Notes under the pieces: generated by a model | What the model was told of the DNA's origin: nothing | The model's input: only the letters and a program-made list of their open reading frames with translations | Databases searched by the model: none | Shown here: positions 1 to 64,000 of the stretch, piece after piece | How the letters are laid out: each line of letters opens with the position of its first letter | Position numbering within the stretch: the first letter of the stretch is position 1 | Assembly: GCA_017992605.1 (NCBI GenBank) | Contig: JAGOOG010000001.1 | Location: 1 to 64,000 of the forward strand | Length of the DNA stretch: 64,000 bases | Direction of reading: 5' to 3' | DNA from: Deltaproteobacteria bacterium | GTDB lineage: Bacteria > Desulfobacterota > Desulfomonilia > UBA1062 | Program-made: the position numbers and the translations under genes

Positions 1-577
1 CCAGGACCGCCTTGTTGCCGATGCTGACGGCCCTGGCGAGCCCGACCCCTTCCTGGGCGAACCGTATCATCACGTCCACGAGGATGCCGCCGCTCTGGCT
101 CACGAAGGTGACGTTGCCCCGGCGGGGCTTCACCATGCGCTCGCTGGGCAGGAAGAAGGTGTCCACGCGTGACGGCACGTAGATGCCCAGGCAGTTGGGG
201 CCGATGAGCGGCATCGAGGCCTCCCTGGCGATGGCGGCGAGCCTGTCCTGCAGGTCCTGCCTGCCGACCTCGGTGAACCCGCCGGAGATGACCGCCGCTC
301 CGCCGACACCCGCGGCAGCGCAGTCGACGAGCACGTCGGGCACGGCATCGGCCTTCACCGCGATGACGGCGAGGTCTATCCGCTCGGGGATGTCCCCGAC
401 ACGCTCGAAGACCTCCCGGCCCTGGAGGGTGCCCCCGCGCGGGCTCACCGGGAAGACCTCCACCGGGTAGCGGTGCCTGTTCTTGGCAAAGACCACGTTG
501 GCCGGGTGCTGGAAGTTGCCCGACGACACCCCCACGACGGCCATGGTCCTGGGTGAGAAGAAGGCGCTGAGATCCAT
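1..577 (-). CDS. NDP-forming acyl-CoA synthetase alpha-like (CoA-binding) protein, 3' part outside window
   Basis: The first 192 codons of a minus-strand gene that continues beyond the left edge. The start ATG at 577 follows a strong AGGAGGAT ribosome site. The N-terminus (MDLSAFFSPRTMAVVGVS) is the Rossmann CoA-binding domain of ADP-forming acetyl/acyl-CoA synthetases, and GPNCLGIY and FVSQSGG are the conserved loops leading into the ligase domain. Such subunits bind CoA and carry the phospho-histidine, converting acyl-CoA, ADP and phosphate to acid, CoA and ATP (or the reverse) together with an ATP-grasp beta part. Whether that part is fused here cannot be seen. It is the first of three paralogues in the window (others at 42450 and 45878). 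It lies downstream of and codirectional with the Omp85 gene, but a repeat element separates them. Confidence 0.85.
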   Translation of the reverse strand, partial: MDLSAFFSPRTMAVVGVSSGNFQHPANVVFAKNRHRYPVEVFPVSPRGGTLQGREVFERVGDIPERIDLAVIAVKADAVPDVLVDCAAAGVGGAAVISGGFTEVGRQDLQDRLAAIAREASMPLIGPNCLGIYVPSRVDTFFLPSERMVKPRRGNVTFVSQSGGILVDVMIRFAQEGVGLARAVSIGNKAVL

Positions 578-628
578 GGGACATCCTCCTCGTGTGGCGA
601 AAGCTGATGACTGGAATAATACATGCCC

Positions 629-730
629 GAGGCATTCATGGCCAGTGGTAAAGAAGATTCCCGTTCTCGTCCCTGCTGGAAGGGGCAGGTCAACGGAGGG
701 CCATGAGGGGCTAGACCGTGTACCCCACAG
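629..730. repeat. Degenerate direct duplicate of the Omp85 gene 3' end, copy A
   Basis: About 102 bases that closely match positions 965-1067, with a few substitutions and a one-base length difference. Both start at CGAGGCATTCATGGCCAGTG and run to the last codons of the Omp85 gene. Read on the minus strand this copy would encode the terminal residues VGYTV-stop, against VGYTF-stop in the real gene. The hairpin-forming CCCCTTCCC/GGGAGGGG of copy B is partly destroyed here. It abuts the inverted-repeat element at 731. It is a remnant, not a gene. Confidence 0.8.
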
Positions 731-961
731 AAAATGGGGTCGGAGTCGATTTTCCAATGGCAGCCACTGGAAAATGGAGTCAGGGTTGTTTTTCATCTAC
801 GACATGATCTGGTACAATAATCTACAGGTATATCGACTCCGAGCCCATTATTATGATCACATTTTATCCCTTACGAGAAAATCGACTCTGACCCCATTTT
901 ATCCGCTGACCCCATTTTACGGACCCCATTTTACGAGAAAATCGACTCTGACCCCATTTTA
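731..961. repeat. GGGGTC inverted-repeat element, locus 1
   Basis: An intergenic element bounded by inverted copies of one motif. The left end is AAAATGGGGTCGGAGTCGAT at 731 and the right end is the complement, ATCGACTCTGACCCCATTTT, ending near 960. A second, degenerate left-type copy lies at 770-792, and a degenerate right-type copy near 829-855. The right side carries a stack at 880-961: one full tip, two tips shortened to GCTGACCCCATTTTA and GGACCCCATTTTA, then another full tip. There is no transposase. The structure resembles a non-autonomous paired REP/REPIN or MITE-like element; this identity is inference. Confidence 0.75.
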
Positions 962-964
962 GTA

Positions 965-1067
965 CGAGGCATTCATGGCCAGTGGTAAAGAAGATTCCCG
1001 TTCCCCTCCCTGCGGGAAGGGGCAGGACACCAAAGGACCGTGAGGGGCTAGAACGTGTAGCCCACCG
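965..1067. repeat. Direct repeat copy B, including the Omp85 gene stop and downstream hairpin
   Basis: The intact copy of the ~100-base duplication also present at 629-730. It overlaps the last ~20 bases of the Omp85 reading frame. On the minus strand, after the TAG stop, it holds CCCCTTCCC-GCA-GGGAGGGG (about 1013-1023 on the plus strand). This is a short stem that could act as a weak terminator, but no clear U-tract follows. The two copies bracket the inverted-repeat element exactly. Confidence 0.8.
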
Positions 1068-3951
1068 AGATGTGGAAGCGGCCGGCGCTCTCGCCGTCCT
1101 TGCGGTCGATCTTGCGGCCGTAGAGCACCCCGATGGGGCCGATGGGGGTGAGGTAGCGCATGCCGATGCCTGCCGATGACCGCACATCCTCCGACCCTGC
1201 GTTCACCAGGGTCCTGCGCACCGTGCCGGTGTCGTAGAACAGGGCGGTCTCCCAGTCGCGGGTGAGCTCGACGCGGGCCTCCATGCTCCCGGCAATGGCC
1301 ATGCGGCCGCCCACCGGGTCGCCGCCGGCGTCGAAGCGCAGCGTGTTCTCGTCGAAGCCCCGCACGCTCATGGTGCCCCCGAGGTAGAAGAGCTGGTCTT
1401 CCGGTATGCGGCTCACGTCGCCGAAGGGGTCGATGTAGCCGAACCTGCCGAGCCACGCGAAGGTGACCCTGCGCGTCGGGCTGTAGTAGAACCGCAGGTT
1501 CACGTAGTGCTTCAGGAAGTTGTCCAGGGAGGACTGGTAGCCCTTGGAGATGTCCACCGAGTAGGAGGAGTAGATGCCCTTCTTCGGCCTGACAAAGGAG
1601 TCACGGGAGTCGTACGAGACCGACGGCGTGGTCACGAGCACGGAGCGGGGCCGGTACGAGTCTTCGTCGCCCTCGGGTATGGTGTAGGAGCTGTCCTGGA
1701 GGAACTGGTCCCTCAGTTCGTACCGGAACCCCAGGGAGGTCGTGATGCGGGGCTCGTACCTCCACAGGAAGCTGAGCGCCGAGGTCCACACCGAGGTCCC
1801 GAAGATCTGGTTGAACTCTTCCTTGCGCTCGTAGGACAGGGTGTAGGTGTTCAGGACCGGGGCGTCGAAGATGCGCTGCTGGGTGACGCTGAGGTCTCCC
1901 CGGTAGCCGATCTGGCTCACCTCACCCCCGAGCCAGGCGTGCTTGTTCAGGCCGAAGAGGTTCCTGTCGCCCGCCTTGGCGCGGCCGTACAGGCCCCGGT
2001 CGGTGACGTAGCCGAACCCTGCCTCGTAGTAGTAGGGCTTGACCTCCTCCATGTCGATGAGCAGGGTGACCCTGTCCTGCTGCTCCCTGATGCCCATGGT
2101 CTTGAACTGGACCGACTCGAAGGCCTGCATGTCGCGGATCCTCTTCTGGCCTTCCAGCATGGTCTTCAGCGAGAAGGGCTCGCCGGGATCGATCTCCAGC
2201 TCCCGCCTGATCACGCTCGTCCTGGTCCTGAAGTTGCCGCTGTAGTAGATGTTGCCCATGGTGACGAAGGGCCCCTCGTCCACGTGGTAGACCACGGCCG
2301 CCTCTGTCCTGTCGGCATTGAAGACGGTTTCCCCGCGCACCTTCACGTAGGGGTGACCCGTGCCCGACACGAGGTCCGACAGGACGGTCTCGTCCGACCT
2401 CACGAGGCCCTCCCGGTATGGCCTGCCCTGCCTGAGTCCCAGGGCGGCCAGGGCCTTGCGTTCGCCGACCGACGCAAGCCCCTCGATGGCAAGGGAGGTC
2501 ACCACGGTCCGGACACCCTCGGCGACCTGGACGGTCACCGTTGCCCCGGTCCTGTCTGTGGTGAAGGCGACCTCCGGCGTGATCTCGACGGCGGTGTACC
2601 CGCGCGCGAGGAAGAGGCCCTTGAGCGCCGCGATGTCCTCGGCGAGGACGTCCGGGTCGTACACCGGGTCCTTGAAGAACGAGGGGTTCCCGGTCTGCAT
2701 GGCGTCCCTGAGCCTTTCTTCAGAAATGGCCGTGGCGCCTGTGAAGACCACGGCCTCCACCAGGGTCCGGGGCCCTTCGGTGACGACGAGCTCGAGGGTG
2801 CGCCTCTTCCGGTCCCTCACGGTCTCCTTTTCCTCGAGGGCCTCGACCTCCACGTCGAGGAACCCCTCGGCGCGGTAGCGGTCCACCATGTTCTGGGTGC
2901 TTCTCCTCAAACCCCGGTCCCTCCGGTTGCCTTCCTCGAACATGACGACGTCCTGCTTGAGGGTGTACGCCCAGAAGTGGTCGTTCCCCTTGATGGAGAG
3001 GTCGTAGAGGGGCCCCTCGACGATGGTGACCGCCGTTGACACGGCGAGGTCCTTCTCGTCGCGGTCGACGGTGTAGGTGATCTCGCATTCCGGGTAGCCG
3101 CGCTGCCAGTAGAGGTCCCGGATGTCCTTGATGTCCTGCGCCAGGTCAGCCTCGAGGAAGCGGCCGGACGCGAAGATGAAGAAGGACTGCCTCCACGAGC
3201 TCATGCGCGAGAGGATCTCGGCGTCGGTGACGGCGTCGTTGCCGCTGATCTTCACCGATTCGAGGGTGTAGTAGTCCCCGGGCCGGATGTCCACGTCGAT
3301 CACCACGGTCCCGTTGAGCACGTCTCCTTCCTTTACGGTGACCTTCGGGTTGGCGTACCCCTCCTTGCGGTAGAGGGACCTGATGAGCTCCTCCTGTTGG
3401 GCAAGGGTGTCCGGGAGCAGGGAGTCGCCCACATAGACGCTCATGGCCTTGAGCACGTCGCTCCTGAACAGGGGGTACTCGCCGCTGATGCGGATGTCCT
3501 TCACGATGCGGCTGGGCTTGACGGCCAGCGTGAGCACGATGCCGCCCTCGAAGCGTTCGAATATGGGCGTGATCTGTTCGAAGCGCCTGCTGAGCTGGAG
3601 CGCTTCCATGGTCAGGCGGAACCGCTCCTCGGTGAACGCCTCACCTTCCTTCAGGCTGACGAGGTCGACCGCGAGGTTCCTCACCGTTTCCCGGCACCAC
3701 GGGCACTCCTGTATCTCGACGGTGATCCCCCTGATGACCATGCCGGTGTAGGCAGCGTACGCGAAGGGCTGGGGATCGCCGGAGCCGGGCGGTTCCTGGC
3801 CGGCAAGCGCCGCGGGCACGAGCAGGTGCACCAGGATCGAGGCGACGACGAACCCGTAGGCTGGGCTGACACACCCGAAGGGGAGCCAGGTCCCGCCCTT
3901 CCTCAGGGGAGGGACGCCGTGGTGTCCGGTTCTGGTCGCGCTGCGGTTCAT
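1048..3951 (-). CDS. Omp85-family outer-membrane assembly protein with seven POTRA domains (BamA/TamA-like)
   Basis: 967 residues from the ATG at 3951, just after the tamB stop with AGGTGA as ribosome site. The frame is open further upstream, but that stretch overlaps tamB and looks like shadow sequence. Residues 1-50 form a long signal peptide (hydrophobic AYGFVVASILVHLLVPAALA). Seven POTRA-like repeats follow at about 72-145, 148-225, 228-313, 316-393, 396-480, 482-560 and 563-636, then a ~330-residue barrel with the Omp85 signature VRGF (863-866) and a C-terminal phenylalanine. BamA usually has five POTRAs and TamA three, so the number is unusual. An ECPWC motif (CxxC) at 82-86 in the first POTRA is also odd. 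The adjacent tamB favours a translocation-and-assembly role; a BamA role is possible. Confidence 0.9.
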   Translation of the reverse strand: MNRSATRTGHHGVPPLRKGGTWLPFGCVSPAYGFVVASILVHLLVPAALAGQEPPGSGDPQPFAYAAYTGMVIRGITVEIQECPWCRETVRNLAVDLVSLKEGEAFTEERFRLTMEALQLSRRFEQITPIFERFEGGIVLTLAVKPSRIVKDIRISGEYPLFRSDVLKAMSVYVGDSLLPDTLAQQEELIRSLYRKEGYANPKVTVKEGDVLNGTVVIDVDIRPGDYYTLESVKISGNDAVTDAEILSRMSSWRQSFFIFASGRFLEADLAQDIKDIRDLYWQRGYPECEITYTVDRDEKDLAVSTAVTIVEGPLYDLSIKGNDHFWAYTLKQDVVMFEEGNRRDRGLRRSTQNMVDRYRAEGFLDVEVEALEEKETVRDRKRRTLELVVTEGPRTLVEAVVFTGATAISEERLRDAMQTGNPSFFKDPVYDPDVLAEDIAALKGLFLARGYTAVEITPEVAFTTDRTGATVTVQVAEGVRTVVTSLAIEGLASVGERKALAALGLRQGRPYREGLVRSDETVLSDLVSGTGHPYVKVRGETVFNADRTEAAVVYHVDEGPFVTMGNIYYSGNFRTRTSVIRRELEIDPGEPFSLKTMLEGQKRIRDMQAFESVQFKTMGIREQQDRVTLLIDMEEVKPYYYEAGFGYVTDRGLYGRAKAGDRNLFGLNKHAWLGGEVSQIGYRGDLSVTQQRIFDAPVLNTYTLSYERKEEFNQIFGTSVWTSALSFLWRYEPRITTSLGFRYELRDQFLQDSSYTIPEGDEDSYRPRSVLVTTPSVSYDSRDSFVRPKKGIYSSYSVDISKGYQSSLDNFLKHYVNLRFYYSPTRRVTFAWLGRFGYIDPFGDVSRIPEDQLFYLGGTMSVRGFDENTLRFDAGGDPVGGRMAIAGSMEARVELTRDWETALFYDTGTVRRTLVNAGSEDVRSSAGIGMRYLTPIGPIGVLYGRKIDRKDGESAGRFHISVGYTF

Positions 3952-3958
3952 GGGCGGC

Positions 3959-6900
3959 TCACCTGAACTCGTGCCGGTAGAGCAGGTCGGTGCCGAAGGT
4001 CCCGTCGCTGCTCTGGTACCCGTTGATGAGCAGGTTCTCGAGGATCTTGTACTCGGCGATGGCACGCTGGATCATCTCGCTCTCCCGGGTTTCCATCTGG
4101 TATTTCACGGTCATCCTGCGGGTCAGTTCCTTGCCCACGAGGAGCGTCATGCTCTCCCCGCCCTCGGAGGTGGCGAAGTCCGATGCCTTGAGCTCCAGGA
4201 TGTCCAGGGTGGTGGCCTTCTTGATATCGCTGCCGTAGGTGGAGGTCAGAAGCTCCGCGATCATGCCCGAAGGCGACACGGCCACGCTGGTCTGCTCCTG
4301 GGTGAGCTCCCGGGAGGTCTTGCCCACGATCAGGAGCGAGAGGATGTCCGCGGGTTCCTCGGAAGGCACCGAGCTCAGGGTGAGCTGGAGGTTCTCCAGT
4401 TCGCCCTCCAGGCCCAGGGTGATATCCCAGTCGCGCACCTGCGTCTTCGCCTGGATGTCCACGTTGGCGGCTGTCCGGTAGGGGTCGAGGAAGTCGATCA
4501 CCCCGCGGGACACCGTGAACTCGTTGTTCTGGAAGTTCACGATCCCGTCCGTGACCGCCACGCGTCCGTTCACGACCGGGTTCGTCAGGGTGCCGGTGAC
4601 CTTCAGATCCGGGTTGATGTCGAGCTCGGCGATGTTGTTCTCGACCCTGACGTCTCCGCGGCGCTTGATCGACACGTCCAGGGTCGTGGTCTCCAGGAAC
4701 GGCCATGGCAGGCTCAGGTCCTCCTTCGGCCGTTCACGCTGCGGCCCGGAGATGATGCGCTCGAGGACCCCGGTGAAGAGGTTCACGTTCACGTCCCGGT
4801 AGTACACGCCGTCGAGGATGACGGCATCGGCCCACAGCCGCGACCTCGTGCCGCTGAGGTCAAAGGAGGCCTCGGCGTCGACGGTGACGTCCATCATGTC
4901 CGGAATGACGATGGGCAGCGACTTGGTCTGGGTCATCAGCTCGACCGTGTAGGGGGTGAACCCCTTGAAGGTGGCGGTGCCGCCCATCTGGAAGGCACCG
5001 GTGTCGAGCCTCCCCGTGATGCCCTCGACGGTCAGCCTGCTGTTGCGCAGGTCGGCCTTTCCGTTCACGCTGTGCAGGCGCTGGCCGTTGAAGGGCAGGG
5101 TCCAGGCGAGGTCCTCCAGGGTTATGACGGCCGAGAGGTCGGGCCGGAGCCCCTGTGCCCGCACCTGCGACGACACCCTCACGATGCCGGTGCTGTCGGA
5201 GAGGTCTTCGGCGAACAGGCCCAGCACCTCCATGGGGATCACGCCGTCGGCGTCCAGGGTGAGCGTCCTGCTCACCTCGCCCTGGGCCTGGATGTCCAGG
5301 AGACCACGTCCGGCCAGGGAGATCCGCGTCAGGGGCAGGTTCACGAGGCCCTGCCGGTAGGAGGCGTTGACGTCATGTGCCTCGACGATGTCCCGGCCGT
5401 CGTGGGCGATGTCCAGGGAGGAGATCTCGGCGTCGATGTCCATGTCCCTGGGCGCGCGTATGTTCCCCTTCGTGTCGACCCTGCCTGTCAGCCTGCCCGT
5501 GAGGGTCTTTCTCCCGGCAAGGGTGAACAGCGGTGCCAGCTCGGTCTCGGCGAACAGGGCATGGGCGCTGATGTCCCCGGTGGCGAGATCGTGCTGCAGG
5601 TTCATGCGGAAGTTCCAGGCGCCGTCTACGGTCAGCGTGCGGTCCTCGAGCGCGAAGGCGAAGGTCATGTCTTCCATGGGGGTGTCCATGAACTCGATCT
5701 CGGCAGCGGAGAGCCTTCCCGCCAGGGATGGGTTGCTCAGGAGGCCCTGCCCGGTGGCGTGGACGAAGATGGTGCCCCGGGCCGACTCGTACTCCCTGAT
5801 CAGGTCGACGTTCTCCATGCTGATCCCGGGGGTGCCCAGCGAGAACTCGTAGGCCCCGCCCAGCGTTATGGACCCACGGGCATTGATGTTCTCCTCGCCC
5901 GCGATGGTCAGGACCGCCGGTTCGAACCAGATGATGTCGCCGTCAGAGGATGCCTGGACGTCGAGGGAGTCGAAACGCTGGAACCCGAGGTCTATCTGGC
6001 CGGCCAGGAGCTTAGCCGTCCCGGTGGGCCTCCTGACGGTACCGTCCAGGTCGGCGCTGACCGACATGGTCCCCCGGGCAAGGTCCGTGAAGTCTTCGAT
6101 GAGGAGGCCGTTTCCCAGGACCTTCAGGCGCAGGGGCGGGTCTTCGATCAGTCGCATGCGCTGACCCTCGAAGAGGGTGACCTCCCCGGTGGCGAGCAGG
6201 GTGGAGCTCCTGTTCGTCACCTCGAGGCTCGACACGTTGAGCACCCCGCCAGACAGGACCCCGGCCAGCGCGGCATGGCCGAGGCGGACCCCGCTGACCG
6301 ACAGGTCTGAGCCCGTCAGGCCGATGTCGGCTGACAGCGTGTTCAGGGTGCCTTCAGCCAGGATCCGGCCGTCGAGCACTCCCTCGAGGGGAAGCTTGGC
6401 AGTGAAGTCGGACGCCGTGACGCCGGCCAGGTCGATGACCAGGTCTATCCCGGGGTCGGGTTCGAGGTCGGGGAAGCGCCGGAACAGCAGGATGTCCCCC
6501 CGGGCGGTGACGAGGGAGCCCTTGTTGTCGAGGCTCAACGAGCTCACGTTGAGCCTGCCCGTTTCGTCCAGCAGGGCCTTGAAGGTGACGGTGCCGAGGG
6601 TCACGCCCTCCAGGCCCGCCTCCTCGGAGCGGGCGTCGATGTCCACGACCGGCCTGTCCCAGGTGCCCGACGCGAGGACCGTGGCGGCGAGGTTCCCGGA
6701 ACCCCTGAGGCCGGCCCTGGCGAGGAGGGGACCGACCTGGGCCGCACGGAGGCTGACGCTGCCGTCCACTGCGTGGCTTCCGAGGTCGACACTGCCCGAC
6801 GCCGAGGCCTCTGCCGTGCGGGTTCTGGCGTTGAGGGTCTCAAAGGCGAGCCTGTCACCACCGAAGGTGACCTTCCCGTCCGCGCTGACATCCTCCCGGT

Positions 6901-8158
6901 CCAGCACCGGCCCGGCCGTCACGCCCGAGCCCCGGGCCTGAAAGGCCGCAGCGATGCGCAGCGACTCCCTCGAGATGCCCGAGCCCTTCAGCTCGATGCG
7001 GGGGCTGATCCTTCCCCGGAGTTCCTCGGGCAAGCCCGGGATGTCGTCGAGGAGCAGGCTCGTGCCGCTGACGACGAGGTCGTAGGCGATGGCATCCTCC
7101 TCCTTGAGGCCCTCGAAGTAGCCGTCCGGGAACATGCGCCGCATGTCCACGGTTCCGGCGATGTCGAGGGTGCCCGATGCGAAGGATCCGGTGAGGCGGT
7201 CGATGGTGGCCACGCGGTCGGTGACGGTCCCGTCGAGCCTTGCCGCACCGAGCGCGAGTCCCTCGATGGTGCCGCCGCCATAGGAGAGGGCGCAGGCGAA
7301 GTCGGGGTCGTCATAGTCGCGCGTCGCCCTGATGTCGGCCTGCACCCTGCCGCCGGTCCTGTCGGTCAGGCGGAGGATGTCGCGCAGGTCGGCCATGTCG
7401 CCGTCCAGGGCGAGGTCGAGATCGAACTGGGCCTTCTGTGCCATGTCCGTGATGGACCCGGTGAGCGTGGCCCTGGTCGAGCCCATGGTGGTAAACGCCC
7501 TGATGTCCGTGACCTGGTCGTTGAAGATGGTGCAGGACGCGCTGCCGCTGCCGAGGTCCAGCTTCTCGCCCGCAACGAAGAGCTCTATTGATGTCTTGGG
7601 CACGGAGAAGTGCAGGAGCGAGTCGTGCTCGAAGGCGCTGTCCATGGTGAGGTCGAAGTGCCGGAGCCTGAGCACGGGTTCACCGGACTCGGCCCTGTAC
7701 ACGAAGGTGCCGTCAGCACAGGTGAGGTTCCTGATGTAGACGTTGATCGGCCCTTCCCCCGGGGTCTTCTCCACGAAGGCGGCCTCGATGTTGAGCCAGC
7801 CGTCCTCGTCGACTTCCAGGACAAAGTCGGGCCGGACCGCGTCGATGGACACGAAGACGAGGTCGAGGCCGGTCAGGGCCGGGAGGTCCATCCTCAGGGA
7901 GACCCGCTCGGAGCCGAGGATGCGCCTGCCGTCGGGACCCAGGAGCACGGCATCCTTCACCACGACCTCCTGCCGCAGGAGAGAGACCTCCACGGCACTG
8001 CCCGTGATCGTGCCCGGGTACAGGGTGTTGATCATACCGAGCAGCCGCCTGGCGCCCTGGTCGGTGGAAAGGTACAGGTGCGCAGTCCCCAGGACTGCGG
8101 CCAGGAACACGGCACATGCCGCGAGGGAGATCATGGTCCACTTCAGGGCCTTGATCAT
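3959..8158 (-). CDS. tamB: TamB/DUF490 family inner-membrane-anchored periplasmic bridge protein
   Basis: 1399 residues with one N-terminal transmembrane anchor (about 9-31), then a very long stretch of repeating beta-strand text (patterns such as LxxxDLxGT and GxARG). At the C-terminus lies the conserved TamB domain, including a SLLIVGKTSRELTQEQ-like stretch and an ending of the NLLINGYQSSDGTFG type. TamB proteins span the periplasm as a hydrophobic groove and are implicated in outer-membrane protein assembly and phospholipid transport with an Omp85 partner. That partner is encoded immediately downstream, with only 7 bases between stop and start, so the two are almost certainly co-transcribed. 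The antiporter gene upstream lies 64 bases away on the same strand and may belong to the same transcript. Confidence 0.92.
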   Translation of the reverse strand: MIKALKWTMISLAACAVFLAAVLGTAHLYLSTDQGARRLLGMINTLYPGTITGSAVEVSLLRQEVVVKDAVLLGPDGRRILGSERVSLRMDLPALTGLDLVFVSIDAVRPDFVLEVDEDGWLNIEAAFVEKTPGEGPINVYIRNLTCADGTFVYRAESGEPVLRLRHFDLTMDSAFEHDSLLHFSVPKTSIELFVAGEKLDLGSGSASCTIFNDQVTDIRAFTTMGSTRATLTGSITDMAQKAQFDLDLALDGDMADLRDILRLTDRTGGRVQADIRATRDYDDPDFACALSYGGGTIEGLALGAARLDGTVTDRVATIDRLTGSFASGTLDIAGTVDMRRMFPDGYFEGLKEEDAIAYDLVVSGTSLLLDDIPGLPEELRGRISPRIELKGSGISRESLRIAAAFQARGSGVTAGPVLDREDVSADGKVTFGGDRLAFETLNARTRTAEASASGSVDLGSHAVDGSVSLRAAQVGPLLARAGLRGSGNLAATVLASGTWDRPVVDIDARSEEAGLEGVTLGTVTFKALLDETGRLNVSSLSLDNKGSLVTARGDILLFRRFPDLEPDPGIDLVIDLAGVTASDFTAKLPLEGVLDGRILAEGTLNTLSADIGLTGSDLSVSGVRLGHAALAGVLSGGVLNVSSLEVTNRSSTLLATGEVTLFEGQRMRLIEDPPLRLKVLGNGLLIEDFTDLARGTMSVSADLDGTVRRPTGTAKLLAGQIDLGFQRFDSLDVQASSDGDIIWFEPAVLTIAGEENINARGSITLGGAYEFSLGTPGISMENVDLIREYESARGTIFVHATGQGLLSNPSLAGRLSAAEIEFMDTPMEDMTFAFALEDRTLTVDGAWNFRMNLQHDLATGDISAHALFAETELAPLFTLAGRKTLTGRLTGRVDTKGNIRAPRDMDIDAEISSLDIAHDGRDIVEAHDVNASYRQGLVNLPLTRISLAGRGLLDIQAQGEVSRTLTLDADGVIPMEVLGLFAEDLSDSTGIVRVSSQVRAQGLRPDLSAVITLEDLAWTLPFNGQRLHSVNGKADLRNSRLTVEGITGRLDTGAFQMGGTATFKGFTPYTVELMTQTKSLPIVIPDMMDVTVDAEASFDLSGTRSRLWADAVILDGVYYRDVNVNLFTGVLERIISGPQRERPKEDLSLPWPFLETTTLDVSIKRRGDVRVENNIAELDINPDLKVTGTLTNPVVNGRVAVTDGIVNFQNNEFTVSRGVIDFLDPYRTAANVDIQAKTQVRDWDITLGLEGELENLQLTLSSVPSEEPADILSLLIVGKTSRELTQEQTSVAVSPSGMIAELLTSTYGSDIKKATTLDILELKASDFATSEGGESMTLLVGKELTRRMTVKYQMETRESEMIQRAIAEYKILENLLINGYQSSDGTFGTDLLYRHEFR

Positions 8159-8222
8159 GCGCGGTCGTTACCTCCGTGACGAGGGGCGGCGTGAGCGGTC
8201 GTGGCGGTGCGGTGCATGCGTA

Positions 8223-10244
8223 TCATGTACCAGATTCCGTGCCTTCTGTCTTCTCTCCCCTGAGGAGCGGGATGAGGCACAGAACGCTGTCGATGTCGCC
8301 CGAGACGATGATCACGTCGCCCGGGAGCAGTGCGTCGTCCCCGCCGGGGTTCACGATGGTCGTGGGCCCCCTGCGTATGGCCAGGATGCTCACCCGGTGC
8401 CTCTTGCGGAGCTGCGTCTCGATGAGCGGCCTGCCCGCCACCGGGCATCCCGGGTGAACCTTGAGGGTGTGGACCTTGAAGTCCGGGAGGTCGCGCTGGA
8501 GGTCGGTGATGGTGGTGGCCTCCCCGGAGAGGCTCCTGAACATGCCGTAGCCGCTCGAGCGCAGCTCGGCGATGAACCGCTCGATCTCGTCGCGGGGCAC
8601 GAGGTATTCCGCCAGGGCCCTGGAGAAGATCTCGATGGAGGTCTCGTACTCCTCGGGGATGACCTGGTCTGCCCCCAGGGCATAGAGGGGCTCCACCTCC
8701 CTGACGAACCTGGTGCGCGTGATGATGTGCGCCACCGGGTTCATCTTCCGTACGAGCTCGGTGACCCGCCTGGCGGACGGCACGTCAGGTATGGTGATGA
8801 CCGCCACGTGGGCCCCGTGGATGGAGACGTGCCTCAGGATGGCCTCCTGGGTGGCGTCGCCGTAGTAGATGGGCTCGCCCTTTCTCCGCTCGGTCCTGAC
8901 CGTGTCCGGGTTCATCTCGATGACCACGTAGGGGATGCCGGCCATGGATGCCGCCTTCGACACGTTCCTGCCGTTGACCCCGAAGCCGACCACGACGAGG
9001 TGGCCCTTCATGCGGAGCGGGGCCGTCTCTGCCTGCTGTGTGCCGAGAGGCCGCAGGCCCGACAGGATCCGGTGAGGCAGGGGCAGTCTCACCGCAATGT
9101 CGGCCAGGGCCGGCGAGGCGTTGATCACGAAGGGGGTGGATGCCATGGTGAGCAGCGAGATGGCCAGCAGAACCTGGTACGAGTCCGGCGTGATGAGGCC
9201 GAGGCCCAGGCCCGATCGGCTCAGGATGAAGGAGAACTCGCCGATCTGGGCCAGGGCGAGCCCTGCCAGGACGGTCGCCCGGAAGGGGAAGCCCAGGACC
9301 AGGGTGGACAGGCTCCCGGTGAAGACCTTGAGGAAGATGATGAGCAGGGTCAGGCCGATGACGAGCCCGAGGTGATGGACGATGAACCCCAGGTCGAGCA
9401 GCATGCCGATGGAGATGAAGAACAGGCTCATGAAGATGTCTCTCAGCGGCAGGATCCTGCCGAGCGCCTCCTGGCTGTACTCGGACTCGGATATGATGAG
9501 CCCGGCCAGGAAGGCCCCCAGGGCCAGGGAGAGACCCAGCAGCGAGGTGAGCCAGGCGATGCCGAGGCAGATCAGGATGATGCTCAGCAGGAAGAGGTCC
9601 CTGCTCTTCGTGCGCGCGATCTGGTAGAGGAGCGCCGGAACGATCCACCGGTAGGACGCGTAGAGGAAGACCATGAGCCCCACGGCCTTGCCGAGCAGGA
9701 TGGGGACGGACCCTCCCGCCTCCATCCTCACCGACGTGATGAGCGGCAGCATGGGCATGAGGGCCACCACGAGGAGGTCCTGGAATATGAGGATGGACAG
9801 GGTGTTCTTGCCGTGGGGGGAGGTGATCTCGGATCGCTCGTCGAGCATCTTGAGCACGATGGCGGTGGAGCTCATGGAGACGAGGACTCCCAGGAACAGC
9901 GACTCAGGCAGGCCGAGACCGAACATGGCGCCGACGAAGTACACCGCGGCGGCGGTGAGCACGACCTGGACGGAACCGCCCACGAGAACGGTCCTGCGGC
10001 TCTCCATGAGGTCCTTGATGGAGAACTCGATCCCGATGGAGAAGAGCAGGAGCACCACGCCGAGCTCGGAGAGGGCCTCGACCTCCCTGCGGCCCTCGAT
10101 GATGCCCAGGGCGTGGGGGCCTGCCAGGACGCCCGTGAGGAGGAACCCGAGGACCGCGGGCAGCCTCACCTTCATGAAGGCGAGGATGACGATGACGCTC
10201 AGGCCCATCACGATGATGAGGTGGGGAAGCAGCTTTGTCTCCAT
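8223..10244 (-). CDS. Kef-type (CPA2) cation:proton antiporter with C-terminal TrkA-N/TrkA-C regulatory domains
   Basis: 673 residues. About twelve hydrophobic segments in residues 1-390 carry the CPA2 exchanger fold: GFLLTGVLAGPHALG near the N-terminus, LLFSIGIEF, then SSTAIVLKML. A cytosolic RCK/TrkA-N domain follows from about 410 (VVVGFGVNGRNVSKA, the nucleotide-binding glycine loop), and a TrkA-C domain occupies about 570-665. The family exchanges K+ (or Na+) for protons across the inner membrane and is gated by ligands on the RCK domain. The gene is divergent from a second Kef gene at 10417, with 172 bases between. Its promoter should lie in the AT-rich stretch around 10280-10295. The true ion cannot be told from sequence. 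Confidence 0.92.
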   Translation of the reverse strand: METKLLPHLIIVMGLSVIVILAFMKVRLPAVLGFLLTGVLAGPHALGIIEGRREVEALSELGVVLLLFSIGIEFSIKDLMESRRTVLVGGSVQVVLTAAAVYFVGAMFGLGLPESLFLGVLVSMSSTAIVLKMLDERSEITSPHGKNTLSILIFQDLLVVALMPMLPLITSVRMEAGGSVPILLGKAVGLMVFLYASYRWIVPALLYQIARTKSRDLFLLSIILICLGIAWLTSLLGLSLALGAFLAGLIISESEYSQEALGRILPLRDIFMSLFFISIGMLLDLGFIVHHLGLVIGLTLLIIFLKVFTGSLSTLVLGFPFRATVLAGLALAQIGEFSFILSRSGLGLGLITPDSYQVLLAISLLTMASTPFVINASPALADIAVRLPLPHRILSGLRPLGTQQAETAPLRMKGHLVVVGFGVNGRNVSKAASMAGIPYVVIEMNPDTVRTERRKGEPIYYGDATQEAILRHVSIHGAHVAVITIPDVPSARRVTELVRKMNPVAHIITRTRFVREVEPLYALGADQVIPEEYETSIEIFSRALAEYLVPRDEIERFIAELRSSGYGMFRSLSGEATTITDLQRDLPDFKVHTLKVHPGCPVAGRPLIETQLRKRHRVSILAIRRGPTTIVNPGGDDALLPGDVIIVSGDIDSVLCLIPLLRGEKTEGTESGT

Positions 10245-10352
10245 GGCTCGGCCGTCATTCTACTCGTATTCACTGCACTTTTATATATTTTTATCGGGGA
10301 TTGATGCGGGGAAGTTGAACGGTGCCGGGGCACGCTCGCGGCAGAAAGTCCT

Positions 10353-10380
10353 TTGCAGTCAAAGCTCTTTGTTTTAGAAT
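10353..10380 (+). promoter_or_regulatory. Candidate sigma70-type promoter for the second Kef gene
   Basis: TTGCAG (10353-10358), a 16-base spacer and TAGAAT (10375-10380), about 37 bases before the start codon at 10417. The spacer holds the inverted repeat CAAAG-CT-CTTTG (10360-10371), a possible operator. No c-di-AMP riboswitch pattern was recognised in the leader. Confidence 0.4.
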
Positions 10381-10416
10381 CACCTGGCGGTATCCCAAGG
10401 ATTAGAGGTCAAAAGC

Positions 10417-12564
10417 ATGAGCAGCTTTCTCGAGATCGCGGCGATTCTCGCCCTGGCGGCATTCATGGGTGCCGTCGGCCAGAGGCTCCGCCAGCCCCTC
10501 ATCATAGCCTTCCTCGCGGCCGGGATCCTGGTCGGGCCGTCCTGCATGGGCATCATCCAGAGCCACGACCAGGTGGAGCTGTTCGCCCGCATCGGCATCG
10601 CGCTCCTGCTCTTCATCGTGGGCCTCCGGCTCGACCTCAACCTCATCCGTACCACCGGACCCGTGGCGCTGGCCACCGGCCTGGGACAGGTGGTGTTCAC
10701 ATCGGTCATCGGGTTCGCCATCGCCATGGCCATGGGCATGGACATGGTGAGCGCCGCCTACGTGTCCGTGGCCCTGACCTTCTCGAGCACCATCATCATC
10801 GTCAAGCTCCTGTCGGACAAGAAGGAGATCGACTCGCTCCACGGAAGAATCGCGCTCGGCTTTCTCATCGTGCAGGACATCATGGCCATCCTGGCCCTCA
10901 TCGGCCTGGCGACCTTCGATATGGGAAGGAGCGCGGAGTCCTCGCCGTACATCGCCATGGCGCTCGTCATCGTCAAGATCGCAGGGCTCCTGCTGGGCAT
11001 CGGGCTGCTCATGCGGTACGTCCTGCCGCCGCTGCTGAAGCTGCTGGCAGCCTCCACCGAGATGCTCATCCTGTTCGCCATCACCTGGGCCATGCTCGTC
11101 AGCGCGCTGAGCGACCACCTCGGGCTGAGCAGGGAGGTGGGCGCGTTCCTGGCAGGCATGTCGCTGGCATCCACTGAGTACCGGGATGCCATCGGGGCGA
11201 GGCTCGTCACCCTGCGGGACTTTCTCCTCATCTTCTTCTTCATCGACCTGGGCGCCCGTCTGGAGTGGTCCACCGTGGGATCGCAGATCGGCAAGGCCGG
11301 GATCTTTTCGCTTTTCGTGCTCGTGGGCAACCCCATCATCGTACTGGCCATCATGGGGGCCATGGGGTACCGCAGGAGGACGGGATTCCTCGCTGGGCTC
11401 ACCGTGGCCCAGATCAGCGAGTTCTCCCTCATCGTGGCCGCGGCAGGACTCGCCCTGGGCCACATCTCTCCCCAGACCATGGGGCTCATCACCCTGGTCG
11501 GGGTCGTGACCATCCTCATGTCGACATACATGATCCTGTACTCGGGCAGGCTCTACGATGTGTTCTCCAGGTGGCTGGGCGTTTTCGAGCGCTCCAACCC
11601 CTACCGCGAGGCCCAGTGCAACAACTGCTTTCTCATTCCCCAGGTTGATGTCGTCCTCGCAGGCCTCGGCGGCTACGGACGGGAGCTGGCCGAGAACCTC
11701 CTTGAACGGGGCAGGGAGATCATCGGGGTGGATTTCGACCCGCAGGCGCTGGACTTCTGCCGCAGCCGGGGCATACCTGTCCTGTACGGCGACATGGGTG
11801 ATCCGGAGACCCACGACGGCCTCCCCCTGGTCAATGCCCGGTGGGTGGTGAGCACGATCCGCAACCCCGATGTCGACCTGCTGCTGCTCAGGCACCTCAG
11901 GGAGAAGGGCTTTGCCGGCAGGGTCGCGCTGACGGCCCGGACCAAGGAGGATGCCGAGACCTACCTGCGCGCCAACCCCAACGTCGTGCTGCGCCCGTTC
12001 CTCGACGCGGCCGAACAGGGGGCCGACGCCCTGACCGGGGCCTGGCACGACCTGTACCAGGAGACGGACTGGCCCGTGGCCTTCAGGGAGATACGCATAA
12101 AATCGGGGTCGGCCTTTGCCGGTCATACCATCAGGGATGTCCCCCTGCGGTCCGAGGCGAACGTGTCCATCGTCGCGGTGAGTCGGGCCGGCAGGGTGTT
12201 CTTCAACCCGGGGCCCGACATCCAGCTCTTCCCGTCGGACCGCATCGTCATCATGGGCCCGCCGGACGACCTGCGGCAGGCCGAGGCCATGATCCACCGG
12301 GTGGTGGACCCCTCCACGGACGAGGACCCGGAAAGCGTCTCCCTCGTCGAGGCCCGGGTGCCGGCCGGGTCCGCGAGGGCGGGCAAGACCCTGGGGGACA
12401 CGGGCTTCCGCCAGATCTACGACTCCACGGTCATCGGCATCCGCAGGGGGGACGAATACATGATCTCGCCCGGTCCCCACGTGCGGCTCGAGGTCGGGGA
12501 CGCCCTCCTCGTCATGGGGACCATCGAATCCTTCGAACGGCTCAGGCAGGACTTCGAGCTCTAG
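10417..12564 (+). CDS. Kef-type (CPA2) cation:proton antiporter with TrkA-N and two TrkA-C domains
   Basis: 715 residues, start ATG after AGAGGTC. Residues 1-380 form the membrane exchanger (GILVGPSCMGI, LLLFIVGLRLDLN, FSSTIIIVKLLSD). A TrkA-N/RCK domain starts at about 410 (VVLAGLGGYGRELAENL), and two successive TrkA-C domains cover about 550-630 and 635-715. This C-terminal arrangement differs from the antiporter on the opposite strand, which has a single TrkA-C, so the two are not a simple recent duplication. The second TrkA-C suggests an extra ligand site, in line with the c-di-AMP or nucleotide control known for such domains; the actual ligand is unknown. The gene is followed on the same strand by an NhaP2-type antiporter. 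Confidence 0.92.
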   Translation: MSSFLEIAAILALAAFMGAVGQRLRQPLIIAFLAAGILVGPSCMGIIQSHDQVELFARIGIALLLFIVGLRLDLNLIRTTGPVALATGLGQVVFTSVIGFAIAMAMGMDMVSAAYVSVALTFSSTIIIVKLLSDKKEIDSLHGRIALGFLIVQDIMAILALIGLATFDMGRSAESSPYIAMALVIVKIAGLLLGIGLLMRYVLPPLLKLLAASTEMLILFAITWAMLVSALSDHLGLSREVGAFLAGMSLASTEYRDAIGARLVTLRDFLLIFFFIDLGARLEWSTVGSQIGKAGIFSLFVLVGNPIIVLAIMGAMGYRRRTGFLAGLTVAQISEFSLIVAAAGLALGHISPQTMGLITLVGVVTILMSTYMILYSGRLYDVFSRWLGVFERSNPYREAQCNNCFLIPQVDVVLAGLGGYGRELAENLLERGREIIGVDFDPQALDFCRSRGIPVLYGDMGDPETHDGLPLVNARWVVSTIRNPDVDLLLLRHLREKGFAGRVALTARTKEDAETYLRANPNVVLRPFLDAAEQGADALTGAWHDLYQETDWPVAFREIRIKSGSAFAGHTIRDVPLRSEANVSIVAVSRAGRVFFNPGPDIQLFPSDRIVIMGPPDDLRQAEAMIHRVVDPSTDEDPESVSLVEARVPAGSARAGKTLGDTGFRQIYDSTVIGIRRGDEYMISPGPHVRLEVGDALLVMGTIESFERLRQDFEL

Positions 12565-12680
12565 GTGTCGCGGTACACGGAGGGTAGGCCGGATTCGATC
12601 GATGCGGTGGACAGGGGCATGTCCGGAAAGGACATGCTTCGTGGTCCTGTTCATACGAGAGAGGGTGTACCTTCTGAGCC

Positions 12681-14138
12681 ATGGAGAATTCCGTCATCAT
12701 CATCGCAATACTCCTGCTGCTGAGCATCGTGGCCAGCAAGGTATCGGACCGCTTCGGCATACCCGCGCTCCTGGTCTTCCTCGCGCTGGGCATGCTTGCG
12801 GGGTCCGAGGGGCTCGGCGGCATCTACTTCGACGACCCGAGCCTCGCCCAGGCCATCGGCGTGGTCGCGCTGTCGCTCATACTGTTTTCGGGCGGGCTCA
12901 GCACGCAGTGGCAGAGCGTCCGCCCCATTTTCGCCTGGGGATTCATCCTCGCCACGCTCGGCGTGTGCGTGACCGCCCTCGTCGTGGGCCTCTTCTCCGT
13001 GATGGTCTTCGATTTCACCATCATGGAGGGCCTGCTCCTCGGGGCCATCGTGTCCTCCACCGATGCGGCGGCCGTCTTTTCCATCCTGAGATCGAAGGGC
13101 ATCAGCCTGAGGGGTCAGCTCAAGCCCCTGCTCGAGTTCGAGTCGGGGAGCAACGACCCCATGGCGGTCTTCCTGACCATCGGCATGATACAGGTGCTGA
13201 CGCAGCCCGAGTCGTCGCTGTGGGACATGGTCCGGCTCTTTGCCCTGCAGATGTCCATCGGCCTTGCGGCGGGCTATGTGATGGCGCGTGTCACGCTCTA
13301 CCTCGTGAACCGCCTCAAGCTCGGCTACGAAGGGCTCTATCCCGTCCTGACCCTGTCCCTGGCGCTCCTGACATACGGCCTGTCGGACAAGCTGGGAGGC
13401 AATGGCTTCCTCGCGGTCTACATCACCGGGATCATCGCGGGGAACAGCAAATTCATTCACAAGAGAAGCCTCCTCCAGTTCCACGACGGGCTCGCGTGGC
13501 TCATGCAGATAACCATGTTCCTCACGCTCGGCCTGCTGGTGTTTCCCTCGCACCTGCTGCCCGTCATGGGCCTGAGCCTGCTGATCGCGGTCTGCCTGAT
13601 TCTCGTGGCGCGACCCGCCGGGGTCTTTCTCAGCCTCCTGCCGAGCCCGTTCAGCTTCAGGGAAAAGGCGTTCATCTCATGGGTTGGCCTGCGCGGCGCG
13701 GTACCCATCATCCTGGCGACGTTCCCGTTCCTCGCGGGGATCCTCCAGGCGGACCTGCTCTTCAACGTGGTCTTCTTCGTCGTGCTGACCTCGGTGCTTC
13801 TCCAGGGCACCACGATACAGTATCTCGCCAGGTGGCTCAGGGTCGACGCCCCCCTGCACCAGGAGAGGGTCTATCCCATCGAGTTCAACCCGGACAGCGG
13901 GTTCAAGAGCGAGCTCAATGAGCTGATCATCCCCGCCGGGTCGCAGGTGGTCGGCAAGAAGCTCTTCGAGCTGAAGCTGCCGCCGGAATGCCTGATCGTG
14001 CTCATCGTCCGGGGCAACGAGTACGTGCTGCCGAGCGGCCAGACCTTCCTGAACGACGGCGACGCGCTGCTCGTTCTCGCCGACAGGGACGTGTTCGGCA
14101 AGGTCGTCGCCGAGGTCAACACGCCCCGCCCTGCATAG
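12681..14138 (+). CDS. NhaP2/CvrA-type potassium (sodium):proton antiporter (CPA1)
   Basis: 485 residues. Twelve to thirteen hydrophobic segments carry the CPA1 hallmarks GMLAGSEGLGG, LFSGGL, SSTDAAAVFSIL and ESGSNDPMA (the acidic ion-binding helices), then GLRGAVPI. A TrkA-C domain at about 400-480 (NELIIPAGSQVVGKKL) matches the NhaP2 (CvrA) subgroup, which exports K+ or Na+ in exchange for protons and protects against cytoplasmic ion overload. The start has only a weak ribosome site. The gene lies 116 bases after the Kef gene and is probably co-transcribed with it. It makes a third exchanger of a different superfamily within 6 kb. Confidence 0.9.
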   Translation: MENSVIIIAILLLLSIVASKVSDRFGIPALLVFLALGMLAGSEGLGGIYFDDPSLAQAIGVVALSLILFSGGLSTQWQSVRPIFAWGFILATLGVCVTALVVGLFSVMVFDFTIMEGLLLGAIVSSTDAAAVFSILRSKGISLRGQLKPLLEFESGSNDPMAVFLTIGMIQVLTQPESSLWDMVRLFALQMSIGLAAGYVMARVTLYLVNRLKLGYEGLYPVLTLSLALLTYGLSDKLGGNGFLAVYITGIIAGNSKFIHKRSLLQFHDGLAWLMQITMFLTLGLLVFPSHLLPVMGLSLLIAVCLILVARPAGVFLSLLPSPFSFREKAFISWVGLRGAVPIILATFPFLAGILQADLLFNVVFFVVLTSVLLQGTTIQYLARWLRVDAPLHQERVYPIEFNPDSGFKSELNELIIPAGSQVVGKKLFELKLPPECLIVLIVRGNEYVLPSGQTFLNDGDALLVLADRDVFGKVVAEVNTPRPA

Positions 14139-14175
14139 GGTCCTCTGCTTCAGAACCTCTGCACGTGATGGTTCC

Positions 14176-14350
14176 AAAATGGGGTCGGAGTCGATTATTC
14201 AAAATGTGCCCCAAACGGGGTCAGAGTCGATTATCCAACATGGGGTCTGTAACAAAATGGAGCCCCAAGGGGGTCAGAGGCATGTGTCAGGTTCTCGGAC
14301 CGTGAAATGATTTCCGTGACACTGAAAAAAATCGACTCCGACCCCATTTA
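14176..14350. repeat. GGGGTC inverted-repeat element, locus 2
   Basis: A 175-base element between the convergent NhaP2 and HAD genes, with inverted ends: AAAATGGGGTCGGAGTCGAT at 14176 and ATCGACTCCGACCCCATTT ending at about 14349. Internal part-copies include ACGGGGTCAGAGTCGATTA near 14216 and CATGGGGTCTGTAAC near 14238. The inner part also holds GTGTCA...TGACAC arms (14285-14321). It ends 8 bases from the HAD stop codon. No coding capacity. Confidence 0.75.
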
Positions 14351-14358
14351 TGGGGGGA

Positions 14359-14973
14359 TTACTCCAAGAGCTCGGAACACGGGGGACCCTGGGGTCTGCT
14401 CCCCTTCCAGTCGATGAGCGCGGCGATGTCGCCCCAGGTTTCCACTGCCAGGAAGGGGTGGGGCTTGCGGTTCCAGGGCTGGGTGAACACGATGGGGGTG
14501 ATGCCCGCCTCCTGGAGCATCTCGCAGGTGTCGAGGCGGTCGTCGATGAAATGCGTGATGCCGTGCCGCTTGAGCACCTCGAGCTTGGCCGTGTTGACGC
14601 TGGTCGCCTCCACCCTGAAGCACGCGTGGTCCAACTGGGGGATATGACGCCTGAACCAGAGCTCTATGGGTTCTGCAAGGGGGCGCGCCGTCACCACGAG
14701 CAGCGGCGAGAGGGTGGATATCCTCAGCAGCACATCGTCCGCGCCGTAGAACGGAAACAGGTCGATCTCGTGGGGGTCGTGGGTGAGGATCTCGATGATC
14801 TCCCTGGCGTGCTGCCTGTCCATGTCGATGGATTTGAGGAACTCGTACTCGGTGATGTCGTCGTAGTCGAAATCGTAGTTGTAGTTCTCCCTGGCCATGC
14901 GGACAAAGAGCCGGAAGGTGTCGGCGATGACGCCGTCGAAGTCGAAGGCGATGGATGACGGTGATATGGTCAT
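14359..14973 (-). CDS. HAD-superfamily hydrolase, possibly a 5'-nucleotidase (NT5C-like)
   Basis: 204 residues from ATG 14973, chosen because AAGGA precedes it and because the catalytic motif then sits near the N-terminus as usual. Motif I is FDFDGVIAD (D11 nucleophile, D13 acid/base), motif II is VVTARP, and motif IV is FIDDRLDTC. The cap insertion between motifs I and II is small and helical (YDFDYDDITEYEF...). The C-terminal pattern HFIDDRLDTCEML followed by a tryptophan-rich stretch resembles cytosolic deoxynucleotidases and YqfW-type proteins. The substrate is unknown. It is a single-gene unit, divergent from tRNA-Val and convergent with the antiporter gene; the repeat element lies just beyond its stop. 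Confidence 0.8.
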   Translation of the reverse strand: MTISPSSIAFDFDGVIADTFRLFVRMARENYNYDFDYDDITEYEFLKSIDMDRQHAREIIEILTHDPHEIDLFPFYGADDVLLRISTLSPLLVVTARPLAEPIELWFRRHIPQLDHACFRVEATSVNTAKLEVLKRHGITHFIDDRLDTCEMLQEAGITPIVFTQPWNRKPHPFLAVETWGDIAALIDWKGSRPQGPPCSELLE

Positions 14974-15106
14974 GGGTATCCTTATTCTTCTCTGACTGTC
15001 CGGCCTGTGTAGCACACTCAGGAACGTGATGCAAATGTGCTCCGGACAACGGTACCGAGAGCCCTTCCATGCGCCCGGGCGCTGCGTTCCCGCGATGAAA
15101 AAGAGG

Positions 15107-15136
15107 TTGACAAGGCACAGAGATACAGGCTATCGA
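15107..15136 (+). promoter_or_regulatory. Candidate promoter for tRNA-Val
   Basis: Consensus -35 TTGACA (15107-15112), an 18-base spacer and TATCGA (15131-15136), a weak -10, 13 bases before the tRNA. Position and the perfect -35 support it. Confidence 0.4.
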
Positions 15137-15149
15137 GAACACCTGGCAC

Positions 15150-15224
15150 AGGCACGTAGCTCAGGGGGAGAGCACCACCTTGACGCGGTGGGGGTCCAGG
15201 GTTCAAATCCCTGCGTGCCTACCA
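15150..15224 (+). tRNA. tRNA-Val (anticodon GAC), CCA encoded
   Basis: The complete cloverleaf can be drawn. The acceptor stem AGGCACG pairs with CGTGCCT without mismatch, T8-A9 are in place and the D-stem starts GCTC. The anticodon stem CCACC/GGTGG encloses the loop TTGACGC, giving anticodon GAC at 15182-15184. The T-arm is CAGGG-TTCAAAT-CCCTG, then discriminator A and encoded CCA. It reads GUC valine codons. It stands alone, about 150 bases upstream of thrS, and might share read-through with that operon. No integrase or attachment duplication is visible. Confidence 0.95.
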
Positions 15225-15377
15225 TCTCATCTCCTTATCTCCCTACAATCCCTTTACAAAAGCCCATCAAGGTGTTATCTCTCCAATCGATCCGGCAGGA
15301 CTCCGCCGCAGTACACGCTCGTCCTGCAACGACTATCGAGGGGTACGCAAAGGCCCTAGACACAACAGGGAGATCAT

Positions 15378-17264
15378 ATGCCAGAACTGAACGTAACCGT
15401 GGACGGGAAACCGGTCGCTGCCAGTGCATCGACCATCCGGGATGTCATCAAGGACAAGCGCGCCATTGCTGCCCGCGTGAACGGGGTGCCCATGGACCTC
15501 GCCACCTCGCTGGCCGACGGCATGACCATCGAGACCATAACGCCTGACACCCCAGAGGGGCTCCACCTGCTCCGACACTCCACGGCCCATGTCATGGCCG
15601 AGGCGGTGAAGGCCCTCTTCCCTGACGCGAAACCCACCATCGGACCGGCCACCGAAGACGGCTTCTACTACGACTTCGACCGCGACGAGCCGTTCTCCTC
15701 CGAGGACCTCGCCGCCATCGAGGAGAAGATGGCCGAACTCGTCAAGGCCGATGAGCCGTTCGTGCGCAGGGAGCTGCCCGCCTCCGAGGCGAAGAAATTC
15801 TTCTCGGACAAGGGAGAGCCCTACAAGGTGGAGATCATCGAGGACCTGGGCGACGGTGTGGACAAGGTCTCCCTGTACGAGCAGGGGACGTTCACCGACC
15901 TGTGCCGCGGACCTCATGTGCCCTCGAGCGGGTCCATCAAGGCCTTCAAGCTCCTGTCAGTGGCCGGGGCGTACTGGCGCGGCGACGACCGCAACAAGAT
16001 GCTCCAGCGCATCTACGGCACCGCGTATCCCTCCAGGAAGGAGCTCGACGCCTACCTGAACTTCCTCGAGGAGGCCCGCAAGCGCGACCACCGCAAGCTC
16101 GGCAGGGAGCTCGAGCTCTTCATGTTCTCCGACGACGTGGGCCCGGGCATGGTGATCTACATGCCCAAGGGCGGCAGGCTCAGGACCATCCTCGAGGAGT
16201 ACGAGAAGAGGGTCCACTTCAAGCGCGGTTACGACATCGTGTACGGCCCGGCCATCCTGCGTGGCAAGATGTGGGAGACCTCGGGCCACATGGACAACTA
16301 CAAGGAGAACATGTACTTCACCGAGGTGGACAGCCAGCTCTACGGCATCAAGCCCATGAACTGCCTGTCCCACATCATGATCTACAAGTCCAAGGTGAGG
16401 AGCTACCGCGACCTGCCGCTGCGTTATTTCGAACTCGGCAACGTCACGCGCCACGAGAAGTCGGGCGTGATCCACGGACTGCTCCGCACCCGGCAGTTCA
16501 CCCAGGACGACGCCCACATCTTCTGCCGGCCGGACCAGCTCATCGAGGAGATCACGGCCATCATCGACATGGTCGAGGACGTCATGGCGGTCTTCGGGTT
16601 CGAGTACACCATGGAGATCAGCACCCGGCCCGAGAAGTCCATCGGGAGCGACGAGGACTGGGAAATGGCCACCAAGGCACTTATCGATTCCCTGAACAAG
16701 AAGGGCCTGCCCTATGACATCAACGAGGGCGACGGCGCCTTCTACGGGCCGAAGATCGACGTCAAGATAAAGGACGCCATAGGCCGCCAGTGGCAGTGCG
16801 CCACCATCCAGTGCGACTTCTCGCTGCCCATGCGGTTCGACACGCACTTCATCGGGGCCGACGGCGAGAAGCACCGCCCCGTCATGCTCCACCGGGTTAT
16901 CCTGGGCTCCATCGAGCGCTTCATCGGCGTGCTCATCGAGCACTATGCAGGAGCCTTCCCGGTCTGGCTGGCCCCGGTCCAGGCCGTGGTCATGAACATC
17001 ACCGACGCCCAGGCCGACTACGCGAAGCAGGTGGCCGCTTCCCTGAACGACCGCGAGGTCAGGATCGAGACCGATATGCGCAACGAGAAGATAGGCTACA
17101 AGATCAGGGAGGCCAGGCTCCAGAAGGTGCCGTACATGGTGGTGGTGGGAGACCGGGAGAAGGAAGAGGGCACCATTGCCGTACGCGACCGCTCGGGCGA
17201 GCAGAAGATCATGAAGGTGGACGAGTTCGTCTCGCTGGTGAAGTCCTTCGAGCCGGCGGTGTAG
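15378..17264 (+). CDS. thrS: Threonyl-tRNA synthetase
   Basis: 628 residues, full length for the bacterial type. It has an N-terminal TGS domain (1-60), an editing domain with [10 protein letters not shown] (about 72-81), a class II catalytic core from about 240 and a C-terminal anticodon-binding domain from about 530. It charges threonine on tRNA-Thr and edits mis-charged serine. The zinc ligands are Cys329, His380 and His505, equivalent to C334, H385 and H511 of the E. coli enzyme. The loop after the zinc cysteine reads MNCLSH rather than the common MNCPGH. The ribosome site is AGGGAG. It heads the conserved thrS-infC-rpmI-rplT-pheS-pheT order. Confidence 0.97.
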
Positions 17265-17361
17265 AGGGAGCGGGCTGATTCAGCAGTATGCCGAGATAAA
17301 TTCTTCAATCCGGACGGTACGGCATGGTGCCGAAGGAGAAAGGGCCTTTTATCTAAACGTG

Positions 17362-17390
17362 TTGACAACAGAAAAGATGCGGGTTAGATA
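17362..17390 (+). promoter_or_regulatory. Candidate promoter upstream of infC
   Basis: TTGACA (17362-17367), an exact 17-base spacer and TAGATA (17385-17390), in the 156-base gap between thrS and infC. The predicted transcript would begin only about 25 bases before the infC start. This gives infC-rpmI-rplT-pheST an internal promoter beyond read-through from thrS. Confidence 0.5.
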
Positions 17391-17420
17391 AGCGCATAAA
17401 ATATTTTCGGGGAGGGTCGC

Positions 17421-17954
17421 ATAGGCAAGTTCGGCTTTCGACAAGACGACAAGGACAGGATCCGGGTCAACGAGCGCATCATGGCCGAGAGCGTGAGGGT
17501 CATCTCACCCGACGGAGAGCAGCTCGGCATCATGACCGTACCTGCGGCCGTGAATGCAGCACGGGAACATGGCATGGACCTGGTCGAAGTGGCCCCGCAG
17601 GCGACTCCTCCGGTCTGCCGTATCATGGAATACGGCAAGTACAAGTACGAGAAGTCCAAGCGCGAGGCACAGGCCAGGAAGAAGCAGACCGTCATCGTCA
17701 TCAAGGAGATCAAGTTCCGGCCCAAGACCGACGAGCACGACTATCAGTTCAAGCTCAAGCACATACAGCGGTTCCTGGAAGAGAAGAACAAGGTGAAGGT
17801 CGTGATGCGGTTCAGGGGCAGGGAGATCATCCACATGGGCAAGGGCCTGGAAATGCTCAACAGGGTCCGTGCCGACCTGGGGGATCTTGCCGTGACCGAG
17901 GCCGAGCCCAAGTCGGAAGGCCGCACCATGGTGATGATGCTGGCCCCGAAGTAG
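17421..17954 (+). CDS. infC: Translation initiation factor IF-3, probable AUA start codon
   Basis: 177 residues if started at ATA 17421. The first in-frame ATG (17481) would delete the conserved N-terminal stretch GKFGFRQDDKDRIRVNERI, which in IF-3 carries the RVNERI motif. Upstream of ATA 17421 is a near-ideal GGGGAGGG with 5-base spacing. The in-frame stop TAA at 17397 limits extension; the only other candidate is ATT 17403, which has no ribosome site. IF-3 binds the 30S subunit and rejects non-canonical starts, and infC genes typically use AUU or AUC to autoregulate. An AUA start fits that logic. The C-terminal domain has the usual KxVKVVMRFRGREI and the EPKxEGR ending. Confidence 0.93.
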   Translation: MGKFGFRQDDKDRIRVNERIMAESVRVISPDGEQLGIMTVPAAVNAAREHGMDLVEVAPQATPPVCRIMEYGKYKYEKSKREAQARKKQTVIVIKEIKFRPKTDEHDYQFKLKHIQRFLEEKNKVKVVMRFRGREIIHMGKGLEMLNRVRADLGDLAVTEAEPKSEGRTMVMMLAPK

Positions 17955-17970
17955 ATACAAGGAGCGGACA

Positions 17971-18165
17971 ATGAAACTGAAGACCAATCGGAGTGCAGCC
18001 AAGAGGTTCAAGGCGACCGGAACGGGCAAGGTGAAGAGGAACAAGGCGTATGCGCGTCACCTCCTGTCCTGCAAGACCACCAAGCAGAAGAGGAAGCTGA
18101 GGAGGTCGGGCCTGGTCGACTCCGCGAACATTGCCGGCGTCAGGCAGATGCTGCCGTATCTGTAA
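17971..18165 (+). CDS. rpmI: 50S ribosomal protein L35
   Basis: 64 residues, very basic, with the L35 pattern MKLKTNRSAAKRFKATGTGK at the start and HLLSCKTTKQKRKLR in the middle. The ribosome site is AAGGAG with 6-base spacing. It lies 16 bases after infC and 12 before rplT, the standard L35/L20 translationally coupled pair. Confidence 0.97.
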   Translation: MKLKTNRSAAKRFKATGTGKVKRNKAYARHLLSCKTTKQKRKLRRSGLVDSANIAGVRQMLPYL

Positions 18166-18177
18166 GAGGTAGGGATC

Positions 18178-18525
18178 ATGCGAGTAAAACGTGGTGTAGT
18201 GGGAAAGAGGAAGAGGGTGCGGGTCCACAAGCTCACGAAGGGATACTACGGGGGCCGGCGGAACCTGGTCAGGGTCGCCCAGGAGGCGATGAACAGGGGC
18301 CTTGCCTTTGCCTATCGTGACAGGCGCAACCGCAAGAGGGATTTCAGGCGTCTGTGGATCGCCAGGATAAACGCCGCCCTGAGAAACCGGGGCACGACCT
18401 ATTCCAAGTTCATCCATGCCTTGAAGGCTGCGAGCGTGGAACTCGACCGGAAGGTGCTGGCTGACCTCGCAGTCACCGACCCCAAGGGATTCACCTCGAT
18501 TGTCGAATCAGTATCCAAGGCATAA
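18178..18525 (+). CDS. rplT: 50S ribosomal protein L20
   Basis: 115 residues with the typical L20 start (MRVKRGVVGKRKRVRVHKLT), GYYGGRRN and the RRNRKRDFRRLWIARINAA core that binds 23S rRNA early in assembly. In many bacteria L20 represses its own operon by binding the infC-rpmI leader; no clear mimic structure was identified here. Its stop overlaps the pheS start (TAATG). Confidence 0.97.
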   Translation: MRVKRGVVGKRKRVRVHKLTKGYYGGRRNLVRVAQEAMNRGLAFAYRDRRNRKRDFRRLWIARINAALRNRGTTYSKFIHALKAASVELDRKVLADLAVTDPKGFTSIVESVSKA

Positions 18526-19529
18526 TGGAAAAACAGCTCGAAGAACTCCAAAGGCAGTTCAGTCAGGACCTGGAAAAAATCCATAAGCCCGAAGAGGTCG
18601 AGCCTCTGAGGATCCAGTACCTGGGCCGCAAGGGGAGGCTCACGGCCGTTCTGCGCCAGATGGGATCGCTCGGCGCCGAGGAGCGCCCGCGCATGGGCGC
18701 CCTGTCCAACAAGCTCAAGGCCTTCATGGAACAGGCCCTCGAGGAGAAATCCACAGCCCTGGCTTCGGAACAGGCCGCCACGGGCATCGACGTGACCCTG
18801 CCGGGCAGGGTGCTCAGGCGGGGGTCCATCCACGTGATCAACCAGGTCATGGAGGAGATCGAGGACATCTTCCGCCACCTGGGGTTCCAGATCGCCTCCG
18901 GCCCCGAAGTGGAGGACGACTACCACAACTTCGAGGCGCTCAACATGCCCGAGAACCATCCCGCCCGCGACATGCAGGACACCTTCTACTTCAGCAAAGG
19001 CACCCTCCTGCGGACGCACACCTCCCCGGTGCAGATCCGGGTGATGGAGGCCCAGGGCCTGCCGGTGCGCATCATCGCCCCGGGCAAGGTCTACCGGTGC
19101 GACTTCGACATCACGCACAGCCCCATGTTCCACCAGGTCGAGGGACTCTGGGTGGAGGAGGGCATCACGCTGGCCCACCTCAAGGGGGTGCTCTACGAAT
19201 TCGCCCACAAGTGCTTCGGCCCGGACATTCCCCTGCGGTTCCGGTCGTCCTTCTTCCCGTTCACCGAGCCTTCGGCCGAGGTGGACATGGGCTGCATCAT
19301 CTGCAAGGGCGCAGGCTGCAGGGTGTGCGGGAACACGGGCTGGCTCGAGATCCTGGGCAGCGGCATGGTGGACCCGGAGGTATACCGGTTCGTCGGCATC
19401 GACCCGGAGAAGGTCACCGGCTTCGCCTTCGGCATGGGGGTGGAGCGCATCGCCATGATCAAGTACGGCATCGACGACATCAGGCTCTTCTACGACTCGG
19501 ACCTGCGGTTCCTGAGCCAGTTCGCCTGA
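18525..19529 (+). CDS. pheS: Phenylalanyl-tRNA synthetase alpha chain
   Basis: 334 residues. An N-terminal coiled-coil tRNA-binding arm (about 1-90) is followed by a class II catalytic core with motif 2 at KVYRCDFDITHSPMFHQVEG, a FTEPSAEVD stretch and motif 3 GMGVERIAMIKYG. The cysteine pattern CIICKGAGCRVCGNTGW (about 260-277) is the usual insertion in many bacterial PheS proteins. It forms an (alpha beta)2 enzyme with PheT, charging phenylalanine. It is translationally coupled to rplT by a one-base overlap and lies 11 bases before pheT. Confidence 0.97.
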   Translation: MEKQLEELQRQFSQDLEKIHKPEEVEPLRIQYLGRKGRLTAVLRQMGSLGAEERPRMGALSNKLKAFMEQALEEKSTALASEQAATGIDVTLPGRVLRRGSIHVINQVMEEIEDIFRHLGFQIASGPEVEDDYHNFEALNMPENHPARDMQDTFYFSKGTLLRTHTSPVQIRVMEAQGLPVRIIAPGKVYRCDFDITHSPMFHQVEGLWVEEGITLAHLKGVLYEFAHKCFGPDIPLRFRSSFFPFTEPSAEVDMGCIICKGAGCRVCGNTGWLEILGSGMVDPEVYRFVGIDPEKVTGFAFGMGVERIAMIKYGIDDIRLFYDSDLRFLSQFA

Positions 19530-19540
19530 CAGGGAGCGAG

Positions 19541-21895
19541 ATGAAGATCAGCTACAGCTGGATCAAGGAATTCGTCGACCTCGACGTCGATGCGGCAGCT
19601 GCCGCATCCGCGCTCACCATGAGCGGCACCGAGGTGGAGGAGGTCGTGCACCAGACCGTGCCGCGCGAGGTCGTCTGCGCCCGCGTCGTGGAGGCGAAGA
19701 AACACCCCAATGCGGACAAGCTGTTCCTCTGCACCGTGGACACGGGTACCGAAACGCTCCAGGTGGTCTGCGGTGCGCCCAACACCCGCTCCGGCATGAT
19801 GAGCGCCTTCGCCCCCGTGGGGTGCGACCTGGGCCCGGGCATGCTCGTGAAGAAGGCCAAGATCCGCGGCGAGGAGTCCTTCGGCGTGCTGCTCTCGGAG
19901 CGCGAGCTGGGACTCACCGACGATCACACCGGCATCATGGAATTCGACGTCGAGACCAGGCCGGGAGAAGCCCTGGTCGACGCGCTAAGCCTTGAGGACT
20001 GGGTCCTGGACGTGAACGTGACGCCCAACCGGGGTGACTGCCTGTCCGTCATGGGCGTGGCCAGGGAACTGGCGGCGCTCTTCGGGACGCAGCTGAAGAT
20101 GCCTGCATTCTCCATCGCCGAAGACGCCGCTGCCATCGAATCGGTCCTGACCGTCGAGATCGTCGACACAAAAGGATGCCCGCGGTATGCCGCGCGGTAC
20201 CTGAACGACGTCAAGATAGGCAAGAGCCCGTTTGCCATGCGCAGACGCCTCTTCCAGTCGGGCGTGAGGGCCATCAGCAACGTGGTGGACATCACCAACT
20301 ACGTCATGCTCGAGTACGGCCAGCCTCTGCACGCCTTCGACTCAACGCTCATCGACGGCGGCGGCATCGTGGTGCGCAAGGCCGCCGAAGGCGAGACCTT
20401 CGTCACCCTTGACTCGGTAGAGCGCCGGCTCAGGGCGGACGACCTGCTCATCTGCGACAAGGCCAAGGCCGTGGCGCTCGCCGGCGTCATGGGAGGCGAG
20501 AACTCGGAGGTGCTCCCCACCACCACGAGCGTGGTGCTCGAGAGCGCGTTCTTCGACCCTGCCGGCATACAGAAGACGTCCAGGGGACTCGGGCTCTCCA
20601 CCGAGGCTTCATACCGCTTCGAACGCGGTATCGACCCGGCCGTCCAGGTCGATGCCGCGAACAGGGCTGCCTGGTTCATGGTGCGCTACGCCGGTGCGCG
20701 GGTATACCGGGGAGTCATCGACGTGAACCACATGACCCTGGAAAAGCGCCACGTGAAGCTCAGGATGTCGTACCTCCGGAAGGTGCTCGGCATAGACGGC
20801 ATCGATGCCGGTGACGTGCGGCGCATCTTCACGGGTCTGGGCTGCGAAATCCAGGACGCCGGAGACGGCTGGACCATCGGCGTTCCCGCGTTCCGGCACG
20901 ACCTGGGCCGCGAGATCGACCTCGTGGAGGAGTTCATCAGGGTGTACGGCATGGACAAGGTTTCCCCGGACCTGCCGACCTTCAAGCCCATGGACGGAAT
21001 CCCCGAAGAGAAAGGCCTCACGGAGTTGCGGGTGGCACTCGCCGCCATGGGACTCACCGAGGTCATCACCTACTCGTTCATCGCGCCCCGGTGGATGGCG
21101 TTCTTCCCGGGCGAGGCCCTGGAGCTGCTCAATCCCATCTCTGAAGAGATGAAGATCATGCGGACCTCCATCGTCCCGGGGCTGGTCGCCGTGGTCGAGC
21201 GGAACAGGAAGCTCCAGGCGCGGGACATCTCGCTGTTCGAGATCGGGAAGACCTTCCACACCGGCCCGGGCGGCAAGCTGCCCGACGAGGTCAGGCGCCT
21301 CGGCATAGCCCTTTCAGGCATGCGGTTCGACCCGCACTGGTCGGAGAAGGGCAGGCCCGTCGACTTCTACGACATCAAGGGTATCGCCGAGTCACTGCTC
21401 GGGCCCATGGAGCTGAAACCGTCGAACAACGGCCACCTGAAACCGGGATGCCAGGCCGACATCGTCCTCGACGGTTCCATCATCGGAACCGTGGGCAGCG
21501 TCCACCCGGACATCCTCGGGCTCATGGACACCGACGACGAGATCCTCGTCCTCGAGGTCCTCTTGGAGCCCGTCCTGGTCAGGCGCTGGGAGGGCCTCAG
21601 GGAGATCCCCAAGTTCCCCTCCACGTGGAGGGACCTCTCCCTGGTCGTGGACGAGAACGTCTGCTACGCGGACATCGTCGCGGGCATCCAGTCCAAGGGC
21701 ATCAGGGAAATCAGGCAGGTGGCGGCCGTGGACGTGTACCTGGGCGACAAGCTGCCGACGGGCAAGAAGGGCGTCACCATCCGCATCACCTATCAGTCCG
21801 ATGAGCGCACCCTGGAGGATGCCATGATCTCCAGATGGCAGGACAGGATCGTCGCCTCGCTCAGGGACGACCTCGGGATCACGCTCCGGCAGTAG
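19541..21895 (+). CDS. pheT: Phenylalanyl-tRNA synthetase beta chain
   Basis: 784 residues from ATG 19541 after GGGAG. The frame is open upstream but overlaps pheS. Domains: an N-terminal EMAP/OB-fold tRNA-binding domain (about 40-150, VVEAKKHPNADKLFLC), the B3/B4 editing domain (about 210-390, ISNVVDITNYVMLEYGQPLHAFD), B5 (about 400-470), a catalytic-like core and the C-terminal ferredoxin-fold anticodon-binding domain (about 690-784, PKFPSTWRDLSLVVDE). It completes the thrS-to-pheT cluster. Confidence 0.97.
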   Translation: MKISYSWIKEFVDLDVDAAAAASALTMSGTEVEEVVHQTVPREVVCARVVEAKKHPNADKLFLCTVDTGTETLQVVCGAPNTRSGMMSAFAPVGCDLGPGMLVKKAKIRGEESFGVLLSERELGLTDDHTGIMEFDVETRPGEALVDALSLEDWVLDVNVTPNRGDCLSVMGVARELAALFGTQLKMPAFSIAEDAAAIESVLTVEIVDTKGCPRYAARYLNDVKIGKSPFAMRRRLFQSGVRAISNVVDITNYVMLEYGQPLHAFDSTLIDGGGIVVRKAAEGETFVTLDSVERRLRADDLLICDKAKAVALAGVMGGENSEVLPTTTSVVLESAFFDPAGIQKTSRGLGLSTEASYRFERGIDPAVQVDAANRAAWFMVRYAGARVYRGVIDVNHMTLEKRHVKLRMSYLRKVLGIDGIDAGDVRRIFTGLGCEIQDAGDGWTIGVPAFRHDLGREIDLVEEFIRVYGMDKVSPDLPTFKPMDGIPEEKGLTELRVALAAMGLTEVITYSFIAPRWMAFFPGEALELLNPISEEMKIMRTSIVPGLVAVVERNRKLQARDISLFEIGKTFHTGPGGKLPDEVRRLGIALSGMRFDPHWSEKGRPVDFYDIKGIAESLLGPMELKPSNNGHLKPGCQADIVLDGSIIGTVGSVHPDILGLMDTDDEILVLEVLLEPVLVRRWEGLREIPKFPSTWRDLSLVVDENVCYADIVAGIQSKGIREIRQVAAVDVYLGDKLPTGKKGVTIRITYQSDERTLEDAMISRWQDRIVASLRDDLGITLRQ

Positions 21896-21904
21896 GCCGG
21901 TCTC

Positions 21905-22597
21905 ATGGGCGGCACGAAGCTTCACCTCTCCGCGCGGGCTGGCATGGCTGCGGTCCTGTTCATCGCCTGCCTCGCAGTCCCGGGCCCGATCCGCGCCGAC
22001 TACCTCATCACCCGAGCAGACGCGACTGTCCGCACCCAATGCTACTGGATCGAGCGGTCCATGCTCCACCTCTGCGAGGGCGGCGAACCTGTGGCCCTGT
22101 CAGAGGTGGGCGCCATAGAGACCGGCACGGCGAGCGCCCTCGATGCCGAACTGCACAGGGATACCCTGCGCCGTTTCTTCACCAGCCTCGCCTGGCTCGG
22201 GGACAGGGAGGCCGAGGTCACGGACCTCGACGATGCCCTCGCAGAGGGCCTCGAGGGGTTCGACGATCCTGTGAGGCGCAAGGTGCACAAGGAGAAGATG
22301 AGGGAGCTCAGGGGAAAGCTCCTCGGTGATGTTCAGGATGTCCGGGCGAGAGTGGTCAGGCTGAAGAACGCATGGGAGGGAATCCGCATCCCGGAAAGGA
22401 AGCTCGTCAAACTGGCGGACCTGAAATCACTCCAGTTCCTCACCTGGCTCCAGTCCCTCCAGGAGCGCGAGATCTCTATCAAGACCCTCGATCCCACCTT
22501 CCGGGCCCTCGCCCAGGAGCACCGTCGGCAGTCACTCCAGTTCGAAGCGCTCTACGTCAGGAACGTCCTGCAATCCGGCAGCGGGTCTGCCGAGTGA
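21905..22597 (+). CDS. Hypothetical secreted protein with helical body
   Basis: 230 residues, family not recognised. Residues 1-31 look like a signal peptide (positive start, AAVLFIACLAVPGPIRA, cleavage before DYL). A short beta-like stretch with two cysteines (about 46-58, TQCYWIERSMLHLCEGG) follows, then long charged helices (from about 75 to 220) that could form a coiled coil. The cysteines may form a disulfide in the periplasm. The start lacks a good ribosome site; an internal Met14 would leave a shorter signal peptide. It follows pheT by 9 bases, so it may be the tail of that operon, or a separate envelope function. Confidence 0.7.
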   Translation: MGGTKLHLSARAGMAAVLFIACLAVPGPIRADYLITRADATVRTQCYWIERSMLHLCEGGEPVALSEVGAIETGTASALDAELHRDTLRRFFTSLAWLGDREAEVTDLDDALAEGLEGFDDPVRRKVHKEKMRELRGKLLGDVQDVRARVVRLKNAWEGIRIPERKLVKLADLKSLQFLTWLQSLQEREISIKTLDPTFRALAQEHRRQSLQFEALYVRNVLQSGSGSAE

Positions 22598-22617
22598 TCC
22601 GTTGACGCCTGGGGCGA

Positions 22618-23712
22618 TCAGCGGGAAGCGTCTTCGCCCGCCATCTCCCTGGCGTGGAGGCCGGCCTGCATGAGGTTCACCCCCGTGACCCACCCGGAGA
22701 GGATCCCGACCAGGATGAGGGGGACAATGGCGAAGAAGTGGAAGGTCAGCGTCAGCCCGGCCGCCTCCATGCGGGGAACCCCGAAGATCATCAGCCCGTA
22801 GATGCCGCCTGCCTCCCAGAGGCCCCAGTATCCGGGGACCGAGGGCAGGACGATGAAGAAACACATGATGGTGAAGGCCGCAGAGGCCTGGAGGAACGTG
22901 AGGTCGACCCCTGTGCACCCGAACAGAAAGATGGAGAACGCCATGTAGGTCACGAGCCACACACCCAGGGACAGCAGCGAGCAGGACAGTATCTTCGAAG
23001 GGGTCCGGAGCACCTCGAAGCCATGGGCGATGTTGTCGAGGATGGCCTGGGTGCGGACGTGCAGCCTTTCCGACATGCGCCTCCTGGGCCTGGCCGGGAC
23101 AAGGAAGAGCAGGTGGGGCAGCCATGAGATGACGCGCCCCATCAGGGCCCTGGTGGGTCGGACCATGAGCATGAGGGTGCCGGCGAGCAGGAGGAGACCG
23201 GCCATGATGGACTTCTGCTGTATGGAGACGAGCGTGGCCCTGTTCAGTTCATACCGGCCGAAGGAAATGCTCAGGGACGGGTCTATGGTGACGCTGCCCA
23301 TGAGGAGTATGAAGAGGAGCAGCAGGGTCGCCATGTCGAAGATCCGTTCCACGGCGACGGTGGCGAGCACCTTGGAGAACTCCACCCGGTCCCTCCTGTA
23401 CAGGATGGCAGGCCTGGCGAGTTCGCCCAGGCGACCGGGGAGGATGCAGTTGATCGCGAAGGCGATGACGAGGGGATGGAAGGCATGCCAGAAGCCGATT
23501 CTCTTGACCGGGTTCAGGATAACCTGCCACCTCAGGGCCCTGATGAAATAGGTGAACAGCCCGAGGGCCGTGGAAGGGACGATCCACCAGAAGTTGATGG
23601 TCCCGATATAGTCGAAGAGCTCTGTGACGGGAATGTTTCTGAAGGAGACGGCTATGGCGACACCCGAGAACACCAGCCCGAGGAACAGAGAAATGAGTAC
23701 CTTTCTGTTCAA
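22618..23712 (-). CDS. Flippase-like integral membrane protein (lysylphosphatidylglycerol synthase TM-region family)
   Basis: 364 residues with about eight hydrophobic segments and the UPF0104/LPG_synthase_TM pattern: RALRWQVIL near residue 65, LPGRLGELARPAILYRR around 95-110, an ERIFDMATLLLLF helix, and PSVPGYWGLWEAGGIYGL near 310. Members are thought to move or modify lipid-linked substrates at the inner membrane; the catalytic LPG domain is absent, so aminoacyl transfer is not expected. The start codon is TTG (23710-23712) preceded by GGAAGG; no ATG is available nearby. It is convergent with the secreted protein gene. Confidence 0.85.
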   Translation of the reverse strand: MNRKVLISLFLGLVFSGVAIAVSFRNIPVTELFDYIGTINFWWIVPSTALGLFTYFIRALRWQVILNPVKRIGFWHAFHPLVIAFAINCILPGRLGELARPAILYRRDRVEFSKVLATVAVERIFDMATLLLLFILLMGSVTIDPSLSISFGRYELNRATLVSIQQKSIMAGLLLLAGTLMLMVRPTRALMGRVISWLPHLLFLVPARPRRRMSERLHVRTQAILDNIAHGFEVLRTPSKILSCSLLSLGVWLVTYMAFSIFLFGCTGVDLTFLQASAAFTIMCFFIVLPSVPGYWGLWEAGGIYGLMIFGVPRMEAAGLTLTFHFFAIVPLILVGILSGWVTGVNLMQAGLHAREMAGEDASR

Positions 23713-23821
23713 ATGACCTTCCTTGTTCAGAAATTCCAGGACATCTTAATGAAGAACGGGTGTATTGGCAACCATGGGATTCACTGCCGCATCGTGCTTG
23801 ATGGACCGCGAGGGTGGTCGC

Positions 23822-24496
23822 TCAGGGGTCCTGATTCGGCACGATGGCATCCGCCAGGAGCTTCTCCGCCGCGGACAGGGTGGTCTTGAGGTATTTCTCG
23901 GTCTTGGTATGCCTGGTGGCCTTCATGTCCATGACCTGGGTGATGCCCAGGAGCAGGCCCCAGATGATGTCCGACAGGGCATAGGCGCTCATCTTCCTGA
24001 TGAGGCCCTGGGCCATGGCCTTGTCGAGCAGGCCCCTGGCCAGCTCGAAGTCGTGCCTGCCGAGGCTGCTGATGGAGAGCCTGGTGTCCTCGTTCAGCTC
24101 GTTGATGAGGTCCGACTGCTGGAAGAAGGAGTTGGCCACCCTGAGTGAGTCCGGGGAGGTTTCGTAGCTCTTCGCGAAGGCCCTGAAGAAGTCCTTCACC
24201 AGTGTTCTGCCGTTTGCATACCTGCCGGCGTCGAGTTTCATTGCGATCTTCTCGAACTGAGAGCCGAACTCCTCCAGGAAGGGCAGCATGAGGGCCGAGT
24301 AGAGCTCGTCCTTGGTCCTGAAGTACTGGTATATGGTGGGCTTGCTGACCTCCGCCTCGAAGGCGATCTCGTCCATGGTGGTCTTCAGGTATCCCTTGGA
24401 AAAGAAGACCTTCTTCGCTGCGGAGAGGATCCCCTGTATGCGCTGGTCCTTTTCCCTCTTCTTTCTCTGTCGGATCACTTCCCGGTGTCCGTGCAT
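23822..24496 (-). CDS. TetR-family transcriptional regulator
   Basis: 224 residues from ATG 24496, chosen over an upstream TTG because AGGAAGGG precedes it by 7 bases. A very basic N-terminal extension (KKREKDQRIQ) leads into the TetR helix-turn-helix (about 22-70: ILSAAKKVFFSKGYLKTTMDEI, then VSKPTIYQYFRTKDELY). The C-terminal ligand domain is helical and unassigned. It is divergent from the acyl-CoA dehydrogenase operon 280 bases away, so it is the natural candidate regulator of that cluster, probably with an acyl-CoA ligand, as in the FadR and PsrA types of TetR protein. That is inference. Confidence 0.9.
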   Translation of the reverse strand: MHGHREVIRQRKKREKDQRIQGILSAAKKVFFSKGYLKTTMDEIAFEAEVSKPTIYQYFRTKDELYSALMLPFLEEFGSQFEKIAMKLDAGRYANGRTLVKDFFRAFAKSYETSPDSLRVANSFFQQSDLINELNEDTRLSISSLGRHDFELARGLLDKAMAQGLIRKMSAYALSDIIWGLLLGITQVMDMKATRHTKTEKYLKTTLSAAEKLLADAIVPNQDP

Positions 24497-24658
24497 CGCT
24501 TTTCCCTTCCTGCTTCGATACCGTTCACGCAAACAACCACAGGTAATAAAGCTACTCGAAGTTCAGCAATAAGAACACCTGGAGCCGCGGATGTCAAGGA
24601 GAAACGAGGCGAATACTGACTTGGCGGGATCATTCGACGGCTGAAGGCTACAACCGTG

Positions 24659-24687
24659 TTGACAAAGAGTTAACTCATGGTTTACAT
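24659..24687 (+). promoter_or_regulatory. Candidate promoter with embedded palindromic operator for the acyl-CoA cluster
   Basis: TTGACA (24659-24664), 17-base spacer, TTACAT (24682-24687). The perfect palindrome GAGTTAACTC (24667-24676) lies wholly in the spacer, an ideal place for a repressor such as the divergent TetR protein. A second small dyad TACT-GAT-AGTA (24689-24699) lies at the expected transcription start. The 280-base divergent region holds no gene. Confidence 0.5.
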
Positions 24688-24775
24688 GCTACTGATAGTA
24701 GTAAAACTGACTGAAAGTTGTTATGAATGATTCTGTGCCGGCAGCAAACCTGACCCGGGAAGGAGAGGGGGTTCG

Positions 24776-25924
24776 ATGGATTTCACGCTCACACAGGAAC
24801 AGAAGCTCTTCAGGGAGACGGTCTATCGCTATGGGCGCGACGAGGTGGCGCCGCTGTGCGAGGAGGCCGATCTCAGGGGTGAATTCAGCTTCGAGATATG
24901 GAACAGGCTCGCCTCGTTCGGCATCTTCGGCCTGCCTTTCCCCGAAGAGCTGGGCGGATCGGGGGCGGACATCGTCACCTGCTGCCTGGCCGGGGAGGCC
25001 CTCGGGCATGCCGGTGTGGACGGCGGCAGCCTGCTCGCGTGGGGGGCGCACACCTACCTGTGTGCGCACAACATCTTCACCTTCGGGACGGACGAGCAGA
25101 AGAAGAACTATGTACCCAAGCTTGCCTCCGGTGAGTGGATCGGCTGCATGGGGCTCACCGAGCCGGGTTCGGGATCCGATGCGGCGTCGATGAGGGCCAC
25201 GGCCCTCAGGAAGGGTGATCGTTACATCCTCAACGGCACCAAGACCTTCATCACCAACGCGCCGGTCTCGGATGTCTACGTGGTGTTCGCCAACGTCGAC
25301 CGGGCAAGGAAGCACGAGGGAATCACCGCCTTCATCGTCGAGAAGGGGACGCCGGGTCTGTCTACGAGCACACCCTTCCACAAGATGGGATGCAAGTGCT
25401 CGGCCACCTCGGAGGTCATCATGGAGGACTGCGAGGTGCCGGAGACCAACGTGCTGGGAGGCGAGGGAAAGGGCTGGATCATCGCGCTCTCCGGCGTCGA
25501 GTGGGACCGGTGCACCCTCCTGTCGCCCATGCTCGGGGCGGCCCTGTTCAACCTGGACGCCTGCGCCCGCTATGCCAACGAACGGCACCAGTTCAACCGT
25601 CCCATCCGGAGCTTTCAGGCCATCCAGCACCGGATCGCCGACATGAAGGTCTTCATCGAGGCCGCGCGTCTGGCCATCTACCGGGTCGCATCCGCCAAGG
25701 ACCGCGGCCAGATGCTCAACCCGCTGCAGGCTGCGGTGAGCAAGGTCTACGCCGGCGACCGCGGCTTCGAAATGGCATCGGAAGCGGTGCAGGTGTTCGG
25801 GGGGTACGGCTTCATGCACGAATACCCGGTGGAGAGGAACTTCCGCGACTCCAAGCTGGCAGCCATCGGCGGGGGTACGTCGGATATCATGCGCATGATC
25901 GTCTCCAGGATCATGATGATGTAA
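24776..25924 (+). CDS. Acyl-CoA dehydrogenase, catalytic glutamate position changed
   Basis: 382 residues with the full acyl-CoA dehydrogenase fold: an N-terminal helical domain, a beta domain with GCMGLTEPGSGSDA (FAD/substrate contact) and a C-terminal helical domain with RHQFNRPIRSFQAIQHRIADM and VQVFGGYGF. The loop that normally carries the catalytic glutamate (EGT) reads GGGTS at 365-369, so that base is missing. At the alternative site used by isovaleryl-CoA dehydrogenase the sequence is GVEWDR (240-245), with Asp244 aligned to the glutamate and Glu242 two residues before. It may use one of these, or be a partner subunit of the next gene. A strong ribosome site (GGAAGGAGAGGGG) precedes it. 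Confidence 0.92.
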   Translation: MDFTLTQEQKLFRETVYRYGRDEVAPLCEEADLRGEFSFEIWNRLASFGIFGLPFPEELGGSGADIVTCCLAGEALGHAGVDGGSLLAWGAHTYLCAHNIFTFGTDEQKKNYVPKLASGEWIGCMGLTEPGSGSDAASMRATALRKGDRYILNGTKTFITNAPVSDVYVVFANVDRARKHEGITAFIVEKGTPGLSTSTPFHKMGCKCSATSEVIMEDCEVPETNVLGGEGKGWIIALSGVEWDRCTLLSPMLGAALFNLDACARYANERHQFNRPIRSFQAIQHRIADMKVFIEAARLAIYRVASAKDRGQMLNPLQAAVSKVYAGDRGFEMASEAVQVFGGYGFMHEYPVERNFRDSKLAAIGGGTSDIMRMIVSRIMMM

Positions 25925-25949
25925 CCGGTCCTGAAAGGGGGTTTACACG

Positions 25950-27110
25950 ATGGATTATCAGCTTTCAGCGGACCAGGTGAAGCTGGAGCAGGACATTGCT
26001 GCTTTCTGCTCGGCAGAGATCGCACCACGGGCAGCGAAGCTGGAACGCAGTCCTGCCCGGGAGAAGGATGCCCTCATGAGGGACAACCTGAAAAGGCTCG
26101 GGAGAGCGGGGTGGCTGGCCGCCGGCCATGGGCCCGACGGGATGGACCTGGTCACGCTGTACCTGGTCGGGGAGGCGACCGCCAGGGCGTGCCCGGCCAC
26201 CTTCATCAGCATGCGTGCGAGCACGTTCCTGTGCGCGGGCGCAATCAGGCTTTTCGGAACCAAGGCCCAGAAGGACCGCTGTCTCACGGGTCTTCTGAGC
26301 GGCGAGACCGTCGGCGCGCTGGCCTACTCCGAGGACCAGGCGGGCACCGACATGGCCGGGATCACCGCCACCGCTCGGGAGGACCACGGGACATGGCTGC
26401 TCAGCGGCACCAAGGACATCGTGGTCAATGCCCCCATGGCGGACCTCTTCCTCGTGCTTGCCTGGCATGACCGTCCGGCAGGTCCGGATTCGGGCATGAG
26501 CCTCTTCCTCGTCGAGAAGAAGGCGGAGGGTCTCAGCGTCGGCCACCGGGTCGAAACGATGGGCCTGAAGGGCGCCCCTCTGGCATCGGTGACGCTGGAC
26601 GGGTGCGCTTCGGCAGGGATTCTCGGCGACGTGCCCGGCCAGGGTCTCGGGCAGATGAAGCGCCTCATGGCCATGGGTGCTGTCGGGATGGCTGCGTTGA
26701 GCGTCGGCATCGGGATGGCCTGCATGGAGATATCCACGGCTCACGCCAAGGCGAGGATGGCTTTCGGACGGAAGATCGGCATGTTCCAGGATGTAGGCTT
26801 CAAGCTGGCGGACATGTTCGCCTACAACGACCTCGGCAGGATGCTCGCCCTGCGGGCGGCCTGGGGCTTCAACACCGGTGACCGCGAAGCCGATGTTCTG
26901 GCATCGTGCGCCAAGCTCTTTGCCGGCGAGGCCGCGACGAAGATCGTGAACTGGGGCATGCAGATCTTTGCCGGCCACGGGTACCTCGCAGGCACCGACA
27001 TGGAGCGTCTCTACCGCGACGCCAAGTTCGGCGAGATCTGCGAGAGGACCTCCGAGATGCTCAGGCAGGAGATCTCTCAGCAGGAGCTCGACAGGTTCGT
27101 GACGGCATGA
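25950..27110 (+). CDS. Acyl-CoA dehydrogenase, second subunit or paralogue
   Basis: 386 residues, divergent from its neighbour. The substrate/FAD loop reads GALAYSEDQAGTD instead of the usual T-E-P-G-SG-SD pattern. The helix with AFGRKIGMFQDVGFKLADM and the FAGHGYLAGTD loop are typical. Here the catalytic glutamate is present as Glu365 in ERTSE (for the usual EGT-S). The first 110 residues are more variable than usual. The two dehydrogenases lie 25 bases apart and complement each other in active-site residues, which suggests a hetero-oligomer like the alpha2beta2 dehydrogenases of actinobacterial steroid degradation (inference). Electrons would go to an ETF, not encoded here. Confidence 0.9.
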   Translation: MDYQLSADQVKLEQDIAAFCSAEIAPRAAKLERSPAREKDALMRDNLKRLGRAGWLAAGHGPDGMDLVTLYLVGEATARACPATFISMRASTFLCAGAIRLFGTKAQKDRCLTGLLSGETVGALAYSEDQAGTDMAGITATAREDHGTWLLSGTKDIVVNAPMADLFLVLAWHDRPAGPDSGMSLFLVEKKAEGLSVGHRVETMGLKGAPLASVTLDGCASAGILGDVPGQGLGQMKRLMAMGAVGMAALSVGIGMACMEISTAHAKARMAFGRKIGMFQDVGFKLADMFAYNDLGRMLALRAAWGFNTGDREADVLASCAKLFAGEAATKIVNWGMQIFAGHGYLAGTDMERLYRDAKFGEICERTSEMLRQEISQQELDRFVTA

Positions 27111-27133
27111 GCGCTCTGGGCGAAAGATTTGAA

Positions 27134-27162
27134 CCCCTCGGAATCGTCATCTGCCCGAGGGG
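27134..27162 (+). terminator. Hairpin downstream of the second acyl-CoA dehydrogenase
   Basis: CCCCTCGG (27134-27141), a 13-base loop and CCGAGGGG (27155-27162): an 8-bp GC-rich stem 24 bases after the stop. No U-run follows, so it is at best a weak or Rho-assisted terminator, or an mRNA 3'-end stabiliser. Confidence 0.4.
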
Positions 27163-27188
27163 AGAGATGGTTATGCTGATGAGCTTCG

Positions 27189-27331
27189 GAAAATGGCGGA
27201 AAATGGGGTCAGCGGAAAATGGGGTCAGAGTCGATTTTTCATACCATACGACCAGAAGGATTGAGAATTTTGACTATAAAAAACGACTCCGACCCCATTT
27301 AACGCGACCCCATTTAACGACCCCATTTAAA
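27189..27331. repeat. GGGGTC inverted-repeat element, locus 3, inside the acyl-CoA cluster
   Basis: Occupies much of the 323-base gap between the dehydrogenase and carboxylase genes; the rest of the gap shows only a hairpin (27134) and the carboxylase ribosome site. The left side is stacked: GGAAAATGGC, GGAAAATGGGGTCAGC, then GGAAAATGGGGTCAGAGTCG. The right side mirrors it: CGACTCCGACCCCATTTAACG, CGACCCCATTTAACG and ACCCCATTTAA. The middle (27240-27280) is AT-rich. The symmetrical, progressively truncated tips suggest repeated insertion into, or slippage at, the element's own ends. No coding potential. Confidence 0.8.
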
Positions 27332-27433
27332 TCTGGCTTGCTTGGAGTGATAATCATTTTGATGGGGTTCAACGGGGCGGATGTAGATAAGACTGAAACA
27401 AACGTGAGTCTCTAAAACCAAGAGGGCAGAGCC

Positions 27434-29050
27434 ATGGACGTCATTGAAACCCGTATCGACACCAACTCGGACGAGTACAAGCGGAACTTCGAGGCCATGG
27501 AGCTCCTCGTGGCAGATCTCAAGGAGGAGCTGAGAAAGGCGAGGGAGGAACGGCCCCAGAAGGACGTCGACCGTTTGAAGAAACAGGGCAAGCTCCCTGT
27601 TCGTACCAAGCTCGACATGCTCCTGGACAGGAACACCCCGTTTCTCGAGATCGCGCCGCTGGCAGCCCGGGGCATGTACGACGGCAAGGTCCACGCGGCA
27701 GGCCTGGTGGCCGGCATCGGCATCGTGGAAGGCCACGAGGTGCTCGTGGTGGCCAGCGACGCCATGATCAAGGGCGGCGCAGTCTACCCCATGGGCGTCA
27801 AGAAGAACCTCAGGTGCCAGACCATCTGCATGGAGAACAGGCTGCCCATGGTGAGCCTTCTCGACTCGGCCGGTGCGTACCTGCCCCTGCAGTCCGAGAT
27901 CTTCCCGGACGTCGACGACGGCGGCCGGATCTTCTACAACCAGGCCGTCATCTCCAAGATGGGCATACCCCAGATAACCGCGGTCATGGGTCTGTGCACG
28001 GCAGGCGGGGCCTACGTACCGGCCATGTCCGACGAGGTGGTGCACGTCAAGGGGACCGGGGCCATCTTCCTGGGAGGCCCGCCGCTTGTCAAGGCCGCCA
28101 CGGGCGAGGAGGTGACCGCGGACCAGCTGGGCGGTGCAGAGGTACACTGCATCGAGTCGGGCGTTTCAGACTACTTCGCTGAGGACGACGCCCACGCCAT
28201 ATCCATCGTGCGCAAGATCGTAAAGGCCTTGCCGATGAACGAGAAGGCGAAGCTCACCATGCGCGAGCCAAGGCCTCCCATCTACGAACCCAGGGAGCTC
28301 TACGGGATCGTGAGCAGGGACCTGAAGGTGCCCTACGACTGCCGCGAGATCATCGCGCGCATGGTGGACGGCAGCGAGTTCCTCGAGTTCAAGGAGCTCT
28401 ACGGGCCAACCCTCGTGTGCGGGTTCGCCTCCATCCACGGCTACCCCGTGGGCATCCTGGGGAACAACGGGATCCTGTTCTCGGACAGCTCGCTCAAGGC
28501 CACCCAGTTCATCCAGCTCTGCGACCGGCGGGGCATCCCGCTGCTCTTCCTGCAGAACATCAACGGCTACATCATCGGCCGCCAGTACGAGAGACTCGGC
28601 ATCACCAAGGACGGCCACAAGATGGTCAACGCCGTTTCGACCAGCACGGTGCCGAAATTCACGGTCATCGTGGGCGCGTCGTTCGGGGCCGGCAACTACG
28701 GCATGTGCGGCCGGGCCTACTCACCGCGGTTCCTGTGGATGTGGCCGAACGCCCAGATCGGCGTCATGGGAGGCGAGCAGGCCGCAGGCGTGCTCATCAC
28801 GCTCAAGAACGACCAGAACGCCAAGGCGGGACTTCCCCCCATGACCCCGGATGAGGAGGACCTCATCCGGAAGCCCATCGTGGACGCCGCCAGGGCGCAG
28901 GGCGATGCCTACTACAGCACCGCGAACCTGTGGGATGACGGTATTCTCGACCCCGTGGACACGAGAAACGTCCTGGGGCTCGCCATCTCGGCGGCTCTGA
29001 ACGCGCCGCTGAGGGATGACAGGGTGGGATTCGGGATATTCAGGATGTAG
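27434..29050 (+). CDS. Acyl-CoA carboxylase carboxyltransferase (beta) subunit, methylcrotonyl/geranyl-CoA carboxylase type
   Basis: 538 residues with the two crotonase-fold carboxyltransferase domains. Oxyanion-hole glycine pairs are in MGLCTAGGAYVPAM (N-domain) and VGASFGAGNYGMCGRAYSPRF (C-domain), and the closing pattern WPNAQIGVMGGEQAAGVL is typical of MccB/LiuB/AtuC. In the acyl-binding loop it reads QNINGYIIG, where methylcrotonyl-CoA carboxylases usually have QNITGFMVG; this may point to a different branched substrate. It moves CO2 from biotin to the gamma-methyl of a beta-methyl-enoyl-CoA. The ribosome site is GAGGG. It is followed 14 bases on by biotin carboxylase. MccB is the family call; the substrate is not assigned. 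Confidence 0.92.
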   Translation: MDVIETRIDTNSDEYKRNFEAMELLVADLKEELRKAREERPQKDVDRLKKQGKLPVRTKLDMLLDRNTPFLEIAPLAARGMYDGKVHAAGLVAGIGIVEGHEVLVVASDAMIKGGAVYPMGVKKNLRCQTICMENRLPMVSLLDSAGAYLPLQSEIFPDVDDGGRIFYNQAVISKMGIPQITAVMGLCTAGGAYVPAMSDEVVHVKGTGAIFLGGPPLVKAATGEEVTADQLGGAEVHCIESGVSDYFAEDDAHAISIVRKIVKALPMNEKAKLTMREPRPPIYEPRELYGIVSRDLKVPYDCREIIARMVDGSEFLEFKELYGPTLVCGFASIHGYPVGILGNNGILFSDSSLKATQFIQLCDRRGIPLLFLQNINGYIIGRQYERLGITKDGHKMVNAVSTSTVPKFTVIVGASFGAGNYGMCGRAYSPRFLWMWPNAQIGVMGGEQAAGVLITLKNDQNAKAGLPPMTPDEEDLIRKPIVDAARAQGDAYYSTANLWDDGILDPVDTRNVLGLAISAALNAPLRDDRVGFGIFRM

Positions 29051-29064
29051 AGAGGAAGACACCT

Positions 29065-30552
29065 ATGTTCGACAAGATCCTCATCGCCAACCGTGGAGAG
29101 ATTGCAGTGCGCATCATGGCGACCTGCCGCGAGATGGGCATCAAAACAGTGGCTGTCTATTCCGGGGTGGACCGCGAGGCGCTGCACGTGCTGGAGGCGG
29201 ACGAGGCAGTGCTCCTCGGCCCGGCCGAACCATCGGAGAGCTACCTCAACGTGGACAGGATCATCGAGGCGGCACAGGCGACCGGGGCCCGGGCCATTCA
29301 CCCCGGGTACGGGTTCCTGGCGGAGAATGCCTCCTTTGCGGAGCGATGCGAGAAAGAACGAATCGTCTTCATCGGGCCGCCGGCCAAGGCCATCCGCGAC
29401 CTGGGAGACAAGACCGTGGCCCGGCGGACTATGCAGGGCAGCGGGGTGCCGGTCATCCCGGGCATGATGAACCCCGAGGGTGACACCACAAAGCTCGCGA
29501 AAGAGGCAGAGAGGATCGGCTACCCGGTTCTCATCAAGGCCGCCGGCGGGGGAGGCGGCAAGGGCATGCGGGTGGTCCGCGACCCGAAGGAATTCGAGGA
29601 TGCGTGCATGTCGGCCTCGCGTGAGGCGAAGAGCGCCTTCGGAAACCCCGACATCTACCTCGAAAAGTACATCGACAAGCCCCGCCACGTGGAGTTCCAG
29701 GTGCTGGCCGACACCCAGGGGAACGTGATCCATCTCCTGGAACGCGAGTGCTCCATCCAGCGCAGGCACCAGAAGATCATCGAGGAGACGCCGTCTCCCG
29801 CGCTGACCCCCCGGCTCCGCGAAGAAATGGGAAAGGCCGCCGTCGCAGCCGCAAGGGCATCAGGGTATGTCAATGCAGGGACCGTGGAATTCCTCCTCGA
29901 CCAGGAAGGGAAGTTCTACTTCCTCGAGGTCAACACCCGTCTCCAGGTGGAGCACCCCATAACCGAGACGATCACGGGCATCGACCTGGTGCGCCTGCAG
30001 ATCGAGATCGCTGCGGGCAGTCCCCTGGGGCTCTCCCAGTCCGACATCGTGGGAAGGGGCCACGCCATCGAGTGCCGCATCTATGCGGAGGACCCGCTGA
30101 GCGCGTTCATGCCGTCACCGGGCAGGATCCACTTCGTGAAGGAACCCCGGGGGCCCGGCATCAGGAACGACTCCGGCGTGTATTCAGGTTTCACCGTGCC
30201 CATGGAATACGACCCGATCCTGGCCAAGCTCATCGTGCACGCCGGGTCGAGGAAGGCCTGCCTGGAACGGATGATCAGGGCGCTGCACGACTACGTGATC
30301 CTCGGGGTTCTGACGCCCATACCGTTCCTCATCGATGTGCTCCGGTCCGAGGCCTTCGTGAAAGGAGACACCTACACCGATTTCCTCGACACACACTTTG
30401 CCGACTGGCAGCCCGGGACGAAGGACGCATCGCTGGTGGGCCTGGCATATGTCATCGACCAGCTCGCGGGGAAGAGGAAACCTGCAAAGGGCGTGCAGGC
30501 AGATGCCGAGGCGAGTTCGCCGTGGAAGACCCTGGGCCATTTCAGACCGTGA
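29065..30552 (+). CDS. Biotin carboxylase subunit of acyl-CoA carboxylase
   Basis: 495 residues: a pre-ATP-grasp domain (ILIANRGEIAVRI), an ATP-grasp domain with the glycine loop AAGGGGGKGMRVV, ECSIQRRHQKIIEETPSP, and the catalytic EVNTRLQVEHPITE, then the biotin carboxylase C-terminal domain (GHAIECRIYAEDP). It carboxylates biotin with bicarbonate and ATP. In most methylcrotonyl- and geranyl-CoA carboxylases this is fused to the biotin carrier as a ~660-residue alpha chain. Here the carrier is a separate gene, so the enzyme has three polypeptides. Twelve bases separate it from the carrier gene. Confidence 0.94.
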   Translation: MFDKILIANRGEIAVRIMATCREMGIKTVAVYSGVDREALHVLEADEAVLLGPAEPSESYLNVDRIIEAAQATGARAIHPGYGFLAENASFAERCEKERIVFIGPPAKAIRDLGDKTVARRTMQGSGVPVIPGMMNPEGDTTKLAKEAERIGYPVLIKAAGGGGGKGMRVVRDPKEFEDACMSASREAKSAFGNPDIYLEKYIDKPRHVEFQVLADTQGNVIHLLERECSIQRRHQKIIEETPSPALTPRLREEMGKAAVAAARASGYVNAGTVEFLLDQEGKFYFLEVNTRLQVEHPITETITGIDLVRLQIEIAAGSPLGLSQSDIVGRGHAIECRIYAEDPLSAFMPSPGRIHFVKEPRGPGIRNDSGVYSGFTVPMEYDPILAKLIVHAGSRKACLERMIRALHDYVILGVLTPIPFLIDVLRSEAFVKGDTYTDFLDTHFADWQPGTKDASLVGLAYVIDQLAGKRKPAKGVQADAEASSPWKTLGHFRP

Positions 30553-30564
30553 CGGAGACGAGCC

Positions 30565-31089
30565 ATGAACTATAACCTGAAGATAGCGGGTAAAGACGTA
30601 CCTGTTCAGTGCGATCTCAAGGATGACGGAACGCTGTCCGCAGCCCTTGGCAACGACCGGTTCGAGGCACGCTTCACCGTGATCTCGCCCAATCACATCC
30701 ACCTGGTGGTCTCAGGCCAGGGCATGAACGTGTACCTGGCCGACGACCCCCTGGGCAAGCTCGTCAACGTGGGCGGCACCACCTGGCTCGTTCAGGACGC
30801 CGATGCCCTCGCCCAGGCAGGCCCACGCAGGAAAGGGCTCAAGGACCTCCCCCAGGAGGTGACCCCGCCCATGCCGTCGGTGGTGGTCCGCATCCTGGTG
30901 GCAGAGGGCGACCGCGTGGAAAAGGGGAAAGGCGTCGTGGTGGTTTCGGCCATGAAGATGGAGACCACGCTCCAGGCGCCCTTTGCCGGAACGGTTCTCA
31001 AGGTCAACGTGGCCGAGGGAGACAAGGTCATGCCCGGCGAGATCCTCGTGAACATCGAGAAGGAAGAGGCGGCGCAGGAACAGGAGTGA
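30565..31089 (+). CDS. Biotin carboxyl carrier protein of acyl-CoA carboxylase
   Basis: 174 residues. The C-terminal biotinyl domain (about 98-167) carries SAMKMETT with Lys131 as the biotin site. The N-terminal ~85 residues form a separate beta-rich region like the BT (subunit-tethering) domain of methylcrotonyl-CoA carboxylase alpha chains, which suggests the gene arose by splitting such a chain. It has an acidic C-terminal tail (EKEEAAQEQE). It is the last of the carboxylase genes before a strong intergenic hairpin. Confidence 0.93.
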   Translation: MNYNLKIAGKDVPVQCDLKDDGTLSAALGNDRFEARFTVISPNHIHLVVSGQGMNVYLADDPLGKLVNVGGTTWLVQDADALAQAGPRRKGLKDLPQEVTPPMPSVVVRILVAEGDRVEKGKGVVVVSAMKMETTLQAPFAGTVLKVNVAEGDKVMPGEILVNIEKEEAAQEQE

Positions 31090-31119
31090 GCGGAGAGTTT
31101 GCAGCGCCTCCGGCGCTGG

Positions 31120-31174
31120 CCTCTTCATCTCAAGCATTCCGGCAAAAAGACCCGGAATGCTCGAGATGAAGAGG
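31120..31174. repeat. 23-bp near-perfect inverted repeat inside the acyl-CoA operon
   Basis: Left arm 31120-31142 (CCTCTTCATCTCAAGCATTC...), a 9-base loop CAAAAAGAC and right arm 31152-31174, complementary except at one position. A second small hairpin AGCGCC-TCC-GGCGCT precedes it (31103-31117). No U-run follows. It lies in the 128-base gap between the biotin carrier and crotonase genes. It could be an RNA-processing or stability element, a Rho-dependent attenuator, or a small palindromic repeat. It has no similarity to the GGGGTC elements. Confidence 0.85.
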
Positions 31175-31217
31175 TTAGGAAGGAATTACATGGAATATCA
31201 GTAAGGAGGAAGCGCAT

Positions 31218-31988
31218 ATGTCCGACGACCACCTTCTCTACCGGGTCGAGAACAACACGGCATACATCACGATAAACCGCGAGCAGCAGCGCAACGCCAT
31301 CACGCCCGAGGCCGTAGGCCTCTTCCACGACTACCTCGACAGGGCCCAGAGCGACCCGGAGGTGCGGGCCGTGCTGGTCACCGGTGCGGGAGAAAAGGCA
31401 TTCTGCACGGGGGCACAGCTGGGTGACGGCCTGTCCACCGACGGCAGGAAGGTCTTCGCACGGTATGCCGACCTGCTTAAGCGGCTCGCCACCTTCCCGA
31501 AGCCGACCGTGGCCCGCGTGAAGGGGTTCTGCCTGGCAGGCGGCATGGGGTTCATGCTGGCCTGCGACATCGTGATCGCCAGCGACGACTCCTGGTTCGG
31601 CACACCCGAAGTCAACGTGGGCCTGTGGCCCATGATGATCGGTGCGCTCATCTTCCGCAACGTACCCCGGAAGAAGGCCATGGAGATGATCCTGCTGGCG
31701 GATCGGATCAAGGCGGCCGATGCCCACGCCATGGGCCTGATCACGAGGGTGGTGCCCGCAGCCGGCCTGGACGGTGCCGTGGGTGATGTGCTGAAGAGCC
31801 TCGCTGCCAGGAGCCCCATCGGCATCAAGATCGGCAAGGAGGCCTTCCAGGCAGCCGAAGGCATGGACCTGGAAGAGGCCCTGGACTACCTGTCGGACAA
31901 GATCGCCGAGGTCGCCTCCACCGAGGACGCCCGGGAGGGCATCACGGCCTTCATCGAGAAGCGCAGCCCGGTCTTCAGGGGCAGGTGA
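31218..31988 (+). CDS. Enoyl-CoA hydratase/isomerase (crotonase) family protein
   Basis: 256 residues. Crotonase hallmarks: NREQQRNAI, the oxyanion loop FCTGAQLGDG and LAGGMGFMLACDIVIASDD. At the two catalytic glutamates of rat enoyl-CoA hydratase (E144, E164) this protein has Asp in ASDDSWFG and Glu in GTPEVNVGLWP. The loop after the second site lacks the P-G-GGTQRL motif of classical hydratases, as in methylglutaconyl-CoA hydratases (LiuC/AtuE type). In the cluster it would hydrate the carboxylated glutaconyl-type CoA ester. A strong AAGGAGG site precedes it, and it lies 9 bases before the AtuA gene. Confidence 0.9.
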   Translation: MSDDHLLYRVENNTAYITINREQQRNAITPEAVGLFHDYLDRAQSDPEVRAVLVTGAGEKAFCTGAQLGDGLSTDGRKVFARYADLLKRLATFPKPTVARVKGFCLAGGMGFMLACDIVIASDDSWFGTPEVNVGLWPMMIGALIFRNVPRKKAMEMILLADRIKAADAHAMGLITRVVPAAGLDGAVGDVLKSLAARSPIGIKIGKEAFQAAEGMDLEEALDYLSDKIAEVASTEDAREGITAFIEKRSPVFRGR

Positions 31989-31997
31989 GGAGGAGCC

Positions 31998-33785
31998 ATG
32001 GGCACGAACGATCGAAAGGGCACTGACAGGGTTATCATCGCCAACTGCAGCGGGTTCTTCGGGGACCGCCTGAGCGCGGCAAAGGAGATGGTCACGGGCG
32101 GCCCCATCGACTTCCTCACCGGCGACTACCTGGCCGAGCTCACCATGGCCATCCTCTTCAGGTCCAAGATGAAGGACCCGAACGGCGGCTACGTTCCGAC
32201 CTTCCTGCGGCAGATGGAACAGGTCATGGGCGAGTGCCTGGACCGGCGGATCCGGGTGGTTGCCAATGCCGGTGGCCTGAACCCGAAGGGCCTGGCCACG
32301 GAGCTGAAGAAGATCGCCGATAATCTCGGCCTGAACCCGAAGATCGCATACATCGAGGGGGACGACCTCATGCCGCGCCTCGCCGAGCTCCAGGCCGCCG
32401 GAGAGGAGTTCACCCACCTGGACAAGGGGACCGTCCTGAAGGACTCCAAGGCCATGACCATATCCGCCAACGCCTACTTCGGGTGCTGGGGCATCGTCAG
32501 GGCCCTCGAGGAGGGTGCTGACATCGTCGTGGGCGGCCGCATCGCAGACGCCTCGGTCGTGGTCGGCCCGGCGGCCTGGTGGTTCGGATGGAAGCGGGAC
32601 GACTGGGACCGCATCGCAGGTGCCTCCACGGCCGGCCACATCATCGAGTGCGGGGCCCAGGCCACGGGCGGCAACTTCTCGTTCATCGACGAGGTCCCGG
32701 ATTTCCGCAGGGTAGGCTTCCCCATCGCGGAGATAAGCGGCGACGGGTCGTTCATCATCACCAAACACCCGGGAACCGGTGGCCTCGTGTCCGTGGACAC
32801 GGTGAAGGCCCAGCTCCTCTACGAGATCAGGGAGCCCGCCTACCTGACCCCGGATGCGGTGGCCCGGTTCGACACCATCGCCATCTCCCAGGAAGGACCG
32901 GACCGGGTGAAGGTGGAGGGCGTGAAGGGGGAACCCCCCACGCCGACCACCAAGGTCTGCATCAATACCCTGGCAGGGTACCGCAACTCCATGACCGTGA
33001 TCCTGACCGGACTGGACATCGACAAGAAGGCCCGCATCATGGAGGAGGCCCTCTTCGACGCCATCGGCGGACGCGAGCAGTTCAAGGTGTGCAGCGTGCA
33101 GCTCGTCCGCTCCGACAAGGAAGACCCGGCCACCAACGAGGAGGCCTTTGCCTACCTGCGCATCACGGTGCTGGACCAGGACCAGAAGAAAGTGGACAAG
33201 ATCTCGTCGAAGGTCGTCGAACTCGCCCTGGCCAACATACCGGGGTTCACCGCCACAGCGCCTCCTGCCAAGGGGACGCCGGCCATCGTGTACTGGCCGG
33301 CCCTGGTTTCAAGCGGTCTGGTCAGCCAGAAGGTGGTGATCGGCGAGCAGGAGTTCACGGTGGAGGCGACGCAGCCGTCCGGCGGCTTCTCTGCCCCGCA
33401 CCCGCCGGAGGTGAAAATCCCTGCCGCACCGGGCGGCGAAATGGTCAGGGTCCCCTTCGGCAGGGTCTTCGCCGCCCGCTCGGGAGACAAGGGAGGGAAC
33501 GCCAACCTCGGCGTGTGGGCAAAGACCCCCGAGGCCTATGCGTTCCTGCGGAGTTTCCTGGAGACGGACAGGCTCAAGGCCATGCTTCCTGACCTGGCCC
33601 CCTACGAGATCGAGCGCTACGAGCTTCCCAACCTGCTGGCCCTGAACTTCTACATCAGGGGCATCCTGGGCGAGGGCGCGGCTGCATCGCTGCGCATGGA
33701 CCCCCAGGCCAAGACCCTGGGCGAGTATCTCCGGGCACGGGTGGTGGACGTCCCCGCATCCCTGGTCCCCGGTCGCGGTACATGA
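31998..33785 (+). CDS. AtuA family protein (DUF1446), acyclic terpene utilisation type
   Basis: 595 residues: an AtuA main domain (about 10-450), beginning VIIANCSGFFGDRLSAA and with the conserved GGRIADASVV near 180, joined to the small AtuA-like C-terminal domain (about 480-585, RSGDKGGNANLGVWA). AtuA is required for growth of Pseudomonas on citronellol-type terpenes, but its reaction is not established; homologues accompany branched-chain acyl-CoA carboxylase genes in many bacteria. Its position, with a GGAGGAG site right after the crotonase, ties this cluster to beta-branched acyl-CoA breakdown. Both domains in one chain is a common arrangement. Confidence 0.9.
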   Translation: MGTNDRKGTDRVIIANCSGFFGDRLSAAKEMVTGGPIDFLTGDYLAELTMAILFRSKMKDPNGGYVPTFLRQMEQVMGECLDRRIRVVANAGGLNPKGLATELKKIADNLGLNPKIAYIEGDDLMPRLAELQAAGEEFTHLDKGTVLKDSKAMTISANAYFGCWGIVRALEEGADIVVGGRIADASVVVGPAAWWFGWKRDDWDRIAGASTAGHIIECGAQATGGNFSFIDEVPDFRRVGFPIAEISGDGSFIITKHPGTGGLVSVDTVKAQLLYEIREPAYLTPDAVARFDTIAISQEGPDRVKVEGVKGEPPTPTTKVCINTLAGYRNSMTVILTGLDIDKKARIMEEALFDAIGGREQFKVCSVQLVRSDKEDPATNEEAFAYLRITVLDQDQKKVDKISSKVVELALANIPGFTATAPPAKGTPAIVYWPALVSSGLVSQKVVIGEQEFTVEATQPSGGFSAPHPPEVKIPAAPGGEMVRVPFGRVFAARSGDKGGNANLGVWAKTPEAYAFLRSFLETDRLKAMLPDLAPYEIERYELPNLLALNFYIRGILGEGAAASLRMDPQAKTLGEYLRARVVDVPASLVPGRGT

Positions 33786-33922
33786 GATGTTCAGGAAGAG
33801 GTGAGGTTTCTCGCACTATTCCCGAGATGCGCGCACGAGGTCATGTCCGGGACCATCGCCCGCATGGAGGGTTTCTAGAAAACCATGATGAGTCATGAAA
33901 AGAGACGGACCTGGAGGACACG

Positions 33923-34960
33923 ATGAAGACGAGAGTCACCGAGATGCTGGGCATCGACTACCCCATTTTCCTTTCCGGCATGAGCTGGATCAGCGTACCC
34001 GAGATGGTGGCGGCGGTCTCCAATGCAGGAGGCCTGGGCATACTCGCCACGGGTCCCCTCGACAGGGACACGACACGGGCCTCGATCCGCAGGATACGCG
34101 AACTCACGGACAGGCCGTTCGGCGCCAACGCATCCCTGCTCTTCCCGGGTGCAACGGAAAACGCACGGGTCCTCCTCGAGGAGAAGGTGCCGGTCATCAA
34201 CTTCGCCCTGGGCAAGGGTGACTGGATCGTCAGGGAGGCTCACGGCTACGGCGGCAAGGTCTTCGCGACCGTGGTGAGCGCCCGCCATGCGAAGCGGGCC
34301 CAGGAATACGGATGCGACGGCGTCATCGCCACGGGCAACGAGGCCGCCGCGCACGGGGAGTTCGTCACCACGTTCTGCCTCATCCCGAGCCTGGTCGATG
34401 CGCTGAACATCCCGGTGATCGCTGCCGGCGGCATCGCCGACGGGCGTGGGGTGGCCGCTGCGCTGGCGCTGGGCGCCGAGGGCGTTGCCATGGGGACCCG
34501 CCTCATGACGACCAAGGAAAGCCCGCTGCACAGGAACTTCAAGGACCTCTCCATTGCGAAGGACGTGACGGAGACCCTCTATTCCCGGCGTTTCGACGGG
34601 CTGTGGTGCCGGGTGCTCAAGACGGACGCGGCGGAGCGCATGCAGCGCAAGGGCCTGGACCTTCCCGCGGCGTTCTTCAACGCACAGGATATCGCGAAGA
34701 CGCTGAGACTTCCTTTCGTCAAGCTCTTCGTCGGGGTTCTCTTGTCCGGGTGGAAGAACGCCAAGCAGCTTGCCTATCTGGCCAACGCCTCCAAGGCATT
34801 CCAGCGTGCCACCGAGGACGGCGACCTGGTCAAGGGGGTGCTTCCGGTGGGGCAGTGTACCGGCCTGATCCACGACGAGCCCACGGTCAGGGAGCTCTTC
34901 GAGCGCATGGCCGGTGAGGCCGAGGCTGTCGAGAAGAGGATGGCGGGCGTGTTCGTGTGA
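33923..34960 (+). CDS. Nitronate monooxygenase / FabK-like FMN protein
   Basis: 345 residues, TIM-barrel FMN family: N-terminal YPIFLSGM (flavin site) and phosphate-binding AAGGIADGRGVAAALALGAEGVAMGT. The segment normally holding the catalytic histidine reads GNEAAAHGEF, with a histidine present. Members include nitronate monooxygenases and FabK-type enoyl-ACP reductases; in an acyl-CoA cluster an enoyl-CoA oxidoreductase role is as likely as nitronate oxidation. It is separated from the AtuA gene by 137 bases with nothing recognised in them, so co-transcription is probable but unproven. The ribosome site is GGAGG. Confidence 0.85.
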   Translation: MKTRVTEMLGIDYPIFLSGMSWISVPEMVAAVSNAGGLGILATGPLDRDTTRASIRRIRELTDRPFGANASLLFPGATENARVLLEEKVPVINFALGKGDWIVREAHGYGGKVFATVVSARHAKRAQEYGCDGVIATGNEAAAHGEFVTTFCLIPSLVDALNIPVIAAGGIADGRGVAAALALGAEGVAMGTRLMTTKESPLHRNFKDLSIAKDVTETLYSRRFDGLWCRVLKTDAAERMQRKGLDLPAAFFNAQDIAKTLRLPFVKLFVGVLLSGWKNAKQLAYLANASKAFQRATEDGDLVKGVLPVGQCTGLIHDEPTVRELFERMAGEAEAVEKRMAGVFV

Positions 34961-34977
34961 ACCTTACGTGAACGTGT

Positions 34978-35427
34978 TCACCCCTTGCCTTTGCGGAGCT
35001 CGTCCTCGTAGCCCATGGAGACGAAGTAGATCACCCTGTCGAAGAAGAGCACGACCTTGTTGTTGAGCTCGAGGGCCTGCTTCATCTCGAAGGTGGTCTC
35101 GAGGAACTGTTTTTCCTGGATGAATTCCCACAGGTTCCTCTTCACGAGCATGAACGCGAGGATCACCTCGTGCAGGGGGATACCCTCGCGGAAGCGCTTT
35201 CTGCCGAGCTCGGTGTAGACCTTCCTGACCTCGCTGGTGGTGTGGTTGTCCAGGCCCAGCCAGGAACTGAGCTTGCTGTAGACATCGAAGACGCGGTCGT
35301 AGATGACGTCGTCGGAGAGCGTGCGGTACCCCTTGGTCTCTTCCCTGCTGAGCAGGTCCTTGCAGAGCCTCCTGGTGAGTTCGTTGGCATTGTCCCTGAT
35401 GAGGTCGAGCAGCTGAAAATAGAACAT
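34978..35427 (-). CDS. RsbRD N-terminal-domain-like stand-alone sensor protein
   Basis: 149 residues from ATG 35427, preceded by a strong GGGAGGTG; a longer open frame upstream has no ribosome site. All-helical, with the RsbRD_N pattern: LLDLIRDNANELTRRLCKDLLS, a central YSKLSSWL and the helix GIPLHEVILAFMLVKRNLWEF. In stressosome-type proteins this globin-like domain is followed by STAS, kinase or output domains; here it stands alone, so it may be a sensor subunit or a binding partner in trans. It is convergent with the nitronate monooxygenase gene, 17 bases away. Confidence 0.75.
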   Translation of the reverse strand: MFYFQLLDLIRDNANELTRRLCKDLLSREETKGYRTLSDDVIYDRVFDVYSKLSSWLGLDNHTTSEVRKVYTELGRKRFREGIPLHEVILAFMLVKRNLWEFIQEKQFLETTFEMKQALELNNKVVLFFDRVIYFVSMGYEDELRKGKG

Positions 35428-35611
35428 GACACCTCCCTTCGCATGACCATGTGACCCTGGAAAACGGCCGGGCCGTACGTTGGAGGTAATAATAACCAGG
35501 CGCGGGTTGGGTTCAAGAGCTGGGCATGCATGAACTATCCCGGACATTCACGCATGCCCGCATCCTGCCCCTGCGCGGGTGCGTGTACCAGGCCTGTGGG
35601 AGCAGCGTGAT

Positions 35612-35785
35612 TCAGGACTTCAGGCGCTCGATCAGCTCCTTCATGAAGGCCTCGCGCTCCTTGAGAGACCTGCGGAATTCGCGGTCGTCCGTGTTGACGA
35701 TCTCGATGCGCAGCATGGGGTAGTATCTCTCGAGGACTTCCAGGAGTTTATGTTCTTCGTCCGGCGTCAGATTCAGTCTTGACAT
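35612..35785 (-). CDS. Small charged helical protein (57 residues), unknown function
   Basis: Start ATG 35785 has an AAAGGAG site at good distance; the upstream extension of the frame does not. The predicted peptide is helical and charged (LTPDEEHKLLEVLERYYPML, then REFRRSLKEREAFMKELIERL). No family is named with confidence, although similar ~60-residue proteins are common near stress and signalling genes. It lies between the RsbRD-type gene and a DUF3303 gene on the same strand, all three with strong ribosome sites. The 184 bases to the RsbRD-type gene show nothing recognisable. Confidence 0.65.
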   Translation of the reverse strand: MSRLNLTPDEEHKLLEVLERYYPMLRIEIVNTDDREFRRSLKEREAFMKELIERLKS

Positions 35786-35853
35786 GGTCTTTCTCCTTTC
35801 CGGCAGGGAAACCACATCCTTTTGGCCGACCCGATGGGGGGGGGAGCAGCCCG

Positions 35854-36111
35854 TCACAGCGTCAGAGATTCCTTGGTGAGCCCCGTGGGATAGACCGGAA
35901 AGATCTCGAACTTCATGATATCCCGCCACGGGGCGCGTGCCGCTATGAGTCCCTTGGCATCGGTGTCGACCACATAGAAGGTGCGCCTTCCCTGCAGGTC
36001 ATAGTACTCGGAGACCACCTTCACGTCCTCCGGCCACTTCCAGGTAACGCTGCGCGTCCTGACTTCCCGTTCTTCCCCTGGTTCCCAGGAACAGATCATC
36101 ATGAACAGCAT
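35854..36111 (-). CDS. DUF3303-like small protein
   Basis: 85 residues with the DUF3303 layout: MLFMMICSWEPG at the start, a VVSEYYDLQGRRTFYVVDT centre and WRDIMKFEIFPV before the end, which folds like a ferredoxin-type dimeric alpha-beta barrel. No catalytic residues are known for the family. An excellent AGGAGGTG site precedes the ATG. It is the first gene of a possible small minus-strand unit with the 57-residue protein and the RsbRD-type protein. Confidence 0.7.
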   Translation of the reverse strand: MLFMMICSWEPGEEREVRTRSVTWKWPEDVKVVSEYYDLQGRRTFYVVDTDAKGLIAARAPWRDIMKFEIFPVYPTGLTKESLTL

Positions 36112-36363
36112 GGTGTCACCTCCTGTTTTGATCCTTGTACGTTACCGGTTCCGTCATGAACTCAGAGCCTGTCCACGGGGGCATGTCCCCCGGGGAACAC
36201 CACGTCATGGGCACACAGCAAGTTCGTGAGTGAGCCAGCGCATCGACGGCAATTCCATTGGAATGAAACACAACAACCTGATCCTATAAATTAATATGAT
36301 CAAGGGGATAGTCAACATGACCCCCATGAAACGACAGGGCGTGGAAGAAAAACACCGGCACGG

Positions 36364-36978
36364 CTAGGGGTGCGGCATCCTGACCCATTCCTCGACGCCG
36401 GAAAAGACCATCTGGGTCGCCACGGCGCACACGATGAGGCCCGTGATCCTGACCAGCGGGCCGGTGGCGTTCACCCGTTCGAGCCAGTGACCTATGTGGA
36501 GTGATGAGAGCATGATGAGAAAATTGATGAGCAGGGCCAGGGAGACGCAGACCATGGTGATGGAAAATCCATGAGCCGAGGCAAAATAAATGGACGCGGT
36601 TATGGTCCCCGGACCCGCGATGAGGGGGGAGGCGAGGGGTACGATGGATATCTCCGAGACCTTGCTGAACGCCGTTTCCTCGAAGAACCTTCCCCTGGTC
36701 ACGGCCGAAAGCCCTATTAGAAAGAGTATGATGCCGCCGGCCACATTCAGGGAATAGATCTCTACATGGAAGACTCTCACCAGGAGATAGGTACCCGAAG
36801 CGGACAATATGAGCAGGATGAGGAAGGCCACCAGGCTCGACCGCAGCGACACGGCCCACAGCTCCTTGAAGGTATACTGCGGCTGCATGGTGGACAGGAG
36901 GAATATCTTGCTGGCGGGGTTGATCAGCGCGAGGAAATACAGGGTGCTTTCGAGGGCCTGCCTATAGGTGATGTCCAT
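36364..36978 (-). CDS. MarC-family integral membrane protein
   Basis: 204 residues with six hydrophobic segments and the MarC/UPF0056 motifs LALINPASKIFLL (normally NP-GN-P), GGIILFLIGLSAV and PLASPLIAGPGTITASI. The transport substrate of the family is not known; the early link to multiple antibiotic resistance has not held up. The ribosome site is GGGGAG. The 252-base gap beyond its stop (36112-36363) holds no gene, only the odd palindrome ATTCCATTGGAAT (36252-36264) and a small GGGGG/CCCCC hairpin (36177-36191). Confidence 0.85.
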   Translation of the reverse strand: MDITYRQALESTLYFLALINPASKIFLLSTMQPQYTFKELWAVSLRSSLVAFLILLILSASGTYLLVRVFHVEIYSLNVAGGIILFLIGLSAVTRGRFFEETAFSKVSEISIVPLASPLIAGPGTITASIYFASAHGFSITMVCVSLALLINFLIMLSSLHIGHWLERVNATGPLVRITGLIVCAVATQMVFSGVEEWVRMPHP

Positions 36979-37023
36979 ACGTCTCCCCGGGGCTTCCGCG
37001 GTCAGTTCGATTGTGCCGTGCCG

Positions 37024-38319
37024 TCACAGCTCGGTCATCCATTTCTTGCCCTGCAGGGTGGCGCCCACCTTCATGAAGCTCAGGAACGACGACCGGAGCA
37101 CGTCGCTCATGAGGGCCTTCTTGACCGGTGGCAGGCGCAGGAATGCGCCCAGGAAGGTCCGCATGAACTCGTGGGTGAGGCTCTGCGGGTTGTCGAAGAT
37201 CTGGTTCTGGAGGGTCCCCCGCTCCAGGGTTGCCAGCACCGTGGTCTCGAACAGCGTCTCCGGGTGTATCACCCGCTGGCCGCGCTTGACCATCGAGAGA
37301 CCCTGTTTGGGGCATTTGGACGCGCACACCCCGCACCCGATGCAGAGGTTCGGGTCGACCCGGGCGACTTTCCTCTTCGGGTGGGCATGGTCATTGGCCG
37401 AGACCAGGCCTATCGCATTCACCGGGCACACCTCCACGCACGTGCCGCACCCGGTGCACAGGGTGGTATCGATAGCCGAGAGGAAGCTGGAGGTGATGAC
37501 GGAGTTGGTGAAGCCGAATTTGTTCATGCCTGCAAGATAATTGCAGCAGCACTTGCAGCAGTGACAGACAGCCATGGTTTTCTTCTGTGTATTCCAGGCA
37601 CAGAACACCAGGCCATGCTCCCGGGACCTGGCGAAGTTTTCCAGCATCTCCGTCTTCGACACCTGCCGTGCCAGATCGTTCCTGATCATGTAGTCCGCAC
37701 CCAGGCCGAATGAGCTGCATCCATCCAGAGGTGCGTCGCACCTCTTTTCGTCCAGGAGGTGCTTTTCGTTCCTGCACGAGCACAGGCCGATGGCGTAGGT
37801 GTCGGTGCCGTCTATGATGGAGGAAATCTTCTCGTAATCGTAGAACTCGATATGGTTCTCGGGAGCCACAGTCTCTTCCACGGGGATGACCCGCATAACG
37901 GAGACCTTTTCGTCGTGGGAGAAATTGGCCGGGAAAAACGCCTCGAAGTAATCGTGGAACATCTTTGCCCACTGTTTGCTGTTGAGGTTCTCTCCGGTCC
38001 TCATCATGGTGAACTCGAATATACCCACGGCCAGGGGAGAAGGCAGGTAATAGTAGCGCGCCTCTTTCTCGTTCCATATGTCCATGACGAGGCCCTTGCG
38101 GCACAGACCTTCCAGGATTCTCTGCAGACGGAGCTCATCGATACCCGTAACCCGGGAGATCCTGTCCAGGGAGGAGAGGGTGTAGGGCATACCGGCAACG
38201 ACATCGGCCTCCTCGGTGCTGTAGAGGTCCCTGACGATGTCATGGAACGTGTCGTTCCACGGTGTCCGCGCGGTAAGGCTGTCGATCTTCTTCCCGAGTT
38301 TCAGGTACTGATCCATCAT
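37024..38319 (-). CDS. Winged-helix and double 4Fe-4S cluster protein with CxCCxCCC motif
   Basis: 431 residues, start ATG 38319 or 38316 after AAGGGGG. Residues about 40-95 resemble a winged-helix domain (SLDRISRVTGIDELRLQRILEGL). Then come LCSCR (C180, C182), C194, C201, and the dense VCHCCKCCCN (C252, 254, 255, 257, 258, 259). Two classical [4Fe-4S] motifs follow: CTGCGTCVEVCP (C288-298) and CIGCGVCASKCP (C326-336). The C-terminal ~80 residues are helical. Such proteins are frequent in anaerobes but uncharacterised; redox sensing or electron transfer is likely. The winged helix raises the possibility of DNA binding (inference). It is downstream of a Cys-rich small gene on the same strand. 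Confidence 0.85.
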   Translation of the reverse strand: MMDQYLKLGKKIDSLTARTPWNDTFHDIVRDLYSTEEADVVAGMPYTLSSLDRISRVTGIDELRLQRILEGLCRKGLVMDIWNEKEARYYYLPSPLAVGIFEFTMMRTGENLNSKQWAKMFHDYFEAFFPANFSHDEKVSVMRVIPVEETVAPENHIEFYDYEKISSIIDGTDTYAIGLCSCRNEKHLLDEKRCDAPLDGCSSFGLGADYMIRNDLARQVSKTEMLENFARSREHGLVFCAWNTQKKTMAVCHCCKCCCNYLAGMNKFGFTNSVITSSFLSAIDTTLCTGCGTCVEVCPVNAIGLVSANDHAHPKRKVARVDPNLCIGCGVCASKCPKQGLSMVKRGQRVIHPETLFETTVLATLERGTLQNQIFDNPQSLTHEFMRTFLGAFLRLPPVKKALMSDVLRSSFLSFMKVGATLQGKKWMTEL

Positions 38320-38522
38320 GAACCCCCTTTTTGTCCCAATGAAAAGGCATCACTATACCAGCAAGGTAAGTCGGCTCCAGGAAAAAACAAGACAGAAATC
38401 CAGGAACGATTCGAGTTCGTGTCGCGAGATGTCCCTGGCCGTTGTGTGCTGGCGGACGTCACGTGGGGCGAAAAGCGGGAAGCTGTCCACCTGGTCGCCG
38501 AGAACCTCAGGTATGCTTATAC

Positions 38523-38741
38523 TCACGGGGTCTTGTCCTTCTTGTGCAGTGAGTCCATCGCAATGATCTCGGGCTGTCGTGTCTCTCTTTCGGGACGATT
38601 CCCCTGCAGGCACAGGGTGCAGCGATTGTCGCTGCACCACTGACAGTGGTAGCAGTCCGCGCAGGGATGTTTCTTTGCTTCCCCGGTGTCTTCAGGGACG
38701 AACACCAGGCCCTCGACGTCCTTCATGCGGATGAATGCCAT
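38523..38741 (-). CDS. Small cysteine-rich protein, putative metal or Fe-S binding
   Basis: 72 residues from ATG 38741 with a GGAAGGAA site; the frame upstream is open but unsupported. Residues 25-44 read HPCADCYHCQWCSDNRCTLC: six cysteines (27, 30, 33, 36, 41, 44) and two histidines, a compact zinc or iron-sulfur site. The tail is charged. It lies 203 bases upstream of the winged-helix/Fe-S gene on the same strand and may be co-regulated with it. Family not recognised. Confidence 0.7.
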   Translation of the reverse strand: MAFIRMKDVEGLVFVPEDTGEAKKHPCADCYHCQWCSDNRCTLCLQGNRPERETRQPEIIAMDSLHKKDKTP

Positions 38742-38945
38742 GGTATTCCTTCCGGGCCCTGATATGCTCCCTATCATGCAGGGATTGCGCCCCCATGTCC
38801 AGGGTATACCGACGGGTCTTAGAAGATCGGCCAAACCATCAATAATGAGGCTTATCATATTCTATTGCACGTGATAGTATGTGCGTTATTATACCACTAT
38901 AATGTGGAGGGCTTAGCTCTCCTTCGAACGTATGGGACCAGTGGC

Positions 38946-40976
38946 ATGAGCAGTGAAGAGAAGACAAGAGAGCAACTCGCTGAAGAACTGGATCGGGCAC
39001 GCAAGCTCATGGCAGAGCTGGAGGAAGCCCTCAGGGGATACGAGGAAAGGATCGACATCCACTCCCAGCTCAGCAGCGACATCTTTTTCTCCTATGACAA
39101 CACGCTCAAGGTCCTGAGCGTGACGCCGAACGTCTTGAGGATCGCGGGCTACGACCCTGCCGAGCTCGTGGGCAGGAACTTCAACGAACTCGAGATGCTG
39201 GTGCACCCGGAAGATGTTCATGATGCCTACGACAGCGTGGACCACGTCCTCTCCGGAAAGACGGTGTACCCGAACATCTACCGCTTCTTCACCAAGGACG
39301 GGCAGAAAAGGTTCGCCGAGGTCAGTGGCGTTCCCATCGTGAGGGACGGCAAGGTGGTGGCCATGGTCTCCCGGGCCAGCGACATCACCCGGCACGTGGA
39401 GATGGAGCGGTGCCTGAGGGAGAGCGAGGAAAGCTGCCGCAGGACGCTCCAAAGGCTGCCCGACGCGATCAGCATCATCTCCCGGGACGATTTCCGCCTC
39501 CTCTATGTCAACGATGCTTTCAACCTGCTCACCGGGTATTCACACGAAGAGACCCTGGGCAAGAACATATTCGACCTGAAGCTGGCATCGGGCCCCACCG
39601 ACAACGATGGCTTCAGAAGGGTCTGCAGGGACGGGAAGGAGATATCCCGGCACGAATACCGCTGCCGGAGGAAGGACGGGCAGTACGTCGATGTGCTCGT
39701 TTCCGTCAGGACGCTGAGCTACGATGACCATGACTGCATGGTCATGATCATGACCGACATCTCCTCCCTGCTCAAGAAGAGGGAAGAACAGGGTGAAGGC
39801 GAAAGCCGCACCCTGCAGGGGCAGAAGCTCGAGGCAGTACGGACGTTAGCCGGCGGCATTGCCCATGACTTCAACAACATCCTGACCACCATCCTGGGGT
39901 ACACCAGAATGGCCTCCCGGGACGTGACCGGCGGCATCGACAGCACGGTGGTCAAAGACGAGCTCAACGAGGTGCGCAGGGCGGCACAGAAGGCCCGGGA
40001 CCTGGTGAACCAGCTGCTCGTCTTCAGCAGACATGCCCAAAGGAAGTTCACCCCCCTGGTGCTGGGAGAAGCGGTACGGGAGACACTCAAGATGCTGCGG
40101 CAGATGCTGCCCTCGAACATCGAGATCGAGGAACGGCTGGACGACGAAGGATATGTCCTCGGTGACCCGAACCTGATCCACCAGGCAGTCATGAACCTGT
40201 GCAGCAATGCCGTCAACGCCATGGCCGGACAGGGGGGAACCCTGAACGTGAGCATAGAAAGGGTCAGCATGGATGACGAGGCAGCCTCCGTCGCCCCGGA
40301 CCTTTCGCCCGGGCCCTACCTCGTGCTGAGGGTGCATGACACGGGCCCCGGCATGAACCACAAGGTTCGGCACAGGGCCTTCGAACCATACTTCAGCACC
40401 CGGTTCAAAGGCAGGGGCAGCGGGCTGGGCCTGTCCGTGGTGCACGGGATAGCCGGGGACCACGGGGGAACGGTCATCTGCACGAGCCAGCCGGGCGAAG
40501 GGACATCGTTCGACCTCTACCTTCCCGAGGTAAAGGCCGATTCCGAAGATATGGATGTCCTCGTGGACACGGCCAATGCCAGGGGCAACGAGACCATCCT
40601 CATCATCGACGACGAGGCGACCGTGGTGAGGGCCGCCGACAGGACGCTGAAGGACCTGGGGTACACCGTGGTGACCAAGACCCAAGGGGACGACGCCCTG
40701 GAGCACTTCAGGACAAATCCCGAAAGATACGATCTCGTGATCGCCGATCTGGGCATGCCCGGCATGGAAGCGGACGAGCTGGCACAAAAGCTCTCCGAGA
40801 TCAGGGAAGACATTCCCATCATCGTGTGCGGCGCCAAAGGCACGGCCGTCACCGGCAAGGCCATGAAGGGACCGGGACTGAGACAGTGCATCGCGAAGCC
40901 CTTCGATGCACAAGGCCTTGCCATGACGGTCCGCAAGGTACTTGACCGTGAGCGCCAGAGGACCGGTGGGGACTGA
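38946..40976 (+). CDS. Hybrid sensor histidine kinase with two PAS domains and receiver
   Basis: 676 residues from ATG 38946; an earlier in-frame ATG at 38865 lacks support. Order: short coiled coil (1-40), PAS (about 45-165), PAS (about 170-285), HisKA with His307 in GGIAHDFNNIL, HATPase (N box LCSNAVNAM, then DTGPGM and GRGSGLGLSVVHG), and a C-terminal receiver (about 548-670) with the acidic pair IIDDE, Asp601 and a KPF lysine. No transmembrane segment, so it is a cytosolic sensor. A perfect TATAAT (38898-38903) lies upstream, but with no good -35. Phosphate probably passes to an Hpt protein or another regulator elsewhere, since no response regulator gene is adjacent. Confidence 0.92.
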   Translation: MSSEEKTREQLAEELDRARKLMAELEEALRGYEERIDIHSQLSSDIFFSYDNTLKVLSVTPNVLRIAGYDPAELVGRNFNELEMLVHPEDVHDAYDSVDHVLSGKTVYPNIYRFFTKDGQKRFAEVSGVPIVRDGKVVAMVSRASDITRHVEMERCLRESEESCRRTLQRLPDAISIISRDDFRLLYVNDAFNLLTGYSHEETLGKNIFDLKLASGPTDNDGFRRVCRDGKEISRHEYRCRRKDGQYVDVLVSVRTLSYDDHDCMVMIMTDISSLLKKREEQGEGESRTLQGQKLEAVRTLAGGIAHDFNNILTTILGYTRMASRDVTGGIDSTVVKDELNEVRRAAQKARDLVNQLLVFSRHAQRKFTPLVLGEAVRETLKMLRQMLPSNIEIEERLDDEGYVLGDPNLIHQAVMNLCSNAVNAMAGQGGTLNVSIERVSMDDEAASVAPDLSPGPYLVLRVHDTGPGMNHKVRHRAFEPYFSTRFKGRGSGLGLSVVHGIAGDHGGTVICTSQPGEGTSFDLYLPEVKADSEDMDVLVDTANARGNETILIIDDEATVVRAADRTLKDLGYTVVTKTQGDDALEHFRTNPERYDLVIADLGMPGMEADELAQKLSEIREDIPIIVCGAKGTAVTGKAMKGPGLRQCIAKPFDAQGLAMTVRKVLDRERQRTGGD

Positions 40977-41001
40977 CCCCGGGTATGTACGCCGAACATT
41001 C

Positions 41002-41029
41002 TTGATTCTTCCCCGATCACGCTTACTAT
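41002..41029 (+). promoter_or_regulatory. Candidate promoter for dodecin gene
   Basis: TTGATT (41002-41007), 16-base spacer, TACTAT (41024-41029), about 108 bases before the dodecin start. It lies in the 160-base gap after the kinase gene. Confidence 0.4.
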
Positions 41030-41136
41030 GAACCGTAGCCGCCGACGAAACGCACGGGTGCACACCAGTGATCGGGCAGTCCGTGCCGCGTATCGGTGTG
41101 CGGTGCCGTCCGCACGGACCGGAAAGGAGGGGGGCC

Positions 41137-41373
41137 ATGCCCGAGAGCGTCTACACAGTGGTCGAGGTCATCGGGTCGAGTACCAAGTCCTGGGAGGATG
41201 CCGCGAGGAACGCCGTGGAGACCGCCTGCAGGAGCCTCAAGGACGTGAGGATAGCCGGGGTGAAGGAACTCGACCTGAAGGTTGAGAACGGCAAGGTGGT
41301 GGACTTCCGCGCCAGGCTCAACCTGTCCTTCAAGTACGATCCCAGGATCCAGAAGGACTGGTCGGAGTACTGA
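41137..41373 (+). CDS. Dodecin family flavin-binding protein
   Basis: 78 residues from ATG 41137, which has an ideal GGAAAGGAGG site; the frame is open upstream without support. The pattern VYTVVEVIGSSTKSWEDAARNAVETA, then a beta-hairpin ending in FRARLNLSFKYD, is the dodecin fold. Twelve subunits form a hollow sphere that binds flavins or other aromatic cofactors, with the tryptophan of SSTKSWEDA stacking the ligand. Its role is flavin storage or buffering. It stands alone between a kinase gene and the convergent PLC-like gene. Confidence 0.9.
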   Translation: MPESVYTVVEVIGSSTKSWEDAARNAVETACRSLKDVRIAGVKELDLKVENGKVVDFRARLNLSFKYDPRIQKDWSEY

Positions 41374-41407
41374 TTCTGCGCGACTCGAAAGCTTGTCCCC
41401 GGTCGGC

Positions 41408-42319
41408 TCAGTTCTCGCCGTCGGGACTGGTGTAGCGGATGTCCGACACGCGTGCGCCGAGCCTGCCGGTGTCAAGGCTCACACCGGGGATGACCCGTTC
41501 GAGCCCTGTCCTGTCAAGGGTGCCCTGCCAGTAGGCATAGGCCGCCTCCTGCATGGTCAGGGCCAGGTCGCGTGCCCGGGAGAAGAGCTCGGATACCGAG
41601 GTCACAGACGGGCTGCCGTCGATGAGGTCGGCCACCGCTATCGACGACGGGGTGCACTCGCGCGGCGCGACATCGGCATAGAAGAGACCCAGGTACGACG
41701 GGTCACGCAGCACGCCGGTCGCGACGGCAAGCTTCGCGAGGTTATAGGCCGCCGTGCTGGTGAACAACAGGTTGAAGGCGATCTGCCTCCTCAGGGCCTG
41801 TCGCATGGCGCGAATGCTCGTGTGAAAATCCCGTGCCACGATCTCCTCGAAGACCAGCCCCTTGAGATGTGATGTCCTGATCACTTCATGGAGGCGCAGG
41901 GTGTTTCCGAGGTCCCTGTCCAGGCATGTCTCCAGGTGCCGGTGCCGACGGACGGCGCCGGTGCGCTTCGTGCGGTCGTCATCGTAGTAGTTGCCGGAAA
42001 GGTAGTAGACGACCGGGTGGAAGGTGATGTCCAGGGCGCAGTGGGTGATGTACCCGAGGATGAACGCGATGTCTGCAGGCCCCCGCGCGGCATCGATGAC
42101 ACGGAGGATGGTGGTGTTCGTGGGGTTGCCGTCCCTCCCGTGGAAGGCCTCGGAGATCCTCACCAGGTCGTCGCCTGCGCTGTAGTAGAAGGTGTCGAGG
42201 ATGACGGCGCCGAGCATATAGCGGCCCAGGTGATCCGAGACATCCCTGAGCATGGCGCTGCCGGTACAGTGCTCGAGAAGTCCGTAGGCGAACCAGAGAT
42301 GGGTATTTTCCTTGGCCAT
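41408..42319 (-). CDS. Zinc-dependent phospholipase C family protein
   Basis: 303 residues from ATG 42319, so that the protein starts with the typical MAKENTHLWFAYGLLEH; the longer frame would start at TTG. Metal ligands visible: His8 in NTHLWF, the aspartate of GAVILDTFYYSAGDD and the histidines of YITHCALDITFHPVVYY. The family folds like bacterial PLC/P1 nuclease. No signal peptide is apparent, so a cytosolic location is likely and the substrate may not be phospholipid. The C-terminal half is helical and variable. It is divergent from a CoA-ligase subunit gene; the ribosome site is poor. Confidence 0.75.
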   Translation of the reverse strand: MAKENTHLWFAYGLLEHCTGSAMLRDVSDHLGRYMLGAVILDTFYYSAGDDLVRISEAFHGRDGNPTNTTILRVIDAARGPADIAFILGYITHCALDITFHPVVYYLSGNYYDDDRTKRTGAVRRHRHLETCLDRDLGNTLRLHEVIRTSHLKGLVFEEIVARDFHTSIRAMRQALRRQIAFNLLFTSTAAYNLAKLAVATGVLRDPSYLGLFYADVAPRECTPSSIAVADLIDGSPSVTSVSELFSRARDLALTMQEAAYAYWQGTLDRTGLERVIPGVSLDTGRLGARVSDIRYTSPDGEN

Positions 42320-42382
42320 GAAGGCCAGTATACTGAAAGCCCCTGACGCCTGTAAAGATATCCGTGCCCGGGCAGGTCTCGA

Positions 42383-42411
42383 TTGACAAACGGCACACAA
42401 ACGGAAACAAT
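42383..42411 (+). promoter_or_regulatory. Candidate promoter for the CoA-ligase/threonine aldolase pair
   Basis: TTGACA (42383-42388), 17-base spacer, AACAAT (42406-42411), about 39 bases before the start at 42450. The -10 is imperfect, but spacing and -35 are ideal. Confidence 0.45.
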
Positions 42412-42449
42412 GTAACTGCTGACTTTACTTCATCAATGAGAGGGTTTTC

Positions 42450-43940
42450 ATGGAAAACACGCTTCCCCAGCAGGAGCCGGACAGGACCTTTGACCGAATA
42501 TTCCACCCCCGTGCCGTGGGCGTCATCGGGGTTTCGACCAAGGGAAACGGATTCGGCAGCGGCATCCTCGATTCGCTCGCGGCCATAGGATTCTCCGGAA
42601 GCCTCTACGGGGTGAACCCCAGGGGCGGAGAGTACAAGGGAAGGAAGCTCTACAGGAGCATCTCCGAGATCCCGGACACCATCGATTTCGCCATCATCGC
42701 CGTTCCCGCAGTGCAGGTGCCCGAGGCCCTTGAGCAGTGCAGGAACATGGGGGTTGCCGGTGCGGAGATCCTCTCGGCGGGTTTTTCCGAGGCCGACACC
42801 GGCGAGGGCAGGGAACTCGAGGACCGCGTCAGGCAGATAGCGGCCCGGGGTATCCGGGTGGTCGGCCCCAACTGCTTCGGCATCTACTGCCCGAGGAGCG
42901 GGCTCACGCTGCTGCCCGGGCCGGATCTCTCCCGCGAGAGCGGGGCAGTGGCCTTTCTCTCCCAGAGCGGCGGCATGTCCATCGACTTCGCCCATATCGG
43001 CAACTGGATGGGCGTGCGGTTCTCCAAGGTCGTCAGCTTCGGCAACGGCGCTGACCTCAGGGAGACCGAACTCCTCGAGTATCTCGGCAGGGACCCCGAC
43101 ACAAAAGTCATTGCCATGTACATGGAGGGTGTGCGGGACGGCAGGACTTTTCTCCGTGTCCTCAGGGAGGTCACCGCGAAAAAACCCGTGATAATCAACA
43201 AGGGAGGCCTGTCCGAGGCCGGCGCTCGGATGGTCGCCAGCCACACGGGATCCATGGGCGGCAGCAGGATCATCTGGGAGTCGGCACTGCGCCAGGCGGG
43301 GGCCGTCCAGGTCGAGGACATCTGGGAGCTGGCGCAGACGTGTCTCGCGTTCTCGCTGCTTCCCATCCGGGAATATCGCGGGATCAGCGTCGCCGGGGGC
43401 GGCGGGGCTCTGGGCGTGAGTGCAGGGGACCTCGCGGAGCGCCATGGCCTCGTACTGCCGGCCTTCGACGAGGATTTGAGCGAGAAGATAATGGAGGTGC
43501 TTCCCAAGCCCGGGTCAAGCGCGAAAAATCCCGTGGACGCGGCCAACCCTTTCGTGGGTCCAGACGCGTTCCGCCACGTGTTCACCCACGCCGGCGCAGA
43601 CCCTCGCGTTGACATACAGATACTGATCCAGCTCCTCCACCACTACAAGCCTGTGGCCCTGTCCCTCGGCCTCGACTCGGTACATCAGATCACCCCCTAC
43701 GCCGAGCTTGCCCGGGCCATGCATGATGCCCGGGAAGAGACGGGAAAGCCGGTGGCGCTGGTCATGCCGGACTTCAAACAGGGAAAGGAATCCCTGGACA
43801 TAGGCGAACTCATCCGCGATGCCAGGCAGGCCTTCCTGGAGCAGGGCATCCCGGCGTTCTCCGACCTGGGGGACGCCCTGAGGGCCATTCGGCACATATC
43901 GGCCTATGCCTCGCGGGTGAGATCGCGGATGGCGGCCTGA
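42450..43940 (+). CDS. NDP-forming acyl-CoA synthetase alpha-like subunit
   Basis: 496 residues: a CoA-binding Rossmann domain (about 15-145, FHPRAVGVIGVS), a succinyl-CoA-ligase-like domain (about 155-300, VGPNCFGIYCP, AFLSQSGG) with the phosphohistidine segment MVASHTGSMGG, and a second ligase domain to the end. It lacks the C-terminal ATP-grasp domain that fused ~700-residue enzymes have, so it needs a separate beta subunit, and none is encoded nearby. The reaction class is acyl-CoA, ADP and Pi to acid, CoA and ATP. It lies 20 bases before a threonine aldolase gene, an unexplained pairing. The ribosome site is GAGAGGG. Confidence 0.87.
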   Translation: MENTLPQQEPDRTFDRIFHPRAVGVIGVSTKGNGFGSGILDSLAAIGFSGSLYGVNPRGGEYKGRKLYRSISEIPDTIDFAIIAVPAVQVPEALEQCRNMGVAGAEILSAGFSEADTGEGRELEDRVRQIAARGIRVVGPNCFGIYCPRSGLTLLPGPDLSRESGAVAFLSQSGGMSIDFAHIGNWMGVRFSKVVSFGNGADLRETELLEYLGRDPDTKVIAMYMEGVRDGRTFLRVLREVTAKKPVIINKGGLSEAGARMVASHTGSMGGSRIIWESALRQAGAVQVEDIWELAQTCLAFSLLPIREYRGISVAGGGGALGVSAGDLAERHGLVLPAFDEDLSEKIMEVLPKPGSSAKNPVDAANPFVGPDAFRHVFTHAGADPRVDIQILIQLLHHYKPVALSLGLDSVHQITPYAELARAMHDAREETGKPVALVMPDFKQGKESLDIGELIRDARQAFLEQGIPAFSDLGDALRAIRHISAYASRVRSRMAA

Positions 43941-43960
43941 ATCAACAAGGAGGGCCGGAC

Positions 43961-45010
43961 ATGAAGACGATGAGACGTCAGTTCGCGAGCGACAACTATT
44001 CCGGCATGTGCCCTGAGGCCTTCAATGCCATGGTGCAGGCCAACAGCGGGCACAGCGTACCCTACGGCGAGGATGAACATACCGCCAGGGCCTGCGACAT
44101 GCTGCGCGAATTCTTCGATACCGACTGCGAGGTCTTCTTCGTGTTCAACGGCACAGCGGCGAATTCCCTGGTGCTGGCCTCCCTGTGCCAGTCGTACCAC
44201 AGCATCATCTGCCACCAGCATGCCCATATCGAGACCGATGAATGCGGCGCCCCGGAGTTCTTTTCCAACGGGACCAAGATACTGTGCGCAGGAGGGGAGC
44301 ACGGGAAGCTCTCTCCCGGGGAGGTGGAAGAACTCGCCATGAGGCGGACCGATATCCATTACCCCAAGCCGAAGGTGATCAGCATCACCCAGGCCACCGA
44401 GGTGGGCACCGTTTACACGACGGCTCAACTGCGTGCGCTCGGCGACTGTGCACGGCGCCTGGGGCTGAGGTTCCATATGGACGGTGCACGGCTGTCCAAT
44501 GCCCTCGTGACGCTGAACGCCGCACCCGCCGAGGTCACCTGGAAGGCAGGTGTGGACGTGCTGTGCTTCGGCGGCGTGAAGAACGGCGTCGCTGCAGGTG
44601 AAGCGGTGGTCTTCTTCAACAGGGAGCTGGCCTTCGAGTTCGACTACCGGTGCAAGCAGGCAGGCCAGCTTGCAAGCAAGATGAGGTTCCTCTCCGCCCC
44701 GTGGATCGGCCTGCTGACCGATCGAACCTGGTGGAGGAACGCCGCACGCGCGAACGGCTGCGCAGCGCTGCTCCACAAGGGGCTCAAGGACATCGAGGGG
44801 GTCAGGGTCATGTTCCCGGTGGAGGCGAACTCGGTGTTCGTGGAAATGCCCCGGACCATGATCACGGCGCTCCATGAGAGGGGCTGGCGGTTCTATACCT
44901 TCATCGGGGAGGGAGGCGTCCGCCTCATGTGCTCATGGGACACCACTGAGCAGGACATCGATGACTTCATCGGTGACATACGATCGATCGCCCGGACCGG
45001 ACGACACTGA
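43961..45010 (+). CDS. Low-specificity L-threonine aldolase family PLP enzyme
   Basis: 349 residues, beta-eliminating lyase/threonine aldolase fold. PLP contacts: FNGTAANSLVL (phosphate loop), HIETDECGAPE, FHMDGARLSNA (Asp174 and Arg177), and the Schiff-base Lys207 in CFGGVKNGVAAGE. It would split threonine or allo-threonine to glycine and acetaldehyde. A strong AAGGAGGG site places it in an operon with the CoA-ligase subunit. Acetaldehyde oxidation to acetyl-CoA would give that ligase a substrate, but no aldehyde dehydrogenase is present, so the link is speculative. Confidence 0.9.
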   Translation: MKTMRRQFASDNYSGMCPEAFNAMVQANSGHSVPYGEDEHTARACDMLREFFDTDCEVFFVFNGTAANSLVLASLCQSYHSIICHQHAHIETDECGAPEFFSNGTKILCAGGEHGKLSPGEVEELAMRRTDIHYPKPKVISITQATEVGTVYTTAQLRALGDCARRLGLRFHMDGARLSNALVTLNAAPAEVTWKAGVDVLCFGGVKNGVAAGEAVVFFNRELAFEFDYRCKQAGQLASKMRFLSAPWIGLLTDRTWWRNAARANGCAALLHKGLKDIEGVRVMFPVEANSVFVEMPRTMITALHERGWRFYTFIGEGGVRLMCSWDTTEQDIDDFIGDIRSIARTGRH

Positions 45011-45025
45011 TGGGTATAGAAACAA

Positions 45026-45050
45026 ACCGGGCAGCGCCAGGCTGCCCGGT
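45026..45050 (+). terminator. Strong hairpin after threonine aldolase gene
   Basis: ACCGGGCAGC-GCCAG-GCTGCCCGGT: a perfect 10-bp stem with a 5-base loop, 16 bases after the stop. No U-tract follows (CTCCTATGG), so intrinsic termination is uncertain. The rest of the 272-base gap to the PadR gene holds only the promoter at 45197. Confidence 0.55.
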
Positions 45051-45196
45051 CTCCTATGGAGAAGTCTCACGGATGCGGAGTCTTCGTTGGTAGAGTTCTT
45101 ATCGTCACGGTACCGGAAAGCATAACACCCCACGGTCGAGAACATATCGCGCACCATTTTCAGAGCCGCAATCCGACCCAAACAATGAGAAAGATA

Positions 45197-45225
45197 TTGA
45201 CAACCCATAGATAAATTGATATTTT
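45197..45225 (+). promoter_or_regulatory. Candidate promoter for PadR/CoA-ligase unit
   Basis: TTGACA (45197-45202), 17-base spacer, TATTTT (45220-45225) in an unusually AT-rich patch. An imperfect ATATT/AATAT dyad (about 45219-45236) overlaps the -10 and could be the PadR operator. Confidence 0.5.
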
Positions 45226-45282
45226 AATTTACAATATGGTAAGTAAAACTATCTTCTCGGAAATCACTAGAATGGACGCGCC

Positions 45283-45801
45283 ATGGAAACGGACCAGGTA
45301 ATCCTCGGCCTGCTCATGTCAGGCCCCAAGAGCGGCTACAAGATCAAGAACATCACGGGCAAGCTCATGATGGCGTACAACCTGAGCCTGAACCAGATCT
45401 ATCCCGCGCTGCGCAAGCTCGAGGCAGCCAACCTCGTGAAGAAGGACGTGGTCTTTCAGACCGGCAAACCGAACATGCATGTCTATGCCCTGACCGAATC
45501 CGGCAGGGAGAACTTTTTCAAGTCGCTGAGCGCACCGCCGGTGCCCATCGACTACCAGCTGGACTTCCTCACCAGGGCCTTCTTCTTCCGGTTTCTGCCA
45601 AAGGAAGAGGTTGTCAGGCAGTTCGAGCAGGAGATAAGCTCCCTGGACGAGCAGCTTGAAGACCTCGAGCAGATCCGCGCCGAGGTGAACGAGCGGGGTG
45701 AGGAGGACGGCCTCTTCATATTCTCCACCATCGTGGAGATGATCCGGATGCTCAAGAACCGGTATGCAGACGAACTCGCAAGGAGAACAGGGGCTTCGTG
45801 A
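45283..45801 (+). CDS. PadR-family transcriptional regulator
   Basis: 172 residues. The N-terminal winged helix (about 1-80) is typical of PadR: VILGLLMSGPKSGYKIKNI, then SLNQIYPALRKLEAANLV and a wing ending YALTESGRENF. The C-terminal half is a long dimerisation coiled coil (EQEISSLDEQLEDLEQIRAEV). Size and layout fit PadR subfamily 2-like proteins. It lies 76 bases upstream of a CoA-ligase alpha gene on the same strand and probably autoregulates the pair from the AT-rich promoter. Confidence 0.9.
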   Translation: METDQVILGLLMSGPKSGYKIKNITGKLMMAYNLSLNQIYPALRKLEAANLVKKDVVFQTGKPNMHVYALTESGRENFFKSLSAPPVPIDYQLDFLTRAFFFRFLPKEEVVRQFEQEISSLDEQLEDLEQIRAEVNERGEEDGLFIFSTIVEMIRMLKNRYADELARRTGAS

Positions 45802-45877
45802 AGTCCTGAAAGAGCAAACAAGCAGCAACCAGCAATCAGCAGGGCATTGAGAATGTACAGCATCGGGAGGTGCACCC

Positions 45878-47311
45878 ATGAACCAGTTTTTCAATCCCTC
45901 GTCCGTCGTCGTCATAGGCGCATCCAACTCACCGTTCAATCTCGGGGCGACCATCTGCAGGACGCTCAATGAATTCTCTCCTTTCCCCGGCGACATATAC
46001 GCCGTGAACAGAAAAGGCGAGGATGTCCACGGCTGCCCGGGATACACGAAGGTGACGGACATCCCCCATCCCGTGGATCTGGCCGTGATCATCGCCCCTT
46101 CGCAGGTGGTGCCCGGCTTCCTCAAACAGTGCGGCGAAAAGGGAATCAGGCATGTCGTCATCGAGAGCTCGGGTTTCGCCGAGGGAGGCATGCAGGGCAA
46201 GGCGCTCCAGCAGGAGATCGACGAGATCAGGAAGTCCTTCGGCATGCGCATCATGGGCCCGAACTGTCTCGGGGTGCTCAACACCGAAAACAAGTTCTGC
46301 TGCTTCTACGGACTCCAGAAGGACGACATCGAGATCTTCGCATCGAAGAGCGGCGAGATATCCTACATAATCCAGAGCGGTGGCATCGTGGTCATCGTGC
46401 TGGAGTCGTTCAAGAGCGACGTGGTCAGGGCGGGCAAGATCGTGAGCATCGGGAACAAGAGCGACATCGACGAAGCGGACATGATCGAGTACTTCAATTC
46501 CGACGAAAAGACCAAGGTCATCGGCATGTACCTGGAGAACATCACGAACGGGAGGAAGTTCCTGGACATGGCCAGGTCGGTGACCAAGCCCATGCTGGTC
46601 TTCAAGGTGGGCAGGACCTCAGAGGGGATGAAGGCTGCCCAGTCACACACGGCCGGCATGGCCAACAACGACCTCATATTCGACGCCGCATGCAGGCAGG
46701 GCGGGATCATCCGGGTGAATTCGATCTCCGAGATGCATTCGTTGCCCAGGATGTTCACCCACATGCCTCCCTTGAAGGGCAAGAGGATCGCCGTGTTCAC
46801 CAATTCCGGCGCGTTCGGCGGCATAACGGCGGACCTGCTGGTTCAGTCCGGCCTGGAAATGGCCAGGCTTTCGCCCGAGACCCAGGAACGGCTCGCCAGG
46901 ACAGGGCAGATATTCAACGTCAAGAACCCCATCGACCTGGGGCCTGCCCTTTCCATGCAGACCTTCCTGGAGATCTTCGACATACTCCTCTCCTCCGACG
47001 AGGTGGACGGGCTTCTCCCTGTGCCGAGCCTCTGGCACCCCATGGTCATAGAGGCAATCATGGAACTCGTGAAGAAATGCCACGAGTACGGGAAGCCGGC
47101 CGCCATCTACACCCCCAATGCGGTGGAGAAGACCATCGCCTACCGGGACAGGTACCAGGTGCCGCTCTTCGAGTCGCCGGAAGAGGCAGTGAGGGCACTG
47201 ACCGTCTCCCACCAGCAGTACAACTTCAGGACGTTGAAGCAGGAGGCCATCGACGAGGCCTCCTACCGGGCACGCGTGCCCCAGGCAGGGGCGTATGAGG
47301 AGTATGCCTGA
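45878..47311 (+). CDS. NDP-forming acyl-CoA synthetase alpha-like subunit
   Basis: 477 residues with the same architecture as the protein at 42450 but clearly divergent: FFNPSSVVVIGASNSPFNLG (CoA-binding), MGPNCLGVLNTENKFCCFYG, IIQSGGIVVIVLESF, and the histidine segment AAQSHTAGMANND. No ATP-grasp domain. The middle differs from classical ACD alpha chains (a run reading KDDIEIFASKSGEISY before the QSGG loop), so substrate use or activity may differ. A strong GGGAGGTG site precedes it. With a PadR regulator upstream it looks like an inducible unit. Confidence 0.87.
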   Translation: MNQFFNPSSVVVIGASNSPFNLGATICRTLNEFSPFPGDIYAVNRKGEDVHGCPGYTKVTDIPHPVDLAVIIAPSQVVPGFLKQCGEKGIRHVVIESSGFAEGGMQGKALQQEIDEIRKSFGMRIMGPNCLGVLNTENKFCCFYGLQKDDIEIFASKSGEISYIIQSGGIVVIVLESFKSDVVRAGKIVSIGNKSDIDEADMIEYFNSDEKTKVIGMYLENITNGRKFLDMARSVTKPMLVFKVGRTSEGMKAAQSHTAGMANNDLIFDAACRQGGIIRVNSISEMHSLPRMFTHMPPLKGKRIAVFTNSGAFGGITADLLVQSGLEMARLSPETQERLARTGQIFNVKNPIDLGPALSMQTFLEIFDILLSSDEVDGLLPVPSLWHPMVIEAIMELVKKCHEYGKPAAIYTPNAVEKTIAYRDRYQVPLFESPEEAVRALTVSHQQYNFRTLKQEAIDEASYRARVPQAGAYEEYA

Positions 47312-47331
47312 GGGGGCGTCGGAAAATCGCC

Positions 47332-47808
47332 TCAGGGATCCTGTCTCTTCGCGGCATACCCGGGGATGAGGGTCTTCAGCACGTCTTCCTTGCCCACGAT
47401 GCCGACGAGCCTGCCCCCGGAGTCGACCACCGGGATGGTGTGGATCTTCTTGTCGACCATGAGGGAGGCCACGTCCTCGATGCTCGTTTCGGGCGTCACG
47501 GTGACGGGCCTGGCGGTCATGGCGTGTTCGACGATGGTGGCCGCGATCTTGTCGACCTCCTTCTCGATGTGTTTCGGCGAGATGAGCGGTATGATGCCGT
47601 CGAGGACGACAAAATAGGAGGGCAGCGGCAGCTTCTTCTGCTGGGAGATGAGGTCGTCCCGGCAGAGTATGCCTACGAGCCTTCCGTCGCCGTCGAGGAC
47701 GGGCGCCCCGTTGATGTGGTTCTCCATGAGCACCCTGGCTGCCTCCACGATTCCTGTTTCCGGTGAGAAGGTGATGACCTTCTCGGTCATGATGTCCTTG
47801 GCCTGCAT
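47332..47808 (-). CDS. CBS-domain pair protein
   Basis: 158 residues, two CBS motifs at about 5-60 (DIMTEKVITFSPETGIVEAARV ... GAPVLDGDGRLVGIL) and 92-148 (AMTARPVTVTPETSIEDVA ... TIPVVDSGGRLVGIV), forming a Bateman module that binds adenosine nucleotides. No attached enzyme domain, so it probably regulates a partner. An AGGGGG site precedes the ATG. It is convergent with the CoA-ligase gene, 20 bases apart. Confidence 0.9.
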   Translation of the reverse strand: MQAKDIMTEKVITFSPETGIVEAARVLMENHINGAPVLDGDGRLVGILCRDDLISQQKKLPLPSYFVVLDGIIPLISPKHIEKEVDKIAATIVEHAMTARPVTVTPETSIEDVASLMVDKKIHTIPVVDSGGRLVGIVGKEDVLKTLIPGYAAKRQDP

Positions 47809-47970
47809 GGCATACCCCCTGGATAGTCACCCCTCATGATAAGGTATCGCCCATTTCTCGATAGTCAAGGGACAGGCCCGTTGTGGGCATGCGCTATCGG
47901 CATTAAAGAATCATCGGGTGTATGACGAAGAGTTCCTGAGGGATCAAAGTCAGGACATGAGGTTGCCGAA

Positions 47971-48324
47971 GTGAAAGAGCACAGGAGATACACGAGAAAA
48001 CCGCTGAAGGTGCAGGCACGATATCAGGACAGGGAAGGGACGGTCCTGAAGGGTGTCGTTCGGAACATCAGTCTCGGCGGGGTGTACATCGAGACGGCCC
48101 GACCCCTTCAGTTCGGCGAGACCATACAGCTGAGCCTCGATGCAGTCGATGTCAGCAAGGTGATCGACGTGGAGGGCAGGGTGGTCCGCCATGAGGCAGA
48201 GAAGGGCATGGGCATCGAGTTCACGGATCAGAACAACAAGGACATCAAGAAGCTCATCAGCACCATGCGCAAGCTCGACCAGGCATCCATGCTCGCCCTG
48301 AGCAGATCAGCTATGGAAGAGTGA
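47971..48324 (+). CDS. PilZ-domain protein (putative cyclic-di-GMP receptor)
   Basis: 117 residues, GTG start at 47971 with GAGG upstream. The c-di-GMP contacts are present: arginines in RRYTRKPL (residues 5-12) and RNISLGGVYIE (N/DxSxxG motif) about 25 residues on, then a six-stranded barrel and a helical tail. A single-domain PilZ acts as an adaptor. The only other c-di-GMP-related gene here is the degenerate EAL/HDOD protein at 56028; no GGDEF protein is in the window. Confidence 0.88.
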   Translation: MKEHRRYTRKPLKVQARYQDREGTVLKGVVRNISLGGVYIETARPLQFGETIQLSLDAVDVSKVIDVEGRVVRHEAEKGMGIEFTDQNNKDIKKLISTMRKLDQASMLALSRSAMEE

Positions 48325-48363
48325 CCGGCGCTACGCCTGTACCGATCACCCATCGATGGAGAA

Positions 48364-48396
48364 AAAAGGCGCTCTCTTCACCGGAGAGCGCCTTTT
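48364..48396. terminator. Bidirectional intrinsic terminator
   Basis: AAAA-GGCGCTCTC, a 7-base loop, GAGAGCGCC-TTTT: a 9-bp GC stem flanked by A and T runs, so it works in both directions. It serves the convergent PilZ gene and the secreted TPR-like gene. Confidence 0.85.
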
Positions 48397-48421
48397 CATG
48401 TTCGCGGGGTTGAGAGATTGA

Positions 48422-49159
48422 TTACATGTCGGCGAGGAGCTTCTTCGCCCAGTCTGCATAGTACTTTTCGCTGGACGACGATGCCTTGTCGAGAAGCGTC
48501 TTGGCCTCGTCCTTATCCCCGGTCTTCAGAAGGACTTCGGCCAGGTACACCTGTCCCTCGGCATCGCTGGGGAAAGCCTTCTGGAATTCCCTGAGATACT
48601 GGAGGGAGAGCTTCTTGTCCTGCATGGGCCATGGCAGCACGAACCAGAAGCGGCCCAGGGCCTTCATTGGGCCGCCGTCCACATACATCTTGTCAGCCTT
48701 GTAGGATTTTTCGAAGCTGCTCTGGGTCTTGTCCTTGAGCCCTTCCTTGAGGGCGGTGAGGATGCTCACGCCGTCGGAGTAGTTGCCCACCGAGCAGCCA
48801 TACCAGAAATTGCCCTGAACGCCGCTTGCGTTGAGGGCGATGGCCTTCTCGCCGAACTTCATGCCCAGCTTGCCGTACTCCTTGCATGTCGTCTTCCAGT
48901 TCGCAGCATTCTTCTTCTTGGATTCATTGGCGAATTCCCTGTACGAGCGCGCAGCCTTCCAGGCCGCTTCGTAACTGTTCGGGGCTGCCTCCAGGGCCTT
49001 GGCAAAGGCGTCGCCAGAGGCCTTGTACGCCTGGTAGTCCCCGGCCTTGGCCTTGTCGTACAGGGAGTTCCCCTGTGCCATGAAATCTTCCGCGAACAGA
49101 GCCAGCGGCAGGGCGATCATCACACACAGACACACGGCCAGATGTAGAATTCTCCTCAT
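48422..49159 (-). CDS. Secreted TPR/TAtT-like helical repeat protein
   Basis: 245 residues from ATG 49159 with AAGGAGG. Signal peptide 1-22 (ILHLAVCLCVMIALPLALFA). The mature part is helical with repeats: a first helix pair with YDKAKAGDYQAYKASGDAFAKAL, ALEAAPNSYEAAWKAARSYREF, later DGGPMKALGRFWFVLPWPM and SLQYLREFQKAFPSDAEGQVYLAEVLL. The DGGP-ALGRF..LP pattern recalls the TAtT (TRAP transporter-associated TPR) family. No TRAP genes are adjacent, so the partner is unknown. Probably periplasmic. Confidence 0.75.
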   Translation of the reverse strand: MRRILHLAVCLCVMIALPLALFAEDFMAQGNSLYDKAKAGDYQAYKASGDAFAKALEAAPNSYEAAWKAARSYREFANESKKKNAANWKTTCKEYGKLGMKFGEKAIALNASGVQGNFWYGCSVGNYSDGVSILTALKEGLKDKTQSSFEKSYKADKMYVDGGPMKALGRFWFVLPWPMQDKKLSLQYLREFQKAFPSDAEGQVYLAEVLLKTGDKDEAKTLLDKASSSSEKYYADWAKKLLADM

Positions 49160-49317
49160 ATCTGATCCTCCTTGCAAGATGGTATGCACCTCACGGTAGC
49201 ACCATACTGCACCGTGATCAATAGGAAGTCCTTGAAATCACCCGTTCCCGCTCTCGGGCGCGTCTCGTGAAAGATTCCCCTTGCCAAGGGAGTTCCTGGT
49301 CCTTATAGATATGTGCA

Positions 49318-49677
49318 ATGCCGTACGAGGATCTTTCCACTCAGTCCCCCTCCATCAAAGGCATCGCCGTAGAACTGCCCTTCGTCAAGCTCAAGTATGT
49401 CAGGGTCGACCCGTTCCCGCCTGAAAGATCCAGAAATACCAGACAGGTGGACATCACGGTCCCGTCCGGGGACAGGCCTCCAGCAGCAGTCCCGAGGATG
49501 GTCGTGTCTCGCGAGGCGGAGGTGACGACCTTGGGCATGGACGGCATGATCTCCTTCGCATCGGTCATCCATGAACTGACCTTCGGCCGGATCGAAGCCG
49601 CCCGGGAACACCCCTTCACAGCGGCCTATCCTGCCGCCTGCGAACCATCGCCCCATTCCCTCGACATCATCGTCTAA
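49318..49677 (+). CDS. Hypothetical protein, weakly supported
   Basis: 119 residues, no recognisable family, no ribosome site, and no signal peptide or membrane segment. In favour: third codon positions are mostly G or C, as in its neighbours, and it ends 7 bases before the deacetylase-like gene on the same strand. Against: a 152-codon open frame lies on the opposite strand, and both cannot be excluded on composition alone. The sequence is proline-rich in the middle (about 33-60) and contains a single cysteine. Confidence 0.45.
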   Translation: MPYEDLSTQSPSIKGIAVELPFVKLKYVRVDPFPPERSRNTRQVDITVPSGDRPPAAVPRMVVSREAEVTTLGMDGMISFASVIHELTFGRIEAAREHPFTAAYPAACEPSPHSLDIIV

Positions 49678-49684
49678 GCGCGTC

Positions 49685-50692
49685 ATGGTAGGCATCGTCT
49701 CGGACCCCCTCTTCATGAACCACGACACCGGGGGATACCATCCGGAGGCGCCCATGCGCATCCATTATATCCACACGATCTTTTCCGGAAAGGACCGGGA
49801 CATCCTCTTGGTCGACCCGGTCAGTGCCACCGAGGACGACATCAGGCTGAACCACGGCAGTGCCCATGTGGATCGTGTCAGGCATGCGAGCGTACCGGGC
49901 AGGCTGGTGGACCTCGACCCGGACACGGTCTCCTGTGAGGATTCCTACGAGACGGCACTCTATGCAGCGGGTTCGGTGATCAGGCTCGCACAGATGGCCC
50001 TCGGCACGGAGATATCCTCGGGGTTTGCCTGTGTCAGACCCCCCGGCCACCATGCAACCCCTGATGAGTCCATGGGTTTCTGCCTCTTCAACAATGTGGC
50101 CATCGCGGCCAGGAAGGCCATCCGGAACCTGGGTGTGAAGAAGGTGCTCATCGCGGACTTCGACGTCCACCACGGCAACGGCACCCAGGACAGTTTCTAC
50201 GGGAGCAGGGACGTCCTGTATTTCTCCTCGCACCAATACCCGTTCTATCCGGGAACGGGCAGGCTGCACGAGACAGGCTCCAGGGGCGCCGAAGGGTTCA
50301 CCGTGAACTGCCCGCTCGGCGGCGGCAGGCATGACGGGGAATATCTGGCCGTGTATAACCGGGTGCTCGTGCCCATCATCGAGTCGTTCGAACCGGGGCT
50401 CATACTGGTCTCGGCCGGTTTCGACGCGCACTCCATGGACCCCATAGGCGGCATGCGAGTCAGCACCGGCGGCTTTGCGGCCCTGGCCGCTCTCATCATG
50501 GATGCGGCCCGCCGGGTGAATTCTCCGGTTGTCTATGCCCTTGAAGGAGGGTATAATTTCGATGCCTTGAGGGATTCCGTCAAGGCCGTACTCGATGTTA
50601 TGAAGGGAGGGTCGGCACCCGCGATCGAACAGACCCCGTGTGCCGAGCTCGACGAGATCGTCGGGACACACGCCCGGTACTGGCCGCTGTAA
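49685..50692 (+). CDS. Histone-deacetylase-like amidohydrolase (acetoin utilisation deacetylase type)
   Basis: 335 residues with all class II deacetylase-like landmarks: RPPGHHATPDESMGFCLFNN (tandem catalytic histidines), DFDVHHGNGTQ (zinc aspartate and histidine), SAGFDAHSMDP (second zinc aspartate) and EGGYN. A zinc-dependent deacetylase acting on acetyl-lysine, acetylpolyamine or other acyl-amide substrates; bacterial members include AcuC and acetylpolyamine amidohydrolases. It is followed 9 bases on by a cyclic-nucleotide-binding protein, so acylation state and nucleotide signalling may be linked (inference). Confidence 0.93.
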   Translation: MVGIVSDPLFMNHDTGGYHPEAPMRIHYIHTIFSGKDRDILLVDPVSATEDDIRLNHGSAHVDRVRHASVPGRLVDLDPDTVSCEDSYETALYAAGSVIRLAQMALGTEISSGFACVRPPGHHATPDESMGFCLFNNVAIAARKAIRNLGVKKVLIADFDVHHGNGTQDSFYGSRDVLYFSSHQYPFYPGTGRLHETGSRGAEGFTVNCPLGGGRHDGEYLAVYNRVLVPIIESFEPGLILVSAGFDAHSMDPIGGMRVSTGGFAALAALIMDAARRVNSPVVYALEGGYNFDALRDSVKAVLDVMKGGSAPAIEQTPCAELDEIVGTHARYWPL

Positions 50693-50701
50693 CTGGTCCA
50701 C

Positions 50702-51472
50702 ATGTTTAAGTTTGCCCTCCCTGATGCCGAAAGGGCTCTTATGCTCGATGCCAGACCCATAGAATCGGTGGAGGTCCTCGAATACAAGCAGGGAGAGATC
50801 ATCGTCCGCGAGGGCGAACCGAGCCGTTACTTCTATGCCATTCTCCAGGGTGAGGTCCAGATCTACCAGATGGACAAGCCCATCCGTATCCTCACCGACC
50901 AGGACGTGTTCGGGCTGGAGAACTACTACCGGGGCATCCCGTACACGACCACGGCAAAGGCCACCAGGACCTCCCGTATCGCCACCTACGAGGCGGATCT
51001 CATAGACGAGATCGCGTACGGCAAGCCGGCCCTCGCCTCCATGATCATGCGCTCCGCTTTCCTCCAGCTCGAGCAGACCACGTCCATTGCGGAAGCCAAC
51101 ATACCCTACAGCGAGACCATCAACCTCGATATCCGGGAATACGGCGACAAAGAGCTCATCCTCGAAGAGGGGACGAGCGGCACCGATATCTACAAGCTCT
51201 ACCAGACCGAAGGCGGCCTGGAGGTCCTCAAGAAGGGTGTCCGCATCGGCGTCATCACCAAGCCCGGCGAGTACTTCGGCGAAATGAGCTTCATCCTGAA
51301 CGAACCCCGCAGCGCCACGATCCGTTCCATCGGCAAGAGCATGGTGGAGGTAATCCCGGTTCAGGACGGCAGATTTGACCGCATCATCAACGAAAACCCC
51401 GAGGTGGCGAACAAGATCATCACCTCCCTTGCCGAACGGCTCAAGCAGGCCAATTTGCTCATCGTCAAGTAG
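50702..51472 (+). CDS. Protein with two cyclic-nucleotide-binding (cNMP) domains, no output domain
   Basis: 256 residues: a first cNMP domain (about 15-115, VEVLEYKQGEIIVREGEPSRYFYAILQGEV) and a second (about 140-250, DKELILEEGTSGTDIYKLYQTEGGL, then GEYFGEMSFILNEPRSATIRS). The second has the phosphate-binding cassette pattern GEMS...PRSATI; the first is degenerate (DVFGLENYYRGIPYTTTA). No helix-turn-helix follows, so it is not a Crp-type regulator and may act on a partner protein. Its last 8 bases overlap the convergent patatin gene. Confidence 0.88.
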   Translation: MFKFALPDAERALMLDARPIESVEVLEYKQGEIIVREGEPSRYFYAILQGEVQIYQMDKPIRILTDQDVFGLENYYRGIPYTTTAKATRTSRIATYEADLIDEIAYGKPALASMIMRSAFLQLEQTTSIAEANIPYSETINLDIREYGDKELILEEGTSGTDIYKLYQTEGGLEVLKKGVRIGVITKPGEYFGEMSFILNEPRSATIRSIGKSMVEVIPVQDGRFDRIINENPEVANKIITSLAERLKQANLLIVK

Positions 51473-52562
51473 CCGGTTTTCTCCGTTCCATCAGATCGAG
51501 GATTCTCGGTATCGCGTCACTGGCCTTACTCCTCCCCTCCTCTATGGCGGACGCGCTCCTGGAGAATTCGAGGGCGGCGATATCGACCACATCGGGCTCG
51601 ATGAGCACATCCGGCGGCTCGTATTTCAGCATGATGCGGTTCTTCCGGTACTGCTGGATGTTGGTGGAGGTCAGGAGGATCTCCACGATGTTCATGCGGT
51701 GATCTTCTCCCGCCGGGGAGAAGTATCCCGGCTTGAGCTCGTTGAGCCTCTGGGCACCCTGGGAGAGATAGTCCTTGAGGGCCTTGACGTAGTCGGTGTC
51801 GAGGATGGCGTCCGCCCCGGGGGAGCCGATCTTCTTGAGCACCGTGTCGGCCAGGGATTTCAGGCCGTCACGGATGGCCTGGGGATTGATGAAGGCCACG
51901 ACGCGATCGACCATGCCCGACGCGAGATCCTTCTCGACCTCGCGGGCCTCCTGTTCAGCGGCCACGATGCTCTTCCTCCTGGCCGGGGAATAGCGCGATG
52001 TCATACGGGGATGGAGGTTGCACGCTATCGAGATCTCCGGTTCCAGACCCTTGAGGATGTCAAGGGGCAAAGGGTCGGACACGCCGCCGTCGGTGAGCAG
52101 TCTTCCCATGTGGACCACAGGCCTGAAGATGCCCGGCATGGATATGCTTGCCATGACCGCGTCGACCAGCGGACCCCTGTCGATGGGAACGGTCTCCCCC
52201 GTGAGCAGGTCGGTGGCCACGGCGATGAAGGTCGTATCGAGGTTCTCGATGAGCACATCCCCCACCAGGGCACGGATGAACCGGCGGGCCTTCTCGCCGG
52301 CCAGCAGCCCTGAGAAGGGAAAGACCGGGTCGGCGTAATAGCTCAGCGACTGGATGAAGGATATGTCCGTGATGAGATCTTTGAATTCCTTGATCTTTCC
52401 CGCAGCGAAGAAGGCACCCACAGCGGCACCGGCACTCGAACCCACGATGATGTCCAGGGGGATGGCCCTTTCCGCAAGGACCTCCAGCACGCCCACATGG
52501 GCACCGCCCATGGCGCCGCCGCTGTCGAGCGCGATACCGATCCGCGGTTTCTTCCGTGCCAT
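51465..52562 (-). CDS. Patatin-like phospholipase
   Basis: 365 residues from ATG 52562 (the open frame extends upstream without a start signal). An oxyanion loop DSGGAMGGAHVGVLEVL replaces the usual G-G-G-x-R/K-G, the nucleophile elbow is IVGSSAGAAVG (GxSxG) and the dyad aspartate is in TDGGVSDPLP. The extra C-terminal 150 residues (about 215-365) are helical and charged, unlike short patatins. Serine lipase of the RssA/YlbK type, probably cytosolic and lipid-directed. It overlaps the stop of the cNMP gene and is divergent from a histidine kinase. Confidence 0.9.
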   Translation of the reverse strand: MARKKPRIGIALDSGGAMGGAHVGVLEVLAERAIPLDIIVGSSAGAAVGAFFAAGKIKEFKDLITDISFIQSLSYYADPVFPFSGLLAGEKARRFIRALVGDVLIENLDTTFIAVATDLLTGETVPIDRGPLVDAVMASISMPGIFRPVVHMGRLLTDGGVSDPLPLDILKGLEPEISIACNLHPRMTSRYSPARRKSIVAAEQEAREVEKDLASGMVDRVVAFINPQAIRDGLKSLADTVLKKIGSPGADAILDTDYVKALKDYLSQGAQRLNELKPGYFSPAGEDHRMNIVEILLTSTNIQQYRKNRIMLKYEPPDVLIEPDVVDIAALEFSRSASAIEEGRSKASDAIPRILDLMERRKPAT

Positions 52563-52655
52563 GGCCTCAATGCTACTCGAAAGCGGAGGAGGGATCAATC
52601 GGGATGTGCGCGGCCTATGTAAAGAAAACAGAAGGCTTTCCCGAACAATGGAGCT

Positions 52656-54044
52656 ATGGATGTATACTGGCTGGGAACAACCGCGCCGCCCGTGGGGGTG
52701 GACCTCCGCAGGGCGTCTGTCCTGGGCGAGACAGAGGACGACTGCCTCCTTTTCACGGACAGCACCGCTCATCTCGGCAGGAGAAAGACGGGGTCGAGAC
52801 GCATCTACCTGGTCTGTGACGGGAAGGCGCCGGAGAGACTCCCTGGCACGATCTTGGGCGCCATACCGAGGGACGCGGCCGTGGTCAGCGCGATATCCAT
52901 GCTCTACCGCGAGATGCGGCAGTCCTTCGAGGTGGGTGACATGCTCATCCGTTCCCTGGGGGAAAAGGACCGCACCATCCGGGAGAAACAGCGGCTGATG
53001 ATCATGGACAGCAGGAGATACAACGCCATCATCAGGAACGCCAACGACCTCATCTTCATCCTGGGGCCCTCGGGAAAGATGACCTTCTGCAATGAAACCT
53101 TCCGGCAGTATCTCCTGAGCGACGGGGAACCCTTCCTGGGCAGGCCTTTTTCCGATTTTGTCGTTGAAGATGATCGGCACGACCTCGACATGGCCATCGG
53201 CAGAGGATTCGAACGGGGAGTGCCGGTCCGGGCGGAGGTGCGGCTGCAACTTCTGTCAGGGAGAACCGGCATATTCTCCCTCCTGTGCACGCCCCTGGAA
53301 GAGGAGGGGCGCATCTATGCGCTGTCCGTCATCGGCAGGGACATCACGGACATCAGGGCCATGCAGAGAAGGCTCACCATCCAGGCCAACGACCTCAGCC
53401 AGATGATGAACGGGCTGGCCCATGAGCTGAGGAACCCGCTGACCGTCATCGGGGCATACATCAGGAGGCTGGAGCGGGAAAAGGGCGACATGAACCGAAA
53501 ATGGGAACAGGCCCTTTCCGGCATCTATTCCTCCATCAGCCGCATCGAGAGCATGATCGAACACGTCGAGCGCTACGAGAAGCTCGTCCGCATGGAGCCT
53601 GCCTGCAGCCGTGTCGATCTCTGCTCTCTCGTGCGCCAGGCCGTCCAGGAGATCGAGACGGGTGTTCCCATTCGGATGCAGGCCCCTGAGGGCCTCCATG
53701 CCTTCTGCGATGCCGGCCATGTGCGGGTGGCGTTCAACAGGATCCTGGAGAACGCGCTTCAGACCGGGACCCCCGAGATCGCGGTGGACATATCACGCGA
53801 CGAGAGCTATGCCTACGTCGCGGTCAGGGATTTCGGGCCCGGCGTGAAGGACAAGGTCCAGACCATCCTCGCCCCGTTCTATTCGACCGACCCCATGAAG
53901 ACAGGCCTCGGTCTCACCGAGGCCCGCATCGCCATGATCAAGATCCACGGCGATATCGAGGTGGTACGCCACGCCGACCCCGGGGCTGTATTCACCCTCA
54001 AGATTCTCCTGGACCGGAGGCTCAAGGCCCGGGAATCATCATGA
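52656..54044 (+). CDS. PAS-domain sensor histidine kinase, cytosolic
   Basis: 462 residues. Residues 1-110 are a unique N-terminal region with no recognised domain. A PAS domain (about 120-235, YNAIIRNANDLIFILGPSG) leads to a HisKA domain with His256 in GLAHELRNPLTVI. The HATPase domain carries RILENAL, RDFGPGV and TGLGLTEARIAMIKIHG. No transmembrane helix. No partner response regulator lies nearby. The unusual N-terminus begins MDVYWLGTTAPPVGVDLRR and may be an uncharacterised sensor. Confidence 0.9.
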   Translation: MDVYWLGTTAPPVGVDLRRASVLGETEDDCLLFTDSTAHLGRRKTGSRRIYLVCDGKAPERLPGTILGAIPRDAAVVSAISMLYREMRQSFEVGDMLIRSLGEKDRTIREKQRLMIMDSRRYNAIIRNANDLIFILGPSGKMTFCNETFRQYLLSDGEPFLGRPFSDFVVEDDRHDLDMAIGRGFERGVPVRAEVRLQLLSGRTGIFSLLCTPLEEEGRIYALSVIGRDITDIRAMQRRLTIQANDLSQMMNGLAHELRNPLTVIGAYIRRLEREKGDMNRKWEQALSGIYSSISRIESMIEHVERYEKLVRMEPACSRVDLCSLVRQAVQEIETGVPIRMQAPEGLHAFCDAGHVRVAFNRILENALQTGTPEIAVDISRDESYAYVAVRDFGPGVKDKVQTILAPFYSTDPMKTGLGLTEARIAMIKIHGDIEVVRHADPGAVFTLKILLDRRLKARESS

Positions 54045-54141
54045 GCCATCCCACGACGTCATTGCCACCCGACGGTCATGTCGGGTATGGTCTGCTTGAG
54101 ACCAGGTGAAACCCAGGCCTTTCAGAGAAAGGAGGTGCATC

Positions 54142-54831
54142 GTGGGAGAATTCGAACCGGTGGCCGAGGGCGTCTATCAGGTGGGAGGCTCCGATCTGAG
54201 CGATCCCTCCGATGCGGCCGTCTATGCCGTCGTGTGCGAGCAAGGCATCGTCATGATCGACTGCGGGGCGGGAAAGGCTCCCGGGGCCATCGTGGAGAAC
54301 ATGCACGAGGCAGGGCTCGACCCGGACACCGTCACCACGCTCATACTCACGCACTGTCACGTCGACCATATCGGGTCGGTGGAATACTTCCGCAGGAACT
54401 TCGGGTGCTCCGTGGCGGCCCACGATCTCGATGCCGGGGCCATCGAGTCCGGCGACCCGTCGCTCACCGCCGCGCGGTGGTACAACACAACACTGCCGAA
54501 GACCGTGGTGGACCGGCGCCTGAAGGGGGAACACGAGGTCATCGCCTGCGCACCCGACGAGATCCACTGTCTCCACACCCCGGGGCACACACCCGGTTCC
54601 ATGGCTGTATACCTGGACCGCCAGGGAACCCGCATCCTCTTCGGCCAGGACATCCACGGGCCGTTCAGCAGGGAGTTCGGGTCGGACATCGGCCAGTGGA
54701 GGGACTCCATGGAGAAGCTCATCGACCTCGGGGCGGACATCCTGTGCGAGGGGCACTTCGGCATCTACAGGCCCAGGCAGCGCGTTCAACGGTACATCAG
54801 GAGCTACCTGGACCAGTACGCCGGGAAGTGA
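54142..54831 (+). CDS. Metallo-beta-lactamase-fold hydrolase
   Basis: 229 residues from GTG 54142, preferred because AAGGAGGTG sits at ideal distance. Motif HCHVDH (71-76) gives the dinuclear metal site; further ligands are in TPGHTPGSM, FGQDIHGP and EGHFGIY. It is of the glyoxalase II/flavin-less MBL type; the reaction cannot be assigned, with lactone, thioester or small-ester hydrolysis all possible. It is codirectional with the kinase gene upstream and the dehydrogenase downstream. Confidence 0.88.
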   Translation: MGEFEPVAEGVYQVGGSDLSDPSDAAVYAVVCEQGIVMIDCGAGKAPGAIVENMHEAGLDPDTVTTLILTHCHVDHIGSVEYFRRNFGCSVAAHDLDAGAIESGDPSLTAARWYNTTLPKTVVDRRLKGEHEVIACAPDEIHCLHTPGHTPGSMAVYLDRQGTRILFGQDIHGPFSREFGSDIGQWRDSMEKLIDLGADILCEGHFGIYRPRQRVQRYIRSYLDQYAGK

Positions 54832-54936
54832 TCTCCGACACTCCTTGACTTGCCGTGCGGATTCAGTGTATCCGCCTGGCATTGCGCTCGAACCCGGGCG
54901 CCGTGGTGACCATGTTCCAGGACAAGGATGGCAAGA

Positions 54937-56004
54937 ATGGCACGTTCATACAGCATAGCGGTTATACCGGGAGACGGTACGGGCCCCGAGGTCGTGGCGG
55001 AAGGAATCAAGGTTCTCAGGGCCGTCGCACCCGCAGAGGGATTCAAGATCGACTTCACGAGCTACGACTTCGGTGGAGATCGATACCTGCGCACGGGAGA
55101 GATACTGCCCGAGACGGCAGCAGAGGAACTGAGAAAGCACCACGCCATCTACCTCGGCGCCATCGGGCACCCCGATGTCAGGCCCGGTATCCTGGAAAAG
55201 GGGATCCTGCTCCGCCTGCGTTTCGAACTGGACCAGTACATCAACCTGAGACCCGTGAAACTCTACCCGAACGTTCAGACACCGCTGAAGGACAAGGGCC
55301 CGGAGCACATCGACTACGTGGTGGTCCGCGAGAATTCGGGGGGCGTCTATACCGGCTCGGGCGGCATCACCATGAAGGGGACGCCCCACGAGGTGGCGGT
55401 GCAGGAGATGATCTACAACCGGTTCCAGGTTGAGCGGTGCCTGCGCTACGCCTTCGAGTACACCCGCAAGAGGGACCGGAGGAAGATCCTGGCCCTGGTC
55501 GGCAAGACCAACGTGCTCACCTATGTGTTCGACCTGTGGGAGCGGGTCTTCAACGAGATCGGGCAGAGGGAGTTCCCGGACATCAAGCGGGAATACTACC
55601 ACGTGGATGCCACGTGCATGTGGATGGTGAAGAACCCGGAGTGGTTCGATGTGCTGGTCACCGAGAACATGTTCGGCGACATCATCACGGACCTCGGCGC
55701 CATAACCCAGGGCGGCATGGGCATCGCTGCCGGAGGCAACATCAACCCGGGGGGTGTTTCCATGTTCGAACCCATCGGCGGGTCGGCTCCCAAGTACACG
55801 GGGATGAACGTCATCAACCCCCTGGCGGCCATCGCGTCGGCACAGATGATGCTGGAGACCCTGGGGGAGGACAAGGGGGCCTCCCGCATAGAGCGGGGCA
55901 TCGTGAAGGTCCTCCAGAACGACATCAAGTCGCTGGCCGCCGGCAGAATGGGCCTGAGCACGAACCAGGTGGGGGACAAGGTCGCGGAGTACGCCTCCTC
56001 CTGA
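54937..56004 (+). CDS. 3-isopropylmalate/tartrate-type beta-decarboxylating dehydrogenase
   Basis: 355 residues from ATG 54937 (AAGG with 8-base spacing; ATG 54928 is an alternative). NAD-dependent 2-hydroxyacid decarboxylating fold: IPGDGTGPEVV at the N-terminus, ELDQYINLRPVKLYP, RENSGGVYTGSGG, LWERVFNEI, DATCMWMVKNP, TENMFGDIITDLGA and EPIGGSAPKYTG. The RENSGGVYTG loop lies between LeuB and tartrate/malate dehydrogenase (TtuC) versions. An ilv-leu operon begins about 2 kb downstream, so a leuB role is plausible, but it is separated by unrelated genes. The symbol is therefore not assigned. Confidence 0.88.
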   Translation: MARSYSIAVIPGDGTGPEVVAEGIKVLRAVAPAEGFKIDFTSYDFGGDRYLRTGEILPETAAEELRKHHAIYLGAIGHPDVRPGILEKGILLRLRFELDQYINLRPVKLYPNVQTPLKDKGPEHIDYVVVRENSGGVYTGSGGITMKGTPHEVAVQEMIYNRFQVERCLRYAFEYTRKRDRRKILALVGKTNVLTYVFDLWERVFNEIGQREFPDIKREYYHVDATCMWMVKNPEWFDVLVTENMFGDIITDLGAITQGGMGIAAGGNINPGGVSMFEPIGGSAPKYTGMNVINPLAAIASAQMMLETLGEDKGASRIERGIVKVLQNDIKSLAAGRMGLSTNQVGDKVAEYASS

Positions 56005-56027
56005 TCACGATATCCCCGGCACGGTGC

Positions 56028-57245
56028 TCACGTACCTGCCATGCACACCGAGTCAGCAAACTGGATTGCCTTCCAGTAGATCTCCGGCAGTCTGTCCGGG
56101 GCCAGGCCGAGGGTGCTCGCAGCCTGCAGCGCGCTGTCCCAGCTGGCCTGCTGGTAGCACCTGGTGAGATCGAGGTAGGTGCTCAGGGCGGTCCTGCTGC
56201 CCGTGAGGGTGGACTTGATCTCGGAAGTCAGGGGCAGGGTCTTCATGATGTCTTCCATGGAGTTGTCCAGGATGGCGTCGATGTGGGAGAACAGGCCCAA
56301 CGTGAACAGTTCGGAAGGGTCGATCCTGCCGCCGGTGGCCATGCCGATCCCCTCGCAGATCCGGGCCCGGATGATGGAGCTCTTGAGCAGTTCGTCCGGC
56401 TTGTCCTGGCTGATCTCGGCCAGGAAGATAACCGAGAGGAACTGCTTGATCCCCTTCTCCCCAAGGAGCACAATGGCCTGACGGATGGAGGAGACCTCCT
56501 GGACCCGCCGGTAAAAAGGCGAGTTGAGGTATCTGAGCAGCTTGTACGAGATGCCCACGTCCTGCTCGATGAGTTTCTGCAGCGTGCCGACCCGATAATC
56601 CTCCTTGCCCACCTCGGACATGATGCCCAGGATGTTCACCTTGAGGGCGGGTATGTCCGTCCTCCTGATGAGCTGAGGCTTGCTGAAGAAGTACCCCTGG
56701 AAGTACGAGTACCCGAGGTTCAGGGCCTCCTCGAATTCCTCGTTGGTTTCCACCTTCTCCGCGAGGAGCTTCTTCCCGTTGCAGGTGAAGCGGTCCGCGA
56801 AGGCCCTGATCTGTTCCCGCGTGCTCTTGGCGAAATCCACCTTGATGATCTCGGATATCTCGATGAGGGGTTCCATGGGGGGCGTGTACTCGAAATCGTC
56901 TAGGGCGATGGTGTAGCCCTTGCCCGAGAGTTCCCTGCAGGACTCGATGACCGGGCCGTCCGGGATGACGTTCTCGAGGACCTCCACCGTGGTTATCTGG
57001 GAGGGGAAGAGCAGGGGGATCTTTCCGATCAGAAGTTCCCTGGTGAAATTGATGAATGCGCGTTTCCCGCCGGTTATCTGTTCGATGCCCGAGGTGAAGA
57101 AGGTGTTCGAGAGGACCCTGGACGTGGCGTTGTTCCCTTCCGTGCCGGGGAAGCTGTTCTCCGTGCCGTCCCTGAAGAGAAGCTCGTAGGCGAAGATCTG
57201 CTTGCCCCTGGTGAAGATGGGCTGGCGTGCGATATAGATGTCCAT
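56028..57245 (-). CDS. Degenerate EAL plus HDOD signalling protein (YuxH-like)
   Basis: 405 residues. The N-terminal EAL-like domain (1-200) begins YIARQPIF and has lost key residues: the EAL triad is ELL in AYELLFRDG and the DDFGTG loop is DDFEYT, though VEVLEN, IKVDFA and AEKVETNE remain. It is probably not an active c-di-GMP phosphodiesterase, but may still bind the ligand. The HDOD domain follows (about 205-395: SYKLLRYLNSPFY, SSIRQAIVLLGEKGI, FTLGLFSHIDAIL). Such proteins link c-di-GMP to regulation and motility. It is convergent with the dehydrogenase gene. Confidence 0.9.
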   Translation of the reverse strand: MDIYIARQPIFTRGKQIFAYELLFRDGTENSFPGTEGNNATSRVLSNTFFTSGIEQITGGKRAFINFTRELLIGKIPLLFPSQITTVEVLENVIPDGPVIESCRELSGKGYTIALDDFEYTPPMEPLIEISEIIKVDFAKSTREQIRAFADRFTCNGKKLLAEKVETNEEFEEALNLGYSYFQGYFFSKPQLIRRTDIPALKVNILGIMSEVGKEDYRVGTLQKLIEQDVGISYKLLRYLNSPFYRRVQEVSSIRQAIVLLGEKGIKQFLSVIFLAEISQDKPDELLKSSIIRARICEGIGMATGGRIDPSELFTLGLFSHIDAILDNSMEDIMKTLPLTSEIKSTLTGSRTALSTYLDLTRCYQQASWDSALQAASTLGLAPDRLPEIYWKAIQFADSVCMAGT

Positions 57246-57390
57246 GGGCTTTTTCTTTTCTATCGGAAGAACAGCGAAAGATATTTATGCAGGGAACTAT
57301 TTTCCGTGGGGGCCTGTGCTGCGTTCTTGACATTCCCGGGGGTCATGGTTAGTGTCATGCTATGTTCAAGAGCGTTGCGGACGGACGGCC

Positions 57391-57813
57391 ATGACTCTCG
57401 CGCAGGTCCTCGGGTGGACCGTCGCCGGGGTTTGTGCGGCTGCATTGATGAACTTCCTGCTCAAGCAGATAAGCCGCGAGTACCTCAAGACCATTACCGA
57501 GAAGAATGCGGACTTCACCGCATCCTACAGGGCATTCATGCGGTTCATGGTGCGGAATCACCGGTATTTCGGCATTGCCGCAGGCCTCCTTTTCCTCGTC
57601 CACGCCGGGGTGGTCGTCGCCTCCGGTGTGACCTCGCTGACCGGCATTGCCGCAGGCCTCCTCCTCCTGGCCCTGACCGGGCTCGGACTGTACGGGTTCT
57701 ACGTCAGGAAAAATCCCCGGGGTGTCTGGATCCACATGCATCGCGGGACAGCGTTCATCCTCGCCCTGTCCGTGATCATCCATGTCTTCTTCAAGGCCTA
57801 CGTCCTTCTCTAA
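57391..57813 (+). CDS. Small four-helix membrane protein, cytochrome-b561-like
   Basis: 140 residues from ATG 57391; the frame extends upstream without support. Predicted helices at about 6-25, 58-80, 84-103 and 119-138. Histidines 57, 71, 115, 117 and 131 lie at helix ends or within helices in the manner of a di-haem b-type cytochrome, but no family was firmly recognised. The DNA holds an exact 21-base repeat (57570-57590 and 57642-57662, 72 bases apart) encoding GIAAGLL in helices 2 and 3, so the two helices may stem from an internal duplication. Confidence 0.7.
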   Translation: MTLAQVLGWTVAGVCAAALMNFLLKQISREYLKTITEKNADFTASYRAFMRFMVRNHRYFGIAAGLLFLVHAGVVVASGVTSLTGIAAGLLLLALTGLGLYGFYVRKNPRGVWIHMHRGTAFILALSVIIHVFFKAYVLL

Positions 57814-57877
57814 ACGGGGGGCTTCACCAGGGCCTCGAATCCCTGCAAAGTCGCATTGTTAAAGCCGCAACCATGTG

Positions 57878-57907
57878 TTGACAGGGTGAAGTATCTGTGT
57901 TCTACAT
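57878..57907 (+). promoter_or_regulatory. Candidate promoter for DUF465 gene and ilv operon
   Basis: TTGACA (57878-57883), 18-base spacer, CTACAT (57902-57907). Like the promoters at 17362 and 24659, the -35 is preceded by GTG (GTGTTGACA). It would drive the DUF465 gene and possibly ilvB, for which no separate strong promoter is visible. Confidence 0.4.
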
Positions 57908-57937
57908 GTACCTTACCGTTTATACAGGGGGGAGTAC

Positions 57938-58165
57938 ATGGAAGAGACCGATCTCAAGCTCATTCGGAAGCTCATCCCGAAGGACAGGGAGCTCAAGGTC
58001 CTCTGGGACGAGCACCTCGACTATGAGGAGAAGCTTGAACAGCTCAACAAGCGGCGATACCTGAGCACCGAGGAAGAGATACGGCGCAAGGAGCTCCAGA
58101 AACTGAAGCTCCACGGCAAGGACAGGATCGAGGAGATCCTGCGCAGGTACCGCAGCGAAGAGTAG
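57938..58165 (+). CDS. DUF465/YdcH-family small protein
   Basis: 75 residues, highly charged helical hairpin. The DUF465 pattern is clear: LIPKDRELKVLWDEHLDYEEKLEQLNKRRYL, then EEEIRRKELQKLKLHGKDRIEEIL. Function of the family is unknown. GGGGGGAG precedes the ATG. It lies 62 bases upstream of ilvB and may be the first gene of that operon. Confidence 0.88.
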   Translation: MEETDLKLIRKLIPKDRELKVLWDEHLDYEEKLEQLNKRRYLSTEEEIRRKELQKLKLHGKDRIEEILRRYRSEE

Positions 58166-58227
58166 GGGTGTCCGTTTTAAGGATTCTGCAGTGAATTGAG
58201 ATCGAGGGGTTTCAGGATCAGGCAAGC

Positions 58228-59925
58228 ATGAAGAAGATAACGGGAGCATACGCATTCATCGAGGCGCTGCGGTGCGAAGGCGTCAGGCACGTCTTCGGCT
58301 ACCCCGGCGGGGCCGTGCTGGACATTTTCGACGCCATCATGGACGCGCCGGATATCCAGTTCATCCTTTCCAGGCACGAGCAGGGTGCGGTGCATGCCGC
58401 GGACGGGTACGCCCGGGCCAGCGGCAAGGTGGGCGTGGCCCTGGTCACCTCGGGCCCGGGGGCCACGAACACGGTGACCGGCATCGCCACCGCCTGCATG
58501 GACTCCATCCCTATCGTGGTGTTCTCCGGCCAGGTGTCCACGAACCTCATCGGCAACGACGCCTTCCAGGAGGCCGACACGGTGGGCATCACGAGGCCCT
58601 GCACCAAGCACAACTACCTCGTCAAGGACTGCGAGGAACTCCCCAAGGTCATCAAGGAGGCCTTCTACATAGCGTCCACCGGAAGACCCGGCCCGGTGCT
58701 CGTGGACATCCCCAAGGACGTCATGAGGGGGCTCATAACCTTCAAGTACCCGGAAAAGGTCGACCTCGAGGGCTACTGCCCCACGTACCGGGGGCACCTC
58801 GGGCAGATCAAGCGCATCCTGGGCACCATCCTCAAGAGCAGGCACCCGGTCATCTATGCCGGCGGCGGGGTCGTCCTTTCCAATGCCTCCGGGGAACTCG
58901 CAGACCTGGCCAGGCGCATGCGCATTCCCGTGACCACCACGCTCATGGGCCTGGGCGCCTTCCCCGCCGACGACCCGCTCTGGCTCGGCATGCTGGGCAT
59001 GCACGGCACCTATGCCGCCAACATGGCCGTCACCGAGTCGGACTGCCTCATCGCCATCGGGGCGCGCTTCGATGACCGGGTCACCGGCAAGATCGACGAG
59101 TTCGCCCCCAGGGCGAGGATCATCCATATCGACATCGACCCGACGTCCATCAGCAAGAACGTGCAGGTCCATCTCCCCGTGGTGGGTGACTGCTGCAACG
59201 TCCTGTGCGACATGCTCAAGGAAATCGAGGACAAGCAGGCCGAGGTATCCGAGCTGCATCATGCCACCGAGCCCTGGCTCGAGCGCCTGGAGCAGTGGAA
59301 GCGGGACAAGCCCCTGCGATACGAGAAGGGGCCGGGTCTCAAACCGCAGTATGTCATCGAGAAGATCGACGAGATCGCGCCGGACGACACCATCATCTCC
59401 ACCGAGGTCGGGCAGAACCAGATGTGGACGGCTCAGTACTACCGGTTCAAGGCCCCGCGGCTCTTCCTCACCTCGGGCGGCCTGGGCACCATGGGGTACG
59501 GATTCCCCGCCGCCATCGGGGCCCAGGTGGCCTTCCCGGGTCGCACCGTCATAGACATCGCCGGGGACGGATCGATCCAGATGAACATCCAGGAGCTCGC
59601 CACGGCGGTCCAGTACAACCTGCCGGTCAAGGTCATGATCATCAACAACGGCTATCTCGGCATGGTGAGACAGTGGCAGGGGCTCTTCTACAAGGGCAGG
59701 TATTCCCACACCTCCATGGCGGTGTCCCCGGACTTCGTGAAACTGGCAGAGGCCTACGGCGCCCACGGCATCCGGGTGGAGAAGACCGAGGACGTCGAGG
59801 ACGCCATACGCCGGGCGCTGGCCATCACGGGGCCGGTCTTCGTGGACTTCCGGGTGGAGCCGGAGGAGGACGTCTATCCCATGGTGCCCGCCGGGGCGCC
59901 CATCAACAACATGCTTCTCGTGTGA
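58228..59925 (+). CDS. ilvB: Acetolactate synthase large subunit
   Basis: 565 residues, ThDP-dependent. Catalytic glutamate in [20 protein letters not shown] region around [15 protein letters not shown]-like text, and the ThDP/Mg motif [15 protein letters not shown]...[12 protein letters not shown]. It condenses two pyruvates (or pyruvate with 2-oxobutyrate) as the first committed step to valine, leucine and isoleucine. Followed 8 bases on by the small subunit. No leader-peptide attenuator with runs of Leu/Val/Ile codons was seen in the short upstream gap. Confidence 0.97.
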
Positions 59926-59933
59926 GGTCGCCC

Positions 59934-61453
<1,520 letters not shown>

Positions 61454-61466
61454 AAAGGGAGAAGTC

Positions 61467-62090
61467 GTGAAGATACGCAAGGAAGGGTACCCCTTCATAG
61501 CCATCGCGTCGGCCGCGTTCGGCCTGATGTTCCTCGCCGGAGGTCTGCTCCTGCGACTTGCCGCCATCGTCCCGGTGCTCTTCGTCACCTGGTTTTTCCG
61601 GGATCCTGAGCGCACCGTGCCCCAGGGCGAGGGGATCGTGGTCTCGCCCGCCGACGGCAAGGTGATCGAGGTGTCCGAGACCGCAGAAGAGAAGGTCGGT
61701 CCCTGCACCAAGGTGGCAATCTTCATGTCCGTGTTCAGCGTTCACGTGAACCGGGTGCCTGTCTCCGGGACGGTCGTCGACGTACGGTACAGACCGGGAA
61801 CCTTTCACGTCGCGAGCATGGGCAAGAAGACCGAGGCCAACGAGCGCATGATCATCTATATCGAAACCGAGCATGGGATGTTCAGGGTGGATCAGGTGGC
61901 CGGGCTCGTGGCCCGCAGGATCTCATGCTGGCTGAACCCCGGGGATCGGGCCGTCCAGGGCGAGCGTTTCGGGCTCATAAGGTTCGGATCGCTCCTGGAA
62001 TGCTGGCTCCCCAAAGGATTCACCCCGGCGTGCGAGCGAGGCCAGACGGTTCATGCAGGGGAAAGCGTGATCGGGAGGAAGGTCTCATGA
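61467..62090 (+). CDS. psd: Phosphatidylserine decarboxylase proenzyme (short, archaeal-type)
   Basis: 207 residues with GTG start at 61467 and GGGAG upstream. An N-terminal membrane helix (about 9-42) is followed by the decarboxylase domain: SPADGKVIEV, FMSVFSVHVNRVPVSG (catalytic His), VDQVAGLVARR, and the self-cleavage site RFGS (Gly174-Ser175), which yields the pyruvoyl group. It makes phosphatidylethanolamine. Overlaps pssA by 4 bases (ATGA), matching function: the next gene makes its substrate. Confidence 0.95.
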   Translation: MKIRKEGYPFIAIASAAFGLMFLAGGLLLRLAAIVPVLFVTWFFRDPERTVPQGEGIVVSPADGKVIEVSETAEEKVGPCTKVAIFMSVFSVHVNRVPVSGTVVDVRYRPGTFHVASMGKKTEANERMIIYIETEHGMFRVDQVAGLVARRISCWLNPGDRAVQGERFGLIRFGSLLECWLPKGFTPACERGQTVHAGESVIGRKVS

Positions 62091-62896
62091 GGAGAAGACG
62101 CGAAGCCAGTGAAGAGAAGCAGAAGCGCTCGGTTCCGTTCCTGCCGAACTTCATCACCACCATGAGCCTGTTCTGCGGGTTCTACTCCATCATGTTCTCT
62201 CTGAGGAGGGATTTTCACTGGGCTGCCATCCTCATCCTCATAGCCGGTTTCATCGACGGCCTGGACGGGCGGGTGGCCCGCATGACCGGGACTACCTCCG
62301 AGTTCGGCAAGCAGTACGACTCGCTTTCGGACGTCATAGCCTTCGGCGTGGCTCCGGCGCTCATGGTCTACCTCTGGCAGCTCAATGCCTTCGGCAAGCT
62401 GGGCTTCATCGCCACCTTCCTGTTCGTTGCCTGCGGGGCGCTGCGTCTCGCCCGTTTCAACATCGACACCGCGGGCTCCATGACCAACTTCACCGGACTG
62501 CCGATTCCGGTGGCCGCCGCAGGCGTGGTGTGCACCTACCTGCTCACCGAGGAGCTTGTCCGGATGATGGGTTCCCTGCCGTCAATGACGCCGGTGGCCG
62601 TTCTGCTCGGGGTCTATGTGCTGTCCTTCCTCATGGTGAGCACCGTACCGTACCCGAGTTTCAAGCATGTGGCGTACATCAAGGCGCACCCGTTCCAGCT
62701 GCTCGTGGCAGGCGTCCTGCTGCTCATGGTGGTGGCGATGGCGCCGGAGATCATGCTCTTCACCCTCGCCATGACATTCATCGTGGGGGGGGCCGTCTGG
62801 AGCTGGATCGCCCATGCCGTCGAGGTCAGACGTCAGAAGAAAGACATTAAGAGGAGAGCGGATGAAGGTATCACAGGACAGGATCATCATATTTGA
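62087..62896 (+). CDS. pssA: CDP-diacylglycerol--serine O-phosphatidyltransferase
   Basis: 269 residues from ATG 62087. CDP-alcohol phosphatidyltransferase signature [20 protein letters not shown] and YDSLSD (D-G-x2-A-R-x8-G-x3-D-x3-D) at about 60-85. About eight hydrophobic segments; the long C-terminal membrane part and charged tail are typical of the bacterial PssA (type II). It makes phosphatidylserine in the inner membrane. Its 3' end overlaps leuA by 35 bases in another frame. Confidence 0.95.
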
Positions 62897-64000
62897 CACG
62901 ACGCTGCGGGACGGGGAGCAGTCCCCGGGAGCCAGCATGGATGTTCACGAGAAGGTGCTGGTGGCGAAGCAGCTCGAGATACTCGGTGTGGACAAGATCG
63001 AGGCCGGTTTCCCCATTACTTCCCCCGGGGATTTCGACGCGGTGCAGGCCATCGCGGGCGAGGTCGAACGGTCGTCCATCGTAGGCCTGTGCAGGGCCAG
63101 GGACGAGGACATCCAGGCCGCCTGGGACGCTGTCAGGGAGGCGAAGATGCCGTGCATCCACACCTTCATCGCCACCTCTGACATCCATCTGAAGTACCAG
63201 CTCCGCATGAGCAGGGACGAGGTGATCAAGTCCGTGGAGCACTCGGTGGGCCAGTGCAAGTCCCTGTGCGCCGACGTCGAGTTCTCCGCCATGGACGCCA
63301 CCCGCTCGGACTGGGATTTTCTTGCCGATGTCTATACCGTTGCCCTCGCATCGGGGGCCACCACCATCAACGTACCCGACACGGTGGGCTACACGAACCC
63401 CCAGGAGTTCTTCAACCTCATCACCCACCTGAAGAAGAAGGTCAAGGGCATCGAGCAGGCGGTGATCAGCGTGCACTGCCACAACGACCTGGGCATGGCG
63501 GTGGCCAACTCCGTCTCCGCGGTCATGGCCGGCGCACGCCAGATCGAGTGCACCATCAACGGCATCGGCGAGCGGGCCGGCAACACCTCGCTGGAGGAGG
63601 TGGTGATGATCTTCAATGTCCGCAAGGATCTCTACGGCGTGACATCCGGCATCGACACCACCCAGATCTTCCCGACGAGCAGGCTTGTGACCCACATCAC
63701 CGGCATACCCGTGCAGCCGAACAAGGCCATCGTGGGGGCCAACGCCTTTGCCCACGAGTCGGGCATCCACCAGGACGGGTACCTCAAGGAACGCTCCACC
63801 TACGAGATCATGACCCCCGAGACCGTGGGTCTGGGCACGAGCAGCCTGGTCCTGGGCAAGCACTCGGGCAAGCACGCGTTGACCAAACGGCTCGAGCAGC
63901 TCGGTTACCGCCTCGACGACAAGGACGTCAGGAAGGTGTTCAAACGCTTCAAGGAGATCGCGGACAAGAAGAAGGAGATCTTCGACGAGGATATCGAGGC
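62862..64000 (+). CDS. leuA: 2-isopropylmalate synthase, 3' end outside window
   Basis: First 379 residues. Start ATG 62862 with AGGAGAG upstream, inside pssA. Catalytic TIM barrel with [16 protein letters not shown] at the N-terminus (metal Asp and acid-binding Arg), the [12 protein letters not shown] metal histidines, [15 protein letters not shown] and [10 protein letters not shown]. The C-terminal leucine-feedback domain lies beyond the window. It joins acetyl-CoA to 2-oxoisovalerate. It ends the visible ilvBNC-psd-pssA-leuA order; the 35-base overlap with pssA suggests coupled translation. Confidence 0.96.

Follow-up and report, generated by a model that had tools for sequence, protein, structure and literature searches.

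Di Nocera et al. (2013, PMC3733652) gave the names TIRYT and TIRtron to relatives of RAYTs that lie between terminal inverted repeats of the consensus GGGGWSAS, and a later survey (PMC6006769) places TIRYTs largely in TnpAREP subclass 2.1, which equals RAYT group 1. Other TnpAREP groups cleave at CT or CA dinucleotides, with a flexible choice (PMC8266576). The element studied here, at 27187-27333 of the window (the whole stretch of 64,000 nucleotides that was analysed), resembles TIRtron/TIRYT repeats in its GGGGWSAS inverted ends, in its single, dimeric and clustered dispersed copies and in the presence, in other genomes, of RAYT-like Y1 genes flanked by the same tips; it differs in that no intact TIRYT was found in its own genome. 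We found no description of truncated tip duplications with a fixed border for TIRtrons in the accessible parts of PMC3733652 and PMC6006769.

Three further systems deserve comparison. REPINs (Bertels and Rainey 2011, PMC3116915) share the two inverted units around a short centre, the single hairpin, the intergenic dispersal and the Y1 relatives, but the tips of our element carry neither a GTAG-type tag nor a GC-rich palindrome each; they are long inverted tips, and the pairing is between them. Since tag and palindrome are both lacking, the element is not a REPIN by definition. The IS200/IS605 family and its derivatives belong to the same Y1 HUH transposase superfamily but have no terminal inverted repeats, whereas inverted tips define the present element. 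BIMEs and clustered REP arrays also show tandem repeat units at one locus, flanking DNA included; here, by contrast, the units are truncated at fixed tip positions and stacked outward from the end of the element.

The host genome is a 2.71-Mb, 63-contig deltaproteobacterial MAG with about 15 dispersed paired-tip elements (tip AAAATGGGGTCAGAGTCGATTTT). The family tip consensus across copies is GGGGTCAG, and the paired copies give the family the dimer and cluster organisation of dispersed repeats. The features of the window to which we refer are the following.

729..963, no strand assigned: sister element 1; its right arm has two truncated tips, ending after GGGGTC and after GGGGTCAG, between full tips
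14174..14353, no strand assigned: sister element 2; its left arm is decayed and has several tips, its right arm only one
25950..27110, + strand: acyl-CoA dehydrogenase gene, upstream of the insertion (PF00441, PF02770, PF02771)
27187..27196, + strand: outermost left truncated tip CGGAAAATGG, 10 nt, ending at ATGG; tandem duplication of period 10 (sequence and repeat search)
27197..27212, + strand: second left truncated tip CGGAAAATGGGGTCAG, 16 nt, ending at GGGGTCAG; period 16 (sequence and repeat search)
27213..27239, + strand: full left tip (terminal inverted repeat) CGGAAAATGGGGTCAGAGTCGATTTTT; inverted-repeat arm with the exact 21-mer family tip
27240..27277, no strand assigned: unique centre of the element, 38 nt, without an assigned gene (sequence and repeat search)
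27278..27304, - strand: full right tip AAAAAACGACTCCGACCCCATTTAACG, with the GGGGTCGG variant; inverted-repeat arm
27305..27319, - strand: right truncated tip CGACCCCATTTAACG, period 15, ending at GGGGTCG (sequence and repeat search)
27320..27332, - strand: outermost right truncated tip ACCCCATTTAAAT, period 13 relative to the previous unit (sequence and repeat search)
27434..29050, + strand: acyl-CoA carboxylase carboxyltransferase gene, downstream of the insertion (PF01039, E 1e-137)

Left tips of 10, 16 and 27 nt thus face right tips of 27, 15 and 13 nt. The repeat search recovered the same units, with a full-tip pair of 28 nt that is 86% complementary, and the window contains 12 copies of the core AAATGGGGTC where 0.11 would be expected, 5 of the 12 lying within this element. 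This layout and the excess of the core confirm the nested tips reported in the earlier note, three on each side. Their mirror symmetry is only rough: the left side goes in steps of 10 and 16, the right side in steps of 15 and 13, and the linkers, read inward, are unlike (CGGAAAATGG on the left, CGTTAAATGG on the right). A 21-mer spanning tip and centre had no other genome match at up to two mismatches. The left full tip fits GGGGWSAS exactly (GGGGTCAG) and the right one is one base off (GGGGTCGG). On these sequence features, the element is a non-autonomous TIR dimer (MITE-like) of the TIRYT/TIRtron kind, which is a known kind.

The element sits between a dehydrogenase and a carboxyltransferase gene of the same strand, in a fat-breakdown operon; the exact limits of the gap are 27111-27433, a correction to the earlier note. 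The carboxyltransferase gene was located in nine other genomes of the family, the dehydrogenase being adjacent in seven of them, and the element was absent from the dehydrogenase-carboxyltransferase gap in all seven readable relatives. The comparison with sister genomes that had been proposed for this region therefore finds the site empty, and the element was most likely gained in this lineage, loss elsewhere being the alternative. The earlier picture of a mobile, REPIN-like element moving by a single-stranded route holds in part: some 15 dispersed copies, the empty sites, the paired layout and the link to Y1 enzymes in other genomes agree with it, but the strict REPIN label does not apply.

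Folding of the gap transcript, also proposed before, gave a strong predicted structure, both for the whole gap (27111-27433, z = -5.9) and, at -60.5 kcal/mol and z = -7.8, for a would-be transcript of the 147-nt element. Expression of the carboxylase genes may be affected, as the earlier note had raised. A terminator scan of the site found none, and one weak promoter-like match lies at 27326-27354. Two congeners have a strong hairpin in the same gap (L090:1390-1501, z = -7.1; L092:3220-3345, z = -7.6), with arms of 20-22 bp and the shared core GTCATCTGC; these hairpins differ from the window's element, and a decayed form of them is kept in the window at 27131-27185. Insertion into host hairpins was considered as a rule and rejected. 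At the present site the score is 11 and the mean of shuffles 6.5 (p ~0.025); however, no signal was seen in 14 further copies, and the joined flanks fold no better than shuffles (z = -0.6), so we make no such claim.

The exact 22-mer of the tip is found in 19 records, which include Betaproteobacteria, Nitrospirae and Deltaproteobacteria; among 24 genomes of the family and 42 of the class, the tip is present only in the own genome and, as a single copy, in one congener. No exact tip was found in viral contigs, and a literature search for the tip sequence itself returned only chance letter matches among the matches listed. By eye, the 12-nt flanks of 15 copies show no consistent direct repeat that could be a target-site duplication of the kind that flanks DDE-transposase MITEs. 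Sister element 1 is bracketed by a direct repeat of about 95 bp starting GAGGCATTCATGGCCAGTGGTAAAGAAGATTCCCGTTC (window 636-730 and 967-1060). In two Betaproteobacteria, the same tip element adjoins tRNA-like sequence at the homologous place (L067:248-320 and L072:5148-5215), so that one copy has been kept across species; in two Nitrospirae genomes, the element stands at the homologous site upstream of the same reading frame (L055:3918 and L070:3353).

The association with a transposase comes from other genomes. In Roseateles koreensis, a Y1 transposase gene (L057:3012-3731) is bounded by family tips, with two tips on its right. Its protein matches PF01797 (E 5.7e-12) and the NCBIfam model REP_Tyr_transpos (71 bits, below the cut-off of 80), with the HUH motif NHLHLL and the catalytic tyrosine region CLRYIELNPARAG. 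Homologues were found in 13 of 18 tip-sharing genomes, and many of their genes lie between GGGGTCA/GGGGTCG tips, the outer tips being stacked at some of them; tip-flanked Y1 genes are those of L057, L099-L106, L110, L111, L115 and L118. In L099, L100, L101, L102 and L103 (and on the downstream side in L104), the TIRYT-type gene sits between the same two neighbours, an upstream gene ending ADYIAGMTDRF... and a downstream one whose start resembles glutamate synthase large subunit, a constancy that matches the expectation for a fixed, domesticated single TIRYT-type copy. In the own assembly, no intact TIRYT flanked by the family tip was found, none of its three Y1 genes having such tips nearby. 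One of its proteins is RAYT-like (G000:C37:14161-14493; L029, L043), with a 273-aa frame, no adjoining family tips and an HUH motif that reads RVH, and is probably inactive. Hence, the mobilising enzyme is either missing from the assembly or lost.

How did the truncated tips arise? Left truncated tips carry GGAA...CAG and right ones TTAA...CG, each resembling the full tip of its own side: CGGAAAATGG is common to the left truncated and full tips, the 16-nt tip also having the CAG of the left full tip, while TTAAATGG and CG are common to the right truncated tips and the right full tip. Own-side flank and own-side A/G variant indicate that each side duplicated itself. Copying of one arm from the other was ruled out, as linkers and A/G variant differ between sides.

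Across all loci collected, 67 outward tandem duplications were found among 449 distinct tips. Counted from the first G of GGGG, their inner border lies at 0-2 in 14, at 3-5 in 3, at 6-8 in 31, at 9-13 in 9 and at 14 or beyond in 10. The preferred borders fall after AT(G)(G) or after GGGGTC(A)(G), both at this locus and in numerous unrelated genomes, with periods of 8-12 in the 0-2 group and 12-18 in the 6-8 group. Of the 43 borders at 7-22, 27 were entered at 7-8 (binomial p ~1e-14 against an even spread), a value that overstates the certainty, since the choice of loci was not independent and some of them are related. Each border can be placed to within about 1 nt, and the loci are phylogenetically non-independent. 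Many were seen once per genome. The tandem loci were largely selected by a pattern containing TGGGGTCA twice, which hides borders before the motif and leaves the contrast between 7-8 and 9-13 intact; most of the earlier-border class comes from the own-genome set, which was unselected, and from second tips.

We observed the number of copies, the shared motif, tip-flanked transposase genes in other genomes, the empty sites, the own-side character of the tips and the clustering of borders. The reading that we regard as probable adds the enzyme and the order of events: a non-autonomous TIRYT/TIRtron-type dimer that a Y1 transposase inserted after the split from relatives, and whose additional tips arose afterwards, locally and separately at each end. 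The enzyme that placed the element in the gap would have been a Y1 HUH tyrosine transposase, which works on single-stranded DNA, a role suggested by the family link in other genomes; this probably happened after the species had split from its sequenced relatives. The nested tips would have followed, through separate outward tandem duplications at each end that took in the outermost 8-18 bp of the element and a few flank bases. Each may have been a break-and-join at the motif, for which unproductive nicking and rejoining by the transposase is the likeliest candidate. A bolder version, possible but less likely than not, takes the truncated tips as footprints of a TIRYT that nicks element ends at GGGGTC(A)(G), more rarely where GGGG begins, and joins the nicked end outward; working on a single end each time, it would let elements grow ladders of partial ends of fixed length. 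The GGGGTCA border is compatible with the CT/CA cleavage of other TnpAREP groups, a fit that does not prove transposase cleavage; in the accessible parts of the TIRYT/TnpAREP literature, we found neither a demonstration of cleavage at GGGGTCA for subclass 2.1 nor biochemistry on it.

The main rival is that replication slips at the foot of a strong hairpin: a polymerase stalled part-way into the stem would recopy flank and produce outward duplications of the outer part of the stem on either side. The very stable predicted RNA hairpin speaks for it, as do truncated tips that lie mostly outside the full tip and duplications that are tandem and local. However, the junctions lack microhomology: the extra identity beyond the period, for borders up to 8, averages 0.75 nt, which is about chance, and microhomology is therefore not needed for tip duplications. 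Moreover, the borders hold at GGGGTC(A)(G) even where other sequence stands behind the motif (GGGGTCAGGTC, GGGGTCAGGCC, GGGGTCAAATC) and stem stability differs. Because the border follows a conserved motif and no microhomology is required, we infer break-and-join over ordinary slippage, which we hold to be possible but rather unlikely.

The earlier note had concluded that both ends grew in step, for example by repeated excision and re-insertion of a paired, REPIN-like single-stranded intermediate. If this took place at its own site, each round would leave a pair of truncated tips. At 27187-27333, several points favour it: there are two truncated tips per side, the outer tips can pair so that the whole element is predicted to fold as one long stem, and two events would suffice in place of four. 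Other copies tell against it. Of 58 distinct paired elements, 39 had no truncated tips, 17 had them on a single side and 2 on both sides (Fisher p = 1); that is, they are one-sided in 17 of the 19 elements that have them, with no association between sides, and in-step growth is not the general rule. Symmetric tips are thus largely absent from other copies, an outcome that the earlier note itself had named as refuting its reading, the few two-sided cases being the present element, L151 and, from another genome and in favour of paired growth, L180. Hand counts of any extra tip gave 6 elements with both sides, 3 left, 2 right and 4 none in the own genome, and 3 both, 3 left, 3 right and 9 none in G056; pooled, they show at most a weak association of sides (p = 0.085). 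The sides are uneven in C12:17901 (1 left, 3 right) and C12:25330 (2 left, 1 right), the step lengths of the present element are unequal, and flank and A/G variant are shared on the own side only. We therefore do not retain growth in step, and consider such an intermediate improbable at this site.

Nested insertion, in which an element landed inside an older one whose tips were left outside, has a model case in the own genome at C12:10234-10373 (L033), where outer AGAGTCG/CGACTCT surrounds inner GGAGTCG/CGACTCC, each pair internally matched; this is the strongest example of one element sitting within another. At 27187-27333, however, each outer tip has the linker and variant of its own side's full tip and nothing else of an older element remains, so nested insertion may explain C12:10234-10373 and is a doubtful account, of little probability, of the present locus. 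That the element is instead a regulatory RNA structure conserved in the operon, and not mobile, is highly improbable: the strong predicted fold and the different strong hairpin of the congeners L090 and L092 in the same gap would suit it, but the empty homologous gaps mostly refute it, the genome has the tips at some 15 sites and the sole Rfam match at the site falls far below its cut-off, none being credible.

Returning to the reading of a TIRYT-type dimer with locally added tips, this locus illustrates that "symmetric nested" repeats can arise through independent local events. To the known kind of element, it adds a pattern in which end duplications favour two borders within a motif common to TIRYT elements across phyla. 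If these borders mark transposase action, tip ladders would reveal the cleavage site of TnpAREP subclass 2.1 directly from genomes.
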